Positions 1 to 49,689 are shown, numbered from the stretch's first letter. The stretch: DNA of 49,689 nucleotides from Pirellulales bacterium (GCA_036490175.1 DASXEJ010000076.1:1-49689), one strand, 5' to 3'. Notes: generated from the letters alone by a model not told the origin. Translations and numbers: made by a program.

Positions 1-930
1 CGGGCTGACAGGCGAATAGCGGTACTGCGAGCCGAGCAAAAACGAGCGCATGGTCTTCCAGCAGGTGTCCATCGTAATCGTTTCGCTTTCGTCCCAGCGA
101 GCGGCGAAGGCGCCCAGTATGGTCTCGAACGGGCCCAAGACCACGAGATTTACCGGATCACCGCTCCGCGTCGCGTGCCGGTTATTCGTTGCGGCGGGCA
201 TTTCGCGGAGACGCTTAACGAGCGTCGCCACGTCGCAATCGACCGTTGTGCCAGGCGCGTGCACGGTCGCCAGATCGCGCCGCAGATAGTCGACCGCGAT
301 CCCCGGCACGGTGAGCGAGAATGTGAATGTTACGGCTTTATCTTCCGTGCCATCAGACTCGACGCGACCGGTCAACATATCGAGCGAGTCGCCGCCGGCG
401 TGCAGACAGACTTGCACGATCTTCGTACCAAGGTCGAGCGGTGTGAACACGAAGCCTTCGGATGTCGCGCCCGGCATGATCGGGCGGAGGTGGAAAGCGT
501 GCTCTTGAAAATAGGCATCCATGCGGCGATTGGCGCGATAAGCCGTGATGAGTTTGACTAAAATCAAAGGCAGGAGCGGGAGGATAGTAACCAGGATCCA
601 AGCGACCAATCCGAACGTCGAAAGACGTTTGAGAATGGAAAAGTGGTTGGCGGCGGCAACCTCGAGCGCGGTGTAATAGTTCGGATCGATTCGCACCAAC
701 TGCAGGCGCAACGGCGCTTGTGAAGTGTTTTCAATCCGCAGGTACAAGGCTTGCAAGCCGCGCCGACTAAGCGGAACGCCGAACCTCCGTTCGCTTTCCA
801 GCGCGTCGAGCACGGCAACGGTGGCACGGGCGCGCGGTTCCTGTTGAATCTCTGCCCGGCTGAGGAAAGCCCTGTACGTGGGATCCGGAGCGTATCGCGT
901 CGTGACAATTCGCTTGAGTAGGTCGAACAT
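1..930 (-). CDS. LssY_C-like membrane protein, C-terminus outside window
   Basis: Partial gene; 310 codons are visible from the first ATG (930) to the left edge. The protein has an N-terminal region with FGVPLSRRGLQALYLRIEN, one strong membrane segment (FGLVAWILVTILPLLPLILV), then DAYFQEHAFHLRPIMPG and GFVFTPLDLGTK, and near the edge NLVVLGPFETILGAF followed by SQYRYSPVSP. This order and wording match my memory of the LssY C-terminal family, membrane proteins of unknown function. The frame stays open up to 1035, where a TAA closes it, so the start could be a rarer codon between 930 and 1035. No signal peptide or lipobox precedes the domain, although homologues as I recall them often have one, so the N-terminus may be shortened. 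Confident that it is coding; family call moderate; start uncertain. Confidence 0.7.
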   Translation of the reverse strand, partial: MFDLLKRIVTTRYAPDPTYRAFLSRAEIQQEPRARATVAVLDALESERRFGVPLSRRGLQALYLRIENTSQAPLRLQLVRIDPNYYTALEVAAANHFSILKRLSTFGLVAWILVTILPLLPLILVKLITAYRANRRMDAYFQEHAFHLRPIMPGATSEGFVFTPLDLGTKIVQVCLHAGGDSLDMLTGRVESDGTEDKAVTFTFSLTVPGIAVDYLRRDLATVHAPGTTVDCDVATLVKRLREMPAATNNRHATRSGDPVNLVVLGPFETILGAFAARWDESETITMDTCWKTMRSFLLGSQYRYSPVSP

Positions 931-1035
931 CGGCTCGATTGGATCCTTGGAGGGAGGAACACCAAACGCGTCGGCTGCGTTCGCAGTCTGGATATCGCGA
1001 GTCGCGAACGCCGAGCGCAGGTTCGTCCATCGCGA

Positions 1036-1433
1036 TTATGCTCTCTGTACTTCGCTGTTCCCCAACGGTGCCTGGGAATGTGCCTGATTTTGGGGCTCCG
1101 GCGGGTCCTGGGGAGTCCGCCGAGCCGCAGGATAGGCACCGCGGCGGTTTCTGGTACAATGCTTGATCATAGTTGTACCAGCGGAGCGTCTAAGTCGAGC
1201 GTCCGATCGCAATGCTTAGGATGGTATGCCGTTGGGACTTGTGGCGACCTGACCAGACGAGATTCGATTTCCCACATTCAGCATCTTCCACGACCGGCTC
1301 TGGCATGGGACGCAGGCAAGTGGTTTAAACAGCCAGAACAGTCGTTTTGACAGCCAGCCAGGACAACTAGCATCAAGTGCCTTCGGCTGATCGAGTGTGA
1401 TGGGGCGACCAAATTCCACAGGAAGGGCTGGCG
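1036..1433. other. Intergenic stretch, no gene recognised
   Basis: Nearly 400 bases between the LssY-like gene, read leftward, and the small protein at 1434. I see no convincing gene. The part at about 1056-1110 has an internal near-repeat (GTGCCTGGGAAT followed by GTGCCTGATTTT), and open frames cross it on both strands, as short dispersed intergenic elements often do. It should hold the promoters of both flanking genes, but no clear -35/-10 pair stands out. Confidence 0.4.
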
Positions 1434-1637
1434 ATGAACTCGGCGACAATGAAGGTCCTGGGGATTTTTCGACGCTATCGCGTTGGTCCGGGCGAGATGT
1501 TGTTTATCCATAATCTCGATCATGCCCCCCAGGTGGCGATGGCCAAGCTAATTTCGGACGGACTGGTATTAAAGGAGCGGGCGAAGAACGCCTACTGCCT
1601 GACCAACACTGGCTTTGCCGCCGTGCAATCGTTGTAA
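1434..1637 (+). CDS. Small winged-helix-like hypothetical protein (67 aa)
   Basis: Short protein of 67 residues with GGAAGG at 1421-1426, seven bases before the ATG, which supports the start. It has no signal peptide. The pattern is helix (MKVLGIFRRYRVGPGEML), helix (APQVAMAKLISDGLVLKE) and then RAKNAYCLTNTGFAAVQ. A helix ending in 'LISDGLV', followed by a basic hairpin and 'Y.LT..G', is what the recognition helix and wing of MarR/PadR-type winged-helix proteins look like, so DNA binding is inferred from pattern only. It lies 122 bases before the SET-domain gene on the same strand. The real family is unknown to me. Confidence 0.55.
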   Translation: MNSATMKVLGIFRRYRVGPGEMLFIHNLDHAPQVAMAKLISDGLVLKERAKNAYCLTNTGFAAVQSL

Positions 1638-1759
1638 GAAGTCCGCCGCCGTCATTGAATGCGCGCGTGGCCGGCTGCGTTGTGGCCTGATCGCGTGGGG
1701 TATCCGCCCGACAGTCTGTCGTATTCGGCTCCGCCACATCTCTACCCCGCTGGACTCGG

Positions 1760-2293
1760 ATGCCAAAGACAAAGCAAAGGCGCGCCGCTGCCGAGGTTGC
1801 AGTCAGGCGTGGGTCGCGCGTTCGCGTTGCGCGGACCAAAGTCGGCTGGGGCGTTTTTGCCGAGCGCTGGTTTGCCGCCAGCGAGATCATCGGCGAGATC
1901 GAGGGGCACATCATCGACGACCTCGACTACGGCTCGCGGTATTGCATGGATCTGGGCGATAGCCGCTGCCTGGAACCGGCGCCCCCTTTTCGATTCATGA
2001 ATCATTGTTGCGAGCCGAATTGCACGTTTAGCTGGCACGATATCGAAGGGCGGAATGGTCAACCGGCGCAGCGCCGTGTTTTCGTGATTGCGAACTATCG
2101 CATCGCACGCGGCGAAGAGCTAACGATCGACTACCGCTGGCCGCCGCACATGGCCATTCCGTGTCGTTGCGGTGCCGAATCGTGTCGTCAATGGGTTGTG
2201 GCCGAGAGTGACCTGGATACCGTGCTCGCCGCGATCGCCACACAGAGGTCAGTTGCCAAACAGGCGAGTGCCCCGTCGCAAATCGGCCCGTGA
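1760..2293 (+). CDS. SET domain-containing protein
   Basis: 177-residue protein almost wholly made of a SET domain, the fold of S-adenosylmethionine-dependent lysine methyltransferases. Visible motifs in order: a GWG-type SAM loop (residues 29-31), the signature NHCCEPNC (81-88), GEELTIDYRW (118-127) with the active-site tyrosine, and a post-SET cysteine group CRCGAESC (135-142) that in homologues binds zinc together with a cysteine of the NHxCxPN motif. All key elements are present, so it is probably active, but the substrate is unknown; bacteria lack canonical histones, so a basic chromosomal, ribosomal or RNA-binding protein is an inference. The N-terminus is basic (MPKTKQRR). No good ribosome-binding site precedes the ATG. 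A perfect hairpin follows the gene at 2338-2367. Confidence 0.87.
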   Translation: MPKTKQRRAAAEVAVRRGSRVRVARTKVGWGVFAERWFAASEIIGEIEGHIIDDLDYGSRYCMDLGDSRCLEPAPPFRFMNHCCEPNCTFSWHDIEGRNGQPAQRRVFVIANYRIARGEELTIDYRWPPHMAIPCRCGAESCRQWVVAESDLDTVLAAIATQRSVAKQASAPSQIGP

Positions 2294-2337
2294 TTCTGGC
2301 GGGCCGCGATTCAAGTGAAAGATCAGTCGCATATCCC

Positions 2338-2367
2338 CGGCAGCCGGCGTTGCTGGGCCGGCTGCCG
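2338..2367. terminator. Bidirectional GC-rich hairpin between convergent genes
   Basis: Perfect 11-bp inverted repeat, CGGCAGCCGGC at 2338-2348 and GCCGGCTGCCG at 2357-2367, with an 8-base loop. It sits between the ends of the SET gene (+) and the RRM gene (-), so it could end transcripts from both sides. There is no U-run on either side, so a classical intrinsic terminator is not certain. Confidence 0.55.
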
Positions 2368-2470
2368 AGGACATCGCGTTGTTCAACTCGCACGATGTTA
2401 AGCGTGCGCTGTTCCAATGCGTGCTATGCGAGAGCTTGCTGGTGCGCTGACGTGCAGTCTAAATAGCAGC

Positions 2471-2848
2471 TTAGTAACGACCGCCGCGGCCGCCGCCGCC
2501 ACCACCACCACCGCCTCCGCTGCGACCGCCGCCGTATCCGCCCGGCCGACGTCCGCCACCACCACCGCCACCGCCGCCGCCACGTGGGCCGCCGCGATCT
2601 TCGCGTGGCTTGGCCTCGTTGACCGTCAAGGGGCGACCTTCGTGCTCTTGCTCGTGCAAACCGCGGATCGCGGCTTGAGCTTCGGCTTCGGTGCCCATTT
2701 CCACAAAGGCGAATCCTTTGCTTCGGCCGGTCTCGCGGTCTTCAATGACCTGCACGCTTTGAATCGTGCCGAACGGGGCGAACAGCGCTTCCAGATCGGA
2801 ATTCTTTACGCTGTAGCTCAGGTTCCCGACATACAGTTTCTTTCCCAC
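2471..2848 (-). CDS. RRM RNA-binding protein with glycine-rich tail
   Basis: About 125 residues: one RNA recognition motif followed by a low-complexity tail. RNP2 is LYVGNL (residues 5-10) and RNP1 is KGFAFVEM (44-51), both canonical with the aromatic RNA-stacking positions. After about residue 80 the chain becomes EDRGGPRGG and then runs of ten glycines split by RRPGGYGGGRSG, ending GGRGGRY, like the tails of cyanobacterial Rbp and eukaryotic glycine-rich RNA-binding proteins. The start is one of two tandem GTG codons (2851 or 2848); AGGAG at 2856-2860 gives the second a 7-base spacer, so 2848 is preferred. Longer upstream starts would add Trp/Cys-rich sequence unlike the family. Probably an RNA chaperone or cold-response protein. 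It is read away from the cold-shock gene at 3512. Confidence 0.9.
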   Translation of the reverse strand: MGKKLYVGNLSYSVKNSDLEALFAPFGTIQSVQVIEDRETGRSKGFAFVEMGTEAEAQAAIRGLHEQEHEGRPLTVNEAKPREDRGGPRGGGGGGGGGGRRPGGYGGGRSGGGGGGGGGGRGGRY

Positions 2849-3511
2849 CACTCGTCTCCTGTGGCTGCTGGAGTTTGTACTGTGGTTGTCGCACGACCGA
2901 CGACACCATGAGAAGCATGGTGGGAACGCCGATAGCGCGGCAATCCCGATCAGAAATGACCACCAATGACAGTACAAATACCAGTGACATGCGGCCCACA
3001 ATCATGCTTTCCGGGCCGACAAAGAAAGGGGTCGCAAATCGACCCAGGCAGGCGGGAAGTCGAGAGGTAAATCCCATGCCGCAAATTCGGCAGACGGGGG
3101 TGTCCCTGTTCGGCGGACCAACCAGCGATAGCTAGTATACCGGTTGCAGTGCAGGGCGATAGTCTTTCTGCCAGCAACCCGGCCGAATGGTAGCCCACAG
3201 CCGGCGCTGGAAGCGCCTGATTTCCGTTTGACCAGCGAAGCACATTTGATACCATAGGGCCACTGAGATTATGTACACGTGAGTCGATACTCCGTGCTTT
3301 GAGATTGCTTTTCGTGCAGCGGTACGCCTCGCACCTTTACCCAGGCTTGCGAAGATATCTCTCTCGACCGCGATTGATCTGACAGCTCAGTGCCGCCGGG
3401 CGCCTTCAGGTTGGATGGTGCGGATTTGCGATCATCTCACCACGGAAGGGGGCGCATCGAGCCTCGCTCCGGCTGTGATCTTTGATGTCGTTTTGTATGG
3501 GAGAGGTTTGA
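2849..3511. other. Long divergent intergenic region between RRM and cold-shock genes
   Basis: About 660 bases upstream of two RNA-binding protein genes read in opposite directions. I see no convincing gene in any frame and no clear sigma-70 promoter. Long untranslated leaders are common for cold-shock mRNAs, so part of this may be leader RNA; that is inference only. Confidence 0.35.
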
Positions 3512-3709
3512 ATGCCTCAGGGTACGATCAAGAAGTTGATTTCGGAAAAGGGCTTTGGATTCATCGCCGGCGAGCGGGGAGAGCTGTTCTTCCACCACTC
3601 GGCTGTGGAAGGTACGTCGATCGAGGCTTTGCACGAAGGCCAGACCGTCGAGTACACCGAAGGACGTGGTCCTAAGGGCCCCCGCGCTGAGAACGTCAAG
3701 GTCGTCTAA
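3512..3709 (+). CDS. Cold-shock domain protein (CspA family)
   Basis: 65 residues, a normal size for a single cold-shock domain, an OB fold that binds single-stranded RNA and DNA. RNP1 is KGFGFI (13-18) and RNP2 is LFFHHS (25-30), with the expected aromatic residues; the end is PRAENVKVV. GGGAGAGG just before the ATG is a strong ribosome-binding site. It is a single gene with a hairpin 32 bases after the stop. Probably an RNA chaperone; whether it is really cold-induced cannot be read from the sequence. Confidence 0.95.
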   Translation: MPQGTIKKLISEKGFGFIAGERGELFFHHSAVEGTSIEALHEGQTVEYTEGRGPKGPRAENVKVV

Positions 3710-3741
3710 CCTTGGCGTTTGATTGTGCGATCATGAGACTT

Positions 3742-3779
3742 GAGAGCCCCGCGGAGTAATCCACTCCGCGGGGGCTCTC
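3742..3779 (+). terminator. Hairpin terminator after the cold-shock gene
   Basis: Long GC-rich stem: GAGAGCCCCGCGGAGT (3742-3757), a five-base loop, then ACTCCGCGGGGGCTCTC (3763-3779) with one bulged G. No U-tract follows, but the stem is very stable and placed just after the stop codon. Confidence 0.65.
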
Positions 3780-3811
3780 GCTCGCGACGCCTGTGCCCCG
3801 CGGCAGGTTCT

Positions 3812-3904
3812 GGACTGTGGTCCTTCTGCCAGTGGTTCTTCTGCACGGTAATATTCCGCACAGTGATTTTTCCACACAGTAGTTTTTCCGCACTGTGGCT
3901 GTTA
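3812..3904. repeat. Degenerate tandem repeats of about 16 bases
   Basis: About six imperfect units in a row. The last four are clearest: CGCACAGTGATTTTTC (3857), CACACAGTAGTTTTTC (3873), CGCACTGTGGCTGTTA (3889), with a shorter GCACGGTAATATTC before them (3843). Earlier units (3812, 3828) keep the CAGTGG/CTGTGG core and end in TTCT. It lies between the cold-shock terminator and the FabZ-like gene and codes for nothing I recognise. Confidence 0.6.
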
Positions 3905-4018
3905 CATCGTGACATCTAGGCGGCGCTTTTTCCGCATCACTACTCTGCGGCATCGTGCCCGAGAATCATAACGATTCGCCCGAGGTCCAAGCTTGTCAAT
4001 CGTCAAGAGGTGAGTAAG

Positions 4019-4510
4019 GTGTCGACGCTCGAGCGGATTATTTCCCCCGATGCATTCGATCTGGAAAACGTGATCGCCGATCGAGAGGCCATCAACCAGG
4101 TCAATCCGCAGCGCTTCGAATGGGAGCAGCTATCGGCCGTCGTGCACGACGATCCAGATTCCCAGATCATCGTCGGATACAGGGATTTGACTGAGGATCA
4201 GTGGTGGTGCCGGGGGCATTTTCCCGGCAGGCCTTTGGTGCCTGGCGTGTTGATCTGCGAAGCAGCGGCCCAACTTTGCAGTTATCACGCGCAAATACAC
4301 GATCTGACCAACGGCAAGACACTCGGCTTCGGCGGCCTCGACCGCGTGCGATTCCGCGAAATGGTGAGCGTGCCCAGCCGGCTGGTCATCATGGCCAAGG
4401 TAGTCAAGATTCGTCACGGCACGATGATCGTCTACCGGTTCCAATGCTACGTCCGCGACTCCTTGGTCTGCGATGGCGAGCTACGGGGCATTGGTCTGCC
4501 CGCACTTTAA
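4019..4510 (+). CDS. FabZ-like 3-hydroxyacyl-ACP dehydratase family protein
   Basis: Hot-dog fold protein of about 163 residues. The FabZ/FabA signature GHFPGRPLVPGVLICEAAAQ is at residues 66-85, with catalytic His67 in a helix-capping HFPG and catalytic Glu81. That predicts dehydration of 3-hydroxyacyl-ACP or a related thioester in fatty-acid-type synthesis. An N-terminal extension of about 40 residues precedes the usual start of the domain. GTG at 4019 is chosen because AGGTGA (4007-4012) sits six bases before it; GTG at 4010 is the alternative. There are no other lipid genes beside it, so it is less likely to be the main housekeeping FabZ and may serve a special acyl product. Domain call firm, role unclear. 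Confidence 0.85.
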   Translation: MSTLERIISPDAFDLENVIADREAINQVNPQRFEWEQLSAVVHDDPDSQIIVGYRDLTEDQWWCRGHFPGRPLVPGVLICEAAAQLCSYHAQIHDLTNGKTLGFGGLDRVRFREMVSVPSRLVIMAKVVKIRHGTMIVYRFQCYVRDSLVCDGELRGIGLPAL

Positions 4511-4540
4511 AGCTCGCGCGGCGACGACGAGCTTTTCGTT
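4509..4540 (+). terminator. Intrinsic terminator after the FabZ-like gene
   Basis: AAAGCTCG (4509-4516) pairs with CGAGCTTT (4528-4535) across an 11-base loop and is followed by T-rich sequence. The stem starts inside the stop codon TAA. Confidence 0.6.
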
Positions 4541-5441
4541 ACTTCTTTATGTGCTGCGTGTCGCTCGGTTGCTGCGCTTCTTTGGTCTTCTCTTTGGGCC
4601 CGAAGAGGGCTTCGGCGCACAACGGGTTGTTGAACATGGCCTCGTGATCGTGCCCCACGTCGGGTACCTCGACCCGCCGCCAGTTGAACGTCCAACCGTG
4701 CTTGCGCGCAAGTTCCTCGGCCGCCTGAAAGCAATTCTGTCCACGCTGCCAGCGGGTCGCTCCTTGCCGATCGGACTCGGGCGTTTTGCTTAGGTACTCG
4801 TCGCGCTCGGTGTCGTTCTTGCCCAGGTAGAGTGTGATCGGTTGCGCCAGAAAGTGGCGCAGCGCCTCGTCCGAAGAAAGATCATGCGGCAGCCCACCAA
4901 ATCCGAGAGGGTACTGCTGATCGCGGTCGGGAAAAATATATGTCCCCGGATTCGCCACGACGATGCGCTCTGCACCGGCCGTGACAAATGCCGCCAAGCG
5001 GATCAAAAACTGCCCGCCCCCGGAATGGCCGATCAGGTAGTAGGGCATGTCCGGACGGTTTTCGCGGCGGCGAATCTCTGCGGCTAATTTGGGAATCAAG
5101 CTCCAGGTCCATTTTTCGCGCGGTTGGACTTTTCCTGCCACCTTCAAGCCGCCGAGTTGATAGCTCTCGAACGGAAAACGGTCCTCGGCAAACCGCGGCG
5201 CCACGATCAACGCGCTAAACCGGTCCCCCATGCCTCGGGCGTCGTTCCGATATTCCTCAGCATTACGCAGGACGCCATGAAAAACCAGGATCATCGGCCC
5301 GTCGCGGTAAGACTCGGGCTTGTGCGTGAACACCTCCAGCGGCGTCCCATCGACATCGACGGTCAAGGCGTGCGCACCGTGCGGGATGTCTGGTGCAGCG
5401 CTGACCAGCAACGCGATTGCTAGCGTGGCAGAGACGATCAT
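4539..5441 (-). CDS. Secreted alpha/beta hydrolase
   Basis: 300 residues from ATG 5441, the start that gives a clean signal peptide (MIVSATLAIALLVSAA...GAHA). The fold is shown by LVFHGVLRN (52-60, oxyanion region), the nucleophile elbow GHSGGG (138-143, Ser140), an acidic site near LGKND (206-210) and the catalytic histidine in VGHDHEAMF (His264). It resembles dienelactone-hydrolase or esterase-type secreted planctomycete hydrolases. The substrate is unknown; export suggests a role outside the cytoplasm. Its end faces the end of the FabZ-like gene. Confidence 0.8.
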   Translation of the reverse strand: MIVSATLAIALLVSAAPDIPHGAHALTVDVDGTPLEVFTHKPESYRDGPMILVFHGVLRNAEEYRNDARGMGDRFSALIVAPRFAEDRFPFESYQLGGLKVAGKVQPREKWTWSLIPKLAAEIRRRENRPDMPYYLIGHSGGGQFLIRLAAFVTAGAERIVVANPGTYIFPDRDQQYPLGFGGLPHDLSSDEALRHFLAQPITLYLGKNDTERDEYLSKTPESDRQGATRWQRGQNCFQAAEELARKHGWTFNWRRVEVPDVGHDHEAMFNNPLCAEALFGPKEKTKEAQQPSDTQHIKK

Positions 5442-5568
5442 GCGTGAGTCCGATCTTCTCGAGGGTGCATCGTTAGTCGGCAAGCAAAGGCTCTGCACGA
5501 CGAATTAAACGCGCGGGACGCGCTCGGCACGAACGTCGGATGCGCTCGCTTGCGCCGCGCCAGACGAC

Positions 5569-5574
5569 TATAAT
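5569..5574 (+). promoter_or_regulatory. -10 box upstream of the PQQ-propeller gene
   Basis: A perfect TATAAT at 5569-5574, about 50 bases before the ATG at 5627. The -35 region is poor (no TTGACA-like hexamer at 16-18 bases), so this is a plausible but not certain sigma-70 promoter. Confidence 0.45.
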
Positions 5575-5626
5575 CCGCTGCGCGTGAAATGAATACGCCC
5601 CAGGACCCCCGCCCAGGAACTGACCC

Positions 5627-6982
5627 ATGCGATTCGTTGTATCGCTTGCTTTGCTGATGCTTTGGTCGACCACCATCCAGGCCGAAGATATGGCCGCAGC
5701 CCGATTGGCAAATTGGCACCAATGGCGCGGTCCGTTGGCCAATGGGACATCTCCTACGGCAAACCCGCCGCGCACCTGGGACGAGAATTCGAACGTCCGC
5801 TGGAAAGTTACTTTGCCGGGGGAGGGAAGTTCGACGCCGATTATTTGGAACGACAAAGTCTTTGTGCTTTCGGCAGTCATGACCGACCGCACCATCGAGT
5901 TGCCGCCAGAGCCAGAGAAACCGGCTGCCCAAGAGGGTACGCCCATGCCGCGGCGGGCCAAACGTCCCAACAACTACTTTCAGTTCGTAGTCATGTGCCT
6001 GGATCGGTCCACTGGCAATGTGCGTTGGCAGGATGTCGCCGCCGAGGAAGTGCCGCATGAAGGGCACCATCCTGACCACGGCTATGCGTCGTTCTCGCCG
6101 ACAACCGATGGCCAGTACCTATATGTGTCGTTCGGGTCACGTGGCATTTTCTGTTACGACCTGAACGGCCGCCAGCAGTGGAAACGCGACTTGGGAGACA
6201 TGCAGACATATGCCACCTTTGGCGAGGGAACGTCACCGGTCATACATGACGACTCGCTGATCGTGAATTGGGATCACCAGGGCGAGTCGTTTCTGATGGT
6301 GCTCGATGCGCATACCGGCGAGACGCGTTGGAAGGTCGATCGCGAGTCAGTAACCAGTTGGGCCACGCCGCTGGTCGTGGAATACGAAGGACGCACGCAG
6401 GTTATTGTCAACGCCAGCAGCCGTACGCGCAGTTACGACCTTAAAACGGGTGAGATCATCTGGGAATGCGGCGGACAGGTGGCGGCCGCCATCCCCTGCC
6501 CGGTCACCTACGAGGGGCTGGTGTACTGCATGACGGGATTCCGCGGCAGCGCCCTGTATGCCATTCCTCTCAGCGCCCAGGGAGACATTACCGACACAGA
6601 CAAGGTAGCCTGGCATCGCCATGAGGCCACACCCTATGTGCCGTCGCCGCTCTTGTACGGCGACCTGCTTTATTTCACCGGCTCGAACTCGGCGATTTTG
6701 TCCTGCCTGGACGCGAAAACCGGTGAACCGGTTTTTGAAAAGAGTCGCTTGCAGGGACTGAAGAACCTTTACGCCTCGCCCGTAGGCGCCGCCGAACGCG
6801 TCTACATAACGGGGCGCGACGGGGTCACACTGGTGTTAAAGCACGGACGTACGCTGGAAGTGCTGGCGACGAACAAGCTCGACGATCGTATTGACGCCTC
6901 GCCGGCCATCGTTGGCACGCAGCTGTTTCTGCGAGGCCATGGTCACATGTATTGCCTTGAGGAAAAACCAGCGAAGCCCTAG
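5627..6982 (+). CDS. Secreted PQQ-like beta-propeller repeat protein
   Basis: 451 residues with a signal peptide (MRFVVSLALLMLWSTTIQA) and CAGGAA as ribosome-binding site. The mature part starts WHQWRGPLANGTSP and TWDENSNVRWKVTLPG, the usual opening of planctomycete PQQ-like propellers. Repeated blades such as VMCLDRSTGNVRWQ, MVLDAHTGETRWK, SYDLKTGEIIWECGG and LSCLDAKTGEPVFE carry the AxDxxTGxxxW pattern. Such domains can bind PQQ in dehydrogenases, but catalytic dehydrogenase residues and a cytochrome domain are not seen, so this is more likely a binding or scaffold propeller in the periplasm (BamB-like in fold). It converges on the SDR gene, with the two ends overlapping by four bases. Confidence 0.88.
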   Translation: MRFVVSLALLMLWSTTIQAEDMAAARLANWHQWRGPLANGTSPTANPPRTWDENSNVRWKVTLPGEGSSTPIIWNDKVFVLSAVMTDRTIELPPEPEKPAAQEGTPMPRRAKRPNNYFQFVVMCLDRSTGNVRWQDVAAEEVPHEGHHPDHGYASFSPTTDGQYLYVSFGSRGIFCYDLNGRQQWKRDLGDMQTYATFGEGTSPVIHDDSLIVNWDHQGESFLMVLDAHTGETRWKVDRESVTSWATPLVVEYEGRTQVIVNASSRTRSYDLKTGEIIWECGGQVAAAIPCPVTYEGLVYCMTGFRGSALYAIPLSAQGDITDTDKVAWHRHEATPYVPSPLLYGDLLYFTGSNSAILSCLDAKTGEPVFEKSRLQGLKNLYASPVGAAERVYITGRDGVTLVLKHGRTLEVLATNKLDDRIDASPAIVGTQLFLRGHGHMYCLEEKPAKP

Positions 6983-7761
6983 TCGTGTGCGCCGTCCACG
7001 TGCTGATCGAAATCAATGATTGAGCCCGTCATCAGGCCCGAGCGGTCGGAAAGCATGAAGGCCACCATGCGAGCGGCTTCGCCAGACTTGATCAGCCGGC
7101 CGAACGGTTGAGTTTGTTCGGCCTTTTCGAGCCAGTCGCTGGGGGCATTGTGAAATTGCTTCTGGATGGCGTCCTCGCCGGGCGTGTCCATCCAACCCAG
7201 GTTGAGGCCGTTAACGCGAATGCGTTGCTTGACGACGGCATGAGCGACATTTTTCGTTAGTGTCGCCAGCGCGCCTTTGGACATCGAGTACGGCGTGAGG
7301 AACGACTGGCCGCCGTGGCTCGACATGCTGATGATGTTGACGATCGATCCGCGGATTCCTTTGTCGAGCATCAGCCGCACCGATTCCTGCATTAAAAAGA
7401 ACGGCGCCCGCACGTTGAGCGCGACCATCTCGTCGAACAGTTCCGGCGATGAATCGAGAATCGTGCCGCGTCCCGTGTTGGCCGCGCTATTGACCAGATA
7501 GTCGACGCGACCGAAGGCGTCGCGAGCCGTTTGCACGATCTTGCGGCAATCGCTCACTCGCGTCAGGTCCGCCGACACGAACTCGGTGCGACAGCCCAGG
7601 CCGGTGAGCTCACCTGCCAGGCGGCGGCCATTCTCCGTATGGCGGCCGCAGATCACGAGGCCGTCGATCATTTTCTCAGCGAGCAATTGTCGCGAGATGG
7701 CTTCCCCCAGCCCTTGCGTGCTGCCCGTGACGATGGCGACTTTGCCGGCATTTTCGGCCAT
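6979..7761 (-). CDS. SDR family NAD(P)-dependent oxidoreductase
   Basis: 260 residues, classical short-chain dehydrogenase size. The cofactor motif TGSTQGLG is at 12-19, NSAA (91-94) replaces the usual NNAG, a serine is near 147-148, and the catalytic pair YSMSK gives Tyr158 and Lys162. The C-terminal part WMDTPGED and SGLMTGSIIDFDQHVDGAHD has the usual 'TG..i.vDgG' form with Gln-His in place of glycine. Substrate not predictable. The stop overlaps the end of the convergent PQQ gene. Confidence 0.9.
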   Translation of the reverse strand: MAENAGKVAIVTGSTQGLGEAISRQLLAEKMIDGLVICGRHTENGRRLAGELTGLGCRTEFVSADLTRVSDCRKIVQTARDAFGRVDYLVNSAANTGRGTILDSSPELFDEMVALNVRAPFFLMQESVRLMLDKGIRGSIVNIISMSSHGGQSFLTPYSMSKGALATLTKNVAHAVVKQRIRVNGLNLGWMDTPGEDAIQKQFHNAPSDWLEKAEQTQPFGRLIKSGEAARMVAFMLSDRSGLMTGSIIDFDQHVDGAHD

Positions 7762-7999
7762 GGCGTGTTGCTCCTCGAAGATTGCGCGTGGTCACTGCTT
7801 TCAGCATACGAAGTGTAACGAGGAGGCGATCTCGACGGTATCCTAAGGCAATGGCGTCTTTGATAGCCCCGCACTGCCCTGTGCCGGCGAATTGAACATG
7901 CCGGCTGGGGCGAGTTAGAATGTGTGCGAGCCGTCCGTCCTGATCAAGTCTCCACTTTTCAGGCGATGAATTAGTTTGCAGAAGCGATGGACGTACGAT

Positions 8000-10897
8000 A
8001 TGCGCCGTGCCCACACGAGGGGAGTATTGTGCGCGCTGCTCGTGGCTTGGTCGGGCGTGAAATCCATCCCGGCGCGCGCTGCCGACGCACTGGCCGGCGA
8101 TGTCGAGTTCTTTGAAAAAAAGATCCGGCCGATCTTTGTCGAGCATTGCAACGAGTGCCACAGCGGGGCAAAGCCCAAGGCAAACCTAAGGCTCGATGTC
8201 TCCGAGGGATGGATTCGCGGCGGCGATTCGGGGGCCGCGGTAGTGCCGGGCAAGCCCGACGCAAGTCCCTTAATAAGTGCCGTCCGTCACGATGGATTGG
8301 AAATGCCGCCGGCAGGAAAGCTTTCTGCCGAGAAAATTCAGCTGCTCGAGCAATGGGTGGCGCGCGGCGCACCGGCTCCGCGTGATTCTGAAACTCCGGC
8401 GCTTCCCGTGTCCCAGACAGTTATGGATTTGGAGACGGGCCGTAAGTTTTGGGCGTATCAAGCGACCCGAGAACCGGCAATTCCTGACATCGACGAGTCC
8501 AATGGGGGTGATCATCCTATCGATCGACTCGTGCGGGCTCGCCTGAAAGCCGAGAAGCTGGGTCCCTCGCCGCCCGCCGGCCGGGCAGTGCTTGTGCGGC
8601 GGCTGTATTTTGATTTGTGGGGGCTTCCCCCAGAGCCATCCGAACTCGAAGCCTGCGAGCACGATGCTTCCGCTGATTGGTACGAGGCACTCGTAGGCCG
8701 GCTTTTGGCCTCGCCGCGGTTTGCTGAGCGTTGGGGCCGGCACTGGCTGGACATCGTACGTTATGCCGAATCGTTGACGTTGCGGGGATTCATTCTGCCC
8801 GACGCCTGGCGCTATCGAGACTACGTGATTGATAATTTTCATCGAGATCGACCCTACGATCAATTTCTGCGCGAGCAAATCGCCGGCGACCTGTTGCCGA
8901 CTGTATCGGTCGAAGACCGCCAACGACAATTAATCGCGACCACGTTTCTGGCGCTGGGCAATACCAATCTCGAAGAGCAAGACAAGCGCCAACTCGACAT
9001 GGATGTGGTTGACGAGCAACTCGATGTCATCGGCAAGGCGTTTCTCGCGCAAACGATCGGATGCGCGCGCTGTCATGACCACAAGTTCGACCCGATTCCA
9101 ACGCGAGACTACTACGCCCTGGCCGGCATATTGCGCAACGTCCAGGCATTGGAACACGAAAATGTTTCAAAGTGGATGACGGTTCCGTTGCCTTTGCCGC
9201 CAGAAGAAGAAATGAAATTCGCGCGCCAGGAAACCGCCTTGGCGACGATCGGCCGCGAAATCGAAGAGACACGGGCCCAGATCGCGGCACGGGCCGGCAA
9301 CACGGCCGGGGTCGACCTGTTGCGCGGGCAATTCGCGGCTTCTGCCAAAATCCCCGGCATCGTCGTCGACGATAGCCAGGCCAGAAAGGTCGGCCAGTGG
9401 CAAACGTCGCAGCACACGAAGCCTTATGTGGGCGCTGGCTACATTCACGATCTTGACGAGGGAAAAGGAGACAAGACCGTCACTTTCGTCCCAGAATTAC
9501 CGAGCAACGGCCGCTACGAAGTGCGGTTGGCGTACACGCCCGGCCCGAATCGCGCTGCCGATGTTCCGGTTACGGTGTTCAGTGCCGATGGCGAAAAGCT
9601 CGTACACGTGAACATGCAGCGGCGCCCACAGCTCGATGGCCGCTTTGTATCCCTCGGCGAGTATCGTTGCGAAGTCGCGGGGCAAAGCTTCGTACTCGTT
9701 ACCAATGAAAACACCCGCGGGCATGTCGTGGCGGACGCCGTGCAGTTTCTGCCGGTGGATGAAGCCGCCCGGCCGGCCGAACGCGACAAGGACGCGCCAT
9801 CAGGTCCGTCGAATGCGGATTCGGACATAGCTGCCCAGAAGAAGAAATTGCAGACGCTCGAAAGCGATCTCAAACGCATGCGCGCGGCGGCCGCAAAACA
9901 CCCGACCGTTATGACCGTGGTCGAGCGAAACAAGATTGAGGACACTGTCGTACATATCCGCGGATCGGTCCACGCATTGGGAGACGTCGTCCCGCGAGGT
10001 GTTTTACAAGTTGTCGCGCCGCGTTTTGAGATGCCAATGCCAGCCGACCAGAGCGGCCGAGTGCAATTCGCCGAGTGGCTGGCCGCAGCCGAAAACCCCC
10101 TAACGGCCCGCGTCTATGTTAATCGGGTCTGCCATTGGCTCTTTGGCCAGGGACTGGTTCGCACGGTCGATAATTTCGGCTCGACCGGTGAATTGCCATC
10201 GCACCCCGAGTTGCTCGATCACCTGGCTTTGCGATTCGTCGCCCGCGGCTGGTCAGTGAAACAGTTGGTACGGTATATCGTGACGTCGCAGACGTATCGG
10301 CAGTCGTCGGCCGAGCGCGCGGACGGGTTGGCCACGGATCCGGAAAATCGACTTCTTTGGCGCAACAATCGTCAACGACTCGAGGCCGAATGCCTGCGCG
10401 ATGCGATGCTTTCAATCAGCGGGCAATTGAGCCTGGACGTTGGCGGTTCGACAATTCGCGCCGGCACCTCGGCCGACTACGACTATGTTGATACCGGCAC
10501 GCGTCGCAGCGTCTACCTGCCGGTGTTGCGTAACGCGCTGTCGGAGTTTCTCGACGTATTCGATTTTCCCGACCCCAGTCTGGTGGTCGGACGCCGGAAC
10601 GTCAGCACCGTTGCTCCACAAGCGCTGCTGTTGATGAACCATCCGCTTGTGCAAGCGCAGGCCGCGGCCGCGGCGCGGCGGTTGCTTGCCGAAGAGCTGA
10701 CCGACGACCAGGCTCGCCTGCTGCGTGCGTGTTTGCAAGTCTTGGGTCGCAATCCGTCGACCGCAGAGCGAGAAGTCATTGGCCAATCGCTCGCCGCCGG
10801 GGGTCCGCAAGCGGAGCCGGCGCAGCCGCGTGAGGAGGCCTGGACCGAAGTGTATCATTTGTTATTTTCGTCGCTCGATTTCCGCTATCGAGACTAA
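8000..10897 (+). CDS. PSD1 and planctomycete cytochrome c domain protein (DUF1549/DUF1553)
   Basis: 965 residues from ATG 8000, which gives a signal peptide (MRRAHTRGVLCALLVAWSGV...ARA). Order of parts: the PSCyt1 domain with haem motif CNECH (50-54); DUF1549 (about 155-365), which ends in a second haem-type motif CARCH (355-359) followed by DHKFDPIPTRDYYAL; a golvesin-like beta-sandwich (about 450-585, from VVDDSQARKVGQW to AVQFLP); a short coiled coil (about 615-640); and DUF1553 (about 655 to the end, with NPLTARVYVNRVCHWLFGQG). The family is typical of Planctomycetes and is thought to act in the periplasm, possibly in polysaccharide breakdown, but no enzyme activity is established to my knowledge. 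The next gene starts inside its stop codon (TAATG), as usual for PSD1-DUF1501 pairs. Confidence 0.93.
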   Translation: MRRAHTRGVLCALLVAWSGVKSIPARAADALAGDVEFFEKKIRPIFVEHCNECHSGAKPKANLRLDVSEGWIRGGDSGAAVVPGKPDASPLISAVRHDGLEMPPAGKLSAEKIQLLEQWVARGAPAPRDSETPALPVSQTVMDLETGRKFWAYQATREPAIPDIDESNGGDHPIDRLVRARLKAEKLGPSPPAGRAVLVRRLYFDLWGLPPEPSELEACEHDASADWYEALVGRLLASPRFAERWGRHWLDIVRYAESLTLRGFILPDAWRYRDYVIDNFHRDRPYDQFLREQIAGDLLPTVSVEDRQRQLIATTFLALGNTNLEEQDKRQLDMDVVDEQLDVIGKAFLAQTIGCARCHDHKFDPIPTRDYYALAGILRNVQALEHENVSKWMTVPLPLPPEEEMKFARQETALATIGREIEETRAQIAARAGNTAGVDLLRGQFAASAKIPGIVVDDSQARKVGQWQTSQHTKPYVGAGYIHDLDEGKGDKTVTFVPELPSNGRYEVRLAYTPGPNRAADVPVTVFSADGEKLVHVNMQRRPQLDGRFVSLGEYRCEVAGQSFVLVTNENTRGHVVADAVQFLPVDEAARPAERDKDAPSGPSNADSDIAAQKKKLQTLESDLKRMRAAAAKHPTVMTVVERNKIEDTVVHIRGSVHALGDVVPRGVLQVVAPRFEMPMPADQSGRVQFAEWLAAAENPLTARVYVNRVCHWLFGQGLVRTVDNFGSTGELPSHPELLDHLALRFVARGWSVKQLVRYIVTSQTYRQSSAERADGLATDPENRLLWRNNRQRLEAECLRDAMLSISGQLSLDVGGSTIRAGTSADYDYVDTGTRRSVYLPVLRNALSEFLDVFDFPDPSLVVGRRNVSTVAPQALLLMNHPLVQAQAAAAARRLLAEELTDDQARLLRACLQVLGRNPSTAEREVIGQSLAAGGPQAEPAQPREEAWTEVYHLLFSSLDFRYRD

Positions 10898-12333
10898 TGG
10901 ATCGTCTCATGACGTCACTCGGCAGCTTGTCACGCCGGCAGTTTCTGCAAGGTTCCGCTTGCGGCTTTGGCTCGTTGGCATGGTCGGCGCTTGCCACGGC
11001 CGCTGCGCGCGCGGAAGAAACCGCATCGCAGCGCGGGCCGCACTTTGCACCGCGAGCGAAGCGGGTGATCTTTTTATTCATGCAAGGCGGGGTGAGCCAG
11101 GTCGATTCGTACGATTACAAACCGCGGCTGGCTGCTGACGATGGCAAAAAGATGCCCTTTGACGACGCGCGACAGCGCGCCAATACGGGCCGCGGCGATT
11201 CGTCCCAGCGGGTGATGCGATCACCGTGGAAATTTTCGCAATTTGGCGAAAGTGGTCGGTGGGTTTCCGCGTTGTTTCCAGAGGTGGCGCGACACGTCGA
11301 CGATCTGTGCCTGCTTCACGGCGTGCATACCGAAGGAGTCGCCCACGGCCCGGCGACGCTCTTTTTGCATTGCGGCGCGACGAACTTCATCCGCCCTTCG
11401 ATCGGCGCCTGGGCGCTCTATGGCCTGGGAACCGAGAACGAGAATCTGCCTGGCTTCGTCACAATTTCGCCATCGTCGGGTAACGGAGGGTCGCGTAATT
11501 ACGGCAACGCGTTCCTGCCCGCTGCGTATCAGGGGACGGCCTTGGGGAAGGCTGGCACTCCGGTCGCCGCCAGCGCAATACGCAACTTGCAACCGGTTGC
11601 TGGGTCGGGCGGTGCGCAGCGCCGCCAGCTGGATCTTTTGCAAAAACTCAACGAAGCGCAGCGGCAAAGATTCGCCAGCGACACGGAGCTAGAAGCCGCG
11701 ATGCGATCGTATGAGTTGGCTTGGCGCATGCAAGGCGTCGCACCGCATGTACTCGATCTGTCGAACGAAACGCAAGCAACGCAGGATCAATACGGCATCA
11801 GCCAGGCTACGACTGACAATTTTGGCCGACAGTGCTTATTGGCGCGGCGACTTTGCGAGGCGGGAGTCCGCTATGTGCAAGTGACCTATGGAGACAACAC
11901 GGCCAATCCGGCTTGGGATCAGCATTCCAACTTGCCCAAGCACGCCGAGCACGCGCGAGCCGTTGATCAACCGATTGCCGCGCTGCTGGCGGATTTGAAG
12001 CAGCGCGGGCTGCTCGACGACACGATCGTATGGTGGGGAGGCGAATTCGGCCGCACGCCTTATGCGCAGAATAATGGCACCGGTCGGGATCATAACCCGG
12101 AAGGGTTTACCGTGTGGTTGGCCGGCGGAGGGTTCAAGGCGGGAACTGCTTTTGGCCAGACTGACGAATTCGGTCATCGCGCCATCGCCGGCCGCGTCCA
12201 CATGCACGACTTGCACGCGACAATCCTGCACCAATTAGGATTGGACCACGAGCGTTTAACTTACCGTTATGCCGGGCGCGATTTCCGTTTGACCGACGTC
12301 GCCGGCCAGGTGGTGCGCGAGGTCGTGGGCTGA
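10897..12333 (+). CDS. DUF1501 family protein with Tat signal
   Basis: 478 residues of the DUF1501 family, alkaline-phosphatase-like fold, almost always paired with PSD1 genes in planctomycetes. The N-terminus has a twin-arginine signal (SRRQFLQGSACGFGSLAWSAL from residue 12), so it is exported folded, probably with a bound metal. Family landmarks: FLFMQGGVSQVDSYDYKP, TVWLAGGGFKAGTAFGQTDEFG, VHMHDLHATILHQLGLDHERLTYRYAGRDFRLTDV. The ATG shares its A with the stop of the PSD1 gene, so translation is coupled and the two products are likely partners. Reaction unknown; sulfatase- or phosphatase-like chemistry is an inference from the fold. Confidence 0.93.
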   Translation: MDRLMTSLGSLSRRQFLQGSACGFGSLAWSALATAAARAEETASQRGPHFAPRAKRVIFLFMQGGVSQVDSYDYKPRLAADDGKKMPFDDARQRANTGRGDSSQRVMRSPWKFSQFGESGRWVSALFPEVARHVDDLCLLHGVHTEGVAHGPATLFLHCGATNFIRPSIGAWALYGLGTENENLPGFVTISPSSGNGGSRNYGNAFLPAAYQGTALGKAGTPVAASAIRNLQPVAGSGGAQRRQLDLLQKLNEAQRQRFASDTELEAAMRSYELAWRMQGVAPHVLDLSNETQATQDQYGISQATTDNFGRQCLLARRLCEAGVRYVQVTYGDNTANPAWDQHSNLPKHAEHARAVDQPIAALLADLKQRGLLDDTIVWWGGEFGRTPYAQNNGTGRDHNPEGFTVWLAGGGFKAGTAFGQTDEFGHRAIAGRVHMHDLHATILHQLGLDHERLTYRYAGRDFRLTDVAGQVVREVVG

Positions 12334-12420
12334 CGAAGTCAGCCAGAGAAAAACAGTCTGGCGGGAGCCGCTCCTCCCTTGCTTGGGAACGGTCGCGACC
12401 GAGACTTGCGAACTGGAAAA

Positions 12421-12494
12421 TATCCCCGACTGGAGTCGAACCAGTAACCTCTGCCTTCGGAGGGCAGCGCTCTATCCAGTTGAGCTACGGGGAC
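12421..12494 (-). tRNA. tRNA-Arg (anticodon CCG)
   Basis: 74-nucleotide cloverleaf on the minus strand. Acceptor arms GTCCCCG and CGGGGAT, a D arm with GCTC/GAGC, anticodon stem CTGCC/GGCAG around the loop CTCCGAA (anticodon CCG), and T arm ACTGG TTCGACT CCAGT. The discriminator base is A, and CCA is not encoded. It reads arginine CGG codons. Confidence 0.96.
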
Positions 12495-13720
12495 GCTTCT
12501 CTCTACCGCTTATCGGATAAGGAGTTGCGATTGTTCCATGTGCCGTGGCAGCGGATCCGGGCACGCGATGTGTCGCGTCGCTGGACAGCCCGCCGCCGCG
12601 CGAGCAACGATTCTACAGCACAGGAAAACGTACGGCAATCAGGGCCAGCGAACGCCTGCTACTTGGCCGCATTCCGGTAAGGATTCTAAGGCTCGTAAAG
12701 CGCCAGCGGACGGGTCAGATAGGCAGGTCTTGCGTAAGCGATTGGCGAGAGCTTCGCGCGTTACGCAATAAGGCTGTAGGTTTGCTTGCTACAGCGACTC
12801 AGGCAAGTTCTCGAGCGACCGCAATCTTCATTCGTTTAGACTGGCTCATAACTCATCTTTCGTGCGCGGTACGAAAGTAAAACGCTTCCCGGCATGGTCG
12901 GCGCACGCCTCAACGTTTCCGCACTCTCTGGCGCGGACGATATCACAACGATACGCTGGGCACTCGCTCCCATGCTGTTGGGAATCGTATTCGGGCGGGT
13001 GATCGATCTTGGTGAACACACGATAGGCCCACCGATCATCCTCCCGATCTGTCAGAGCTTTTCAAACGGTATCAAGGCCGGGATTTGGTAATGCAGCCCA
13101 TTGCAAAGAGATGCACTTGTGGGCTGCGCCCGACCGTCTTGATGTCAAGGGGCCAATTTGCCGGCGCGCGAAATTTCTTACCGTTGTCGTCGCGACAGTC
13201 TGCAGACTTAGCAGCCCGCGGCGTGAAGGTTAGTTGCTTACATTACGAAAAAGTTCGTTGATTTAGCCGAGGAAGTGGCGCGTCGAAAACAACGAGTTCT
13301 TTGGACTTACGAAAAACTGCATGCGCACAAGTGCAGGATATGACACGATCTGCGCGCCACAGTAGTGACGGCGATGCGACCGAAAAAAAGAACTCCAAGT
13401 GGTTCGATTGGGTGGTTGGCGCCGCGCTCTCACTGGTTAAGCTCTACCGGCATGAACTGAGTCGATGGATCGACCCGGCGAATACCCCATGGGGTAAATA
13501 CATCACAGCCGGAAGTTATGTCGCGCGGGTGCGCGGCTGCTGCATGGATAGCGCAGCGGGCGGTGAGCGTTGGACGATATTTGACTGGCTGCCGGGACGG
13601 TAGCCCGCTCACCGTCGAAATAGGTTGCTTCGTCGTTGTCTTGCGCGGCATGCAAGTTGCACCGCTGCCATGACTATCGGGTCGACGGAGTCTCCGCAAC
13701 CAACCCAGGGAGGACCCTAC
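12495..13720. other. Gene-poor stretch next to the tRNA gene
   Basis: About 1.2 kb in which I find no gene I would defend. Short open frames exist (for instance 12894-13091 and 13340-13603) but lack family motifs and good start signals. The one clear structure is an inverted repeat, GCAGCCCA (13093-13100) with TGGGCTGC (13120-13127), with TGCA...TGCA nested in the loop. The composition is more mixed than in the flanking genes, consistent with decayed DNA or an old integration site beside a tRNA; no integrase or duplicated tRNA end was found. Confidence 0.4.
13340..13603 (+). CDS. Doubtful small hypothetical protein
   Basis: 87 codons from ATG 13340 with a weak AGGA very close to the start. 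The middle part (WFDWVVGAALSLVKLYRHEL) could be an amphipathic or membrane helix and the end is GERWTIFDWLPGR. I recognise no family. It is listed because codon use looks plausible and nothing else occupies the region, but it may be chance. Confidence 0.25.
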   Translation: MTRSARHSSDGDATEKKNSKWFDWVVGAALSLVKLYRHELSRWIDPANTPWGKYITAGSYVARVRGCCMDSAAGGERWTIFDWLPGR

Positions 13721-14137
13721 ATGTACGGCGAATTGTTCATGATTGCACTGATGTGGAACCTTGCACCCACCGAGCAAATGTTAACCAGGCAGGGCATTGT
13801 ACTATTGCACCCCGTCGAAGAGCGCGTCATTGAAAAGACGAATGCCGAGCGTCGCCGTCATGGCCTGTCGCCGCTCGCGGTCGATGGGAAATTGGTGCGC
13901 TCCGCGCGTCGCCATACGGCCTGGATGAGCCGCTCGCACACGTTGCGCCACACGACGGCCTCGGTCGGCGAGAATATCGCGATGGGACAGCAATCGAGTC
14001 ACGAAGCCATGCAATCGTGGATGAATTCGTCCGGGCATCGCGCGAACATTCTCAGTTCGGGCTATACCAAGATCGGCGTGGCGGCCTACACGGCCTCGGA
14101 CGGGACCGTGTTTTGGTGTCAGCAATTCTTGCGCTGA
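13721..14137 (+). CDS. CAP domain (SCP/PR1-like) protein
   Basis: 138 residues from ATG 13721, supported by AGGA in 'gggaggaccctac' just upstream. Family marks: NAERRRHGLSPL (41-52), SARRHTAWMS (61-70, first histidine of the CAP cleft), GENIA (83-87), and W-x-SSGHRANIL (100-111, second histidine), ending TVFWCQQFLR. Bacterial CAP proteins are mostly secreted and of unknown activity. The N-terminus (MYGELFMIALMWNLAPT) is hydrophobic but short, a weak signal peptide or anchor. A perfect hairpin separates its end from the next, convergent gene. Confidence 0.9.
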   Translation: MYGELFMIALMWNLAPTEQMLTRQGIVLLHPVEERVIEKTNAERRRHGLSPLAVDGKLVRSARRHTAWMSRSHTLRHTTASVGENIAMGQQSSHEAMQSWMNSSGHRANILSSGYTKIGVAAYTASDGTVFWCQQFLR

Positions 14138-14154
14138 ATCACGGCCGTCTATTC

Positions 14155-14182
14155 ACGCCGGCGCCCGTATTGGCGCCGGCGT
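14155..14182. terminator. Bidirectional hairpin between CAP and TadG-like genes
   Basis: Perfect 11-bp stem: ACGCCGGCGCC (14155-14165) and GGCGCCGGCGT (14172-14182) with a six-base loop, lying between two convergent genes. No U-tract on either strand, as in the hairpin at 2338. Confidence 0.6.
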
Positions 14183-14216
14183 ACACGACCGGATGCCGCA
14201 TTTTCGTGACGATCGG

Positions 14217-15905
14217 CTATTGCACGATCTTTAGCGGTCGATTGTCGCACACCTGCTTCCAGACCGCTTGCAGTTGCTGCGAGTACTGGGCGGCGGTTTG
14301 GCCACCCGGAATGTCGAAGTACACGCCGCTGGTGATGCTCGCGATCTGGCTCATCAGGGACGTATCAGCCAAGGCACCCATGCTGATCGTGACAACCGGA
14401 TAGCCGGCGGTGGCGGCGGCGTTAGCCTCTTGAATGGCAAGAGATTTGGCGCTACTCGTCGAGCCAGGCAGGTTGGCAACACCGTCGGTCATCAACACGA
14501 CCATTTTGAACGCGTTCGGTCGGGCATTGTTCTGCAATTGGGTTCGAGCCGTCTGCAGGCCGTTGTAGATGTTCGTGCCACCGGTGTAGTGGCCCGCTTG
14601 GCGTGCCGAGACAATGTTCGAGATCGAAGTGTAGTTGGCCGTCAAAGCGCTTTCCAATATGGCCGTCTGATCGGAGTACGTGTAGATCGACAATCCAATG
14701 CGGTCGTCTTGATTGGCGGCCGTGATATAGGACATGAAGTTCGCGACGGAATCTTTCAACGCGCCGACAGGTTGCTCGTGGGTGCTGGCCAATATCGGGG
14801 TTTGGTTATGTTGATATTGATTCGCCTGTAAGTAATTGATCCACGTCATGTAGCCGTACATGTTGGCATAGCCGGCGCTTTGCACGTAGCTGTCCGACTG
14901 CACGTAGCTGAAGTAGTTTGCCCAACTGTCGCCCGAATATGGGTACGTCACGTTGGTCAAGCCGAAGGCTTTCATGAGAGTCGTCGAGTCGGTGCCGAAA
15001 CGTTCGCCAGAGCCGGCCGGGTTGCCGCTATCGTTGGTGCCCGACTTGATCCAGGCCGTTTCCACGATTTTGCTGGCGTTCGCACCGGTGCCATTGAACG
15101 TGCCGCTCGTGCCGGAGGTCTTGATGGTCTGTGTAGACCCATCGGTAAATTGCAGTTTGACCTGTGTAATGCTCTTCGTGCTGGTCACCTGCACGCCATT
15201 ATCTTGGACCTGCGTAACAATCTGAGCCATGTTGCCGTTGGTGGGCGTCATGCCCGTGATCGTGGCATACTGTGGAGTGAATTGCAGCGTGCCATAAACC
15301 GGACTGTGCATGTCCTGATACATCTGCTGGAGGCAACTCTGTACATAGGGCAAACCGAGCGTGCTGGCGTTGCGGAATTGGCTGTCGTACGCCATCGATG
15401 CCGAGAAATCGAGCACCAGCATGATGTCGCGCGGCTGGTACATGGCTACGCTCTTGGCCTGCAGATTGACCGAATTCTTGTTTAGCACGCGGCCAAAGAA
15501 GAGCGATTCGTTGTTGTCTAGCAAAGTCACTTGCACGGCCGAAGGAGTCGAGGAACTGGACGTAAACGCGAAGCTGTTCGTGTTCCAAAGCCCAAAATTC
15601 ACGGTCATATTTGACGGATCGATCGCGCGGCCTGCCACGTTGTTCATGGCCAGGTAACTCTGCGCGGCCGTCGTCGCGGCGCCGTTGCCGTTGACCAATG
15701 CACCAGCGGCCGCCAGAGCAGAGGCGTCGCAGGCACGCTGTAATTCTGCCTGGGTGTTCGCGATGTATCCGACGTCGACACTGAACGCCACCATGCCTAA
15801 CATGACGACCATGAAGATCGCGGCCAGCACGGCGATAGCCCCTTTACGTCGCGACCGATTCGAGGCTTGCGAGCGACCCGAGGCAATTCGTTCAAGAAGA
15901 CGCAT
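14217..15905 (-). CDS. TadG-like pilus-assembly protein with VWA domain
   Basis: 562 residues from ATG 15905, preceded by AGGTGGG. The N-terminus is the TadG/TadE type: a basic stretch (NRSRRKGAIAV), one membrane helix (about 23-42), then SVDVGYIANTQAELQRACDASALAAAGA, the standard post-helix motif. A von Willebrand factor A domain starts near residue 155 with IMLVLDFSASM (metal site DxSxS) and contains VVLMTDGVANLPG. Between these metal-site parts is a long insert rich in Ser, Thr, Gln and Tyr (about 175-400). Such proteins are anchored by the N-terminal helix and act in Flp/Tad pilus assembly or adhesion. No other tad gene is within the window, so its partners are elsewhere or absent. Confidence 0.85.
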   Translation of the reverse strand: MRLLERIASGRSQASNRSRRKGAIAVLAAIFMVVMLGMVAFSVDVGYIANTQAELQRACDASALAAAGALVNGNGAATTAAQSYLAMNNVAGRAIDPSNMTVNFGLWNTNSFAFTSSSSTPSAVQVTLLDNNESLFFGRVLNKNSVNLQAKSVAMYQPRDIMLVLDFSASMAYDSQFRNASTLGLPYVQSCLQQMYQDMHSPVYGTLQFTPQYATITGMTPTNGNMAQIVTQVQDNGVQVTSTKSITQVKLQFTDGSTQTIKTSGTSGTFNGTGANASKIVETAWIKSGTNDSGNPAGSGERFGTDSTTLMKAFGLTNVTYPYSGDSWANYFSYVQSDSYVQSAGYANMYGYMTWINYLQANQYQHNQTPILASTHEQPVGALKDSVANFMSYITAANQDDRIGLSIYTYSDQTAILESALTANYTSISNIVSARQAGHYTGGTNIYNGLQTARTQLQNNARPNAFKMVVLMTDGVANLPGSTSSAKSLAIQEANAAATAGYPVVTISMGALADTSLMSQIASITSGVYFDIPGGQTAAQYSQQLQAVWKQVCDNRPLKIVQ

Positions 15906-16097
15906 GACCCACCTGCCTTCTGTACAAATCAGAGATGTGAGTGTGTATGGCGCCGACCGAGCGACGCGAAAATACATATTCTGGCGACGTGCAAATGAAA
16001 GATAGCTCATACTGCAGGCCGAGCGCGGAAATTTACAATCCACCGTCGACCATTACGCACAATCGCACGGCCTCGACCCCGTCGCGCTGAATCGACG

Positions 16098-17261
16098 ATG
16101 CAAATCGGCAACATGAAGTCACAATCAATCATCATCGTGGGGGCCAGCACCCGTGCCGCGGCGTTCTCGGCCCTGGCCGGCGGACTGTCGCCAATCTGTG
16201 CCGATCAGTTCGCCGACGCGGACCTAGCGCTCCGCTGTGGCGTTAGTCCCGTTACTGCCTATCCCGAGGGATTTGAACCATTTGTCCGGCACGTTCCTGG
16301 TCAGGCCTGGATGTATACGGGTGCCTTGGAGAATTATCTCGCGCTGGTGGCGCGCTTGGCGGCGCATAAAACCCTGTGGGGTAACAATCCGCAGGTGCTG
16401 GCTCGAGCGCGTGATCCCCTGACGGTGCATCGTCTGTTAGGCGCGGCTGGATTGGCCTCGCCCCAGATCCAACAAACCGCGGATTTGTTGCGGCGCGATG
16501 GCACGTGGTTGCGTAAATTGCGACGAAGTAGCGGGGGCCTGGGCGTTAGCATCTGGGATGCGGGCGCAGAAAAAGCGGCGGACGACCATTACTTTCAACG
16601 CTTTGTAAGTGGCGATTCGTGCGCGGCCATCTACGTGTCGTCGCCCGACGGCCAGACGCGATTCCTGGGAGCGACCGAGCAACTGCTCAGGCCAGCGCCG
16701 GGAAGCGTGCGGCCGTTTCGCTATGTGGGATCGGTGGGACCCCTGCGTCTCGATGACCGAGCAGCGCAGACGCTCGTGAAAATCGGGCAGACTCTGACCA
16801 GCGGGTTGGGGTTGGTGGGGGTGTGGGGTGTTGACTATATCGACGATGGTCGCGACATCTGGCCCATCGAGGTGAATCCGCGCTATACCGCTTCGGTCGA
16901 GATACTCGAACGTAGCTTGGCCTTCTCTGCCGTGGCGCGGCACGTGGCGGCCTGTCGCGACGGAATTCTATTCACAGAGCAGCCCCTGTCGCCCGATGCA
17001 TTGTGGCATGGCAAGCGGATCATTTATGCCGTACACGATGTCGACATTGATCGTGCCTTCGTCGAGCGATCGCTGACCGAAAATGCCGGCGGCACCATGC
17101 CCACGATCGCCGACATTCCCACTGCCGGCACGTCGATCAAGCAAGGAAGGCCCGTAATGACGGTATTCGCCCAAGCAGTGACCCGGGACGACGTCGTAGT
17201 GGAACTCGAACGTGTGGCCCAAGACTGGCAGCGGCGCTTAAGCGAAGGCGTCACCGTCTGA
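16098..17261 (+). CDS. ATP-grasp domain-containing protein
   Basis: 387 residues. N-terminal Rossmann-like start (SQSIIIVGASTRAAAFSAL), middle ATP-grasp lobe (WLRKLRRSSGGLGVSIW with a phosphate-loop-like GG), and the metal-binding end IWPIEVNPRYTASVEILE, whose E-x-NPR is the signature of carboxylate-amine/thiol ligases. It resembles the predicted ligase group COG2232, which in methylotrophs and planctomycetes is often found near tetrahydromethanopterin C1 genes; no such gene is nearby here, so that link is memory-based inference. A second start (ATG 16113) is possible. Substrate unknown. Confidence 0.82.
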   Translation: MQIGNMKSQSIIIVGASTRAAAFSALAGGLSPICADQFADADLALRCGVSPVTAYPEGFEPFVRHVPGQAWMYTGALENYLALVARLAAHKTLWGNNPQVLARARDPLTVHRLLGAAGLASPQIQQTADLLRRDGTWLRKLRRSSGGLGVSIWDAGAEKAADDHYFQRFVSGDSCAAIYVSSPDGQTRFLGATEQLLRPAPGSVRPFRYVGSVGPLRLDDRAAQTLVKIGQTLTSGLGLVGVWGVDYIDDGRDIWPIEVNPRYTASVEILERSLAFSAVARHVAACRDGILFTEQPLSPDALWHGKRIIYAVHDVDIDRAFVERSLTENAGGTMPTIADIPTAGTSIKQGRPVMTVFAQAVTRDDVVVELERVAQDWQRRLSEGVTV

Positions 17262-17312
17262 ACACACGACGGCGCGAATTTGGCTTGGACCGAATTGCGA
17301 GTCGGCAGGACC

Positions 17313-17933
17313 CTACGGCAACTCGCGGATCTCGACGTCTTTGAACCAGACGCGCATCTTCGGGCCAACGTGTAGTTGCAACGCCAGGATACCGTCTGTG
17401 GCCCCCTCTGGGCTCTTTTCCTGATAGTCGACGGTCGTGAACCCGTTGAGCACTTGAGTAATGTGGGGACCATCGGCGGTGATCACGTATTCGTTCCAAT
17501 CCTCCTTGTGCATGTGTTTGGCCACTTCGGTGGGATTGACGTTTGCGAGAATGCCGCGTCCCCGCTCTTCGTACAAAATGCCCATGAACATATTGTCTGC
17601 GATATCGGCCTGGTAGCCACTGACGACGTAATCGGGGAGCTGTTTACTGCGGAATTGCACACCGGAGTTGCCGTTGCGCATCTTGAATTTCACCTTGAGC
17701 ACGAAGTTCTTGTAGGCCTTCGTGGTGGCCAAAAACGTGTTGTGCTTCAAATCGACGTTATCGGTGGTGCCGACGATCATGCCATCTTCGACGCTCCACA
17801 GCTTTTCATCCCCTTGCCAGCCCGCCAGCGTGCGCCCGTCGAAGAGCGGCTTGAATGTCTCTTCGGCACGCGATCGAGTCGGGGCAGAGCAAGTAAACAA
17901 CAGGGCCAGAGTTAACGCCATACGAACGTGCAT
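17313..17933 (-). CDS. DUF1080 (3-keto-disaccharide hydrolase) protein
   Basis: 206 residues from ATG 17933, with GGGAG eight bases upstream and a signal peptide (MHVRMALTLALLFTCSAPTRSRA). The mature chain is one concanavalin-like jelly roll: FKPLFDGRTLAGWQG, LWSVEDGMIVG, NFVLKVKFKMRNGNSGVQFRS, DWNEYVITADG, GILALQLHVGPKMRVWFKDVEIREL. These are the stock motifs of DUF1080, now often named 3-keto-disaccharide hydrolase from a few characterised members. Periplasmic sugar-related role likely; exact glycan unknown. Single gene, convergent with the ATP-grasp gene. Confidence 0.93.
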   Translation of the reverse strand: MHVRMALTLALLFTCSAPTRSRAEETFKPLFDGRTLAGWQGDEKLWSVEDGMIVGTTDNVDLKHNTFLATTKAYKNFVLKVKFKMRNGNSGVQFRSKQLPDYVVSGYQADIADNMFMGILYEERGRGILANVNPTEVAKHMHKEDWNEYVITADGPHITQVLNGFTTVDYQEKSPEGATDGILALQLHVGPKMRVWFKDVEIRELP

Positions 17934-18050
17934 GAGGGCAGCTCCCACAGTGTTGTCGAATACGGGATATCAACGACAGTGTCGCAGATTGCGATGTTTT
18001 CCAGCGAGTCAGCGGTGCTATCCTACCTGATCCCGAGTCAGCCGGCCACG

Positions 18051-18833
18051 TTATACGGATTCCAGTTCCGCGGCCGTCCGCCAACGGCGACCCGCCAATT
18101 CGGGTTCGTAATCCTCGACGCCGGCCAAACGCGCAATTTCGCGCAAGAAACGGCGCGTCAGCTCGCCTAGCACTTCTTTGTCATGGTCCCGGCCGTAAAA
18201 CTCCGAAATGTCGATCGGCGCTCCGATCCGCAGGCAGGCACGCGCGGGAGTGAAAAAGGCCCCGAAACTTGTGCCGTCGTTGGGCGCCCCGCTCAGGTAG
18301 CAAGGCACGACCGGCACGCGCGCCCGCAAAGCGATCAACGCAGCCCCCGGGCGGCCGGGTAGCAGCAGGCGCGAGCTGTCGTTGATGCGTCCCTCGGGAA
18401 ACATGCCCACCAGGTCGCCTTGCGATGCATAACGAATGGCGAGCTTCGTGGCTGCCGTGTCGACTCCGCGGCGATTCACGGGAATTGCTTGCATGATCTT
18501 GAAGAACCAGGACATGGTCGGATCATTGCAATATTCCTTAGCAACCATCCAGTGCACAATGCGATTGGTGGCCAGGGCGATGAACGACGGATCGATGGGC
18601 CCGATGTGGTTGCAGACAATAATTGCGCCGGTTCCCGGCGGAAGCTGCAACTCGCCAACGATTTTAGCCCTCCACAGAATGCGGGCCATGAGGTAATTGA
18701 AGGGGTAATACAGCGGGAATTGGGCCAGCGTGTAATGCGTCCGCCGATAGACCGAGACGCCCCAATACAGTATGGCCATCGCTACCGCTGCGATGATGCC
18801 GGCCGCCAGCCACGTTGTCCCAGTTTCGGTCAT
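18051..18833 (-). CDS. 1-acyl-sn-glycerol-3-phosphate acyltransferase (PlsC family)
   Basis: 260 residues. One N-terminal membrane helix (about 8-28), then the acyltransferase block: NHIGPID (HX4D, His76 and Asp81), VNRRG (119-123), FPEGR (145-149) and VPVVPCYLSG. These four blocks define the LPLAT/PlsC family, which transfers an acyl chain to lysophosphatidate at the inner membrane. Size is normal. No other lipid gene is adjacent. Confidence 0.92.
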   Translation of the reverse strand: MTETGTTWLAAGIIAAVAMAILYWGVSVYRRTHYTLAQFPLYYPFNYLMARILWRAKIVGELQLPPGTGAIIVCNHIGPIDPSFIALATNRIVHWMVAKEYCNDPTMSWFFKIMQAIPVNRRGVDTAATKLAIRYASQGDLVGMFPEGRINDSSRLLLPGRPGAALIALRARVPVVPCYLSGAPNDGTSFGAFFTPARACLRIGAPIDISEFYGRDHDKEVLGELTRRFLREIARLAGVEDYEPELAGRRWRTAAELESV

Positions 18834-19156
18834 GGTCTGCTTGGTCTAGTCGTTTCGTTGCGGTGGTAAAAGGCTTTGGCAGCAGCTTTTCCACTGCCGT
18901 CCAGGCTGCGGCGACACCGAGGAGCAGTCCGTGCTTGCCACGGGGGCAGGTGAACCGCAACCGGTAGGTGAGAAAACGGCTTTCCGATCACCCATTCCCT
19001 ACGTATCGACTCGACAACTATAACTTGCCCTGGGGCTTCGCGGGAGGTTGCCAGAATCCGGAGCAGAGGTCACCGGCATGGTGCCAGGGGCCCGCGCGGG
19101 ATACTTTCTGGCCCGGGGCAAGGCACAATTTTCGACTGGCACGGAGATCTTGCCAA

Positions 19157-19642
19157 ATGCTTTTGGGCGTCGTCAGCGACACACACGGTCACGCGCACAA
19201 CACGCAGCAAGCGATCCGCATTTTGGAGAGCTTTGCACCCGTGGCGGTCATTCATTGTGGCGATATTGGGTCCGCCGAGATCGTGCCGATGTTCGCCCCC
19301 TGGCCGACACATTTCGTGCTGGGAAATGTCGACGAGGGGTGTCCGGAGATCGAACGGGCGATTATGCAGGCGGGGCAGACCTACCACGGCGCGTTCGGCA
19401 ATGTGACGCTCGCCGGCAAACGGATCGCATTCTTGCACGGACACGATAGCGCCCGTCTTCGGCTGGAAATGTCGAGCGGCAAATGGGATCTGCTGTGCTA
19501 CGGCCACACCCACCAACGAGACCAGCGGCGCGACGAGCAGGGGACGCTGGTCCTCAACCCTGGCGCGCTATACCGCGCCCGGCCGCACTCCTTGGCCATC
19601 GTCGACCTGTCCACGCTCGACGTCACGAGCGTGACCCTGTGA
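19157..19642 (+). CDS. YfcE/MJ0936-family metallophosphoesterase
   Basis: 161 residues from ATG 19157, chosen because the domain starts there (MLLGVVSDTHGH) and GGAG lies ten bases before. Metal-site motifs: SDTHG (7-11), HCGDIGS, LGNVDEG, LHGHD and YGHTHQRD, with NPGALYRARP near the end. Family members are small two-metal phosphodiesterases; the natural substrate is unknown. Convergent with rimI. Confidence 0.92.
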   Translation: MLLGVVSDTHGHAHNTQQAIRILESFAPVAVIHCGDIGSAEIVPMFAPWPTHFVLGNVDEGCPEIERAIMQAGQTYHGAFGNVTLAGKRIAFLHGHDSARLRLEMSSGKWDLLCYGHTHQRDQRRDEQGTLVLNPGALYRARPHSLAIVDLSTLDVTSVTL

Positions 19643-19702
19643 GAGGGCCCATCCGTCCCGCTGGCTGTCCAGCAATCAGGCGATGAATCCGCCACAGCGT
19701 CC

Positions 19703-20224
19703 TTAGCCGGCGCGGCGCTGCATCTGGTTGAACGGCAACACGACCGGCGCCTCGCTCATGCGATACCGATACTGCATGACGTAGGCGTCTTCAGGAGTGT
19801 CTTCGTAAAACCCTCGCAAGACCGAGACGGCGCGAAATCCCAGCGCGCGAAAGAACAGTTGGGCGTCGAGATTCGTCTCGCGTACTTCGAGCAATAAGCG
19901 GCTACGCCGTTGCTGCGAAAGCTTGCCCATCAGCTTCGACATCATCTGGTTACCGGCACCGCGTCGGCGAAATGCCGAAGCAACGGCAAAGTTCAAGACG
20001 TGCAATCGCGTCTTGTGCAGTTCGTAGATCATGAAGCCCGCCACTCGGTCATCGCAGTCGGCGACCATGCCGATGCAGTTGCGTTGCCGCAGACAGCGGA
20101 GAAAGTCATCCTCGGACCAGGGAAATTCGAAGCTTTGGGCTTCGATGGCAAGCACCTCTTGCATGTCTCGGCGAATCATCCAACGGACATGCACGCGAAG
20201 CTCTTGCTTCTGTCCCGAACTCAT
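19703..20224 (-). CDS. rimI: GNAT N-acetyltransferase, RimI-like
   Basis: 173 residues. ATG 20224 is preferred over a TTG one codon upstream because AGGAGG lies six bases before it. The GNAT fold is visible: MIRRDMQEVLAIEAQSFEFPWSEDDF (typical RimI start), VAGFMIYELHKTRLHVLNFAV (beta4), the acetyl-CoA loop AFRRRGAGNQMMSKL, LEVRETNLDAQLFFRALGFRAV, and a Tyr-rich end. RimI acetylates the N-terminus of ribosomal protein S18 in E. coli; in other bacteria RimI-like enzymes have broader targets, so the symbol means the subfamily rather than a proven substrate. Confidence 0.85.
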   Translation of the reverse strand: MSSGQKQELRVHVRWMIRRDMQEVLAIEAQSFEFPWSEDDFLRCLRQRNCIGMVADCDDRVAGFMIYELHKTRLHVLNFAVASAFRRRGAGNQMMSKLMGKLSQQRRSRLLLEVRETNLDAQLFFRALGFRAVSVLRGFYEDTPEDAYVMQYRYRMSEAPVVLPFNQMQRRAG

Positions 20225-20513
20225 CAAAGGCCTCCTTCCTTGTCGGCCAACTACCCACGGAGCAAACTAATCCCGAGGCACCATCGTATGTTCGGCTGGC
20301 ACGGTCGGTCCTATTTGTTGCCGCTCGTTGGGCTAATTCACGAATTGAGGGTGGTACGGTAGCAAATGCCCTCTGGCCTGCCAAGGCGAGGTATTCCTCC
20401 ATTGCTGCAGGTCGGGTACGAGGCACGGCCCTTTATCCCGCGCCGAATCGTCTTCCCCGGCCACGTCAAGCTTGACTTTCGCGAGCGACCAGCCGCGCGG
20501 GGCCGCGAACGGC

Positions 20514-23500
20514 TCAGGTAACGTCGACCGCCGGCATTTCTGCCATGCGTGCTGCGGAGACTGCTTTGCGAGCCACGAGCGGCCAGCAAGCATAGGCGAT
20601 GCCGAAAGCGAATAGTAGAATCCCGGGCCAGGCGGGAGTTGCCCATGCCACCAGGGCTAGCCCCACGGCACTCATCGCCAGGCCGGACGTACGAAGGGGC
20701 AGCGGGGGCGGGGCGACGCCTCGGAGCCGCCAGGCGATGACTGCCCCGGCGGCCGTAAGTAGCAATGCTGCCAGCCACTGTCCTGACGTCGAGATCGACC
20801 ACGGCGCCAGATACTGAACCGTGATCGACGGCACGTCGCTGGAGAATAACCAGCGACCAGTACAAGATGCCCCGTTTACAAGCGCCCCCGGCAGGTCGCT
20901 GCGGATTCCAACATCCCGATACGACCACGGCTGGGGTACGACACCATTCGGCTCGACTAATTGCACGGTTCCCCCCGCGCCAAAGCCGTAGATATGCCAA
21001 GTTGTGCGCGTAACTTCTGGCTCTATCAAGCGCGGGGCGGTCAGGCTGATACGATCCGACTGTGACGCGGCGGGCGATGCATCGCGGAAGACAACCTCCA
21101 CCGTTTGACGATCACGCCCGGGCGAAAGCGGGATCTGCCAGCCGCGCGCGGCCTTGCCCGGTGTCACCGGCAGACCGGACGCCCGTAATTCGAGGATTTC
21201 AATCCCGTCGGGTACGCTCAGCTGACAGTCGGTTCGAGTGGCCCCGTTGATGACAAAAGTCGCTATTCCGCGGCAGGCGGAACTTGGGTTCCACAGGGCA
21301 TGAATATCGGCGCTCACTTCGTTGGTGCGCTCGTCGGGCCGTGCGACGGAACTTTGTGCGTGGGCCGTCGGCTCGGTCGCGCGAAACACGTTATAGGTGT
21401 TCGGCAATGGCGGCGGAATCATGTCGGGCGGAAGTGAATCGGGCCGCAGCCCGTGGGTTTTCCACACCACGTGTTCGCTCCCCATCGTCGTCGGCAGCAG
21501 CAGGTAGCTCGTCACATCTTTATCGCTCATCCCGCTGATTTCGGGAATTGAAATCGGATCATCAGCCGCCAGGTGCAGTGGAGACCGCAAGGTGAATCCT
21601 TGCTGTCCCTCGAGGGGCGTTTTAGGTCGCACGATCAGCCGTCGGATGCTGTGCGATCCTGGTAACGTCTCGAGTGCGGCCGTTGGAGTAACTTCAAATG
21701 GTCCTACCCATTCCGCGGGAAGATCGAATCCAACCGCATCCAGACAGCCATCCGCGACCGACGCACGAAAGTCGACCCGCCCTTCCCAAGCGTCGTTGGC
21801 GCGGCCCAGCGACGTCAGTTGCGTGGCACGCACTTGGGGCGTGTTGCGAGTGACGCGCAAAGTCGCAAGAAAATCGTCGTTGTGGGCGATCAGCGCAAGG
21901 GCAACTCGCCCCGGCAGCGACACATCGTCGCTGGCGCGGGACCGTTCGGTTTCCACGATGCCCCGTCCCGATTCCCATGCGACATGCGTATCTGGCTGGC
22001 GGAGCACCAGTACGGTCGTGTCATGCTGCCCAGGATATTCAACGTTGACGCGCGGCAGATTCCAGCTGCCCAATGCTACAGCAATCTGACCATTCAGCGT
22101 CAGTTGCACACGCCCGCTCACGGGGCTCGATAAAAACACCGTAATCATCCCCTGCTCGTCGCGCGCCCAACGACTGACGCGATCCAACCCATCGTGGATG
22201 AGGGTAATCTTTTCGATTTCCAGATCGCGCGGCGCGGTGAGGCGGTATTGCAGCAGGTATGGTGCAGCCGGCAACTGTCCTTCGGTGGGGGTAATTTGTG
22301 CTTGGAACCGCACGAGGGCGCGGTGCTCGCCAACGCTGAGTTGCAATCGTTGCTTGACGAACGCTTGCGCTTCTCGAGGGCGAGTGGCAATTCTCCAAGG
22401 TTCACCCTCCGGTAGCCGAATCGCCCATTGAGGGGCTGCGGGGGCCGCACCCCAATGAGACAGAAACTCAGCCACGGCAATTTTCGGGGCCGGCGCTTGA
22501 GTGTCGTACTGCAAAGTGGGATCAATCGAGATGGCTAACAGGCGGTCGCGCACCGGGATCCCTTGTGGCAATATATTGGGCAGCGGTAACTGGCCAATTC
22601 CCGAGCTACCGGTAAGAAGAAATGAGACAGGAATGGTCACGTGCTCCGTCACTGCCCGGGCAAGTTCGACGCGCACCGTTTGGGGATCGCCGGCGACGGG
22701 TTGCACACTAGCCACCGTGCCTGAGCGGTCGACTACTGGCAGCGGTCTCAATCGCGGGTCGATCGAGAGCAGCAACTCGGTCAGAGGCGACTTAAGTGCC
22801 TTGATATCGAGTCGAGCATGTACGACGACGGAAGCCGGCTGAATCTGCAACCACAACCAGATATCGGCCTCGCCGCTGGCGACGTTGAGACGGGCCGGGC
22901 GCGATCGTGTCCAACGAATCTGTAACTGCGCCGCGGGACCAAGATCGACGGCGACTTTGCGGCCGTCGGGCGAAAACGTCGCGACGCCGCGGGCCGTGGG
23001 GACCTCGACTGTCGGAGGATTCGGCGGAAGTTGTACCTCAACGGTGGCTTGTGGAATGGGCGGAATCGCCATTTCCAGGGCGTTCGCGGCTTCCGCGTCT
23101 CGCGGCGGTCTCAAGGAAACGTTGAGCTGATAAACGCCTGGCTCGTCGAAGCGGCAGGTGAAACCGTCCTCGTCCGTATCCCAAGGAATGTCGACCTCGC
23201 GTCCCTCACGACGGGCGGTCAACCCGGGTCGAATGCCCGTCATGGGTATGCTCACTCGCGCATCCGGCTTCGAGACGACGACGTCGTACTGAGCCAGCAC
23301 ATCGCTCGGTCCGAGGGTATCGGAGGCCGCCTCGCGATTGATCGTCAACCGATAGCGGGCGGATCGAATCAACCATCCCTGATCCCCCTGGGACTCGTTT
23401 TCAAGGCGGCGATGGAGTTCGTCATAGAGCTGCTCCGGCACCTGGTACTTGTCTTCTGTAGGCTTGTCCTTGTTGTCGACCGGAATAAACACACGATGGA

Positions 23501-26500
23501 CCAGCGGCGCGGTTGCACCCGACTCGTTGGCTGGGTTTTGGGCTCGACTCAGCGATGTGATACCGACGAGGGCAGTGAGCAACGCCAGCGGAGTGATACT
23601 CGCGACCGACTTCCAGCGTATTGAGCTCACACCGGAAGTCGAATCAGCCTGCCGCGACGCGATCCTCACCCGGGGAACGATCAATTGCCAGGCCAGGGCG
23701 CTGACGATTCCCCACAGGCAGCCCGTCGCGATCGAGGCCATATTCGGCGGCACCACGAGTGCCACAGCAGCCGCCAAGGGGAGCAACATGGCGAGTCGCC
23801 GCTGAGAAATCGCCAGACACAAGCTGGTGGCCAGCATGAGTACGCACGACGCGAGCACCCACGTCGTTGCAGCAGCGTCGCGCACAATCGCTGCCTCGAC
23901 CTGGTTGGAGCCATCGCAGGGAATCAAGTAGGGGGTTGCCGCGAGACCATCGCTGGTCGACACCACTTGGGCTGGCATGCTCCAGGGGGCGGCGCCGGGC
24001 GCGGTCCAGACCGTCGAGGGGACGATGCCTGTGCCATCGGGCGCAGCATTTACGGCGGCGCGCAGCGGTCCAGTTTCTAGCATCGCCAGCGTGGCAGGTG
24101 TGATCCAGTGGATGTTATTTCGTTGGATTGCGGCAGTCAGGCAGCTGCTGAGCAACACGGCGTCGGGCGTGGCAAGCAGAATTAGATTTGCGTCTGTCAG
24201 CACATCGTGCGTCTCCGCGCTCGAAGACGCCTCAGACTTCGCGTTTACGCGGGCGCCGGCTGCAATGTCTATCGCAGCGAGTGCCGGGCTGTCGACCAAT
24301 AGCTCGAGTCCCAAGGCGTGCGCTGCATCGGCCGCCTGAGTAACGAGCGTCCCCCAGGTTGCTTCCGGTGACTCGACGCGCAGCACATTTGCTATATCGT
24401 CAAAGCGCGAGGCGAACTCAGCGGCGGACCTCCAAGATGGCGGAGCGGAGAATCCCAATTGCGTGGCCCACATGTCGATGGAAAACAAGGGGAAGCGGGC
24501 ATCGCCGGTCACCGGCCCGAGCGGACCAAGCAACCGCTTTCTCCAAGTCAATCCGTTGGCGGCAGGTTCTGTTGAGCCGCCGGTACTGCTCAACAACGAA
24601 TATCCAGGCGGCAGCCACAGCAACCAATCGCTGGCCACTACCGGTATATTTAGCTCCGCGAATTCTGAACGCAGGCGTCCACCGTCAAACTTCAGCCCCA
24701 TCGACCGGTATTCGACGACGAGTGTGCTCGTCGAACGATCCGGCTCGAGGGGGATTGATACGAGTCTACCAGGCGGCGGCATCTGCTGGTGTCCGTCGAG
24801 CCATAGCCGTGACATTTCGGCGGTTTCGGGAATCGATAGCGTTAAGTCGCTTTGGCCAGCGTTCCGCAGCAAATACGTTGCCACGTGCAATACGTGTCCG
24901 GCGGCGTCGTAACGAGATTCGACGCGACGATGCCATGCCACGGCGGCCGAGGCGGGTGTCAATACGGTGTCGTCTTGCGCCACGATGATGCGGCCGGCAG
25001 GGTCAGCCGGATCGTAGCTGAAGGCGGCTCGCGCGGCGGTACTGGTATCGCTTTCCGGCACGTTGATGAGCCTGACTCCCTCGTCACGGATCGAGATCCC
25101 TAGATCGGCCGCAGCTCGCACGACAACTTGTCCACTCTGACTGGTTGCGTCTGGCAATGAGATGAGGCTCAACGAGGTCTCGACCATGCGTGGCGTATCC
25201 CGCACGGCTTCGATTTCAAACGCCGCGCCGCGAGGAATGGCAAGCGTCAATTCCCAGAATTCATGCGTCGCTGGCAGCTTGCGGGAAGCTTGCTCGGACG
25301 TGCTAAGCCTGCGGGCGACGAGACTGCCGCCGCTATCGCCCACAATCCGGAATCGTACCGGCTCTGGCCGAGGTTCACTAAATGCAAGGAGCACGTTCGA
25401 CACCCGATCGCCCGCAGGCCGGCAGCGTACGGTATAGGATTCTGTCAGCGTTGCGCTACCTACGAGAGCGTCGCAGTGGATTTCGTCTTCGTGCTGCGGT
25501 CTTCGTTCTGCAAGGGTGGCGGTGAAACGCGTTCGCTCCGGGACGATGCGATAGACAAACCCCGGACCGTGGTTGCTGAACAGCGCGAGCTGCGATGCGC
25601 TGAGTTGGTCTGCTTCAACGCGTGTCAGATCCACGGTATCTGCCAGGTCGAGCGCGTGAGTTGACGACGGTCGAATCCATAGCAGTTGGTCGTCGACGAT
25701 TGCGTCGCGAAACCGCAAAGGCACAAGGTCGCTTGCCTGCCATTTTTGATCGTGGTCCGCCGTCGCGCGGCAGTGTGCCCGAATGACAAGTTTCAGGGGG
25801 ACGTCGGGAGCTAGCGGCCTGGCAAGCCGCACGGTCAACCGCGGCAGCGCTTCGGCGATTGAGACATGCCAGTCCTCCAAGGCGTCGGCAGGAATTGTTT
25901 CGATAGTATCGATGCTCCAACTCCCCACGATGTCAGCCGTCAGCGAGGAACGGCGCCCGCTAGCGGTCTGCCACGCGGCAATAAGTCCGGCTTGCGCGGC
26001 GCGATCACCAAGTTCGACGGATAGTCCGGTCGAAACCTGGGCCGGCGCGGATTGCCGCGACAAATCCAGCTGAACTACGGCTGCCTCGCCGAACAGTTGC
26101 ACTTCAAAAGACTCGCCGCGATTTGGATCCGGCAGGACCGCATACTTCGTCTGACGGCAGTCACTGGTTACCAATCGACGGGTAACGAGGGGCTCGCGCA
26201 CGAGAAGCGTGCTCGTACCTTCCTGCCAACCGAGGTCGGCGGTGCGAATGCGCGGTAACGGGCGTGTCGCATCCAGCACCAGCGGGCCGATGGCGGCCAG
26301 CCGCAAAGGCCGATCCGATCCAACCAGTGGTTCCGCGGGCTCGAGGGTGACATTCGTGGCCCCTTCGGTGGAATCCGGCTCGATCCTGAACGGTACGTCG
26401 ACTTCGCCCAATCTGGCTGATACTAGTTGCAATCCAGCATCGAGCGACAACGTCAGGCGTCGCAATGGCGCGGTACGCGCGTCCAGCCTCCAGACCGTGG

Positions 26501-27311
26501 CCAGGTCCAGACCATGCGTCGAGAAGTCATAGACCGATACCTCACGCATCGTCGCGCCCGGTTGACTAACGGCGTGTGCGGCTTCACCCGTAAGACGCAG
26601 CGTGACCGTATGTTGGCCACCCAGCAGGATGCGGTAGACCTGGCGGTCTCCTTCCGTTCGATCCTGCGAAACCAGCCCCGCGCTGGCCACCGGAACGATG
26701 CCTTGCGGGACGGTTAAGTACAACGTCGTAGTTGCGCAAGCGGGAAATTCGAAGAGGAAAACGGGCTGACCGTCAGCATCGTGCTTGCCGCGCAACGACC
26801 ACGGCGCCGTAAGCTCGCCCGTGCTATCGACCAACAACGCCGAGTCACCACTGGCGGAGAGCCCTATTTCCGCTCGTCGCACGGGCTTGCTCCACCGGGC
26901 CTCGCCGATCGCAAGGTTGAACGGGGCCACAGGCATCATCGTCGACGACTTGGCACGATTCTCGATGCTCCAGCTGAGCTGGCCTTGCAAATGGTCGCTG
27001 TCCTTGAACTCGGCGTCGTAGCGCGCGCCATTGAGCGTTGCGGCGACTGGCGACTCATCGGACGATGCCGCGACGGCCGTGATCAGTCGCTCGAATTCCT
27101 CGCCGTCGACAGGAACATAGCGTGTCGAGCCGCGCGGCCACTCCTGCACGCGTTCGGCAGGGGCATAAACTCGGCGGAATCGCAGCGGTGTCGCGCCGGT
27201 CGGATTGGTCGGTTGCGCAGGGGCGGTGCCGCGCGGCTCGTCAGCCGCAAAAACCGATTCCCAGGGCATCGTGAGCGCGATGCAAACTATCACCCAACGC
27301 GCGGCGATCAT
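20514..27311 (-). CDS. Giant secreted/membrane protein of unknown function (2265 aa), two-module fusion
   Basis: No known family recognised. The chain has a signal peptide (MIAARWVIVCIALTMPWESVFA), about 1120 residues of beta-strand-rich, alternating polar/hydrophobic sequence, a cluster of membrane helices (about 1145-1215), a second signal-like segment (ITPLALLTALVGITSLSRAQ, about 1245), another 900 or so residues of beta-rich sequence and a last cluster of about three membrane helices (about 2175-2245). The two halves look like full genes of one type joined end to end: near each start there is RRVYAPA...YVPVDGEEFERL and HRVFIPV...YQVPEQLYDEL. Before the first membrane cluster is an alpha/beta part (about 975-1090, IANVLRVESPEATWGTLV, ANLILLATPDAVLL). 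The ATG overlaps the stop of the preceding gene by one base (TAATG), so the two are co-translated. Probably an envelope protein with large domains outside the membrane. No catalytic motif seen. Confidence 0.85.
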   Translation of the reverse strand: MIAARWVIVCIALTMPWESVFAADEPRGTAPAQPTNPTGATPLRFRRVYAPAERVQEWPRGSTRYVPVDGEEFERLITAVAASSDESPVAATLNGARYDAEFKDSDHLQGQLSWSIENRAKSSTMMPVAPFNLAIGEARWSKPVRRAEIGLSASGDSALLVDSTGELTAPWSLRGKHDADGQPVFLFEFPACATTTLYLTVPQGIVPVASAGLVSQDRTEGDRQVYRILLGGQHTVTLRLTGEAAHAVSQPGATMREVSVYDFSTHGLDLATVWRLDARTAPLRRLTLSLDAGLQLVSARLGEVDVPFRIEPDSTEGATNVTLEPAEPLVGSDRPLRLAAIGPLVLDATRPLPRIRTADLGWQEGTSTLLVREPLVTRRLVTSDCRQTKYAVLPDPNRGESFEVQLFGEAAVVQLDLSRQSAPAQVSTGLSVELGDRAAQAGLIAAWQTASGRRSSLTADIVGSWSIDTIETIPADALEDWHVSIAEALPRLTVRLARPLAPDVPLKLVIRAHCRATADHDQKWQASDLVPLRFRDAIVDDQLLWIRPSSTHALDLADTVDLTRVEADQLSASQLALFSNHGPGFVYRIVPERTRFTATLAERRPQHEDEIHCDALVGSATLTESYTVRCRPAGDRVSNVLLAFSEPRPEPVRFRIVGDSGGSLVARRLSTSEQASRKLPATHEFWELTLAIPRGAAFEIEAVRDTPRMVETSLSLISLPDATSQSGQVVVRAAADLGISIRDEGVRLINVPESDTSTAARAAFSYDPADPAGRIIVAQDDTVLTPASAAVAWHRRVESRYDAAGHVLHVATYLLRNAGQSDLTLSIPETAEMSRLWLDGHQQMPPPGRLVSIPLEPDRSTSTLVVEYRSMGLKFDGGRLRSEFAELNIPVVASDWLLWLPPGYSLLSSTGGSTEPAANGLTWRKRLLGPLGPVTGDARFPLFSIDMWATQLGFSAPPSWRSAAEFASRFDDIANVLRVESPEATWGTLVTQAADAAHALGLELLVDSPALAAIDIAAGARVNAKSEASSSAETHDVLTDANLILLATPDAVLLSSCLTAAIQRNNIHWITPATLAMLETGPLRAAVNAAPDGTGIVPSTVWTAPGAAPWSMPAQVVSTSDGLAATPYLIPCDGSNQVEAAIVRDAAATTWVLASCVLMLATSLCLAISQRRLAMLLPLAAAVALVVPPNMASIATGCLWGIVSALAWQLIVPRVRIASRQADSTSGVSSIRWKSVASITPLALLTALVGITSLSRAQNPANESGATAPLVHRVFIPVDNKDKPTEDKYQVPEQLYDELHRRLENESQGDQGWLIRSARYRLTINREAASDTLGPSDVLAQYDVVVSKPDARVSIPMTGIRPGLTARREGREVDIPWDTDEDGFTCRFDEPGVYQLNVSLRPPRDAEAANALEMAIPPIPQATVEVQLPPNPPTVEVPTARGVATFSPDGRKVAVDLGPAAQLQIRWTRSRPARLNVASGEADIWLWLQIQPASVVVHARLDIKALKSPLTELLLSIDPRLRPLPVVDRSGTVASVQPVAGDPQTVRVELARAVTEHVTIPVSFLLTGSSGIGQLPLPNILPQGIPVRDRLLAISIDPTLQYDTQAPAPKIAVAEFLSHWGAAPAAPQWAIRLPEGEPWRIATRPREAQAFVKQRLQLSVGEHRALVRFQAQITPTEGQLPAAPYLLQYRLTAPRDLEIEKITLIHDGLDRVSRWARDEQGMITVFLSSPVSGRVQLTLNGQIAVALGSWNLPRVNVEYPGQHDTTVLVLRQPDTHVAWESGRGIVETERSRASDDVSLPGRVALALIAHNDDFLATLRVTRNTPQVRATQLTSLGRANDAWEGRVDFRASVADGCLDAVGFDLPAEWVGPFEVTPTAALETLPGSHSIRRLIVRPKTPLEGQQGFTLRSPLHLAADDPISIPEISGMSDKDVTSYLLLPTTMGSEHVVWKTHGLRPDSLPPDMIPPPLPNTYNVFRATEPTAHAQSSVARPDERTNEVSADIHALWNPSSACRGIATFVINGATRTDCQLSVPDGIEILELRASGLPVTPGKAARGWQIPLSPGRDRQTVEVVFRDASPAASQSDRISLTAPRLIEPEVTRTTWHIYGFGAGGTVQLVEPNGVVPQPWSYRDVGIRSDLPGALVNGASCTGRWLFSSDVPSITVQYLAPWSISTSGQWLAALLLTAAGAVIAWRLRGVAPPPLPLRTSGLAMSAVGLALVAWATPAWPGILLFAFGIAYACWPLVARKAVSAARMAEMPAVDVT

Positions 27312-30300
27312 TACGATTCCCCCGGAGTGGCGGCCGCCTCGGGAATCAGCGGCGTTGGCTCGGCTCCGGGCACGCCCGGCTGGGCGCGCAGATGGGTTCT
27401 CGTCGAGCCGGGTTCAGAAATCGAGCTCGGGCTGGATCGCACTAGCAGAGGCGCCGACCGGCGGGATTTCAAATAGTGGTCCAAAAACGCCGCGATCATC
27501 ACGAGCGCGGCGCCCATGGCGGCGGCTTGGGCGATCAGCAACGCCGGTTCAGGGAAAGTTAGTGCCCCGGCTGCCAGCACAACACCCACAACGAACAGCA
27601 TCGCCGGGTGCCGTAATGCCGGCAGGTACAACAACAGTAAGCCAACGGCCAGTACGCTGCCGGCTCCGGCCATCACCAGCTTGGCGCGGCTAGCCGTATA
27701 AACCTCGAGGTTCTCGATTGAGCCGAGCGAGGTTAGTACGTAACGATTCGTTTGCGGCGAAACTTCCAGGCCCGCTGAGGCGTTGGACCAAGACTCGAGT
27801 TGCGTTTGCTCTACAAGGGGCTGCCGCCCCCAAGAGCCGGCTTGAAGTCGCCATTGAAAGGCGCCCGTCAAGTCGGACGGCCAACTTACCAGGTGTTCGT
27901 CGCGGGGAAACACAAGCTGCCAATAGGTCTGACGCACCGACTCTCCGGCGGCCAACTTGGGAGCGGCAAGTACAAGTTGTCCAGACTGCTTTTTCCGTGC
28001 CGCGAACCGATAACTGAGATCGAGCACATGCTGCCGCCGAGCGGGGCTAACGTCGAACGTCAGCGTGCCTTGCGTGGGATTCTGTGGCGCGATCGCCATC
28101 CCATCTAGCGTCCCGCGTGCCTCAGAGGCGATCGCTCCCGCGGGCAGATGCACATCGATACGACTGTCGCCGCCAGCGAAAAGATAGACGACGCGGTCCC
28201 AACGCTCGTGACCCTCCAGCCGACTTTGAATCCAGGCCCGATCTACGACAAGCGGATCGGACGTGCGATGCATTTCGCGCCGGACTTGCAAGACTACCTC
28301 GGGGACCGCTACTGAGTTCGACAACCGGAATGTGCCGCGGCCAGCGTCTTCGGCACTTGATTGGACGCTCCACGAGTCGTCACGCGATTCCACTTGCAGT
28401 CCAGCGTCAGACGTAACCGTTAACTCGTTGTTGACAATCAGAGCCATGGCAGGCATTACCAGCGGCACCTTGATCGTCTGCGATGCACCAGCCACAAGCG
28501 GATCGACCTGTATGGGGTAACGCACGACAAGCGTGCAGGCTCCGATACGTTTTTCCGGGAATGGGACACGCAGGCGGACAGTACGCTCGATGTTGGATTC
28601 GGTTCCTGCGGCGGTGGGCGTGATCGGCTGGCCGTCTAGTTGCCACTGGACTCCGGCCGCGCCGTCCAGCCACGAGGGGACGTCGACCAAGAGATCGCTG
28701 ATCGGTTCGTGCGAAATAGTGAGGATCAGGGTCTCCTCAACCTGTCCTTCTTTGTCTCCCAGTTGCAGCCGTCCGCGGATATCGGCCGACAACGCACGGG
28801 ACTCGACGCGCAAGTCGCCCACGAAGCGGGATTGCGCACCTTGGCCGCGAAATGCCAAATCGCCTCGATGATTTGGTGCCGCGACGGCCGAAGCCACGTC
28901 GCCGCGAGCCCGGACGAGACCCATTAGGTCGGCCTCGCGCACCGTGATGGCCACGTTTGTTGACGGAGTCACGGTCAGTTGGGCCGGCCCGACGTCGTTC
29001 GCCACAGGACGTGGCAATACAAAGTCGATCTGAGTGGCGTCGGCCGCTAGTTCGCGGTGGGCGCGCAAGACCAGCAAAATCTCCCCAGTGGTCGGTTGTA
29101 AAAGCGGTATCCGCAGGGGCTTGTCCGTTTCGACGGTCATGCGGTCGACGTCAAAGAGATTGCGCGGAGTTACATCGTCGAGCTCCCAACCGGGAATGGC
29201 GATTTCCAGGGCGAATGCCTTGGCGCCGCGCACCTGATACTTAAAGCGCCCCTCCAAACGGGCGGACTGCGGATTGACCGCGACGTTGAATTCCGGGTCG
29301 ACCGAAACGTGGGTTTCTAGCGGCAGCACGTGTCCGGCGACAGAAAAAGGCTCGCTAAAATACTCGAAGCAGGCGACGGTTCCGTCGTGGTCCAGATCCA
29401 GGTCCTGAGGTAAGTCCGCGATCCGCCGTACCTGATGTTGCTCGTTCCAGGAGATTTGCCAGTCGGCTGCGACGCGGACGGCCAGGTAACCTGACTGGCG
29501 TGCCGCTCCGACCAACTCGACACTATCGATCTCGAACGCCCGCTCGACGCCGCTGCCCGCATGGGGCCGATCGACAGAAAACACGATCGACACAGGGCCT
29601 GCCGTTTTCTCGCGCAATCGGACATCGAACGATTGCGAAGTGCTCGCCTCGGGCTGTTTGCCGGCAGAAGGTTCGATTGCGTAGTCGGCATGCTCACCGG
29701 CCGTCAACGTCCTGCCTGCCGGTAGCTTGAGGCTAAATGCATCGAACCGGGCGCCAAAGCTGCGTACGGTCAGTTGGACCTTTGTATGAACTCCCACGCC
29801 GTCGATTTGTGTGTCGAGCAATCCCGTTGCTTCGATGGGTGCCGCGGCCTCGGGACCCTCGGTTCCCTCTCGCTGCCAACTTATGGCGAAGTCGCGGTCC
29901 ATGCCCAGAACCGTGAACTCGGTGGTCGAGTCTGTGTGCTTTGTATCATCGAGCACCCCCCCTTCTTTGATCGTTGCTTCGACCTTGGGGTCTGCCACGG
30001 AAAGCGTCAGTTTCGAGACTGCAGCACGGGGCAGGTCGAGCTTCATCTCGGTCTGGTCGGTGACTCTTTCCAGCGGGGCGGCAATATCGAGCGTGAGACG
30101 ATGGGGCTGGTCTTGCTCGCCCTTGAGCCACAGCACGTACTCCTGGGCCGTCGGGTCATATTCGACGCGCCATTCGCTCGCCCCCTCGTACCGGGGTTTG
30201 TCGCGGAGCATGGCATGGTGAAGCCGCAAGGGGACACGGACCCAGCCAAGGTGATTAACAAGAACGGCGATTTCCACGGTCAAATCGGCTTGCCGATCAT

Positions 30301-30628
30301 TGGCCGTGCCGCGGGCTATGACCTTATCAAGCTGGAATTGAGGCGGCTGCTGCCCCAGGCTGAGCTGGGCTCGCTGGGTGACCAGTCGCTCGAAATCCTC
30401 TAGCGTGTACCCGAGTACTGCTTGTAACAGCCCGCCGTCCTTGTTCCGCAAAAACAGCACCGGCGGCTGAACTTCCTTGACGGCCCCGTCGGTCGAGCGA
30501 GACGTTTCTTCCGCGGTCTGGTTGCGACCCTCCTGCGGATCGCCTGCGCGCACGAGCGCAATGGGACTGGCTGCCCAAAGACAGGAGCACAGCGCAATTG
30601 TCCAAATCCGGGGGATTTGCAAGACCAC
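27311..30628 (-). CDS. Large secreted/membrane protein of unknown function (1105 aa)
   Basis: No known family recognised. GTG start at 30628, signal peptide (WTIALCSCLWAASPIALVRA), then about 950 residues of beta-rich sequence and a C-terminal cluster of two to three membrane helices (about 980-1050), closing with a short basic tail rich in Ser and Pro. The opening PVLFLRNK...LGYTLEDFERLV and a late TYWQLVFPRDEHLVSW parallel pieces of both halves of the downstream giant protein, which suggests one repeated architecture. The downstream gene begins in its stop codon (TAATG). Its position upstream of and coupled to the giant gene suggests the two products work together in the envelope, perhaps as a complex; function unknown. 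Confidence 0.85.
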   Translation of the reverse strand: MVLQIPRIWTIALCSCLWAASPIALVRAGDPQEGRNQTAEETSRSTDGAVKEVQPPVLFLRNKDGGLLQAVLGYTLEDFERLVTQRAQLSLGQQPPQFQLDKVIARGTANDRQADLTVEIAVLVNHLGWVRVPLRLHHAMLRDKPRYEGASEWRVEYDPTAQEYVLWLKGEQDQPHRLTLDIAAPLERVTDQTEMKLDLPRAAVSKLTLSVADPKVEATIKEGGVLDDTKHTDSTTEFTVLGMDRDFAISWQREGTEGPEAAAPIEATGLLDTQIDGVGVHTKVQLTVRSFGARFDAFSLKLPAGRTLTAGEHADYAIEPSAGKQPEASTSQSFDVRLREKTAGPVSIVFSVDRPHAGSGVERAFEIDSVELVGAARQSGYLAVRVAADWQISWNEQHQVRRIADLPQDLDLDHDGTVACFEYFSEPFSVAGHVLPLETHVSVDPEFNVAVNPQSARLEGRFKYQVRGAKAFALEIAIPGWELDDVTPRNLFDVDRMTVETDKPLRIPLLQPTTGEILLVLRAHRELAADATQIDFVLPRPVANDVGPAQLTVTPSTNVAITVREADLMGLVRARGDVASAVAAPNHRGDLAFRGQGAQSRFVGDLRVESRALSADIRGRLQLGDKEGQVEETLILTISHEPISDLLVDVPSWLDGAAGVQWQLDGQPITPTAAGTESNIERTVRLRVPFPEKRIGACTLVVRYPIQVDPLVAGASQTIKVPLVMPAMALIVNNELTVTSDAGLQVESRDDSWSVQSSAEDAGRGTFRLSNSVAVPEVVLQVRREMHRTSDPLVVDRAWIQSRLEGHERWDRVVYLFAGGDSRIDVHLPAGAIASEARGTLDGMAIAPQNPTQGTLTFDVSPARRQHVLDLSYRFAARKKQSGQLVLAAPKLAAGESVRQTYWQLVFPRDEHLVSWPSDLTGAFQWRLQAGSWGRQPLVEQTQLESWSNASAGLEVSPQTNRYVLTSLGSIENLEVYTASRAKLVMAGAGSVLAVGLLLLYLPALRHPAMLFVVGVVLAAGALTFPEPALLIAQAAAMGAALVMIAAFLDHYLKSRRSAPLLVRSSPSSISEPGSTRTHLRAQPGVPGAEPTPLIPEAAATPGES

Positions 30629-30824
30629 TCAATCCTACAGCAGAGCAACCGGCAGACAGCCAGGTAACTGCTCGTTACCGCCGATCGCGACCAGAAGTGA
30701 TGAATTGCTGCTGCACGTACCTGATTTAGTGTACCCAGCGGGCGTGGCTCCTTGAAGCAAGATTCCTGCCTTGCCATCAGTTCGGTGGCGTAACCCAGTT
30801 CCTGCGGCCCGGCTTTTGGGGCGG

Positions 30825-31613
30825 TCAGGGGGCTGTCAACGCCAGAATCTGGCAAAGCTGGGCATGCAATGCCGGGGTCGCGGCCGCGACGAAGCTGGCC
30901 TTCATGAGATCGAACTCCCCACCTGCGGGGCCGGTGAGCGCTCCACTTGCTTCGCGTACGATTAGCGCTCCGGCGGCCACGTCCCACGGCTTAGTGGAGT
31001 ACGACCACAGGGCATCAAAGCGTCCGGCCGCCACGTAGCACAGGTTTAGCGCCGTCGAACCCGTCCGACGCGTGGCGCGGCAGCGGGTCAGCACTTCTAG
31101 GAACCGCAGCACCTCGGGACTTGATTTCGTGACTTGGGGAGGAAAGCTCACGCCCACCACGGCCTTTGCTAGCTCGCACGTGGGACTGACGTGCAGCGGG
31201 GACCCATTTAGCGACGCCCCCTCGCCGGCGGCGGCCAGATAGCACTCGTCCCGGCTGGGATCATAAACGACTCCTAGCAGGAGCCGGCCACGTTGCTCTA
31301 ACCCAATCGATACGGCAAAGGTGGGAATGCCGTGTACAAAGTTTGTCGTGCCGTCGAGTGGATCTACAATCCATCGCAATCCGTCAGCGCCGGGCGGGAT
31401 CGACTCGTTTTCCTCGGCCAGAAACCCATGCTGGGGAAAGACGCCTAACAGCGTGTCCCGGATGGCGCGTTGGGATGCGACATCGGCCTCGGTGACAAGG
31501 TCGGATGGTCCTTTCTCACGGGCCTGCACCCGACCACAATAGTCGCGCAGCACCTGCCCTCCCACGCGCGCCGCACGCTGGCATAGATCTCCAAATTCGG
31601 CAATCAGAGGCAT
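30825..31613 (-). CDS. Inositol monophosphatase family protein
   Basis: 262 residues, normal size. Metal-binding motifs: AEENE (66-70), the family signature WIVDPLDGTTNF (81-92) and the C-terminal KPWDVAAGALIVREASG. It is a magnesium-dependent, lithium-sensitive-type sugar phosphatase fold (SuhB/CysQ/FBPase relatives). The true substrate (inositol phosphate, PAP or fructose bisphosphate) cannot be told from these motifs. A good -10 box lies upstream. It is on the same strand as the giant genes, with a 196-base gap. Confidence 0.92.
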   Translation of the reverse strand: MPLIAEFGDLCQRAARVGGQVLRDYCGRVQAREKGPSDLVTEADVASQRAIRDTLLGVFPQHGFLAEENESIPPGADGLRWIVDPLDGTTNFVHGIPTFAVSIGLEQRGRLLLGVVYDPSRDECYLAAAGEGASLNGSPLHVSPTCELAKAVVGVSFPPQVTKSSPEVLRFLEVLTRCRATRRTGSTALNLCYVAAGRFDALWSYSTKPWDVAAGALIVREASGALTGPAGGEFDLMKASFVAAATPALHAQLCQILALTAP

Positions 31614-31654
31614 AAAGAAGTGGCCTACTTTCAGGTTCGTCGGTTACGAGCCTG

Positions 31655-31660
31655 ATTATA
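31655..31660 (-). promoter_or_regulatory. -10 box upstream of the inositol monophosphatase gene
   Basis: ATTATA on the plus strand is a perfect TATAAT on the minus strand, about 42 bases before the ATG at 31613. The -35 region is weak. Confidence 0.45.
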
Positions 31661-31889
31661 GAACGACGCTAGATTCCCACTAGCGCCCGCGCGAACCAAA
31701 TTGGTCGCAGATGATGTTTGCGCTGCGGATTTATAGGCTTTTACCGACGGTGGCGCAGGCGTTTTTCTTGGCAGCGGATTGCCCCTATTTGACCCTCAGG
31801 AGACCACGCTTTCGGGGTAGCTGATTAGCCTCCGAATTATTTTGAAAGAAATATGTGGACAGCCGCTTCCAAATTGGTAATATCAAGGC

Positions 31890-32047
31890 GGCTGAGGTGA
31901 AGACGCTGATTCGGAAGCGCGTCAGTTATCTGGGCCTGTAGGTTTTTTATCGCGGACAGCTTTCATACACGGATTTGCTTTCGATCGGCCTCTTCTCTGT
32001 TCCGGCCCCGCCGTTCCGCCTCGCAGCGAGCGGCGGGGTTTTTTTGT
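31890..32047 (+). ncRNA. Candidate small RNA with its own promoter and terminator
   Basis: A TGGACA hexamer (31856-31861) and TAATAT (31878-31883), 16 bases apart, could start a transcript near 31890. A strong hairpin and T-run end at about 32047, giving an RNA of about 155 nucleotides with no convincing coding frame. A 14-codon frame starting GTG AAG ACG (about 31899) could instead be a leader peptide. The terminator is firm; the promoter and the RNA are inference. I do not recognise a known RNA family such as 6S. Confidence 0.35.
32006..32047 (+). terminator. Intrinsic terminator with T-tract
   Basis: CCCCGCCG (32006-32013) pairs with CGGCGGGG (32031-32038); inside, CTCG (32019) pairs with CGAG. 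Seven or more T residues follow directly. It is the clearest textbook terminator in the window, yet no plus-strand gene lies before it. Confidence 0.85.
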
Positions 32048-32153
32048 TTTTATGGCGCGCCCAGCGACTCCCGCCCGCTTGAATCCCGCCCCATTAAACA
32101 CCGCACAGTAAAACATAACGCTGTGCCGTTAAACTCTTCGCCACTCTGCAGCC

Positions 32154-32891
32154 GTGAATCGTTCTGACAATTGGCATATCAGCGAGTCGCGGGCCCATCT
32201 CAAGCTCGGTCCGTTTGAAGCGACGCTGGACATCACGCTGCCGAATCGTGGATTACATGAGCTTCGATTTCGTGATTCGCCCTTGCCGCTAGCCAACTTG
32301 CTGGCGGTGTGGTTTACAGCCCAGCACGCAGAGCAGTACCACGTCGTCAGCGATTATTTCATTCGGGGCCGCGACCTCGTCGTCACGTACGCGCAACAGC
32401 CTGCGTGTCCTGTCCGCTTGCAAGTTTACTGGCGCGCGGTCGACCGTGATGACGCGCCTGATTGTCTGGCGGCGATCGACGTGCAAGTATCCGTGCAGAC
32501 AAGTTTGCTCGACGCGTGGCCCGCGCTGACGATCGGTAGCCAAGTACCGACGCGCGACGTTGCCTGGATGTCCCATTCGAAAGGTGATTCGTCGCAAACT
32601 TGCGCGACAACGCCCACTGTGCCTGCCGGATACTGGCGCTGTCGGCTGGTGGAGCACCCATTGAGCTATGGCGAAATGGTGCATCCCGTGGGCGCCGGAC
32701 GAGACGTGTTGATCGAGAGCGAGACGGATTTAACGAGACTTTCGCATCATCTTTTCGCCGAATCCCTGGAGAAGGGGGTCATCCTGCGCGCTCAAGCTCG
32801 GGGTGTGCTGACGTCAACCGTCGACGATGACGAGGCGATTGCAGCTGCTTACGGCAAATTCTTGGCGGCACCTCTGCCACTTACGACCTGA
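32154..32891 (+). CDS. Hypothetical protein (245 aa)
   Basis: Not recognised. Soluble, no signal peptide or membrane helix. Strand-rich pattern with several Trp and His, for example LKLGPFEATLDITLPNRGLHELRF near the start, PVRLQVYWRAVD and AIDVQVSVQTSLLDAWPAL in the middle, and a helical end (DDDEAIAAAYGKFLAAPLP). The symmetric 'A.L.IT.P..G' opening suggests a beta-sandwich or galactose-mutarotase-like fold, a weak guess. GTG start. It stands between the candidate small RNA and the sensor kinase and shows no operon link. Confidence 0.75.
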   Translation: MNRSDNWHISESRAHLKLGPFEATLDITLPNRGLHELRFRDSPLPLANLLAVWFTAQHAEQYHVVSDYFIRGRDLVVTYAQQPACPVRLQVYWRAVDRDDAPDCLAAIDVQVSVQTSLLDAWPALTIGSQVPTRDVAWMSHSKGDSSQTCATTPTVPAGYWRCRLVEHPLSYGEMVHPVGAGRDVLIESETDLTRLSHHLFAESLEKGVILRAQARGVLTSTVDDDEAIAAAYGKFLAAPLPLTT

Positions 32892-33119
32892 TCTGGGGCG
32901 CCGGCCTCGGAATACCGCCGGCGAACCGTAAAAGCCGATCGCCGGTCGATTCCTTAAAATCGACTTCACCGGAATAGCGCACGTCGCCGGCGAAGGGACG
33001 CGCCCACTCGGGTGCGATCTTTCCCTACAAATAGCCACTGGTAGCTAATAATCCCCTAGATTCGTATGGGCCTGCGCGGTTGTTTCAGCGCATTTCTTAA
33101 GTGAAGGGTGGACTGTACG

Positions 33120-35114
33120 ATGACGTCGCTTAGCGCCCTGACAACGGCATCGCGCGTGACCGTATTCAGGCACGCCGAATCGATCTATGCCGACGAACTG
33201 CTGGTCATTCGCGCCCGCACCGATCGCGTGTTTGCCGTGTTGCTGGTCTTGCAATGGCTGGCCGGCATTGTGACTGCGGTCTGGGTTTCGCCCTTCTCGT
33301 GGGCTGGGGCCGGCAACAGCATTCATCCGCACCTCTTGGCGGCGGTATTCCTGGGAGGATCCTTTACGCTGTTCCCGCTGATGTTGGTTGCCCTGCAACC
33401 AGGCGCTGCCGTCACACGTCATGTGGTGGCCGCATCGCAAATCATGTGGTCAGGTTTGTTCATTCATCTCACGGCCGGACGGATCGAGACACACTTTCAC
33501 ATATTTGGATCGCTGGCATTTCTGGCCTGGTATATGGATCCTCGCGTATTGGCGACGGCGACGGCCTTGGTCATCGCTGATCATCTGGCGCGCGGGTTCT
33601 ACTGGCCCGAATCGGTGTTCGGCACTTCGACACCTGGCGTCTGGCGCACCTTCGAACATACGACCTGGATCCTGTTCGAGGACACCTTTCTGGTCATTTG
33701 GATTTCCTTTGGGCTGCGAACGCTGTGGGGTAATGCTTTGCAGCAATCGCGGCTGCAGCAAACCAACATGTTGATCGAAAGCAGGGTGCGCGATCGAACG
33801 GGCCAGTTGCAGGCCTATGCAGAAGAGATGGAAACGGCCCAACACCAGTTGGAAAAACAGGCCCGCGAGTTGGCGTCACAGGCCGAGAACTTGAAGCGGG
33901 CCAACCAGGAAGCCGAGCAAGCCAATCGCGCGAAGAGCGAGTTTCTGGCGAACATGAGCCACGAGATTCGCACTCCGATGACGGCCATCCTGGGATTCAC
34001 CGACATTCTGCAAGGGAGCCTTGATCGTCCCGAGCAGCTTGACGCAGCCCAAACCATCAAGCGCAATGGCGCCTACCTTTTGGAGTTGGTCAACGACATC
34101 CTCGACCTATCGAAGATCGAGGCCGGCAAGGTGCAGGTCGAGCGCATTCGCTGCCACACTCTTGCTTTGGTGGCCGAAGTGGCCAGTTTGATGCGCGTGC
34201 GGGCAGCCGCCAAGGGGCTGCCGCTGGACGTCGAGTACTCAGGGCCCATTCCCGAGACGATCGAGACCGATCCTACCCGCTTACGTCAGATCTTGATCAA
34301 CCTCATTGGCAACGCGATCAAGTTCACGGAAGTGGGCCGCGTGCGATTGGTGGTGCAGGTGCGGCAGCGGCAGACTGGTCCGCGATTGCGCATCGACGTG
34401 ATTGATACCGGCCTTGGCATGACGCCGGAACAAGTGGCCCGGCTCTTCCGGCCGTTCACCCAGGCCGATGCCAGCACCACGCGGCGCTTTGGTGGCACAG
34501 GGCTGGGGCTGACCATCAGCAAGCGCTTTGCCGAGATGCTCGATGGAGACCTGAGCGTGCGGAGTTCCTTAGGCGCCGGCAGCACGTTTACTGTGGAAGT
34601 CGCTACGGGGTCACTCGCCGAAGTAAAGATGCTAACCGGTCCGTTCGAGGCCTCGACCATTCCGGTACATCGCACGCCGCAAGTCGATATCCGAATCAGT
34701 GGCCACGTGCTGCTGGCCGAGGACGGGCCTGACAATCAGCGTTTGATCTCCTTCGTGCTCGAACGTGCGGGCGCTACTGTTACGCTCGCCGACAATGGCC
34801 AGGTTGCCGTGGAACTGGCTTTGGCCTCGCTGCGCGACGGACGTCCTTTCGATTGCCTGTTGATGGACATGCAGATGCCGATCATGGACGGCTACGAAGC
34901 CACCCGACGCATGCGCGCGGCCGGGTATCGTGCACCGATCATCGCGTTGACCGCGCACGCCATGGCCGGAGACGAGAAGAAATGCCTGGCCGCCGGATGT
35001 GACGCGTATACGACCAAGCCGATCCAGCGCCAGGGCCTGCTGGAATTGGTGGCCAGGTACTGCCCGCCGCAAACGCCCTTAGCGGCGGCTCAGAATTCGG
35101 CGGCCGCCGACTGA
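33120..35114 (+). CDS. Membrane hybrid histidine kinase with receiver domain
   Basis: 664 residues from ATG 33120 (GAAGGGTG upstream). Six membrane helices make up about residues 35-200, with the His-rich stretch IHLTAGRIETHFHIFGSLAF (His116, His125, His127) in or between helices. A coiled coil (215-265) leads to HisKA with SHEIRTP (phospho-accepting His281), then HATPase_c with NLIGNAIKFTE, DTGLGM and GGTGLGLTISK. The C-terminal receiver holds LLMDMQMPIMDGYEA (Asp583), T-A near ALTAHAM and TKPI. It would therefore sense something at the membrane and pass phosphate to its own receiver and then to a separate phosphotransfer protein; no Hpt or response regulator is adjacent. Signal unknown. Confidence 0.93.
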   Translation: MTSLSALTTASRVTVFRHAESIYADELLVIRARTDRVFAVLLVLQWLAGIVTAVWVSPFSWAGAGNSIHPHLLAAVFLGGSFTLFPLMLVALQPGAAVTRHVVAASQIMWSGLFIHLTAGRIETHFHIFGSLAFLAWYMDPRVLATATALVIADHLARGFYWPESVFGTSTPGVWRTFEHTTWILFEDTFLVIWISFGLRTLWGNALQQSRLQQTNMLIESRVRDRTGQLQAYAEEMETAQHQLEKQARELASQAENLKRANQEAEQANRAKSEFLANMSHEIRTPMTAILGFTDILQGSLDRPEQLDAAQTIKRNGAYLLELVNDILDLSKIEAGKVQVERIRCHTLALVAEVASLMRVRAAAKGLPLDVEYSGPIPETIETDPTRLRQILINLIGNAIKFTEVGRVRLVVQVRQRQTGPRLRIDVIDTGLGMTPEQVARLFRPFTQADASTTRRFGGTGLGLTISKRFAEMLDGDLSVRSSLGAGSTFTVEVATGSLAEVKMLTGPFEASTIPVHRTPQVDIRISGHVLLAEDGPDNQRLISFVLERAGATVTLADNGQVAVELALASLRDGRPFDCLLMDMQMPIMDGYEATRRMRAAGYRAPIIALTAHAMAGDEKKCLAAGCDAYTTKPIQRQGLLELVARYCPPQTPLAAAQNSAAAD

Positions 35115-35137
35115 CCGGCTAGCGCGCGCGAGCGGAT

Positions 35138-35404
35138 CTAGAATCGGCAAGCCAGGCTGTGCCCTGAGGTGACGTGGATGTATTCTTGCTTCCACCAATG
35201 CGGGTCGTTGACTTCCACCAGTCGGACGTTGGGCGGCAGCTGTGCGGGCGCGTTATGAAAGGCCGAGTGGAGCAATACGAAGATAGAACTTGGCAACGGC
35301 CAGCCTTTACTGGTTTCAAGAATTCGATTGCCGGCCGCTAGTTCGGCATCCAGAAAGACGCGCAGCTCGGTACAGAGTTCGTCGAGATGTGCCGGATCGA
35401 TCAT
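35138..35404 (-). CDS. Small hypothetical protein (88 aa)
   Basis: Not recognised. A helical N-terminus (HLDELCTELRVFLDAELAAGN) is followed by a compact end with PPNVRLVEVNDPHWWKQEYIH. No signal or membrane segment. It follows yifB on the same strand with a 109-base gap and converges on the kinase gene. Composition and the consistent frame suggest a real gene. Confidence 0.6.
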   Translation of the reverse strand: MIDPAHLDELCTELRVFLDAELAAGNRILETSKGWPLPSSIFVLLHSAFHNAPAQLPPNVRLVEVNDPHWWKQEYIHVTSGHSLACRF

Positions 35405-35513
35405 ATTGCCCGTCCCTGGTTTCCGACTGCATCGTGGCGCCCGGCCGAATCATTCCGTTGAATGCGAGCGACGCGATTCCTCCGCCTCCGCGAGCAAGAT
35501 TCACCCGGCTTTT

Positions 35514-37061
35514 CTACGTCCACAGGCTGCGATCCAGCATCCGGTAGTTGATGGCCTCGCTTACGTGTGTCGCCGAAATTGCTTCGGCGGCATCCAAATC
35601 GGCGATCGTGCGCGCGACACGCAGAATTTTGTCATGCGCCCGCGCCGATAACCCGAGTTCCGTCATCGAGGCCTTGAGAAGGTTCAGCCCGGCAGCGTCC
35701 AGGACGCAATGCGTACGAATCTGTCGATGCGACATATGGGCATTCGAGCGCGTCGTGCTGCCGGTGAAACGGGCCCGTTGAAGCGTCCGGGCTGCAATGA
35801 CCTGCAACCGCATGTCGGCGCTGGACGTGCCGGGGGCGGTGGCAGAAAGTTCGCGAAACGGCACCGCCGGCACTTCCAGGTGCAGGTCGATCCGATCCAG
35901 CAGAGGACCGCTAATCTTGGCCATGTAACGCTCGATCTGCGGGATCGTGCAATGGCATTCGCGGCGTGGATCGTTGCGATAGCCGCACGGGCAGGGGTTC
36001 AGTGCCGCGATAAGAATAAAGTTGGCCGGAAATCGCGAGCTGTTCAGCGCGCGGCTGATCGTTATCGTGCCATCCTCCAGCGGTTGGCGCAACACTTCCA
36101 GCGTACGGCGATTGAACTCGGGCAATTCGTCGAGGAACAACACGCCATTGTGCGCGAGGCTGATTTCGCCTGGCGTGGGCGTGGATCCACCGCCGACTAG
36201 TCCCGCATCGCTCACCGTATGATGCGGACTGCGAAACGGTCGCACGGCCAACAGCGGCTGCCCCGCAGGCAACAGGCCCATAGCGCTGTAGATGCGACTG
36301 GTTTCGATCGATTCGCTCGCGGTCAGGTCGGGCAGGATCGTGGGCAACCGCTTGGCCAGCATGGTCTTTCCAGATCCTGGCGGCCCAAGCATAAGCAGAT
36401 TGTGCGAGCCGGCGGCGGCGATCGTGATGGCGCGCTTGGCCATTTCCTGTCCACGAACGTCGGCGAAGTCCACGTCGTAGTGCGCCAGCGCGTTGAACCA
36501 TTCGTCAACGCGCGGCGGAGTCGGTTCGATGTCAATTTGCCCCGTCAGAAAAGCCACGGCCTGTGCCAGGCTGGATACCGGAATGACGTCGATGCCTTCG
36601 ACGACCGCGGCTTCGGCCGCACTGGCGGTGGGCACGAGCAATCCCGTGACGCCGGGTTCGCGCGCGGCCGCCATGGCGATCGACAGAGCGCCTCGGGTGG
36701 GACGCGTGGCGCCATCGAGTGCCAATTCTCCGACAACCGCGAATTGGCGAAATCGTTCATGGGCGACGATGTCGATCTGCCCGCTGCCGGCCAGGATGCC
36801 GAGACTGATGGGCAAGTCAAACGAAGCCGCCTGCTTCGGCAACTCGGCGGGGGCCAGGTTGATGACCACCCGGTTCTGCGGCCGCAGGAAGCCGGAGTTG
36901 ACCAAGGCGCGTTCGACGCGGTGGGTGCTCTCTTTGACGGCGGCCTCGGGCAGGCCGACCAGTACCGTCTTGGGGAGTGCGCCGTCGGAGACGTCGACTT
37001 CGACCTCGACCGGCAGGGCCTCGATCCCGACTAGCGAAAGTGTCCGCAATTTCGCGAGCAT
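35514..37061 (-). CDS. YifB/ComM family Mg chelatase-like AAA+ ATPase
   Basis: 515 residues, full length for the family. The N-terminal ChlI-type domain starts MLAKLRTLSLVGIEALPVEVEVDVS and GLPEAAVKES. The AAA+ core has Walker A GPPGSGKT, Walker B VLFLDELPEF, and sensor region ANFILIAALNPCPCGY with the typical CPCG-x-C cysteines. A C-terminal Mg-chelatase-type domain ends VSEAINYRMLDRSLW. ComM is a hexameric helicase that promotes branch migration during natural transformation in Vibrio, and many bacteria have the gene. No competence genes are near. Confidence 0.95.
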   Translation of the reverse strand: MLAKLRTLSLVGIEALPVEVEVDVSDGALPKTVLVGLPEAAVKESTHRVERALVNSGFLRPQNRVVINLAPAELPKQAASFDLPISLGILAGSGQIDIVAHERFRQFAVVGELALDGATRPTRGALSIAMAAAREPGVTGLLVPTASAAEAAVVEGIDVIPVSSLAQAVAFLTGQIDIEPTPPRVDEWFNALAHYDVDFADVRGQEMAKRAITIAAAGSHNLLMLGPPGSGKTMLAKRLPTILPDLTASESIETSRIYSAMGLLPAGQPLLAVRPFRSPHHTVSDAGLVGGGSTPTPGEISLAHNGVLFLDELPEFNRRTLEVLRQPLEDGTITISRALNSSRFPANFILIAALNPCPCGYRNDPRRECHCTIPQIERYMAKISGPLLDRIDLHLEVPAVPFRELSATAPGTSSADMRLQVIAARTLQRARFTGSTTRSNAHMSHRQIRTHCVLDAAGLNLLKASMTELGLSARAHDKILRVARTIADLDAAEAISATHVSEAINYRMLDRSLWT

Positions 37062-37428
37062 CCGCCGCGCCGCCCCTTCCGAAATGAGTACCCGAAGAAG
37101 ATTAGCCTGTTACTGAATCGCCCCCTGCAGGCGGCGGACCGTCATTGTGCGGGGTGCTACGGTTCCCGACAAGCGGCTTGCCGGCCTCCGGCGCCAATCC
37201 AATGGCGACACACGTGCGTAATTCAATACAAGAAGCGAGCCGGAGCGGCGCCTCGGCGGATTGCTGCGCCTGTCGTTCTGGTAAGCCTCCCGGCGAGCCG
37301 ATTTTCCGGTTGTGCGGCCGGAAAAGACTGGATTTGCGGAAAATGTTGTTGCGAAGTTACAATGAGCCTTACGGACTTAGCGGTGCGGCGTAGAGGCATT
37401 TCTTGGCGGACCAGTAGGCTTGACTGAC
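37062..37428. other. Divergent intergenic region (yifB / S53 protease)
   Basis: About 370 bases without a gene. It contains a perfect inverted repeat at 37302-37325 and a promoter-like site (TACAAT at 37358-37363) that would serve the protease gene. Confidence 0.5.
37302..37325. promoter_or_regulatory. Inverted repeat upstream of the S53 protease gene
   Basis: TTTTCCGG (37302-37309) and CCGGAAAA (37318-37325) are a perfect 8-bp inverted repeat with an 8-base spacer. A third CGGAAAA occurs at about 37337, near a -10-like TACAAT (37358-37363). It may be an operator or, less likely, a terminator. Confidence 0.4.
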
Positions 37429-39738
37429 ATGGCACGAAAGCATCCTTCGTGGAAGCGGCGTAACTCGTTAAATAAGTCAACGCGTGTATTAACAGTCGAG
37501 GACCTAGAGTCTCGGCAAATGCTGTCGGTGACACCGGTCACCGATTACATGTTGAACACGCCGGCAGCTGGCACTGATCCGAGTACCGCGACGCCGAGCG
37601 GTTACACGCCTGCCCAGATACGCGCGGCATATGGATTAGGCAATCTGACGTTTGGATCCGTCACTGCCGATGGCACTGGACAAACGATCGCTATCGTCGA
37701 CGCTTATGACGACCCCAACATCGCCTCTGATTTGACCGTGTTTGATAATACATTCGGCATTGCAGCTCCGCCCAGCTTGAAGATTGTCAATCAGAACGGT
37801 GGTTCGACGCTACCAGGTACTGACCCAAACGGTGTCTGGGAGATCGAGACGAGTCTTGATGTGGAATGGGCGCATGCGATTGCTCCGGGCGCGAACATTC
37901 TTCTTGTCGAGGCAAATGATGCCAACGACGACAATGGCGTGGGCGCACCAAGTTCGAACCTATTCGCTGCCGTCGATTATGCACGGCACCAGCCCGGAGT
38001 ATCTGTAATCTCGATGAGCTTCGGTACCCAGGACAGTCTAATTAATCAAACGATTGATCAGACACTGAGCGCACAGGTACTAACGACTCCTGCCGGGCAT
38101 CAAGGCATAACGTTTGTCGCCGCGACAGGAGACCATGGTTTCGCCATTTTCCCATCCGTATCTCCCAATGTTCTGGCTGTCGGCGGGACGGCTTTGGATA
38201 TCGATCCGACAACAGGCGCGGTTATCAGTGAGAAGGCCTGGGGCCCACCGGCTAGTAGCAACGGCAGCGGTGGTGGCGGCATCAGTCAGGAATTCCCCAA
38301 CCGCAAGGTGCCGGATGTTTCGTACAATGCCGCACCGGAGACCGGTTTTGCTTTGTATTCGACCTTTGGGCCGGACGGCACAGGTTGGCTTGAAGACGGA
38401 ATCGGTGGCACGAGTGCTGGCTCGCCTCAGTGGGCCGCAATGTTGGCAATCGCCAATCAGGGCCGAGCTCTAAATGGCTTGGGGACGTTGGACGGGACGA
38501 CGCAGACGATGCCGGCACTTTATTCGGCACCCGCCTCAGCCTTCACGGACATCACGCAGGGGAGCAACAACTTCCAAAAGGCAGGCCCTGGCTACGACCT
38601 GGCGACGGGAATTGGAACTCCTGTGGCCGATCAACTCGTTCCGTATTTGGCCAGCTATGGTACGGCTGCTTCGGTTTCGACCGGCCCCGTAGTGTCTACC
38701 GGTGGGACAGGTTCGCCAGTCACATCTGGGAATACGGGCACGGCTACTCCTACGAATCCGGCCAGTCCGTCGTTGATTTTCCCCGTCACGGCCCCCGCCA
38801 GCTTCTCGGCGACGACCGCTTCAACGACCCAGGTTAAGCTCTTCTGGAGTACGTCGATCTATGCCATCGGTTACAACGTTTACGAGTTCGTTAATGGACT
38901 GCCGACGATTGTCGCCAACGTTCAGGCAGGTACCACGTCAATAACAATTGGCGGCTTATCTCCTGGCACGCAGTACGCATTCAACCTGGTTGCATATAAC
39001 ACGATCAGTTCCGCGGGCACTGCTTGGGTCGGCGCTACGACCTTCCCCGCGCAGGGAGCTATAACGCCGCCGCAAAACTTCCATTCGACGCAGGTTTTGG
39101 CGAATCAAGTCACGCTGAATTGGACTTCGGCGACCGGCGAGAGTGGCTATAATCTGTATCAATTCGTGAATGGTACAGCGCAGCTTATCGGATCGTACGC
39201 GCCGGGTGTTACTAGCGCGATTGTAAGAAACTTAACCGCCGGCACCACATATCCGTTCAACCTCGTAGCCTGGAACCAATCAGGACAAGTAGCTGCCACA
39301 CCTTGGATCGCGGTAACCACGTCCACAGCAAGCCCGCCGCCCGTGCCGCAGAATTTCAACGGATTTTCCCAGAATAGCACGTCGGTCAGTTTGACGTGGC
39401 TGGTTTCCAGCGGTGCGACTGGGTACCAGCTGTATCAGTTTATTGGCAACCAAGCGACTCTGATCAGCTCCTATACGGCCTCGACCCTCGGCGCGACTAT
39501 CGGCGGTTTATCTCCCGGTACCACCTATGCGTTCAATCTGTTGGCCTTCAATTCCTCCGGCTTTGCTGCGACAGCCTGGATTGGAGTGACGACACTGTCC
39601 GCAAGTTCGGCCATGGCCTCGGCCGCGCCATCAAACGCTATTGCCACGAGCAGCGTTGCCCAGGCTGCACATGCGGTCACAGATAGCGCGTTTGCTCAAT
39701 ACGCGACGGTGGATTATTTCCCCGGGCGCCGGCAATAA
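37429..39738 (+). CDS. Sedolisin-type (S53) serine-carboxyl peptidase with FN3-like repeats
   Basis: 769 residues from ATG 37429. The N-terminus is basic and lacks a normal signal peptide but has LTVEDLESRQMLSV, a motif common at the start of planctomycete surface proteins. Peptidase S53 core: Glu140 and Asp144 (in WEIETSLDVEWAH), the oxyanion Asp235 (ATGDHGF) and the nucleophile Ser329 (GGTSAGSPQWAA), so all four catalytic positions look intact; the calcium-site end is GPGYDLATGIGTP. There is no long pro-domain, unlike fungal sedolisins. After a Gly/Thr/Pro linker (about 410-455) come three 92-residue FN3-like repeats and a short Ser/Ala end. Likely exported and working in an acidic niche or on the cell surface; the target is unknown. 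Confidence 0.9.
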   Translation: MARKHPSWKRRNSLNKSTRVLTVEDLESRQMLSVTPVTDYMLNTPAAGTDPSTATPSGYTPAQIRAAYGLGNLTFGSVTADGTGQTIAIVDAYDDPNIASDLTVFDNTFGIAAPPSLKIVNQNGGSTLPGTDPNGVWEIETSLDVEWAHAIAPGANILLVEANDANDDNGVGAPSSNLFAAVDYARHQPGVSVISMSFGTQDSLINQTIDQTLSAQVLTTPAGHQGITFVAATGDHGFAIFPSVSPNVLAVGGTALDIDPTTGAVISEKAWGPPASSNGSGGGGISQEFPNRKVPDVSYNAAPETGFALYSTFGPDGTGWLEDGIGGTSAGSPQWAAMLAIANQGRALNGLGTLDGTTQTMPALYSAPASAFTDITQGSNNFQKAGPGYDLATGIGTPVADQLVPYLASYGTAASVSTGPVVSTGGTGSPVTSGNTGTATPTNPASPSLIFPVTAPASFSATTASTTQVKLFWSTSIYAIGYNVYEFVNGLPTIVANVQAGTTSITIGGLSPGTQYAFNLVAYNTISSAGTAWVGATTFPAQGAITPPQNFHSTQVLANQVTLNWTSATGESGYNLYQFVNGTAQLIGSYAPGVTSAIVRNLTAGTTYPFNLVAWNQSGQVAATPWIAVTTSTASPPPVPQNFNGFSQNSTSVSLTWLVSSGATGYQLYQFIGNQATLISSYTASTLGATIGGLSPGTTYAFNLLAFNSSGFAATAWIGVTTLSASSAMASAAPSNAIATSSVAQAAHAVTDSAFAQYATVDYFPGRRQ
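38794..39603 (+). repeat. Three FN3-like coding repeats with a 92-residue period
   Basis: Repeats start at 38794 (PASFSATTA), 39070 (PQNFHST) and 39346 (PQNFNGF), exactly 276 bases apart. Each has a central W, GYN(L/V)Y-type (E/Q)F core, then (T/L)(S/T)PGTxYxFNLxAxN and a closing W(I/V)GxTT. They have the layout of fibronectin type III domains. Confidence 0.85.
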
Positions 39739-39912
39739 TGTTCCGGCGCGATACGGGGCGGTCCGTACGTCCCACTAGTCAGATGCGCTACCTCTGCCAC
39801 TCCTTCTCGTGGTAGCACTGCCTTGCTGTACTATTGAAGTCACGGCAAGCGTCAGATTGTACTTTCATGTCCGCTGCAGACATTCGCGCGGGCGTGCGTC
39901 AGCACGAGCCCA

Positions 39913-42912
39913 TTATGGGAAGACCAGCATCGGTGCGATGACACCGGCGACAGTGCCCTGCGGAAGAAGGGTCGTGACACCGGCACCGGAAAAGATTATA
40001 AGCGGCGTGTTCAGGCCCCCATCCTCTACGCCAACCACACCGGTTGGCGGAGGGTTGTTGGAGGTATTCTCAAAGAGGTACTGTTGATTCGAGATGTTGT
40101 GCGTCAACTCTACCAAAATCACCGATTGGTTTGGCGGCGTTTCCTGGTCTACCAGTGCATGGACTGGCGAACTGGCTTGGGGCGTTTGGGCACGGTTGAA
40201 GTCCATGACATTGTCACGGATTTCAGCGGCGATCGTCGCTTGGAAAGTCAAAGGCGGAATAGGATCGTGGGCAAGCAGGTCCACTCCATCGTGGCCATTG
40301 CCGCGGATTTGATTGCCAAAGATCTGCAAAGCCATGCTACCCCCGCCGCTGGTTGTGGCAGTAATGCCAGACACAGGCGTGTCGCCAGCGTTTGTGGGAA
40401 CGGTTTGAGAGTATTCGCCGTTGTAGTTGATGACATTGTTTGAGAAGCCACCAATGATGCGGCTGGTTAGGCCGTCGCTTTGCAGCGAGACACCACCATC
40501 CTTGCCACCGGTTCCGGCCTGCGCAACGGTTGGGCTTACGTTCCCATTGATGGTATTATTTGTGGCAGTGATTCGCACCAATGATAGGCCGCTGGCCTCG
40601 GTTTCGAGACCGGCCAGGTAGTTATTAGAGATGTTATTGGTGGTCAACGTTGCATCGAGGCGCGTCGTTCCGGTTACAAATAGTGATAATCCGTAGCCGA
40701 TATTGTTCTGGATCTGATTGTTATTGAGATTCAGCAATTGGACATCAGTGTTTGTCACAGCGTAGTCGAGTCGGATACCGTCGCCCCAATGGGCATTTAC
40801 GTACGGGCTGGCTTGAACTTGCTGTTGAGTGTTGTAGCCGGCGACCGTATTGTTCGCGAAACTAAGATTTGTAAGACTATTGCCCTCGAACTGTCCTGAA
40901 ATTGCGGCGGCGGTATCGAAGAAGATAATGCCGCCAACCGTAGACTGGCTACCGGCATTATTGATAAACGAATTATTGCTGATTGCGCCATTCACAGCGC
41001 CGTCTAACGAGTACATCCGAATTCCTGCACCGCCGCCGCCGGATTGGCCGTTGAAATTGATCTGGTTATTCGTGATGGCGAAGTTCAGCACCGAGCCATT
41101 GCGCGAGGCAAGCTGAATGCCATCGCCCAGGTTGTATTGAATCGGACGGTTGTCGTGGATGTTGGCCGTCAGCTCTGCCCCAACGTTCTGTACCTGCAGG
41201 AGCATGCCCTCGGTATTGCCCTGCACGGAGTTGTCGCTGACCTCTACGTTCATGCTGCCGGAGTTGGTCAGGACTTGCAGGCCGGCCCAGTTGCCGCGAC
41301 CATTCTCACCGATCGTATTGGAGTCGATCGCCGCGGCGCCATTAGATGACTCGAAGAAGATACCGTTGCGAATGTTCGCATCGACGGTGTTGCCGCGGAT
41401 GTCGTAATTGCCGGTGCCGCCGAAGATGTGGATGCCGTCTTCGCGGTTGTCGGTGATCGTATTGTTGCGTATATGCGCCAAGCCCGTGAAATTGGTCAAG
41501 AGCACGCCATCGACGCCGGAGTTGATGATCCGGTTGCTCTCCATCGAGAAGTTGTTGACCGAATTGCCGACGATGCCGAACTGGGCGCCCGTGATCGTCA
41601 TGCCGCCAACGCGATCGTCGTTGGCGAGCGTTACGGCCCCGCCCGCGGCGTTGGTGATTACCGGACCTTCCTGATCGAGCGCCTTGAGCAAGAATCCGCC
41701 CACTTCGGTCGTCTGCATCACGTAGCTATTGCCCGAACCCAACAGAGTTTGATCGTCTTTGAGAACGATCCCCTCGTTGTAGTTGCGTGCCGTCCCGTCG
41801 CCGGAATGGACGTAGATGATGTCATGCACGGCTGACGCGTTCTGGGCAGTGATCAACGAATTGAACGGGTGCTCTGCGGTACCGTTTCCGCCCGCCGGGG
41901 CGTTGTTGTCGACATGAATTACGTGGTAATACGCGTTCGTCGTCGGGTTCGTCGCGATCTCAGGCTGCTGATTGAAGCGGACAATATGATCGTTGCGTCG
42001 GGTTGGCTCCAGCAGGCGGTTACCCGTGCGCGAGTTGCCTGGCGAGCCGCGCAGGCCAAAGGCCACGCGGATGAATCCCGTGGTGCCGAACAAATCGTCA
42101 TGGTTGACTTCCATGTTGATGGCAACGCCGGGGACGGGCTGCACGCCGAAACCGGTCGAGATACCGCCGAAGGTCGACACGACGGGCGATTTGTAAACGT
42201 ACCCGCCGATATCGATGTAGCCGTTGAGCGGGCCAAGGAACGCGGGCCGGAGGCTGAATTTGGCATCGCCGCCGTGCAACGCCGTATCGATGCCGTTTTG
42301 GTACAGCAGATAGTTTTGGGTGAATTCATTCAGCACATGACTGGTCGCGCCCACGGGAAAGTAGCCGTTCACCCGGACGTCGCACACCGGATTGAATATT
42401 TCGCCGGTCACGCCCAGCTGATTGTAGCGATAGCCGTAGTTTTGGTAGGCATCGCCGTCGTAGTCGTACCAGCCACTGAGGCCGACGATCGCGTTCAGCG
42501 GATCGAAATACGCGCGACGCCCAATTCCGAGGTTACTGAAGAATTGTCCGTAGTCGGCCGTCACGTGGGCACGAGCGTCGACGAACCACGTGCCGTCGAG
42601 CATATCGGTCGTGATCGGTAACAGGCCGCCGGCCGAGAGATATTGCCCCTGAAAGCCAAGCCCGCGATCGGCACCGACGTAGCCAACCCAGAACGGCTGC
42701 AGACCAGGCGTGCTGAGCGGACTCATGAAGCTCGGGCCCGGCGCGCCCGAATCGGTGACAATGGCCTGCGCGCGTGCCATCCCGGCGGCGCCCAGCACCA
42801 GGGCCAGCAGGCCGAGTGCCGTAACGCATACGAAACGGCCCGATATGACGGACCGACCCGCAGCCGCGCCCGGCATACGGAGTCTCTTTGTGACAAATGG
42901 AATTGCCTTCAC
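39913..42912 (-). CDS. Inverse-autotransporter-like outer-membrane protein with parallel beta-helix
   Basis: 999 residues from GTG 42912, backed by a long purine-rich site (GGGGGGAGAG) upstream; a longer start at 42954 is possible. A signal peptide (FVCVTALGLLALVLGAAGMARA) is followed by about 260 residues that look like a beta-barrel (alternating aromatic strands; FFSNLGIGRRAYFDPLNAIVG, GWYDYDGDAYQNYGYRYNQLGV, RVNGYFPVG), in the style of the intimin/invasin-type inverse autotransporter domain. From about 320 on there is a long chain of NxI-type repeats of about 22-24 residues (NRIINSGVDGVLL, NNTITDNREDGIHI, NTIGENGRG), a right-handed parallel beta-helix (PbH1) passenger. Barrel first and passenger last is the inverse autotransporter order. 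Likely a surface-exposed adhesin or glycan-binding protein. Confidence 0.82.
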   Translation of the reverse strand: MKAIPFVTKRLRMPGAAAGRSVISGRFVCVTALGLLALVLGAAGMARAQAIVTDSGAPGPSFMSPLSTPGLQPFWVGYVGADRGLGFQGQYLSAGGLLPITTDMLDGTWFVDARAHVTADYGQFFSNLGIGRRAYFDPLNAIVGLSGWYDYDGDAYQNYGYRYNQLGVTGEIFNPVCDVRVNGYFPVGATSHVLNEFTQNYLLYQNGIDTALHGGDAKFSLRPAFLGPLNGYIDIGGYVYKSPVVSTFGGISTGFGVQPVPGVAINMEVNHDDLFGTTGFIRVAFGLRGSPGNSRTGNRLLEPTRRNDHIVRFNQQPEIATNPTTNAYYHVIHVDNNAPAGGNGTAEHPFNSLITAQNASAVHDIIYVHSGDGTARNYNEGIVLKDDQTLLGSGNSYVMQTTEVGGFLLKALDQEGPVITNAAGGAVTLANDDRVGGMTITGAQFGIVGNSVNNFSMESNRIINSGVDGVLLTNFTGLAHIRNNTITDNREDGIHIFGGTGNYDIRGNTVDANIRNGIFFESSNGAAAIDSNTIGENGRGNWAGLQVLTNSGSMNVEVSDNSVQGNTEGMLLQVQNVGAELTANIHDNRPIQYNLGDGIQLASRNGSVLNFAITNNQINFNGQSGGGGAGIRMYSLDGAVNGAISNNSFINNAGSQSTVGGIIFFDTAAAISGQFEGNSLTNLSFANNTVAGYNTQQQVQASPYVNAHWGDGIRLDYAVTNTDVQLLNLNNNQIQNNIGYGLSLFVTGTTRLDATLTTNNISNNYLAGLETEASGLSLVRITATNNTINGNVSPTVAQAGTGGKDGGVSLQSDGLTSRIIGGFSNNVINYNGEYSQTVPTNAGDTPVSGITATTSGGGSMALQIFGNQIRGNGHDGVDLLAHDPIPPLTFQATIAAEIRDNVMDFNRAQTPQASSPVHALVDQETPPNQSVILVELTHNISNQQYLFENTSNNPPPTGVVGVEDGGLNTPLIIFSGAGVTTLLPQGTVAGVIAPMLVFP

Positions 42913-43292
42913 GCTCTCTCCCCCCTCGGAAGACGGACGGTGTGTCGCCGTCACAATCGTTAGATGCGGTATGGTCCATCGTCACGGTAGAAGTTTCCGG
43001 ATGAGACTTTTCGCTACAATCCGCAAAGTCACAGCGTGGATTCAAGCGTTTCCGTTAGTCAGCAAAAGCTGCGCAAACCTTGCGGGCAGGCGGCCGCGCA
43101 CGTGGCCAGATCGGGGCGGTGCGGCATGCTGCTAGCCGCGCGGTGGTAGCACCGAGAGAAGGGGGACGGCCGCCACGGAGAGAAGGCTGATGTCGACGTG
43201 CTTTGCTGATCGTGACGGCTGGCGGCGGATGGAACAGCAGCCGCGCGCGCATTCACGCTCGAACTACCCCGTAAAGGTGCCCGCCGGCGCGC
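42913..43292. other. Intergenic region upstream of the surface protein
   Basis: About 380 bases between the M19 dipeptidase and the barrel/beta-helix gene, both read leftward. No gene and no clear promoter seen; a GAGAGAAGG motif occurs twice (about 43157 and 43179). Probably the promoter and leader of the surface protein. Confidence 0.35.
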
Positions 43293-44381
43293 TTACTGCG
43301 GCAGCCAGCGGCGGAAGAAGCGCAGCCAGTTGGCGTGGAAGATATTGTCGATGTCGGTCGCGCTGTAGCCGCGGGCCGTCAAGAGCGGCTCGAGTTTTTG
43401 CAAATCGGCAATGGTCTTCAGATCGCTGGGGGTCTGCTCGGTGCCGTAGCCGCCATCGAGGTCGCTGCCGATGGCCGCATGCTGGGCGTTGCCGGCCAAT
43501 TGGCAAATGTGATCGATATGATCGACCAGGGCTGACATCGTTAGCCCGTCGGGCTGTGTCACGCCGATCCGCCAGCCGGGGCGAAGCATCCAGGCGTCGC
43601 AGACTACCCCGATGACCGCGCCGCGCTCGATGAGCAACCGCAGCTGCTCGTCAGAGAATTGACGATCGGCCGGCACCAGCGCGCGGCAATTATTGTGGCT
43701 GGCCATCACAGGGCCGTGATAGCAATCGAGCGCCTGAAAAAAACTCTGATCCGAGAGATGCGTCATGTCGAGGATCATGCCGATCCGCTCGAATTCTTTG
43801 AGCAGTTCGACGCCGCGGTCGGTCAGCGGTCCGTTGTCGCCGGTGCCCACGGAATAGTGGCTCTTGCCGTAGTGCGATGGCATAACGCTGCGCAAGCCGG
43901 CAGCGAACCAGGCTTCGACCTGGCTGGGGTCGACGATCGGGTCGGCTCCTTCCATCGCCAGGATGTTGCCAATCGGCAATCGCGCCGTGGGATTGCTTTG
44001 CCACTGCTGCCAATGCTCGTCGAGCTCGCGCGCCGTGCCAATCATGCGCATCTCGCCCTGCTGCTCGAGGAGCCGATAGTAGGCGAGTTGCCCTTGCGCG
44101 ATCGCATAGGCGATCGATTGCGTGCCAAAGTCGAGATCGGTGCGGCGATGGCCAACGGCGGGTTGCACATGCCGTTTGGCGCGGGCCAAGAGCGTTCCCA
44201 TGCAAACGGCCACGCGGCCCGCACGCATCTCGGGCAAGCTGGTCGTGGCATGTCCGCGCCCGCCAGCCGGATCCATACCGGCCTCGCGCTGGTTGATCTG
44301 ATCGACCGTTTCGGTCTGATCGCGGTTATAGCTCAACGCGTTCCAGGACAGGTCGAGATGCGAATCAAAGATCAGTCGCAT
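43293..44381 (-). CDS. Membrane-dipeptidase family (peptidase M19)
   Basis: 362 residues. Metal-site motifs: DSHLDLSW (7-14, first HxD), AMEGADPI (glutamate bridging two zinc ions), DMTHLSDQSF, ASHNNCRALV, DRQFSDEQLR and AIGSDLDGG. These match the renal-dipeptidase (M19) family, zinc enzymes that split dipeptides, including those with D-residues. No signal peptide, so probably cytoplasmic. The opening 'MRLIFDSHLDLSWNALSYNRD' form is usual for bacterial members. Single gene. Confidence 0.92.
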   Translation of the reverse strand: MRLIFDSHLDLSWNALSYNRDQTETVDQINQREAGMDPAGGRGHATTSLPEMRAGRVAVCMGTLLARAKRHVQPAVGHRRTDLDFGTQSIAYAIAQGQLAYYRLLEQQGEMRMIGTARELDEHWQQWQSNPTARLPIGNILAMEGADPIVDPSQVEAWFAAGLRSVMPSHYGKSHYSVGTGDNGPLTDRGVELLKEFERIGMILDMTHLSDQSFFQALDCYHGPVMASHNNCRALVPADRQFSDEQLRLLIERGAVIGVVCDAWMLRPGWRIGVTQPDGLTMSALVDHIDHICQLAGNAQHAAIGSDLDGGYGTEQTPSDLKTIADLQKLEPLLTARGYSATDIDNIFHANWLRFFRRWLPQ

Positions 44382-44427
44382 ATAAATAGGAGTTCTTGAG
44401 GTCGATTACTTGTTCGCGCCCGTGCGT

Positions 44428-44910
44428 TCAACCCACCAGCGCCGCGACGTCTCGTTCGATACGCTCGGGCGTGGCGAACATTGAATATCGCTTCACGACG
44501 TGACCGTCGCGATCGACAAGAAACTTGCCGAAGTTCCATTTGATGCTTTTAGTACCGAGCAGACCGGGACGAGCAGATTTTAGAAACCGGTACAGCGGGT
44601 GAGTTTGGGCGCCATTCACGTTGATCTTGGCAAACATCGGAAACGTGACGTCGTAGTTGCGTGAGCAGAAGCTCTGAATCTGGGCTTCGGTTCCTGGCTC
44701 CTGGTGCAAAAACTGATCACACGGAAAGCCGAGCACGGAGAAACCTCGGTTCTCGTGACGTCGATAAAGCTCTTCCAGACCGGCGTACTGTCGCGTGAAG
44801 CTGCACTGGCTGGCGACATTGACGATCAATAACGCCTGACCACGAAAGGGCTCAAGCGTTTGCATGCGGCCATCAATGGCCTGCACCGGAATATCGTAGA
44901 TGCTGTTCAT
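44428..44910 (-). CDS. Glutathione peroxidase family protein
   Basis: 160 residues from ATG 44910 (the frame is open further upstream, but this start begins the domain: MNSIYDIPVQAIDG). Peroxidatic Cys36 in NVASQCSFTRQY, FPCDQF at 62-67 with Cys64 and catalytic Gln66 (the usual Asn before it is Asp), and WNFGKFLVDRDG with Trp125 and Asn126. Bacterial members mostly use thioredoxin as reductant. 40 bases separate it from the redoxin gene upstream on the same strand, a likely two-gene oxidative-stress operon. Confidence 0.93.
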   Translation of the reverse strand: MNSIYDIPVQAIDGRMQTLEPFRGQALLIVNVASQCSFTRQYAGLEELYRRHENRGFSVLGFPCDQFLHQEPGTEAQIQSFCSRNYDVTFPMFAKINVNGAQTHPLYRFLKSARPGLLGTKSIKWNFGKFLVDRDGHVVKRYSMFATPERIERDVAALVG

Positions 44911-44950
44911 GCGCAAGACCACTACGGACGCGCGCCGGGTGTGTAGCGCA

Positions 44951-45553
44951 TTACTTGCCACGCTGCCGCGCATAACGGATTCCACAGCCGCGGGCAAACG
45001 TCTCGGTCGTTGCCGGCGCCTTGCCGGCCAGCGTGGCCTGGATCGCGTCGTCGAGGAAATTCTGCTTGACCAGCGCGGGATCACTGGCGTCGTCCATCGC
45101 GCCCATGTACACGATCTTGCGCTCGGCAGACAGCACGAAAAAATCGGGCGTGGCGCTGGCGCCGTAGTCGCGGCCGATTTGTTGCGTCTCATCGTAAAGA
45201 TAGGGGTACGGGAAGCCGCGCTCCTTCGCCCGCTCGGTCATCTTGGCCAGACTATCGTCCGCGACGCGATTTACGTTGATGGCGACGACCGCCACCTGCT
45301 GAGGGTTACGTTTGGCGAGCGCCATGATCCGATCTTCGTAATCGCGCGCGACTGGGCAGCTGTTGCAGGTGAAGACGACCACCACGACCTTGCGGTCCGC
45401 TAGATTTGCTAGCGCGTGCGGCTGGCCGTCGGCGCCGGGCAGATCGCTCCAGGCGGGCGCCGCATCGCCGACGTTCAACACCGCATTGAATTCACCCGCA
45501 AATGCGCACGTCGCAGTCAGTCCTACGACGATCATGACCAGCAAACGAACCAT
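44951..45553 (-). CDS. Secreted thioredoxin-fold (AhpC/TSA-type redoxin) protein
   Basis: 200 residues with a signal peptide (MVRLLVMIVVGLTATCAFAG). The redoxin domain starts VLNVGDAAPAWSDLPGADGQ; the active site FTCNSCP (61-67) holds the C-x-x-C pair Cys63/Cys66, and the cis-proline is in ATPDFFVLS. FTCNxCPV with AINVN is typical of the periplasmic peroxiredoxin-like group common in planctomycetes. Role: periplasmic disulfide or peroxide chemistry. The glutathione peroxidase gene follows after 40 bases. Confidence 0.92.
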   Translation of the reverse strand: MVRLLVMIVVGLTATCAFAGEFNAVLNVGDAAPAWSDLPGADGQPHALANLADRKVVVVVFTCNSCPVARDYEDRIMALAKRNPQQVAVVAINVNRVADDSLAKMTERAKERGFPYPYLYDETQQIGRDYGASATPDFFVLSAERKIVYMGAMDDASDPALVKQNFLDDAIQATLAGKAPATTETFARGCGIRYARQRGK

Positions 45554-45653
45554 AAGAGTCTCCTCACACTATAAGAATCAGGCGACGCACACCCGCACTA
45601 CGCCATACCTGCCTAACGATAGGCCGATCAGCGCGGATCGTCAATCGCGGGGA

Positions 45654-46742
45654 CTAGTCATGCCCGACCAGGTGAATGGCCGGCGCCTTGATAAGAGCCG
45701 TCACGTGGTCACCGACCTGCAAGTGCATTTCCTCGCACGCGGGCCTGGTGACCAGCGCCGTAAGGACAAAGCCGCAGTCGAGCCCAATGCGGGTCAGCGG
45801 CCCCTCGGCGACGATACTGGTCACTCGTGCCGACAGTTGATTGCGTGCGCTGGTGCCGGCGGCCGCCGCGCGCTGCAGGAGGACATCCTCGCCGCGGATG
45901 CACACGAACACATTTGTTCCTAGCTCTTGGGACGCGACCGCGGTTAGCTGCGCATTTGCGACCTGCACTGTAGCGAGCCCGTCGGTGAGACAAACCACCT
46001 TGCCAGGCACGACGGTTTCGATTCCCACGATTTGGGCAATGGCCAAGCTGCGCGGCTGGCTGAATACCTCATGCACTGGCCCGACCTGACGCACCTCGCC
46101 CTCGGTCAGCACGACAACGGTGTCGGCCAGCGCCAGTGTTTCGATCCGATCGTGCGTAACGACGATCGTCGGCTTGCCGATGGCGAGCAACATGCGTCGC
46201 AGCTCGCCGCGCAAACGTTCACGCACGGGCGCGTCGAGCGCCGACAGCGGTTCGTCGAGCAACAGCAGTCGCGGCTGGCACACGACCGCCCGCGCAAGTG
46301 CGACGCGCTGTTGTTGACCGCCAGAAAGCTGAGCCGGGTAGCGATTGACCAGGTCGCTGATTTGCAACCGATCAAGAATCTCTGCCACTTGCGCCGATGC
46401 AGCAGACAACGCGGACCGTCGCAATCCATAGCCGACGTTGCCTCGCACTGTTAAATGAGGAAACAACGCATATTGCTGGAACAAGAAGCCCACGCCGCGC
46501 CGTTGTGGCGACAACGATAATCGTCGCTCGGTGTCTAGCCACACTTCGCCCGCAAACTCGATATGGCCACGCTCTGGATGCTCGAGACCGGCCAGCGATC
46601 GCAGAATTGTCGTCTTGCCACAGCCCGACGGGCCAAAGAGCACCGTCACGCCACTTCCCTCGGCCGGCAATTGCAGCTGGCCATGCACACGCGGTCCGCC
46701 GGCGAAGCGCTTTTCGAAGTCGGCTACCAGGAGAGTGCTCAT
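45654..46742 (-). CDS. modC: Molybdate ABC transporter ATP-binding protein
   Basis: 362 residues from ATG 46742, which overlaps the stop of modB as ATGA. Walker A GPSGCGKT (37-44), ABC signature LSGGQQQRVALARA, Walker B LLLLDEPLSALD, switch histidine in VVTHDR. The C-terminal part (about 285-355: NQLSARVTSIVAEGPLTRIGLDCGF) is a TOBE/Mop-type domain that binds oxyanions and is diagnostic for ModC-like proteins. It powers uptake of molybdate or tungstate with ModA and ModB. Confidence 0.94.
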   Translation of the reverse strand: MSTLLVADFEKRFAGGPRVHGQLQLPAEGSGVTVLFGPSGCGKTTILRSLAGLEHPERGHIEFAGEVWLDTERRLSLSPQRRGVGFLFQQYALFPHLTVRGNVGYGLRRSALSAASAQVAEILDRLQISDLVNRYPAQLSGGQQQRVALARAVVCQPRLLLLDEPLSALDAPVRERLRGELRRMLLAIGKPTIVVTHDRIETLALADTVVVLTEGEVRQVGPVHEVFSQPRSLAIAQIVGIETVVPGKVVCLTDGLATVQVANAQLTAVASQELGTNVFVCIRGEDVLLQRAAAAGTSARNQLSARVTSIVAEGPLTRIGLDCGFVLTALVTRPACEEMHLQVGDHVTALIKAPAIHLVGHD

Positions 46743-47401
46743 AACGGTAGCGACCGGCGCGAAAGGGCGTATGTCACGCACAGCGCGCTGAAGGCGAAGG
46801 TCAACAGCACGGCCGCACTTTGGCCGGCCGCTTGATAATCAAGGGCTTGTATGTCGTCATAAATCGCCACCGATATGGTGCGCGTCACGCCGGGTATGTT
46901 TCCGCCCACCATCAACACGACGCCAAACTCGCCCACGGTGTGTGCAAAGGCCAGCACCAATCCTGTGAGAATGCCGGGCCAGCAGAGGGGAACTGTCACG
47001 CGGCGAAACGTCGCCAGCCGCGAAACTCCTAAGCACCACGAAGCCTCGACCAACCGCCGATCAACGCTGAGGAAGGCAGCGGTAAACGGTCGCACGGCAA
47101 ATGGCAGATTGTAGAGCACGGAGCCGACCAGAATACCCGCAAAAGAAAACGGGATCGAGCCGCCGCCCAGGCCTTTGAACGCCCGGCCCAATAGGCTGTT
47201 AGGTCCCATTCCGGTCAGCAGGTAAAAGCCCAACACGGTGGGCGGTAGCAACAGCGGCAAAGCCACAGCGGCATCGACGGCAAACCGCCACCAGCGCTGA
47301 CTCGTGGCCAGCCAATATGCCAACGGCAAACCAAGGGCGAGCAATATGGCCGTAGTGCAGGCCGCTAGCCGAAGTGTCAGCCAAATCGCCGTGATGTCCA
47401 A
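46739..47401 (-). CDS. modB: Molybdate ABC transporter permease
   Basis: 220 residues, five membrane helices (first about 8-30). The cytoplasmic coupling loop with EAA motif is EASWCLGVSRLATFRRVTVPLCWPG, followed by GILTGLVLAFAHTVGEFGVVLMVGGNIPG, a ModB signature region. It forms the channel dimer. It starts four bases after the modA stop and its end overlaps modC, so the three are one operon. Confidence 0.95.
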   Translation of the reverse strand: MDITAIWLTLRLAACTTAILLALGLPLAYWLATSQRWWRFAVDAAVALPLLLPPTVLGFYLLTGMGPNSLLGRAFKGLGGGSIPFSFAGILVGSVLYNLPFAVRPFTAAFLSVDRRLVEASWCLGVSRLATFRRVTVPLCWPGILTGLVLAFAHTVGEFGVVLMVGGNIPGVTRTISVAIYDDIQALDYQAAGQSAAVLLTFAFSALCVTYALSRRSLPL

Positions 47402-47405
47402 GACG

Positions 47406-48338
47406 CTATTCCTCCGGCATCACAAATCCGTAGGTTCGCAGAATTGACTTTCCTTCCTCGCCCGTGAGAAAAGTACGCAGCGCGTGGGCCGCCATCGGGT
47501 CTTGGGCATTATTCATGATGATTCCTCCCTGTTCCAATCGTGGGTAGGCGTCCTGCGGGACAGGCCAATAGCGCCCCTTGTCTTTCATGGCCGGTGCCAT
47601 GGCCAGCGAGAGGGCGATGATGCCGATGTCGGCCGCACCGGATTCCACAAATTGTGCCGTTTGCGAGATGTTCTCGCCCAGCACCAGGCGGTCTTTGACG
47701 TCGTCGTACACGCCCAGTTTCTGCATCGCCGCCTCTGCCACGCGACCATAGGGGGCATGCTTGGGATTGGCGATGGCGATTTTCTTAACCGACGGATCGG
47801 CGAGCGCGCGAATGCCAAGCTTGTCGAGATCGAGCGCTGACGAGGTCGAAACCCAAACCACGATCTGGCCAATGGCATACAGGAACTCTGATTCCGCGGA
47901 GGCCAAATTCGCTTCGACCAACCGCCGCGGATAGCTCATGTCGGCCGACAGAAACATGTCGAACGGGGCCGTGTTCGTCAGTTGCGCGTACAAATTGCCG
48001 CTTGAGCCGAAGACAATTTCGACGGCAAATTCTGGGTGCGCAGTCTGAAGCTGAGCGGCCAGATCTTTGAGCGCGAATTGCAAGTCCGAGGCCGCGGCGA
48101 CACGCACAGAGTGGATGTTGTGCGCGCTGGCGTCCCCCGCAATCGCGCCGTCGACGGCCCCCTTCGCAAGTGCTTCACCGGAAGTAGAAGCGGCAGGCTC
48201 GGCTCCCTTTTTTGTAGCATCCGCGCGCGGCGCTTGTGTGCCACATCCACACGCGATAAGGCTCAAGGCAAGCGCATAGAAGACTAAGCCGCGGCGGCCA
48301 ACACGCGCAGTCCTGTGCGGCCCGAACTGTATTGACAT
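47406..48338 (-). CDS. modA: Molybdate ABC transporter substrate-binding lipoprotein
   Basis: 310 residues from ATG 48338, which gives a lipoprotein signal (VFYALALSLIAC, lipid Cys30). A 40-residue Ala/Lys linker leads to the binding protein: VAAASDLQFALKDLAAQL, VFGSSGNLYAQL, APFDMFLSADMSYPRRLVE, the core ModA motifs for oxyanion binding (Ser in ASDLQ and SSGN). Substrate is molybdate or tungstate. A TATAAC box lies about 35 bases upstream. Confidence 0.94.
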   Translation of the reverse strand: MSIQFGPHRTARVGRRGLVFYALALSLIACGCGTQAPRADATKKGAEPAASTSGEALAKGAVDGAIAGDASAHNIHSVRVAAASDLQFALKDLAAQLQTAHPEFAVEIVFGSSGNLYAQLTNTAPFDMFLSADMSYPRRLVEANLASAESEFLYAIGQIVVWVSTSSALDLDKLGIRALADPSVKKIAIANPKHAPYGRVAEAAMQKLGVYDDVKDRLVLGENISQTAQFVESGAADIGIIALSLAMAPAMKDKGRYWPVPQDAYPRLEQGGIIMNNAQDPMAAHALRTFLTGEEGKSILRTYGFVMPEE

Positions 48339-48374
48339 GTAGGAGAATATCTCTGCGGGTAGAAGATTGTCCCA

Positions 48375-48380
48375 GTTATA
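48375..48380 (-). promoter_or_regulatory. -10-like box upstream of modA
   Basis: GTTATA on the plus strand reads TATAAC on the minus strand, about 37 bases before the modA ATG. No good -35 hexamer. If real, modABC has its own promoter apart from the MFS gene upstream. No ModE-type operator was recognised. Confidence 0.35.
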
Positions 48381-48454
48381 ACGTTGCCGCCGCCAGGGCA
48401 CCACTCAACCGAGTGCAGAGCGCCACTGCGTATCTCAGCAATGCAGGCCTGCGA

Positions 48455-49689
48455 TCAACCCGTGGCCAGCGCCTCGCGTAATCGAGTCTTCGCATTCACA
48501 GGCAGGGGGACATGCCAGGCGGCCACTCCCAGCGCGAGCACAATGGGAGCGAGCGTGTGAAATACCAGTGAGTACGAGCCTGTCCGTAGCTCGCACTCGG
48601 CAAATAGTATTGGTCCCACGGCGGATGAAACTACCGTCAACATTTGCGCCGCGCCCTGGATGCGGCCCAAGTGGACGCGGCCAAACGCATCGGCCCAGAT
48701 GGCAAAAAAGACCACAGTGATCATGCCCCCCGCTGCACCCATCAGGAAGGCATTGCCCCATAATTGGGTAAGCGTCGTGACGTGCGGCAACCACAGAAGC
48801 GACGCCGCGTACAATCCCATCGCCAGCGACATCAGCCGTGGCAACGACCATTTCCAACCGATCCAACCCGACAGCAATTGGCTCGCCAGACCGACCAATG
48901 TCGAAAGTCCCAATGTCTGATAGTACGTTTTTTGATCGAAGCCCAGCTCGGCCAAGATAGCCTCGTTGAAAAGCCCCACGCCTGAGACCACGAGACCGTA
49001 AACGGCCGTTGCCAGTGCGAAAACCCAAAATGCAGGCGTGCGCAGCGCCTCGTGCAGATACAGCCCCGACAGGGAAGCCGATTCGTCGCCAGGTCCCGCG
49101 TCGGGCAGTAGACCGCAGCTTTCGGGTGTGCTTCGTACTAGCAGCCACGCCATCGGTAGGAATACGGCCAGCGCGATCGCGATATTTCGCCAAGCGACGC
49201 GCCAGCCCAACTGTCCGACGGACCAGCCCACCAGCACAAAGGCCGTGGCAAAGAACAAGCCTACCAGCACGGCGTACAAACCCATGGCGAGGCTGATGCG
49301 GTGAGGAAACCATTTTCCAACCAGCGCGATGCTGACAACCGATAACGCACTTTGGCCGAGCCCGCGCGTGAGTGTCAGCAGAAGGAACAGGACACCGGCG
49401 CTCGTTACAGCACTCATGCTCCAAACCGTCAGTGCAAGCGCGGCGACGATCACCGCCAGCGCACGGCGCGAGCCAAAGCGATCGAGCAATTGACCCACGG
49501 GGAGGCAGCATAGTGCTCCCAGCAGCGTGGCCCACAGGTTGAGCTGAGCGTACACGTCGCGGTTGAGGTTCAAATCGGCCAGCAATGGCTCGGTAACAAG
49601 CCCCAAACCTTGCGTGCGCCCGGGCAGCGTGGCCAGCATCGCCATCGCCGCCAGCACCACATTCACCCAACCATAATAGAATGGCAGTC
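48455..49689 (-). CDS. MFS transporter, N-terminus outside window
   Basis: At least 411 residues with about 12 membrane helices, a major facilitator of unknown cargo. The first helix begins LPFYYGWVNVVLAAMAM at the very edge; a GTG at 49666 is inside this helix and is not a likely start, because 'FYYGW' is the usual opening of the oxalate/formate and monocarboxylate-like MFS groups. The A-motif is in GQLLDRFGSRRAL, and a charged loop (RSTPESCGLLPDAGPGDE) separates the halves. It is read in the same direction as modABC, 116 bases upstream, so co-expression is possible; whether the cargo relates to molybdenum is unknown. Confidence 0.85.
   Translation of the reverse strand, partial: LPFYYGWVNVVLAAMAMLATLPGRTQGLGLVTEPLLADLNLNRDVYAQLNLWATLLGALCCLPVGQLLDRFGSRRALAVIVAALALTVWSMSAVTSAGVLFLLLTLTRGLGQSALSVVSIALVGKWFPHRISLAMGLYAVLVGLFFATAFVLVGWSVGQLGWRVAWRNIAIALAVFLPMAWLLVRSTPESCGLLPDAGPGDESASLSGLYLHEALRTPAFWVFALATAVYGLVVSGVGLFNEAILAELGFDQKTYYQTLGLSTLVGLASQLLSGWIGWKWSLPRLMSLAMGLYAASLLWLPHVTTLTQLWGNAFLMGAAGGMITVVFFAIWADAFGRVHLGRIQGAAQMLTVVSSAVGPILFAECELRTGSYSLVFHTLAPIVLALGVAAWHVPLPVNAKTRLREALATG

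Follow-up and report, generated by a model that had tools for sequence, protein, structure and literature searches.

Two giant overlapping planctomycete genes encode three homologous blocks of five tandem units: a widespread envelope protein family without a description in the libraries and literature searched

Two giant genes of a Pirellulales bacterium, A and B, together encode three blocks of common origin (A, and the two halves of B, designated B1 and B2), and the two genes constitute one family. Each block consists of five tandem units of about 170–190 aa followed by a membrane cluster, and the unit is most likely a very divergent version of the N-terminal domain of M1 aminopeptidases (M1-N). 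The family is widespread in the planctomycete phylum and is absent from the protein-family libraries searched, and on these grounds it is a real, undescribed envelope component. The genes lie within a stretch of 49,689 nucleotides (the window), and the coordinates of their features are listed in Table 1.

As the original prediction had it, the two long open reading frames are both present and coupled, with the stop codon of A and the start codon of B sharing one nucleotide (TAATG). At least 11 relatives have the classical overlap of exactly 4 nt, which makes translational coupling likely and likely to be conserved among the relatives, as judged from the gene boundaries; the large A/B overlaps seen in other relatives are probably an artefact of always taking the earliest start codon.

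Table 1. Features of genes A and B. Positions are those of the window; U1–U5 are the tandem units of each block.
Feature	Position	Strand	Basis or remark
Gene A (1105 aa)	27311..30628	(-)	ORF, GTG start; block 1: signal/anchor segment, five-unit body, C-terminal membrane cluster, cytoplasmic tail (topology inferred)
A conserved opening, ...LFLRNKDGG...EDFERL	30353..30466	(-)	Short beta hairpin and helix; AF2, alignment
A U1 (aa 95-259), M1-N-like beta sandwich	29852..30346	(-)	VIA Z 12.6, rmsd 3.3 over 152 aa to LTA4H N-domain
A U2 (aa 263-437)	29318..29842	(-)	Profile repeat
A U3 (aa 438-609)	28802..29317	(-)	Profile repeat
A U4 (aa 610-789)	28262..28801	(-)	Profile repeat; VIA Z 12.1, rmsd 3.9 over 151 aa to aminopeptidase N (4qhp)
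A U5 (aa 791-980), bears TYWQLVFP	27689..28258	(-)	VIA Z 12.1, rmsd 2.9 over 146 aa to tricorn factor F3; anchor column
A C-terminal membrane cluster, helices (~aa 981-1056)	27461..27688	(-)	Hydropathy; AF2 helices
Gene B (2265 aa)	20514..27311	(-)	ORF, ATG start; blocks 2 (B1) and 3 (B2) joined head to tail
B1 U1 (B aa 87-248)	26568..27053	(-)	Unit profiles; Ost1 match covers U1-U2
B1 U2 (B aa 251-420)	26052..26561	(-)	VIA Z 13.9, rmsd 3.0 over 160 aa to LTA4H N-domain
B1 U3 (B aa 421-603)	25503..26051	(-)	Unit profiles; hhalign to M1-N profile 90%
B1 U4 (B aa 604-786)	24954..25502	(-)	Unit profiles; AF2
B1 U5 (B aa 788-912, approximate), bears SDWLLWLPP	24576..24950	(-)	AF2 strands; anchor column
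B1 accessory alpha/beta insertion (B aa ~945-1105)	23997..24479	(-)	Before membrane cluster; variable, shortened or absent in about 1/3 of relatives
B1 membrane cluster (~B aa 1145-1211)	23679..23879	(-)	Hydropathy; AF2
Signal/anchor-like helix opening B2 (B aa 1235-1255)	23547..23609	(-)	Hydropathy
B2 U1 (B aa 1310-1475)	22887..23384	(-)	98.5% to A U1
B2 U2 (B aa 1478-1646)	22374..22880	(-)	Unit profiles
B2 U3 (B aa 1647-1823)	21843..22373	(-)	Unit profiles
B2 U4 (B aa 1824-1992)	21336..21842	(-)	Unit profiles
B2 U5 (B aa 1994-2169), bears TTWHIYGFG	20805..21332	(-)	98.1% to A U5; anchor column
B2 membrane cluster (~B aa 2179-2248)	20568..20777	(-)	Hydropathy; sequence

The common origin of the blocks is established by profile comparison. 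Relatives of A, B1 and B2 from 57 genomes and from the wider phylum were aligned as three independent families and compared by hhalign, and every pair matches at 100% probability (A with B1, E=3.1e-52; A with B2, E=4.2e-51; B1 with B2, E=4.5e-40), with alignments covering 817–832 columns; an earlier hhalign run of the blocks gave the same picture. Reversed-profile controls between blocks reach at most 4% probability, and a block against its own reversed profile at most 29%, over short stretches (one of them 219 columns long, at 2%). Within the 7.6-Mb genome that carries the genes, the sole further convincing match of the A-family HMM is B1 (E=4.5e-22), and that of an HMM of the N-terminal 390 aa of A is B2 (E=1.5e-13). 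The three late anchors listed in Table 1 fall in the same alignment columns (TYWQ at A 901, SDWL at B1 894, TTWH at B2 2103), as the original prediction of one shared architecture implied. The opening motif that it also proposed holds for A and B1, where DFERL and EFERL occupy the same columns, while the opening of B2 aligns with them but has LYDEL. Outside the anchors the likeness is as weak as it had appeared by eye, with pairwise identities between blocks of 14–17%. Such low identity is what could be said for three unrelated beta-rich proteins that resemble one another in composition, a reading with practically no probability left and already refuted by the E-values and their negative reversed controls, by the anchors standing in register, and by distant genomes in which B is carried as two separate genes.

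These separate genes, of about 1140–1470 aa, occur as B1 and B2 in tandem behind A in two other families of the phylum (L126:10521-19250 and L127:9710-16887), and in some further loci judged by ORF size, so that B is best read as a two-block fusion, or the separate genes as a fusion undone. A tree of block N-termini from Pirellulales and some loci of family f21 places A and B2 in pure clades of 22 members each (support 0.996 and 1.0) and B1 in a pure clade of 28 (support 0.88), with the deeper nodes not resolved; the pure clades argue that the triplication is older than the split between Pirellulales and f21.

A second level of repetition, which the original prediction did not contain, lies within the blocks. 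Windows of 220 residues match one another within each block at a spacing of about 170–185, and each block was cut into five units that were compared all against all, leaving out the profile of B1 U5 because its end is not mappable (it was placed by the AF2 model and the anchor). Middle units U2–U4 match one another at up to 98% both across and within blocks, and U5 of A matches its own U4 at 95.9% and U5 of B2 at 98.1%. The first units are the most distinct, matching their counterpart U1s at 97–98.5% and other units at 94% at most. As read from these profile comparisons, an inner repeat of about five units is established for each block. A hydrophobic helix cluster follows each body in A, B1 and B2, and in most relatives a hydrophobic helix precedes it (hydropathy and models); the signal-like start and C-terminal membrane cluster that had been foreseen for each block agree with this.

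The fold of the units was approached with AlphaFold models of A (59 sequences; mean pLDDT 86, pTM 0.48) and B1 (35 sequences; mean pLDDT 82, pTM 0.44), in which pTM values of 0.44–0.48 leave the arrangement of units along the string uncertain. Structural comparison (VIA) matches three units of A and one of B1 to M1-aminopeptidase N-domains (Z 12–14, rmsd 2.8–3.9 A, 146–165 aa). The matched regions are model residues 68–227, 583–757 and 766–952 of A (add 27 for protein numbering; Z 12.1–12.6) and 226–392 of B1 (add 25; Z 13.9, rmsd 3.0 over 160). The best whole-region match of both models is ribophorin I/Ost1, over two successive units (Z 14.9–15.0), but at an rmsd of 12–25 A, which indicates a likeness of domains and not of domain arrangement. 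Foldseek also listed the beta-sandwich strings of integrin alpha and alpha-2-macroglobulin ectodomains, which have no architecture in common with A and B and were rejected as generic (rmsd 18–50 A, TM about 0.1). The M1-N domains of the same order supplied a reference M1-N profile. A pooled U2–U4 profile aligns with it in register, starting at the N-termini and covering about 90 of 180 columns, at 88%, with a reversed control at 0.1%; the values for individual units lie anywhere between under 1% and 90%. It is the VIA matches and this in-register alignment together that make a very divergent M1-N-type domain the most likely identity of the unit. Fold prediction, like profile comparison one of the checks proposed with the original prediction, thus assigns A and B1 the same predicted type of fold (M1-N/ribophorin).

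The fold is therefore a known one; the family and its nested architecture were not found in Pfam, NCBIfam or the literature searched. Neither A nor B has a match above the curated cut-offs in Pfam and NCBIfam, in line with the absence of a recognised family noted originally, and the best match in the PDB by sequence profile has E=0.18. The Pfam models Peptidase_M1_N and Peptidase_M1 find nothing in A or B up to E=1, nor in 34 B2 and 35 B1 members up to E=0.01, and PF17900 has no match on the genome itself. Matches to DUF5693, TM7S3, TgpA_N, OxoDH, SH3_4 and DUF2474 among relatives are isolated, each in a single member (DUF5693 and TM7S3 on membrane segments), and were rejected. No relative was detected in plasmids or viral contigs, nor in GTDB contigs by a single-sequence scan; an alignment scan of the GTDB contigs found one, in a Thermoguttaceae MAG (order Pirellulales).

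Among 57 Pirellulales genomes, relatives of A are present in 53 and of B in 50, adjacent in most of them. The four without A by single-sequence search (G004, G027, G032 and G039) include one of the same genus that is 94% complete. Across the phylum, the full-length A sequence finds matches in 21 of 149 genomes, and a profile of its N-terminal part in 75 of 199. In distant loci B comes after A and mostly contains two block starts, although in five (L178, L192, L196, L197 and L198) just a two-block protein lies behind a VWA gene and the A block is apparently missing. Two members of f21 (L123 and L124) carry two A-B pairs per genome, the second of them diverged; we note that one f21 paralogue pair is near MdoG/glycosyltransferase-type genes and the other follows an outer-membrane efflux (OEP) gene, both single occurrences. 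The undescribed envelope system proposed at the outset fits the signal/anchor segments, beta-rich bodies, membrane clusters and wide conservation in the phylum; what stands is an undescribed envelope component, and that it works as a system we infer. Present in almost all sampled Pirellulales and in many distant families, the gene pair, nearly 10 kb long, is a strong candidate core component of the unusual envelope of planctomycetes.

The gene neighborhoods, whose survey had also been proposed, differ between lineages. In Pirellulales, an inositol-monophosphatase gene commonly stands ahead of A, and B is often followed by a GNAT acetyltransferase gene. A different order recurs on one strand in distant lineages: an ECF sigma factor gene, a gene for an anti-sigma/VWA membrane protein of the YfbK type (with an anti-sigma-type N-terminus, recognised as zf-HC2 in one, and a VWA/YfbK_C C-terminal part), and then A and/or B. 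Both genes are directly upstream in 11 genomes (L164, L168, L178, L180, L182, L185, L191, L192, L194, L195 and L196), and the VWA gene without the ECF gene in two more (L197 and L198), giving 13 genomes from nine distant families; the other 25 of 38 distant loci do not have this order, some of them because the contig ends. A and B themselves differ from YfbK-type VWA/ECF systems in having no recognisable VWA, sigma or anti-sigma domain. No such genes adjoin A-B in Pirellulales or f21, and the genome itself carries an ECF (222 aa) and anti-sigma-like/VWA/YfbK (916 aa) pair that is not linked to A-B (G000 C392; L205:391-3908).

From these features we propose that A and B may form a non-catalytic, inner-membrane-tethered periplasmic scaffold or receptor complex tied to envelope signalling, a reading to which we give about an even chance. 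The hydrophobic start helices and membrane clusters suggest that the bodies of both proteins would be exported to the periplasm, with three points of attachment to the inner membrane. The two proteins could assemble into one large elongated complex without catalytic activity, which would bind or hold envelope polymers or secreted proteins. The ECF and membrane anti-sigma/VWA genes just upstream in distant lineages make it most likely that such a complex would be functionally tied to ECF signalling, as part of an envelope scaffold-and-surveillance system. Against this reading stands the missing link to ECF/VWA genes in the order itself, in f21, and in the majority of the 38 distant loci. Conservation of A-B without such neighbors in Pirellulales and f21, together with the long strings of beta-sandwich modules in the models, favors a purely structural or adhesive fibre, in which A and B would brace the inner membrane to the wall or outer layers, or hold a crowded periplasm, and the ECF/VWA genes of distant lineages would do no more than regulate their expression. 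We regard such a fibre as possible, though well short of even chances, since adjacency to a membrane anti-sigma/VWA gene that repeats in nine families suggests more than housekeeping structure, and no cell-wall or outer-membrane anchor motif is recognised in A or B. The predicted nesting of five modules in each of three blocks, along with the recurring ECF/anti-sigma-VWA neighbors, makes the scaffold-and-surveillance complex an idea that can be tested.

Two further readings start from the fold. The relation to the M1 N-domain, and the restriction of the search on these long proteins to Pfam and NCBIfam profiles, leave room for a divergent or cryptic enzyme (an M1-like peptidase or hydrolase) with an overlooked active site. 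With the M1 aminopeptidases (LTA4H, aminopeptidase N, ERAP1; PF17900), A and B share the N-domain fold of a single unit and a weak in-register profile likeness, but no catalytic domain or motif is found in them, they carry the units in tandem, and they are not reached by the Pfam model. HExxH and GAMEN are absent from both proteins, HExxH being found in one of 39 A relatives and three of 34 B relatives, and the 59-member A alignment has a single invariant column, a glycine; with no catalytic domain matched, an enzyme is very improbable. In ribophorin I/Ost1, a non-catalytic subunit of the eukaryotic oligosaccharyltransferase, tandem M1-N-like beta sandwiches lie outside the cytoplasm ahead of a membrane helix, an order resembling the one predicted for A and B, although the match is to domains within a larger array and at a large rmsd. 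Ost1 has two such domains and one membrane helix, whereas A and B have five domains per block (about fifteen in total) and a membrane cluster in each. As the best whole-region match of both models, these two tandem domains suggest a periplasmic or luminal substrate-holding subunit beside a translocon, a glycosyltransferase or a periplasmic quality-control enzyme. This we consider unlikely, given that the rmsd across the pair is so large and any tandem of such domains would match, that PF04597 (ribophorin I) gives nothing above the cut-off in 20 genomes and none in the genome itself, and that no recurrent oligosaccharyltransferase or glycosyltransferase neighbor of A-B is seen in Pirellulales.

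For the non-catalytic oligosaccharyltransferase subunits, a survey by BLASTp and HMM profiles is reported to have turned up no promising candidates in prokaryotes (PMC4973528). The origin of these subunits is an open question, to which the predicted fold link with ribophorin I is relevant. A bolder version, doubtful and a shade less probable still than a ribophorin I-like subunit, is that the roughly fifteen M1-N/ribophorin-like modules form a phylum-specific periplasmic machine whose modules are closer kin to Ost1/ribophorin I than the M1 enzymes are, in which case a non-catalytic oligosaccharyltransferase subunit would have a first relative among prokaryotes.

Elsewhere in the window, a 608-aa TadG-like protein (Tad and VWA domains; 14217-16043, -) is encoded on the same strand downstream of B; its VWA match was considered as an anti-sigma/VWA partner and rejected, the protein being TadG-like. 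A 245-aa ORF (32154-32891, +) without a Pfam match is conserved, lying divergently near the inositol-monophosphatase and A genes in 16 loci, and a 1013-aa protein (39913-42954, -) includes a right-handed beta-helix region.
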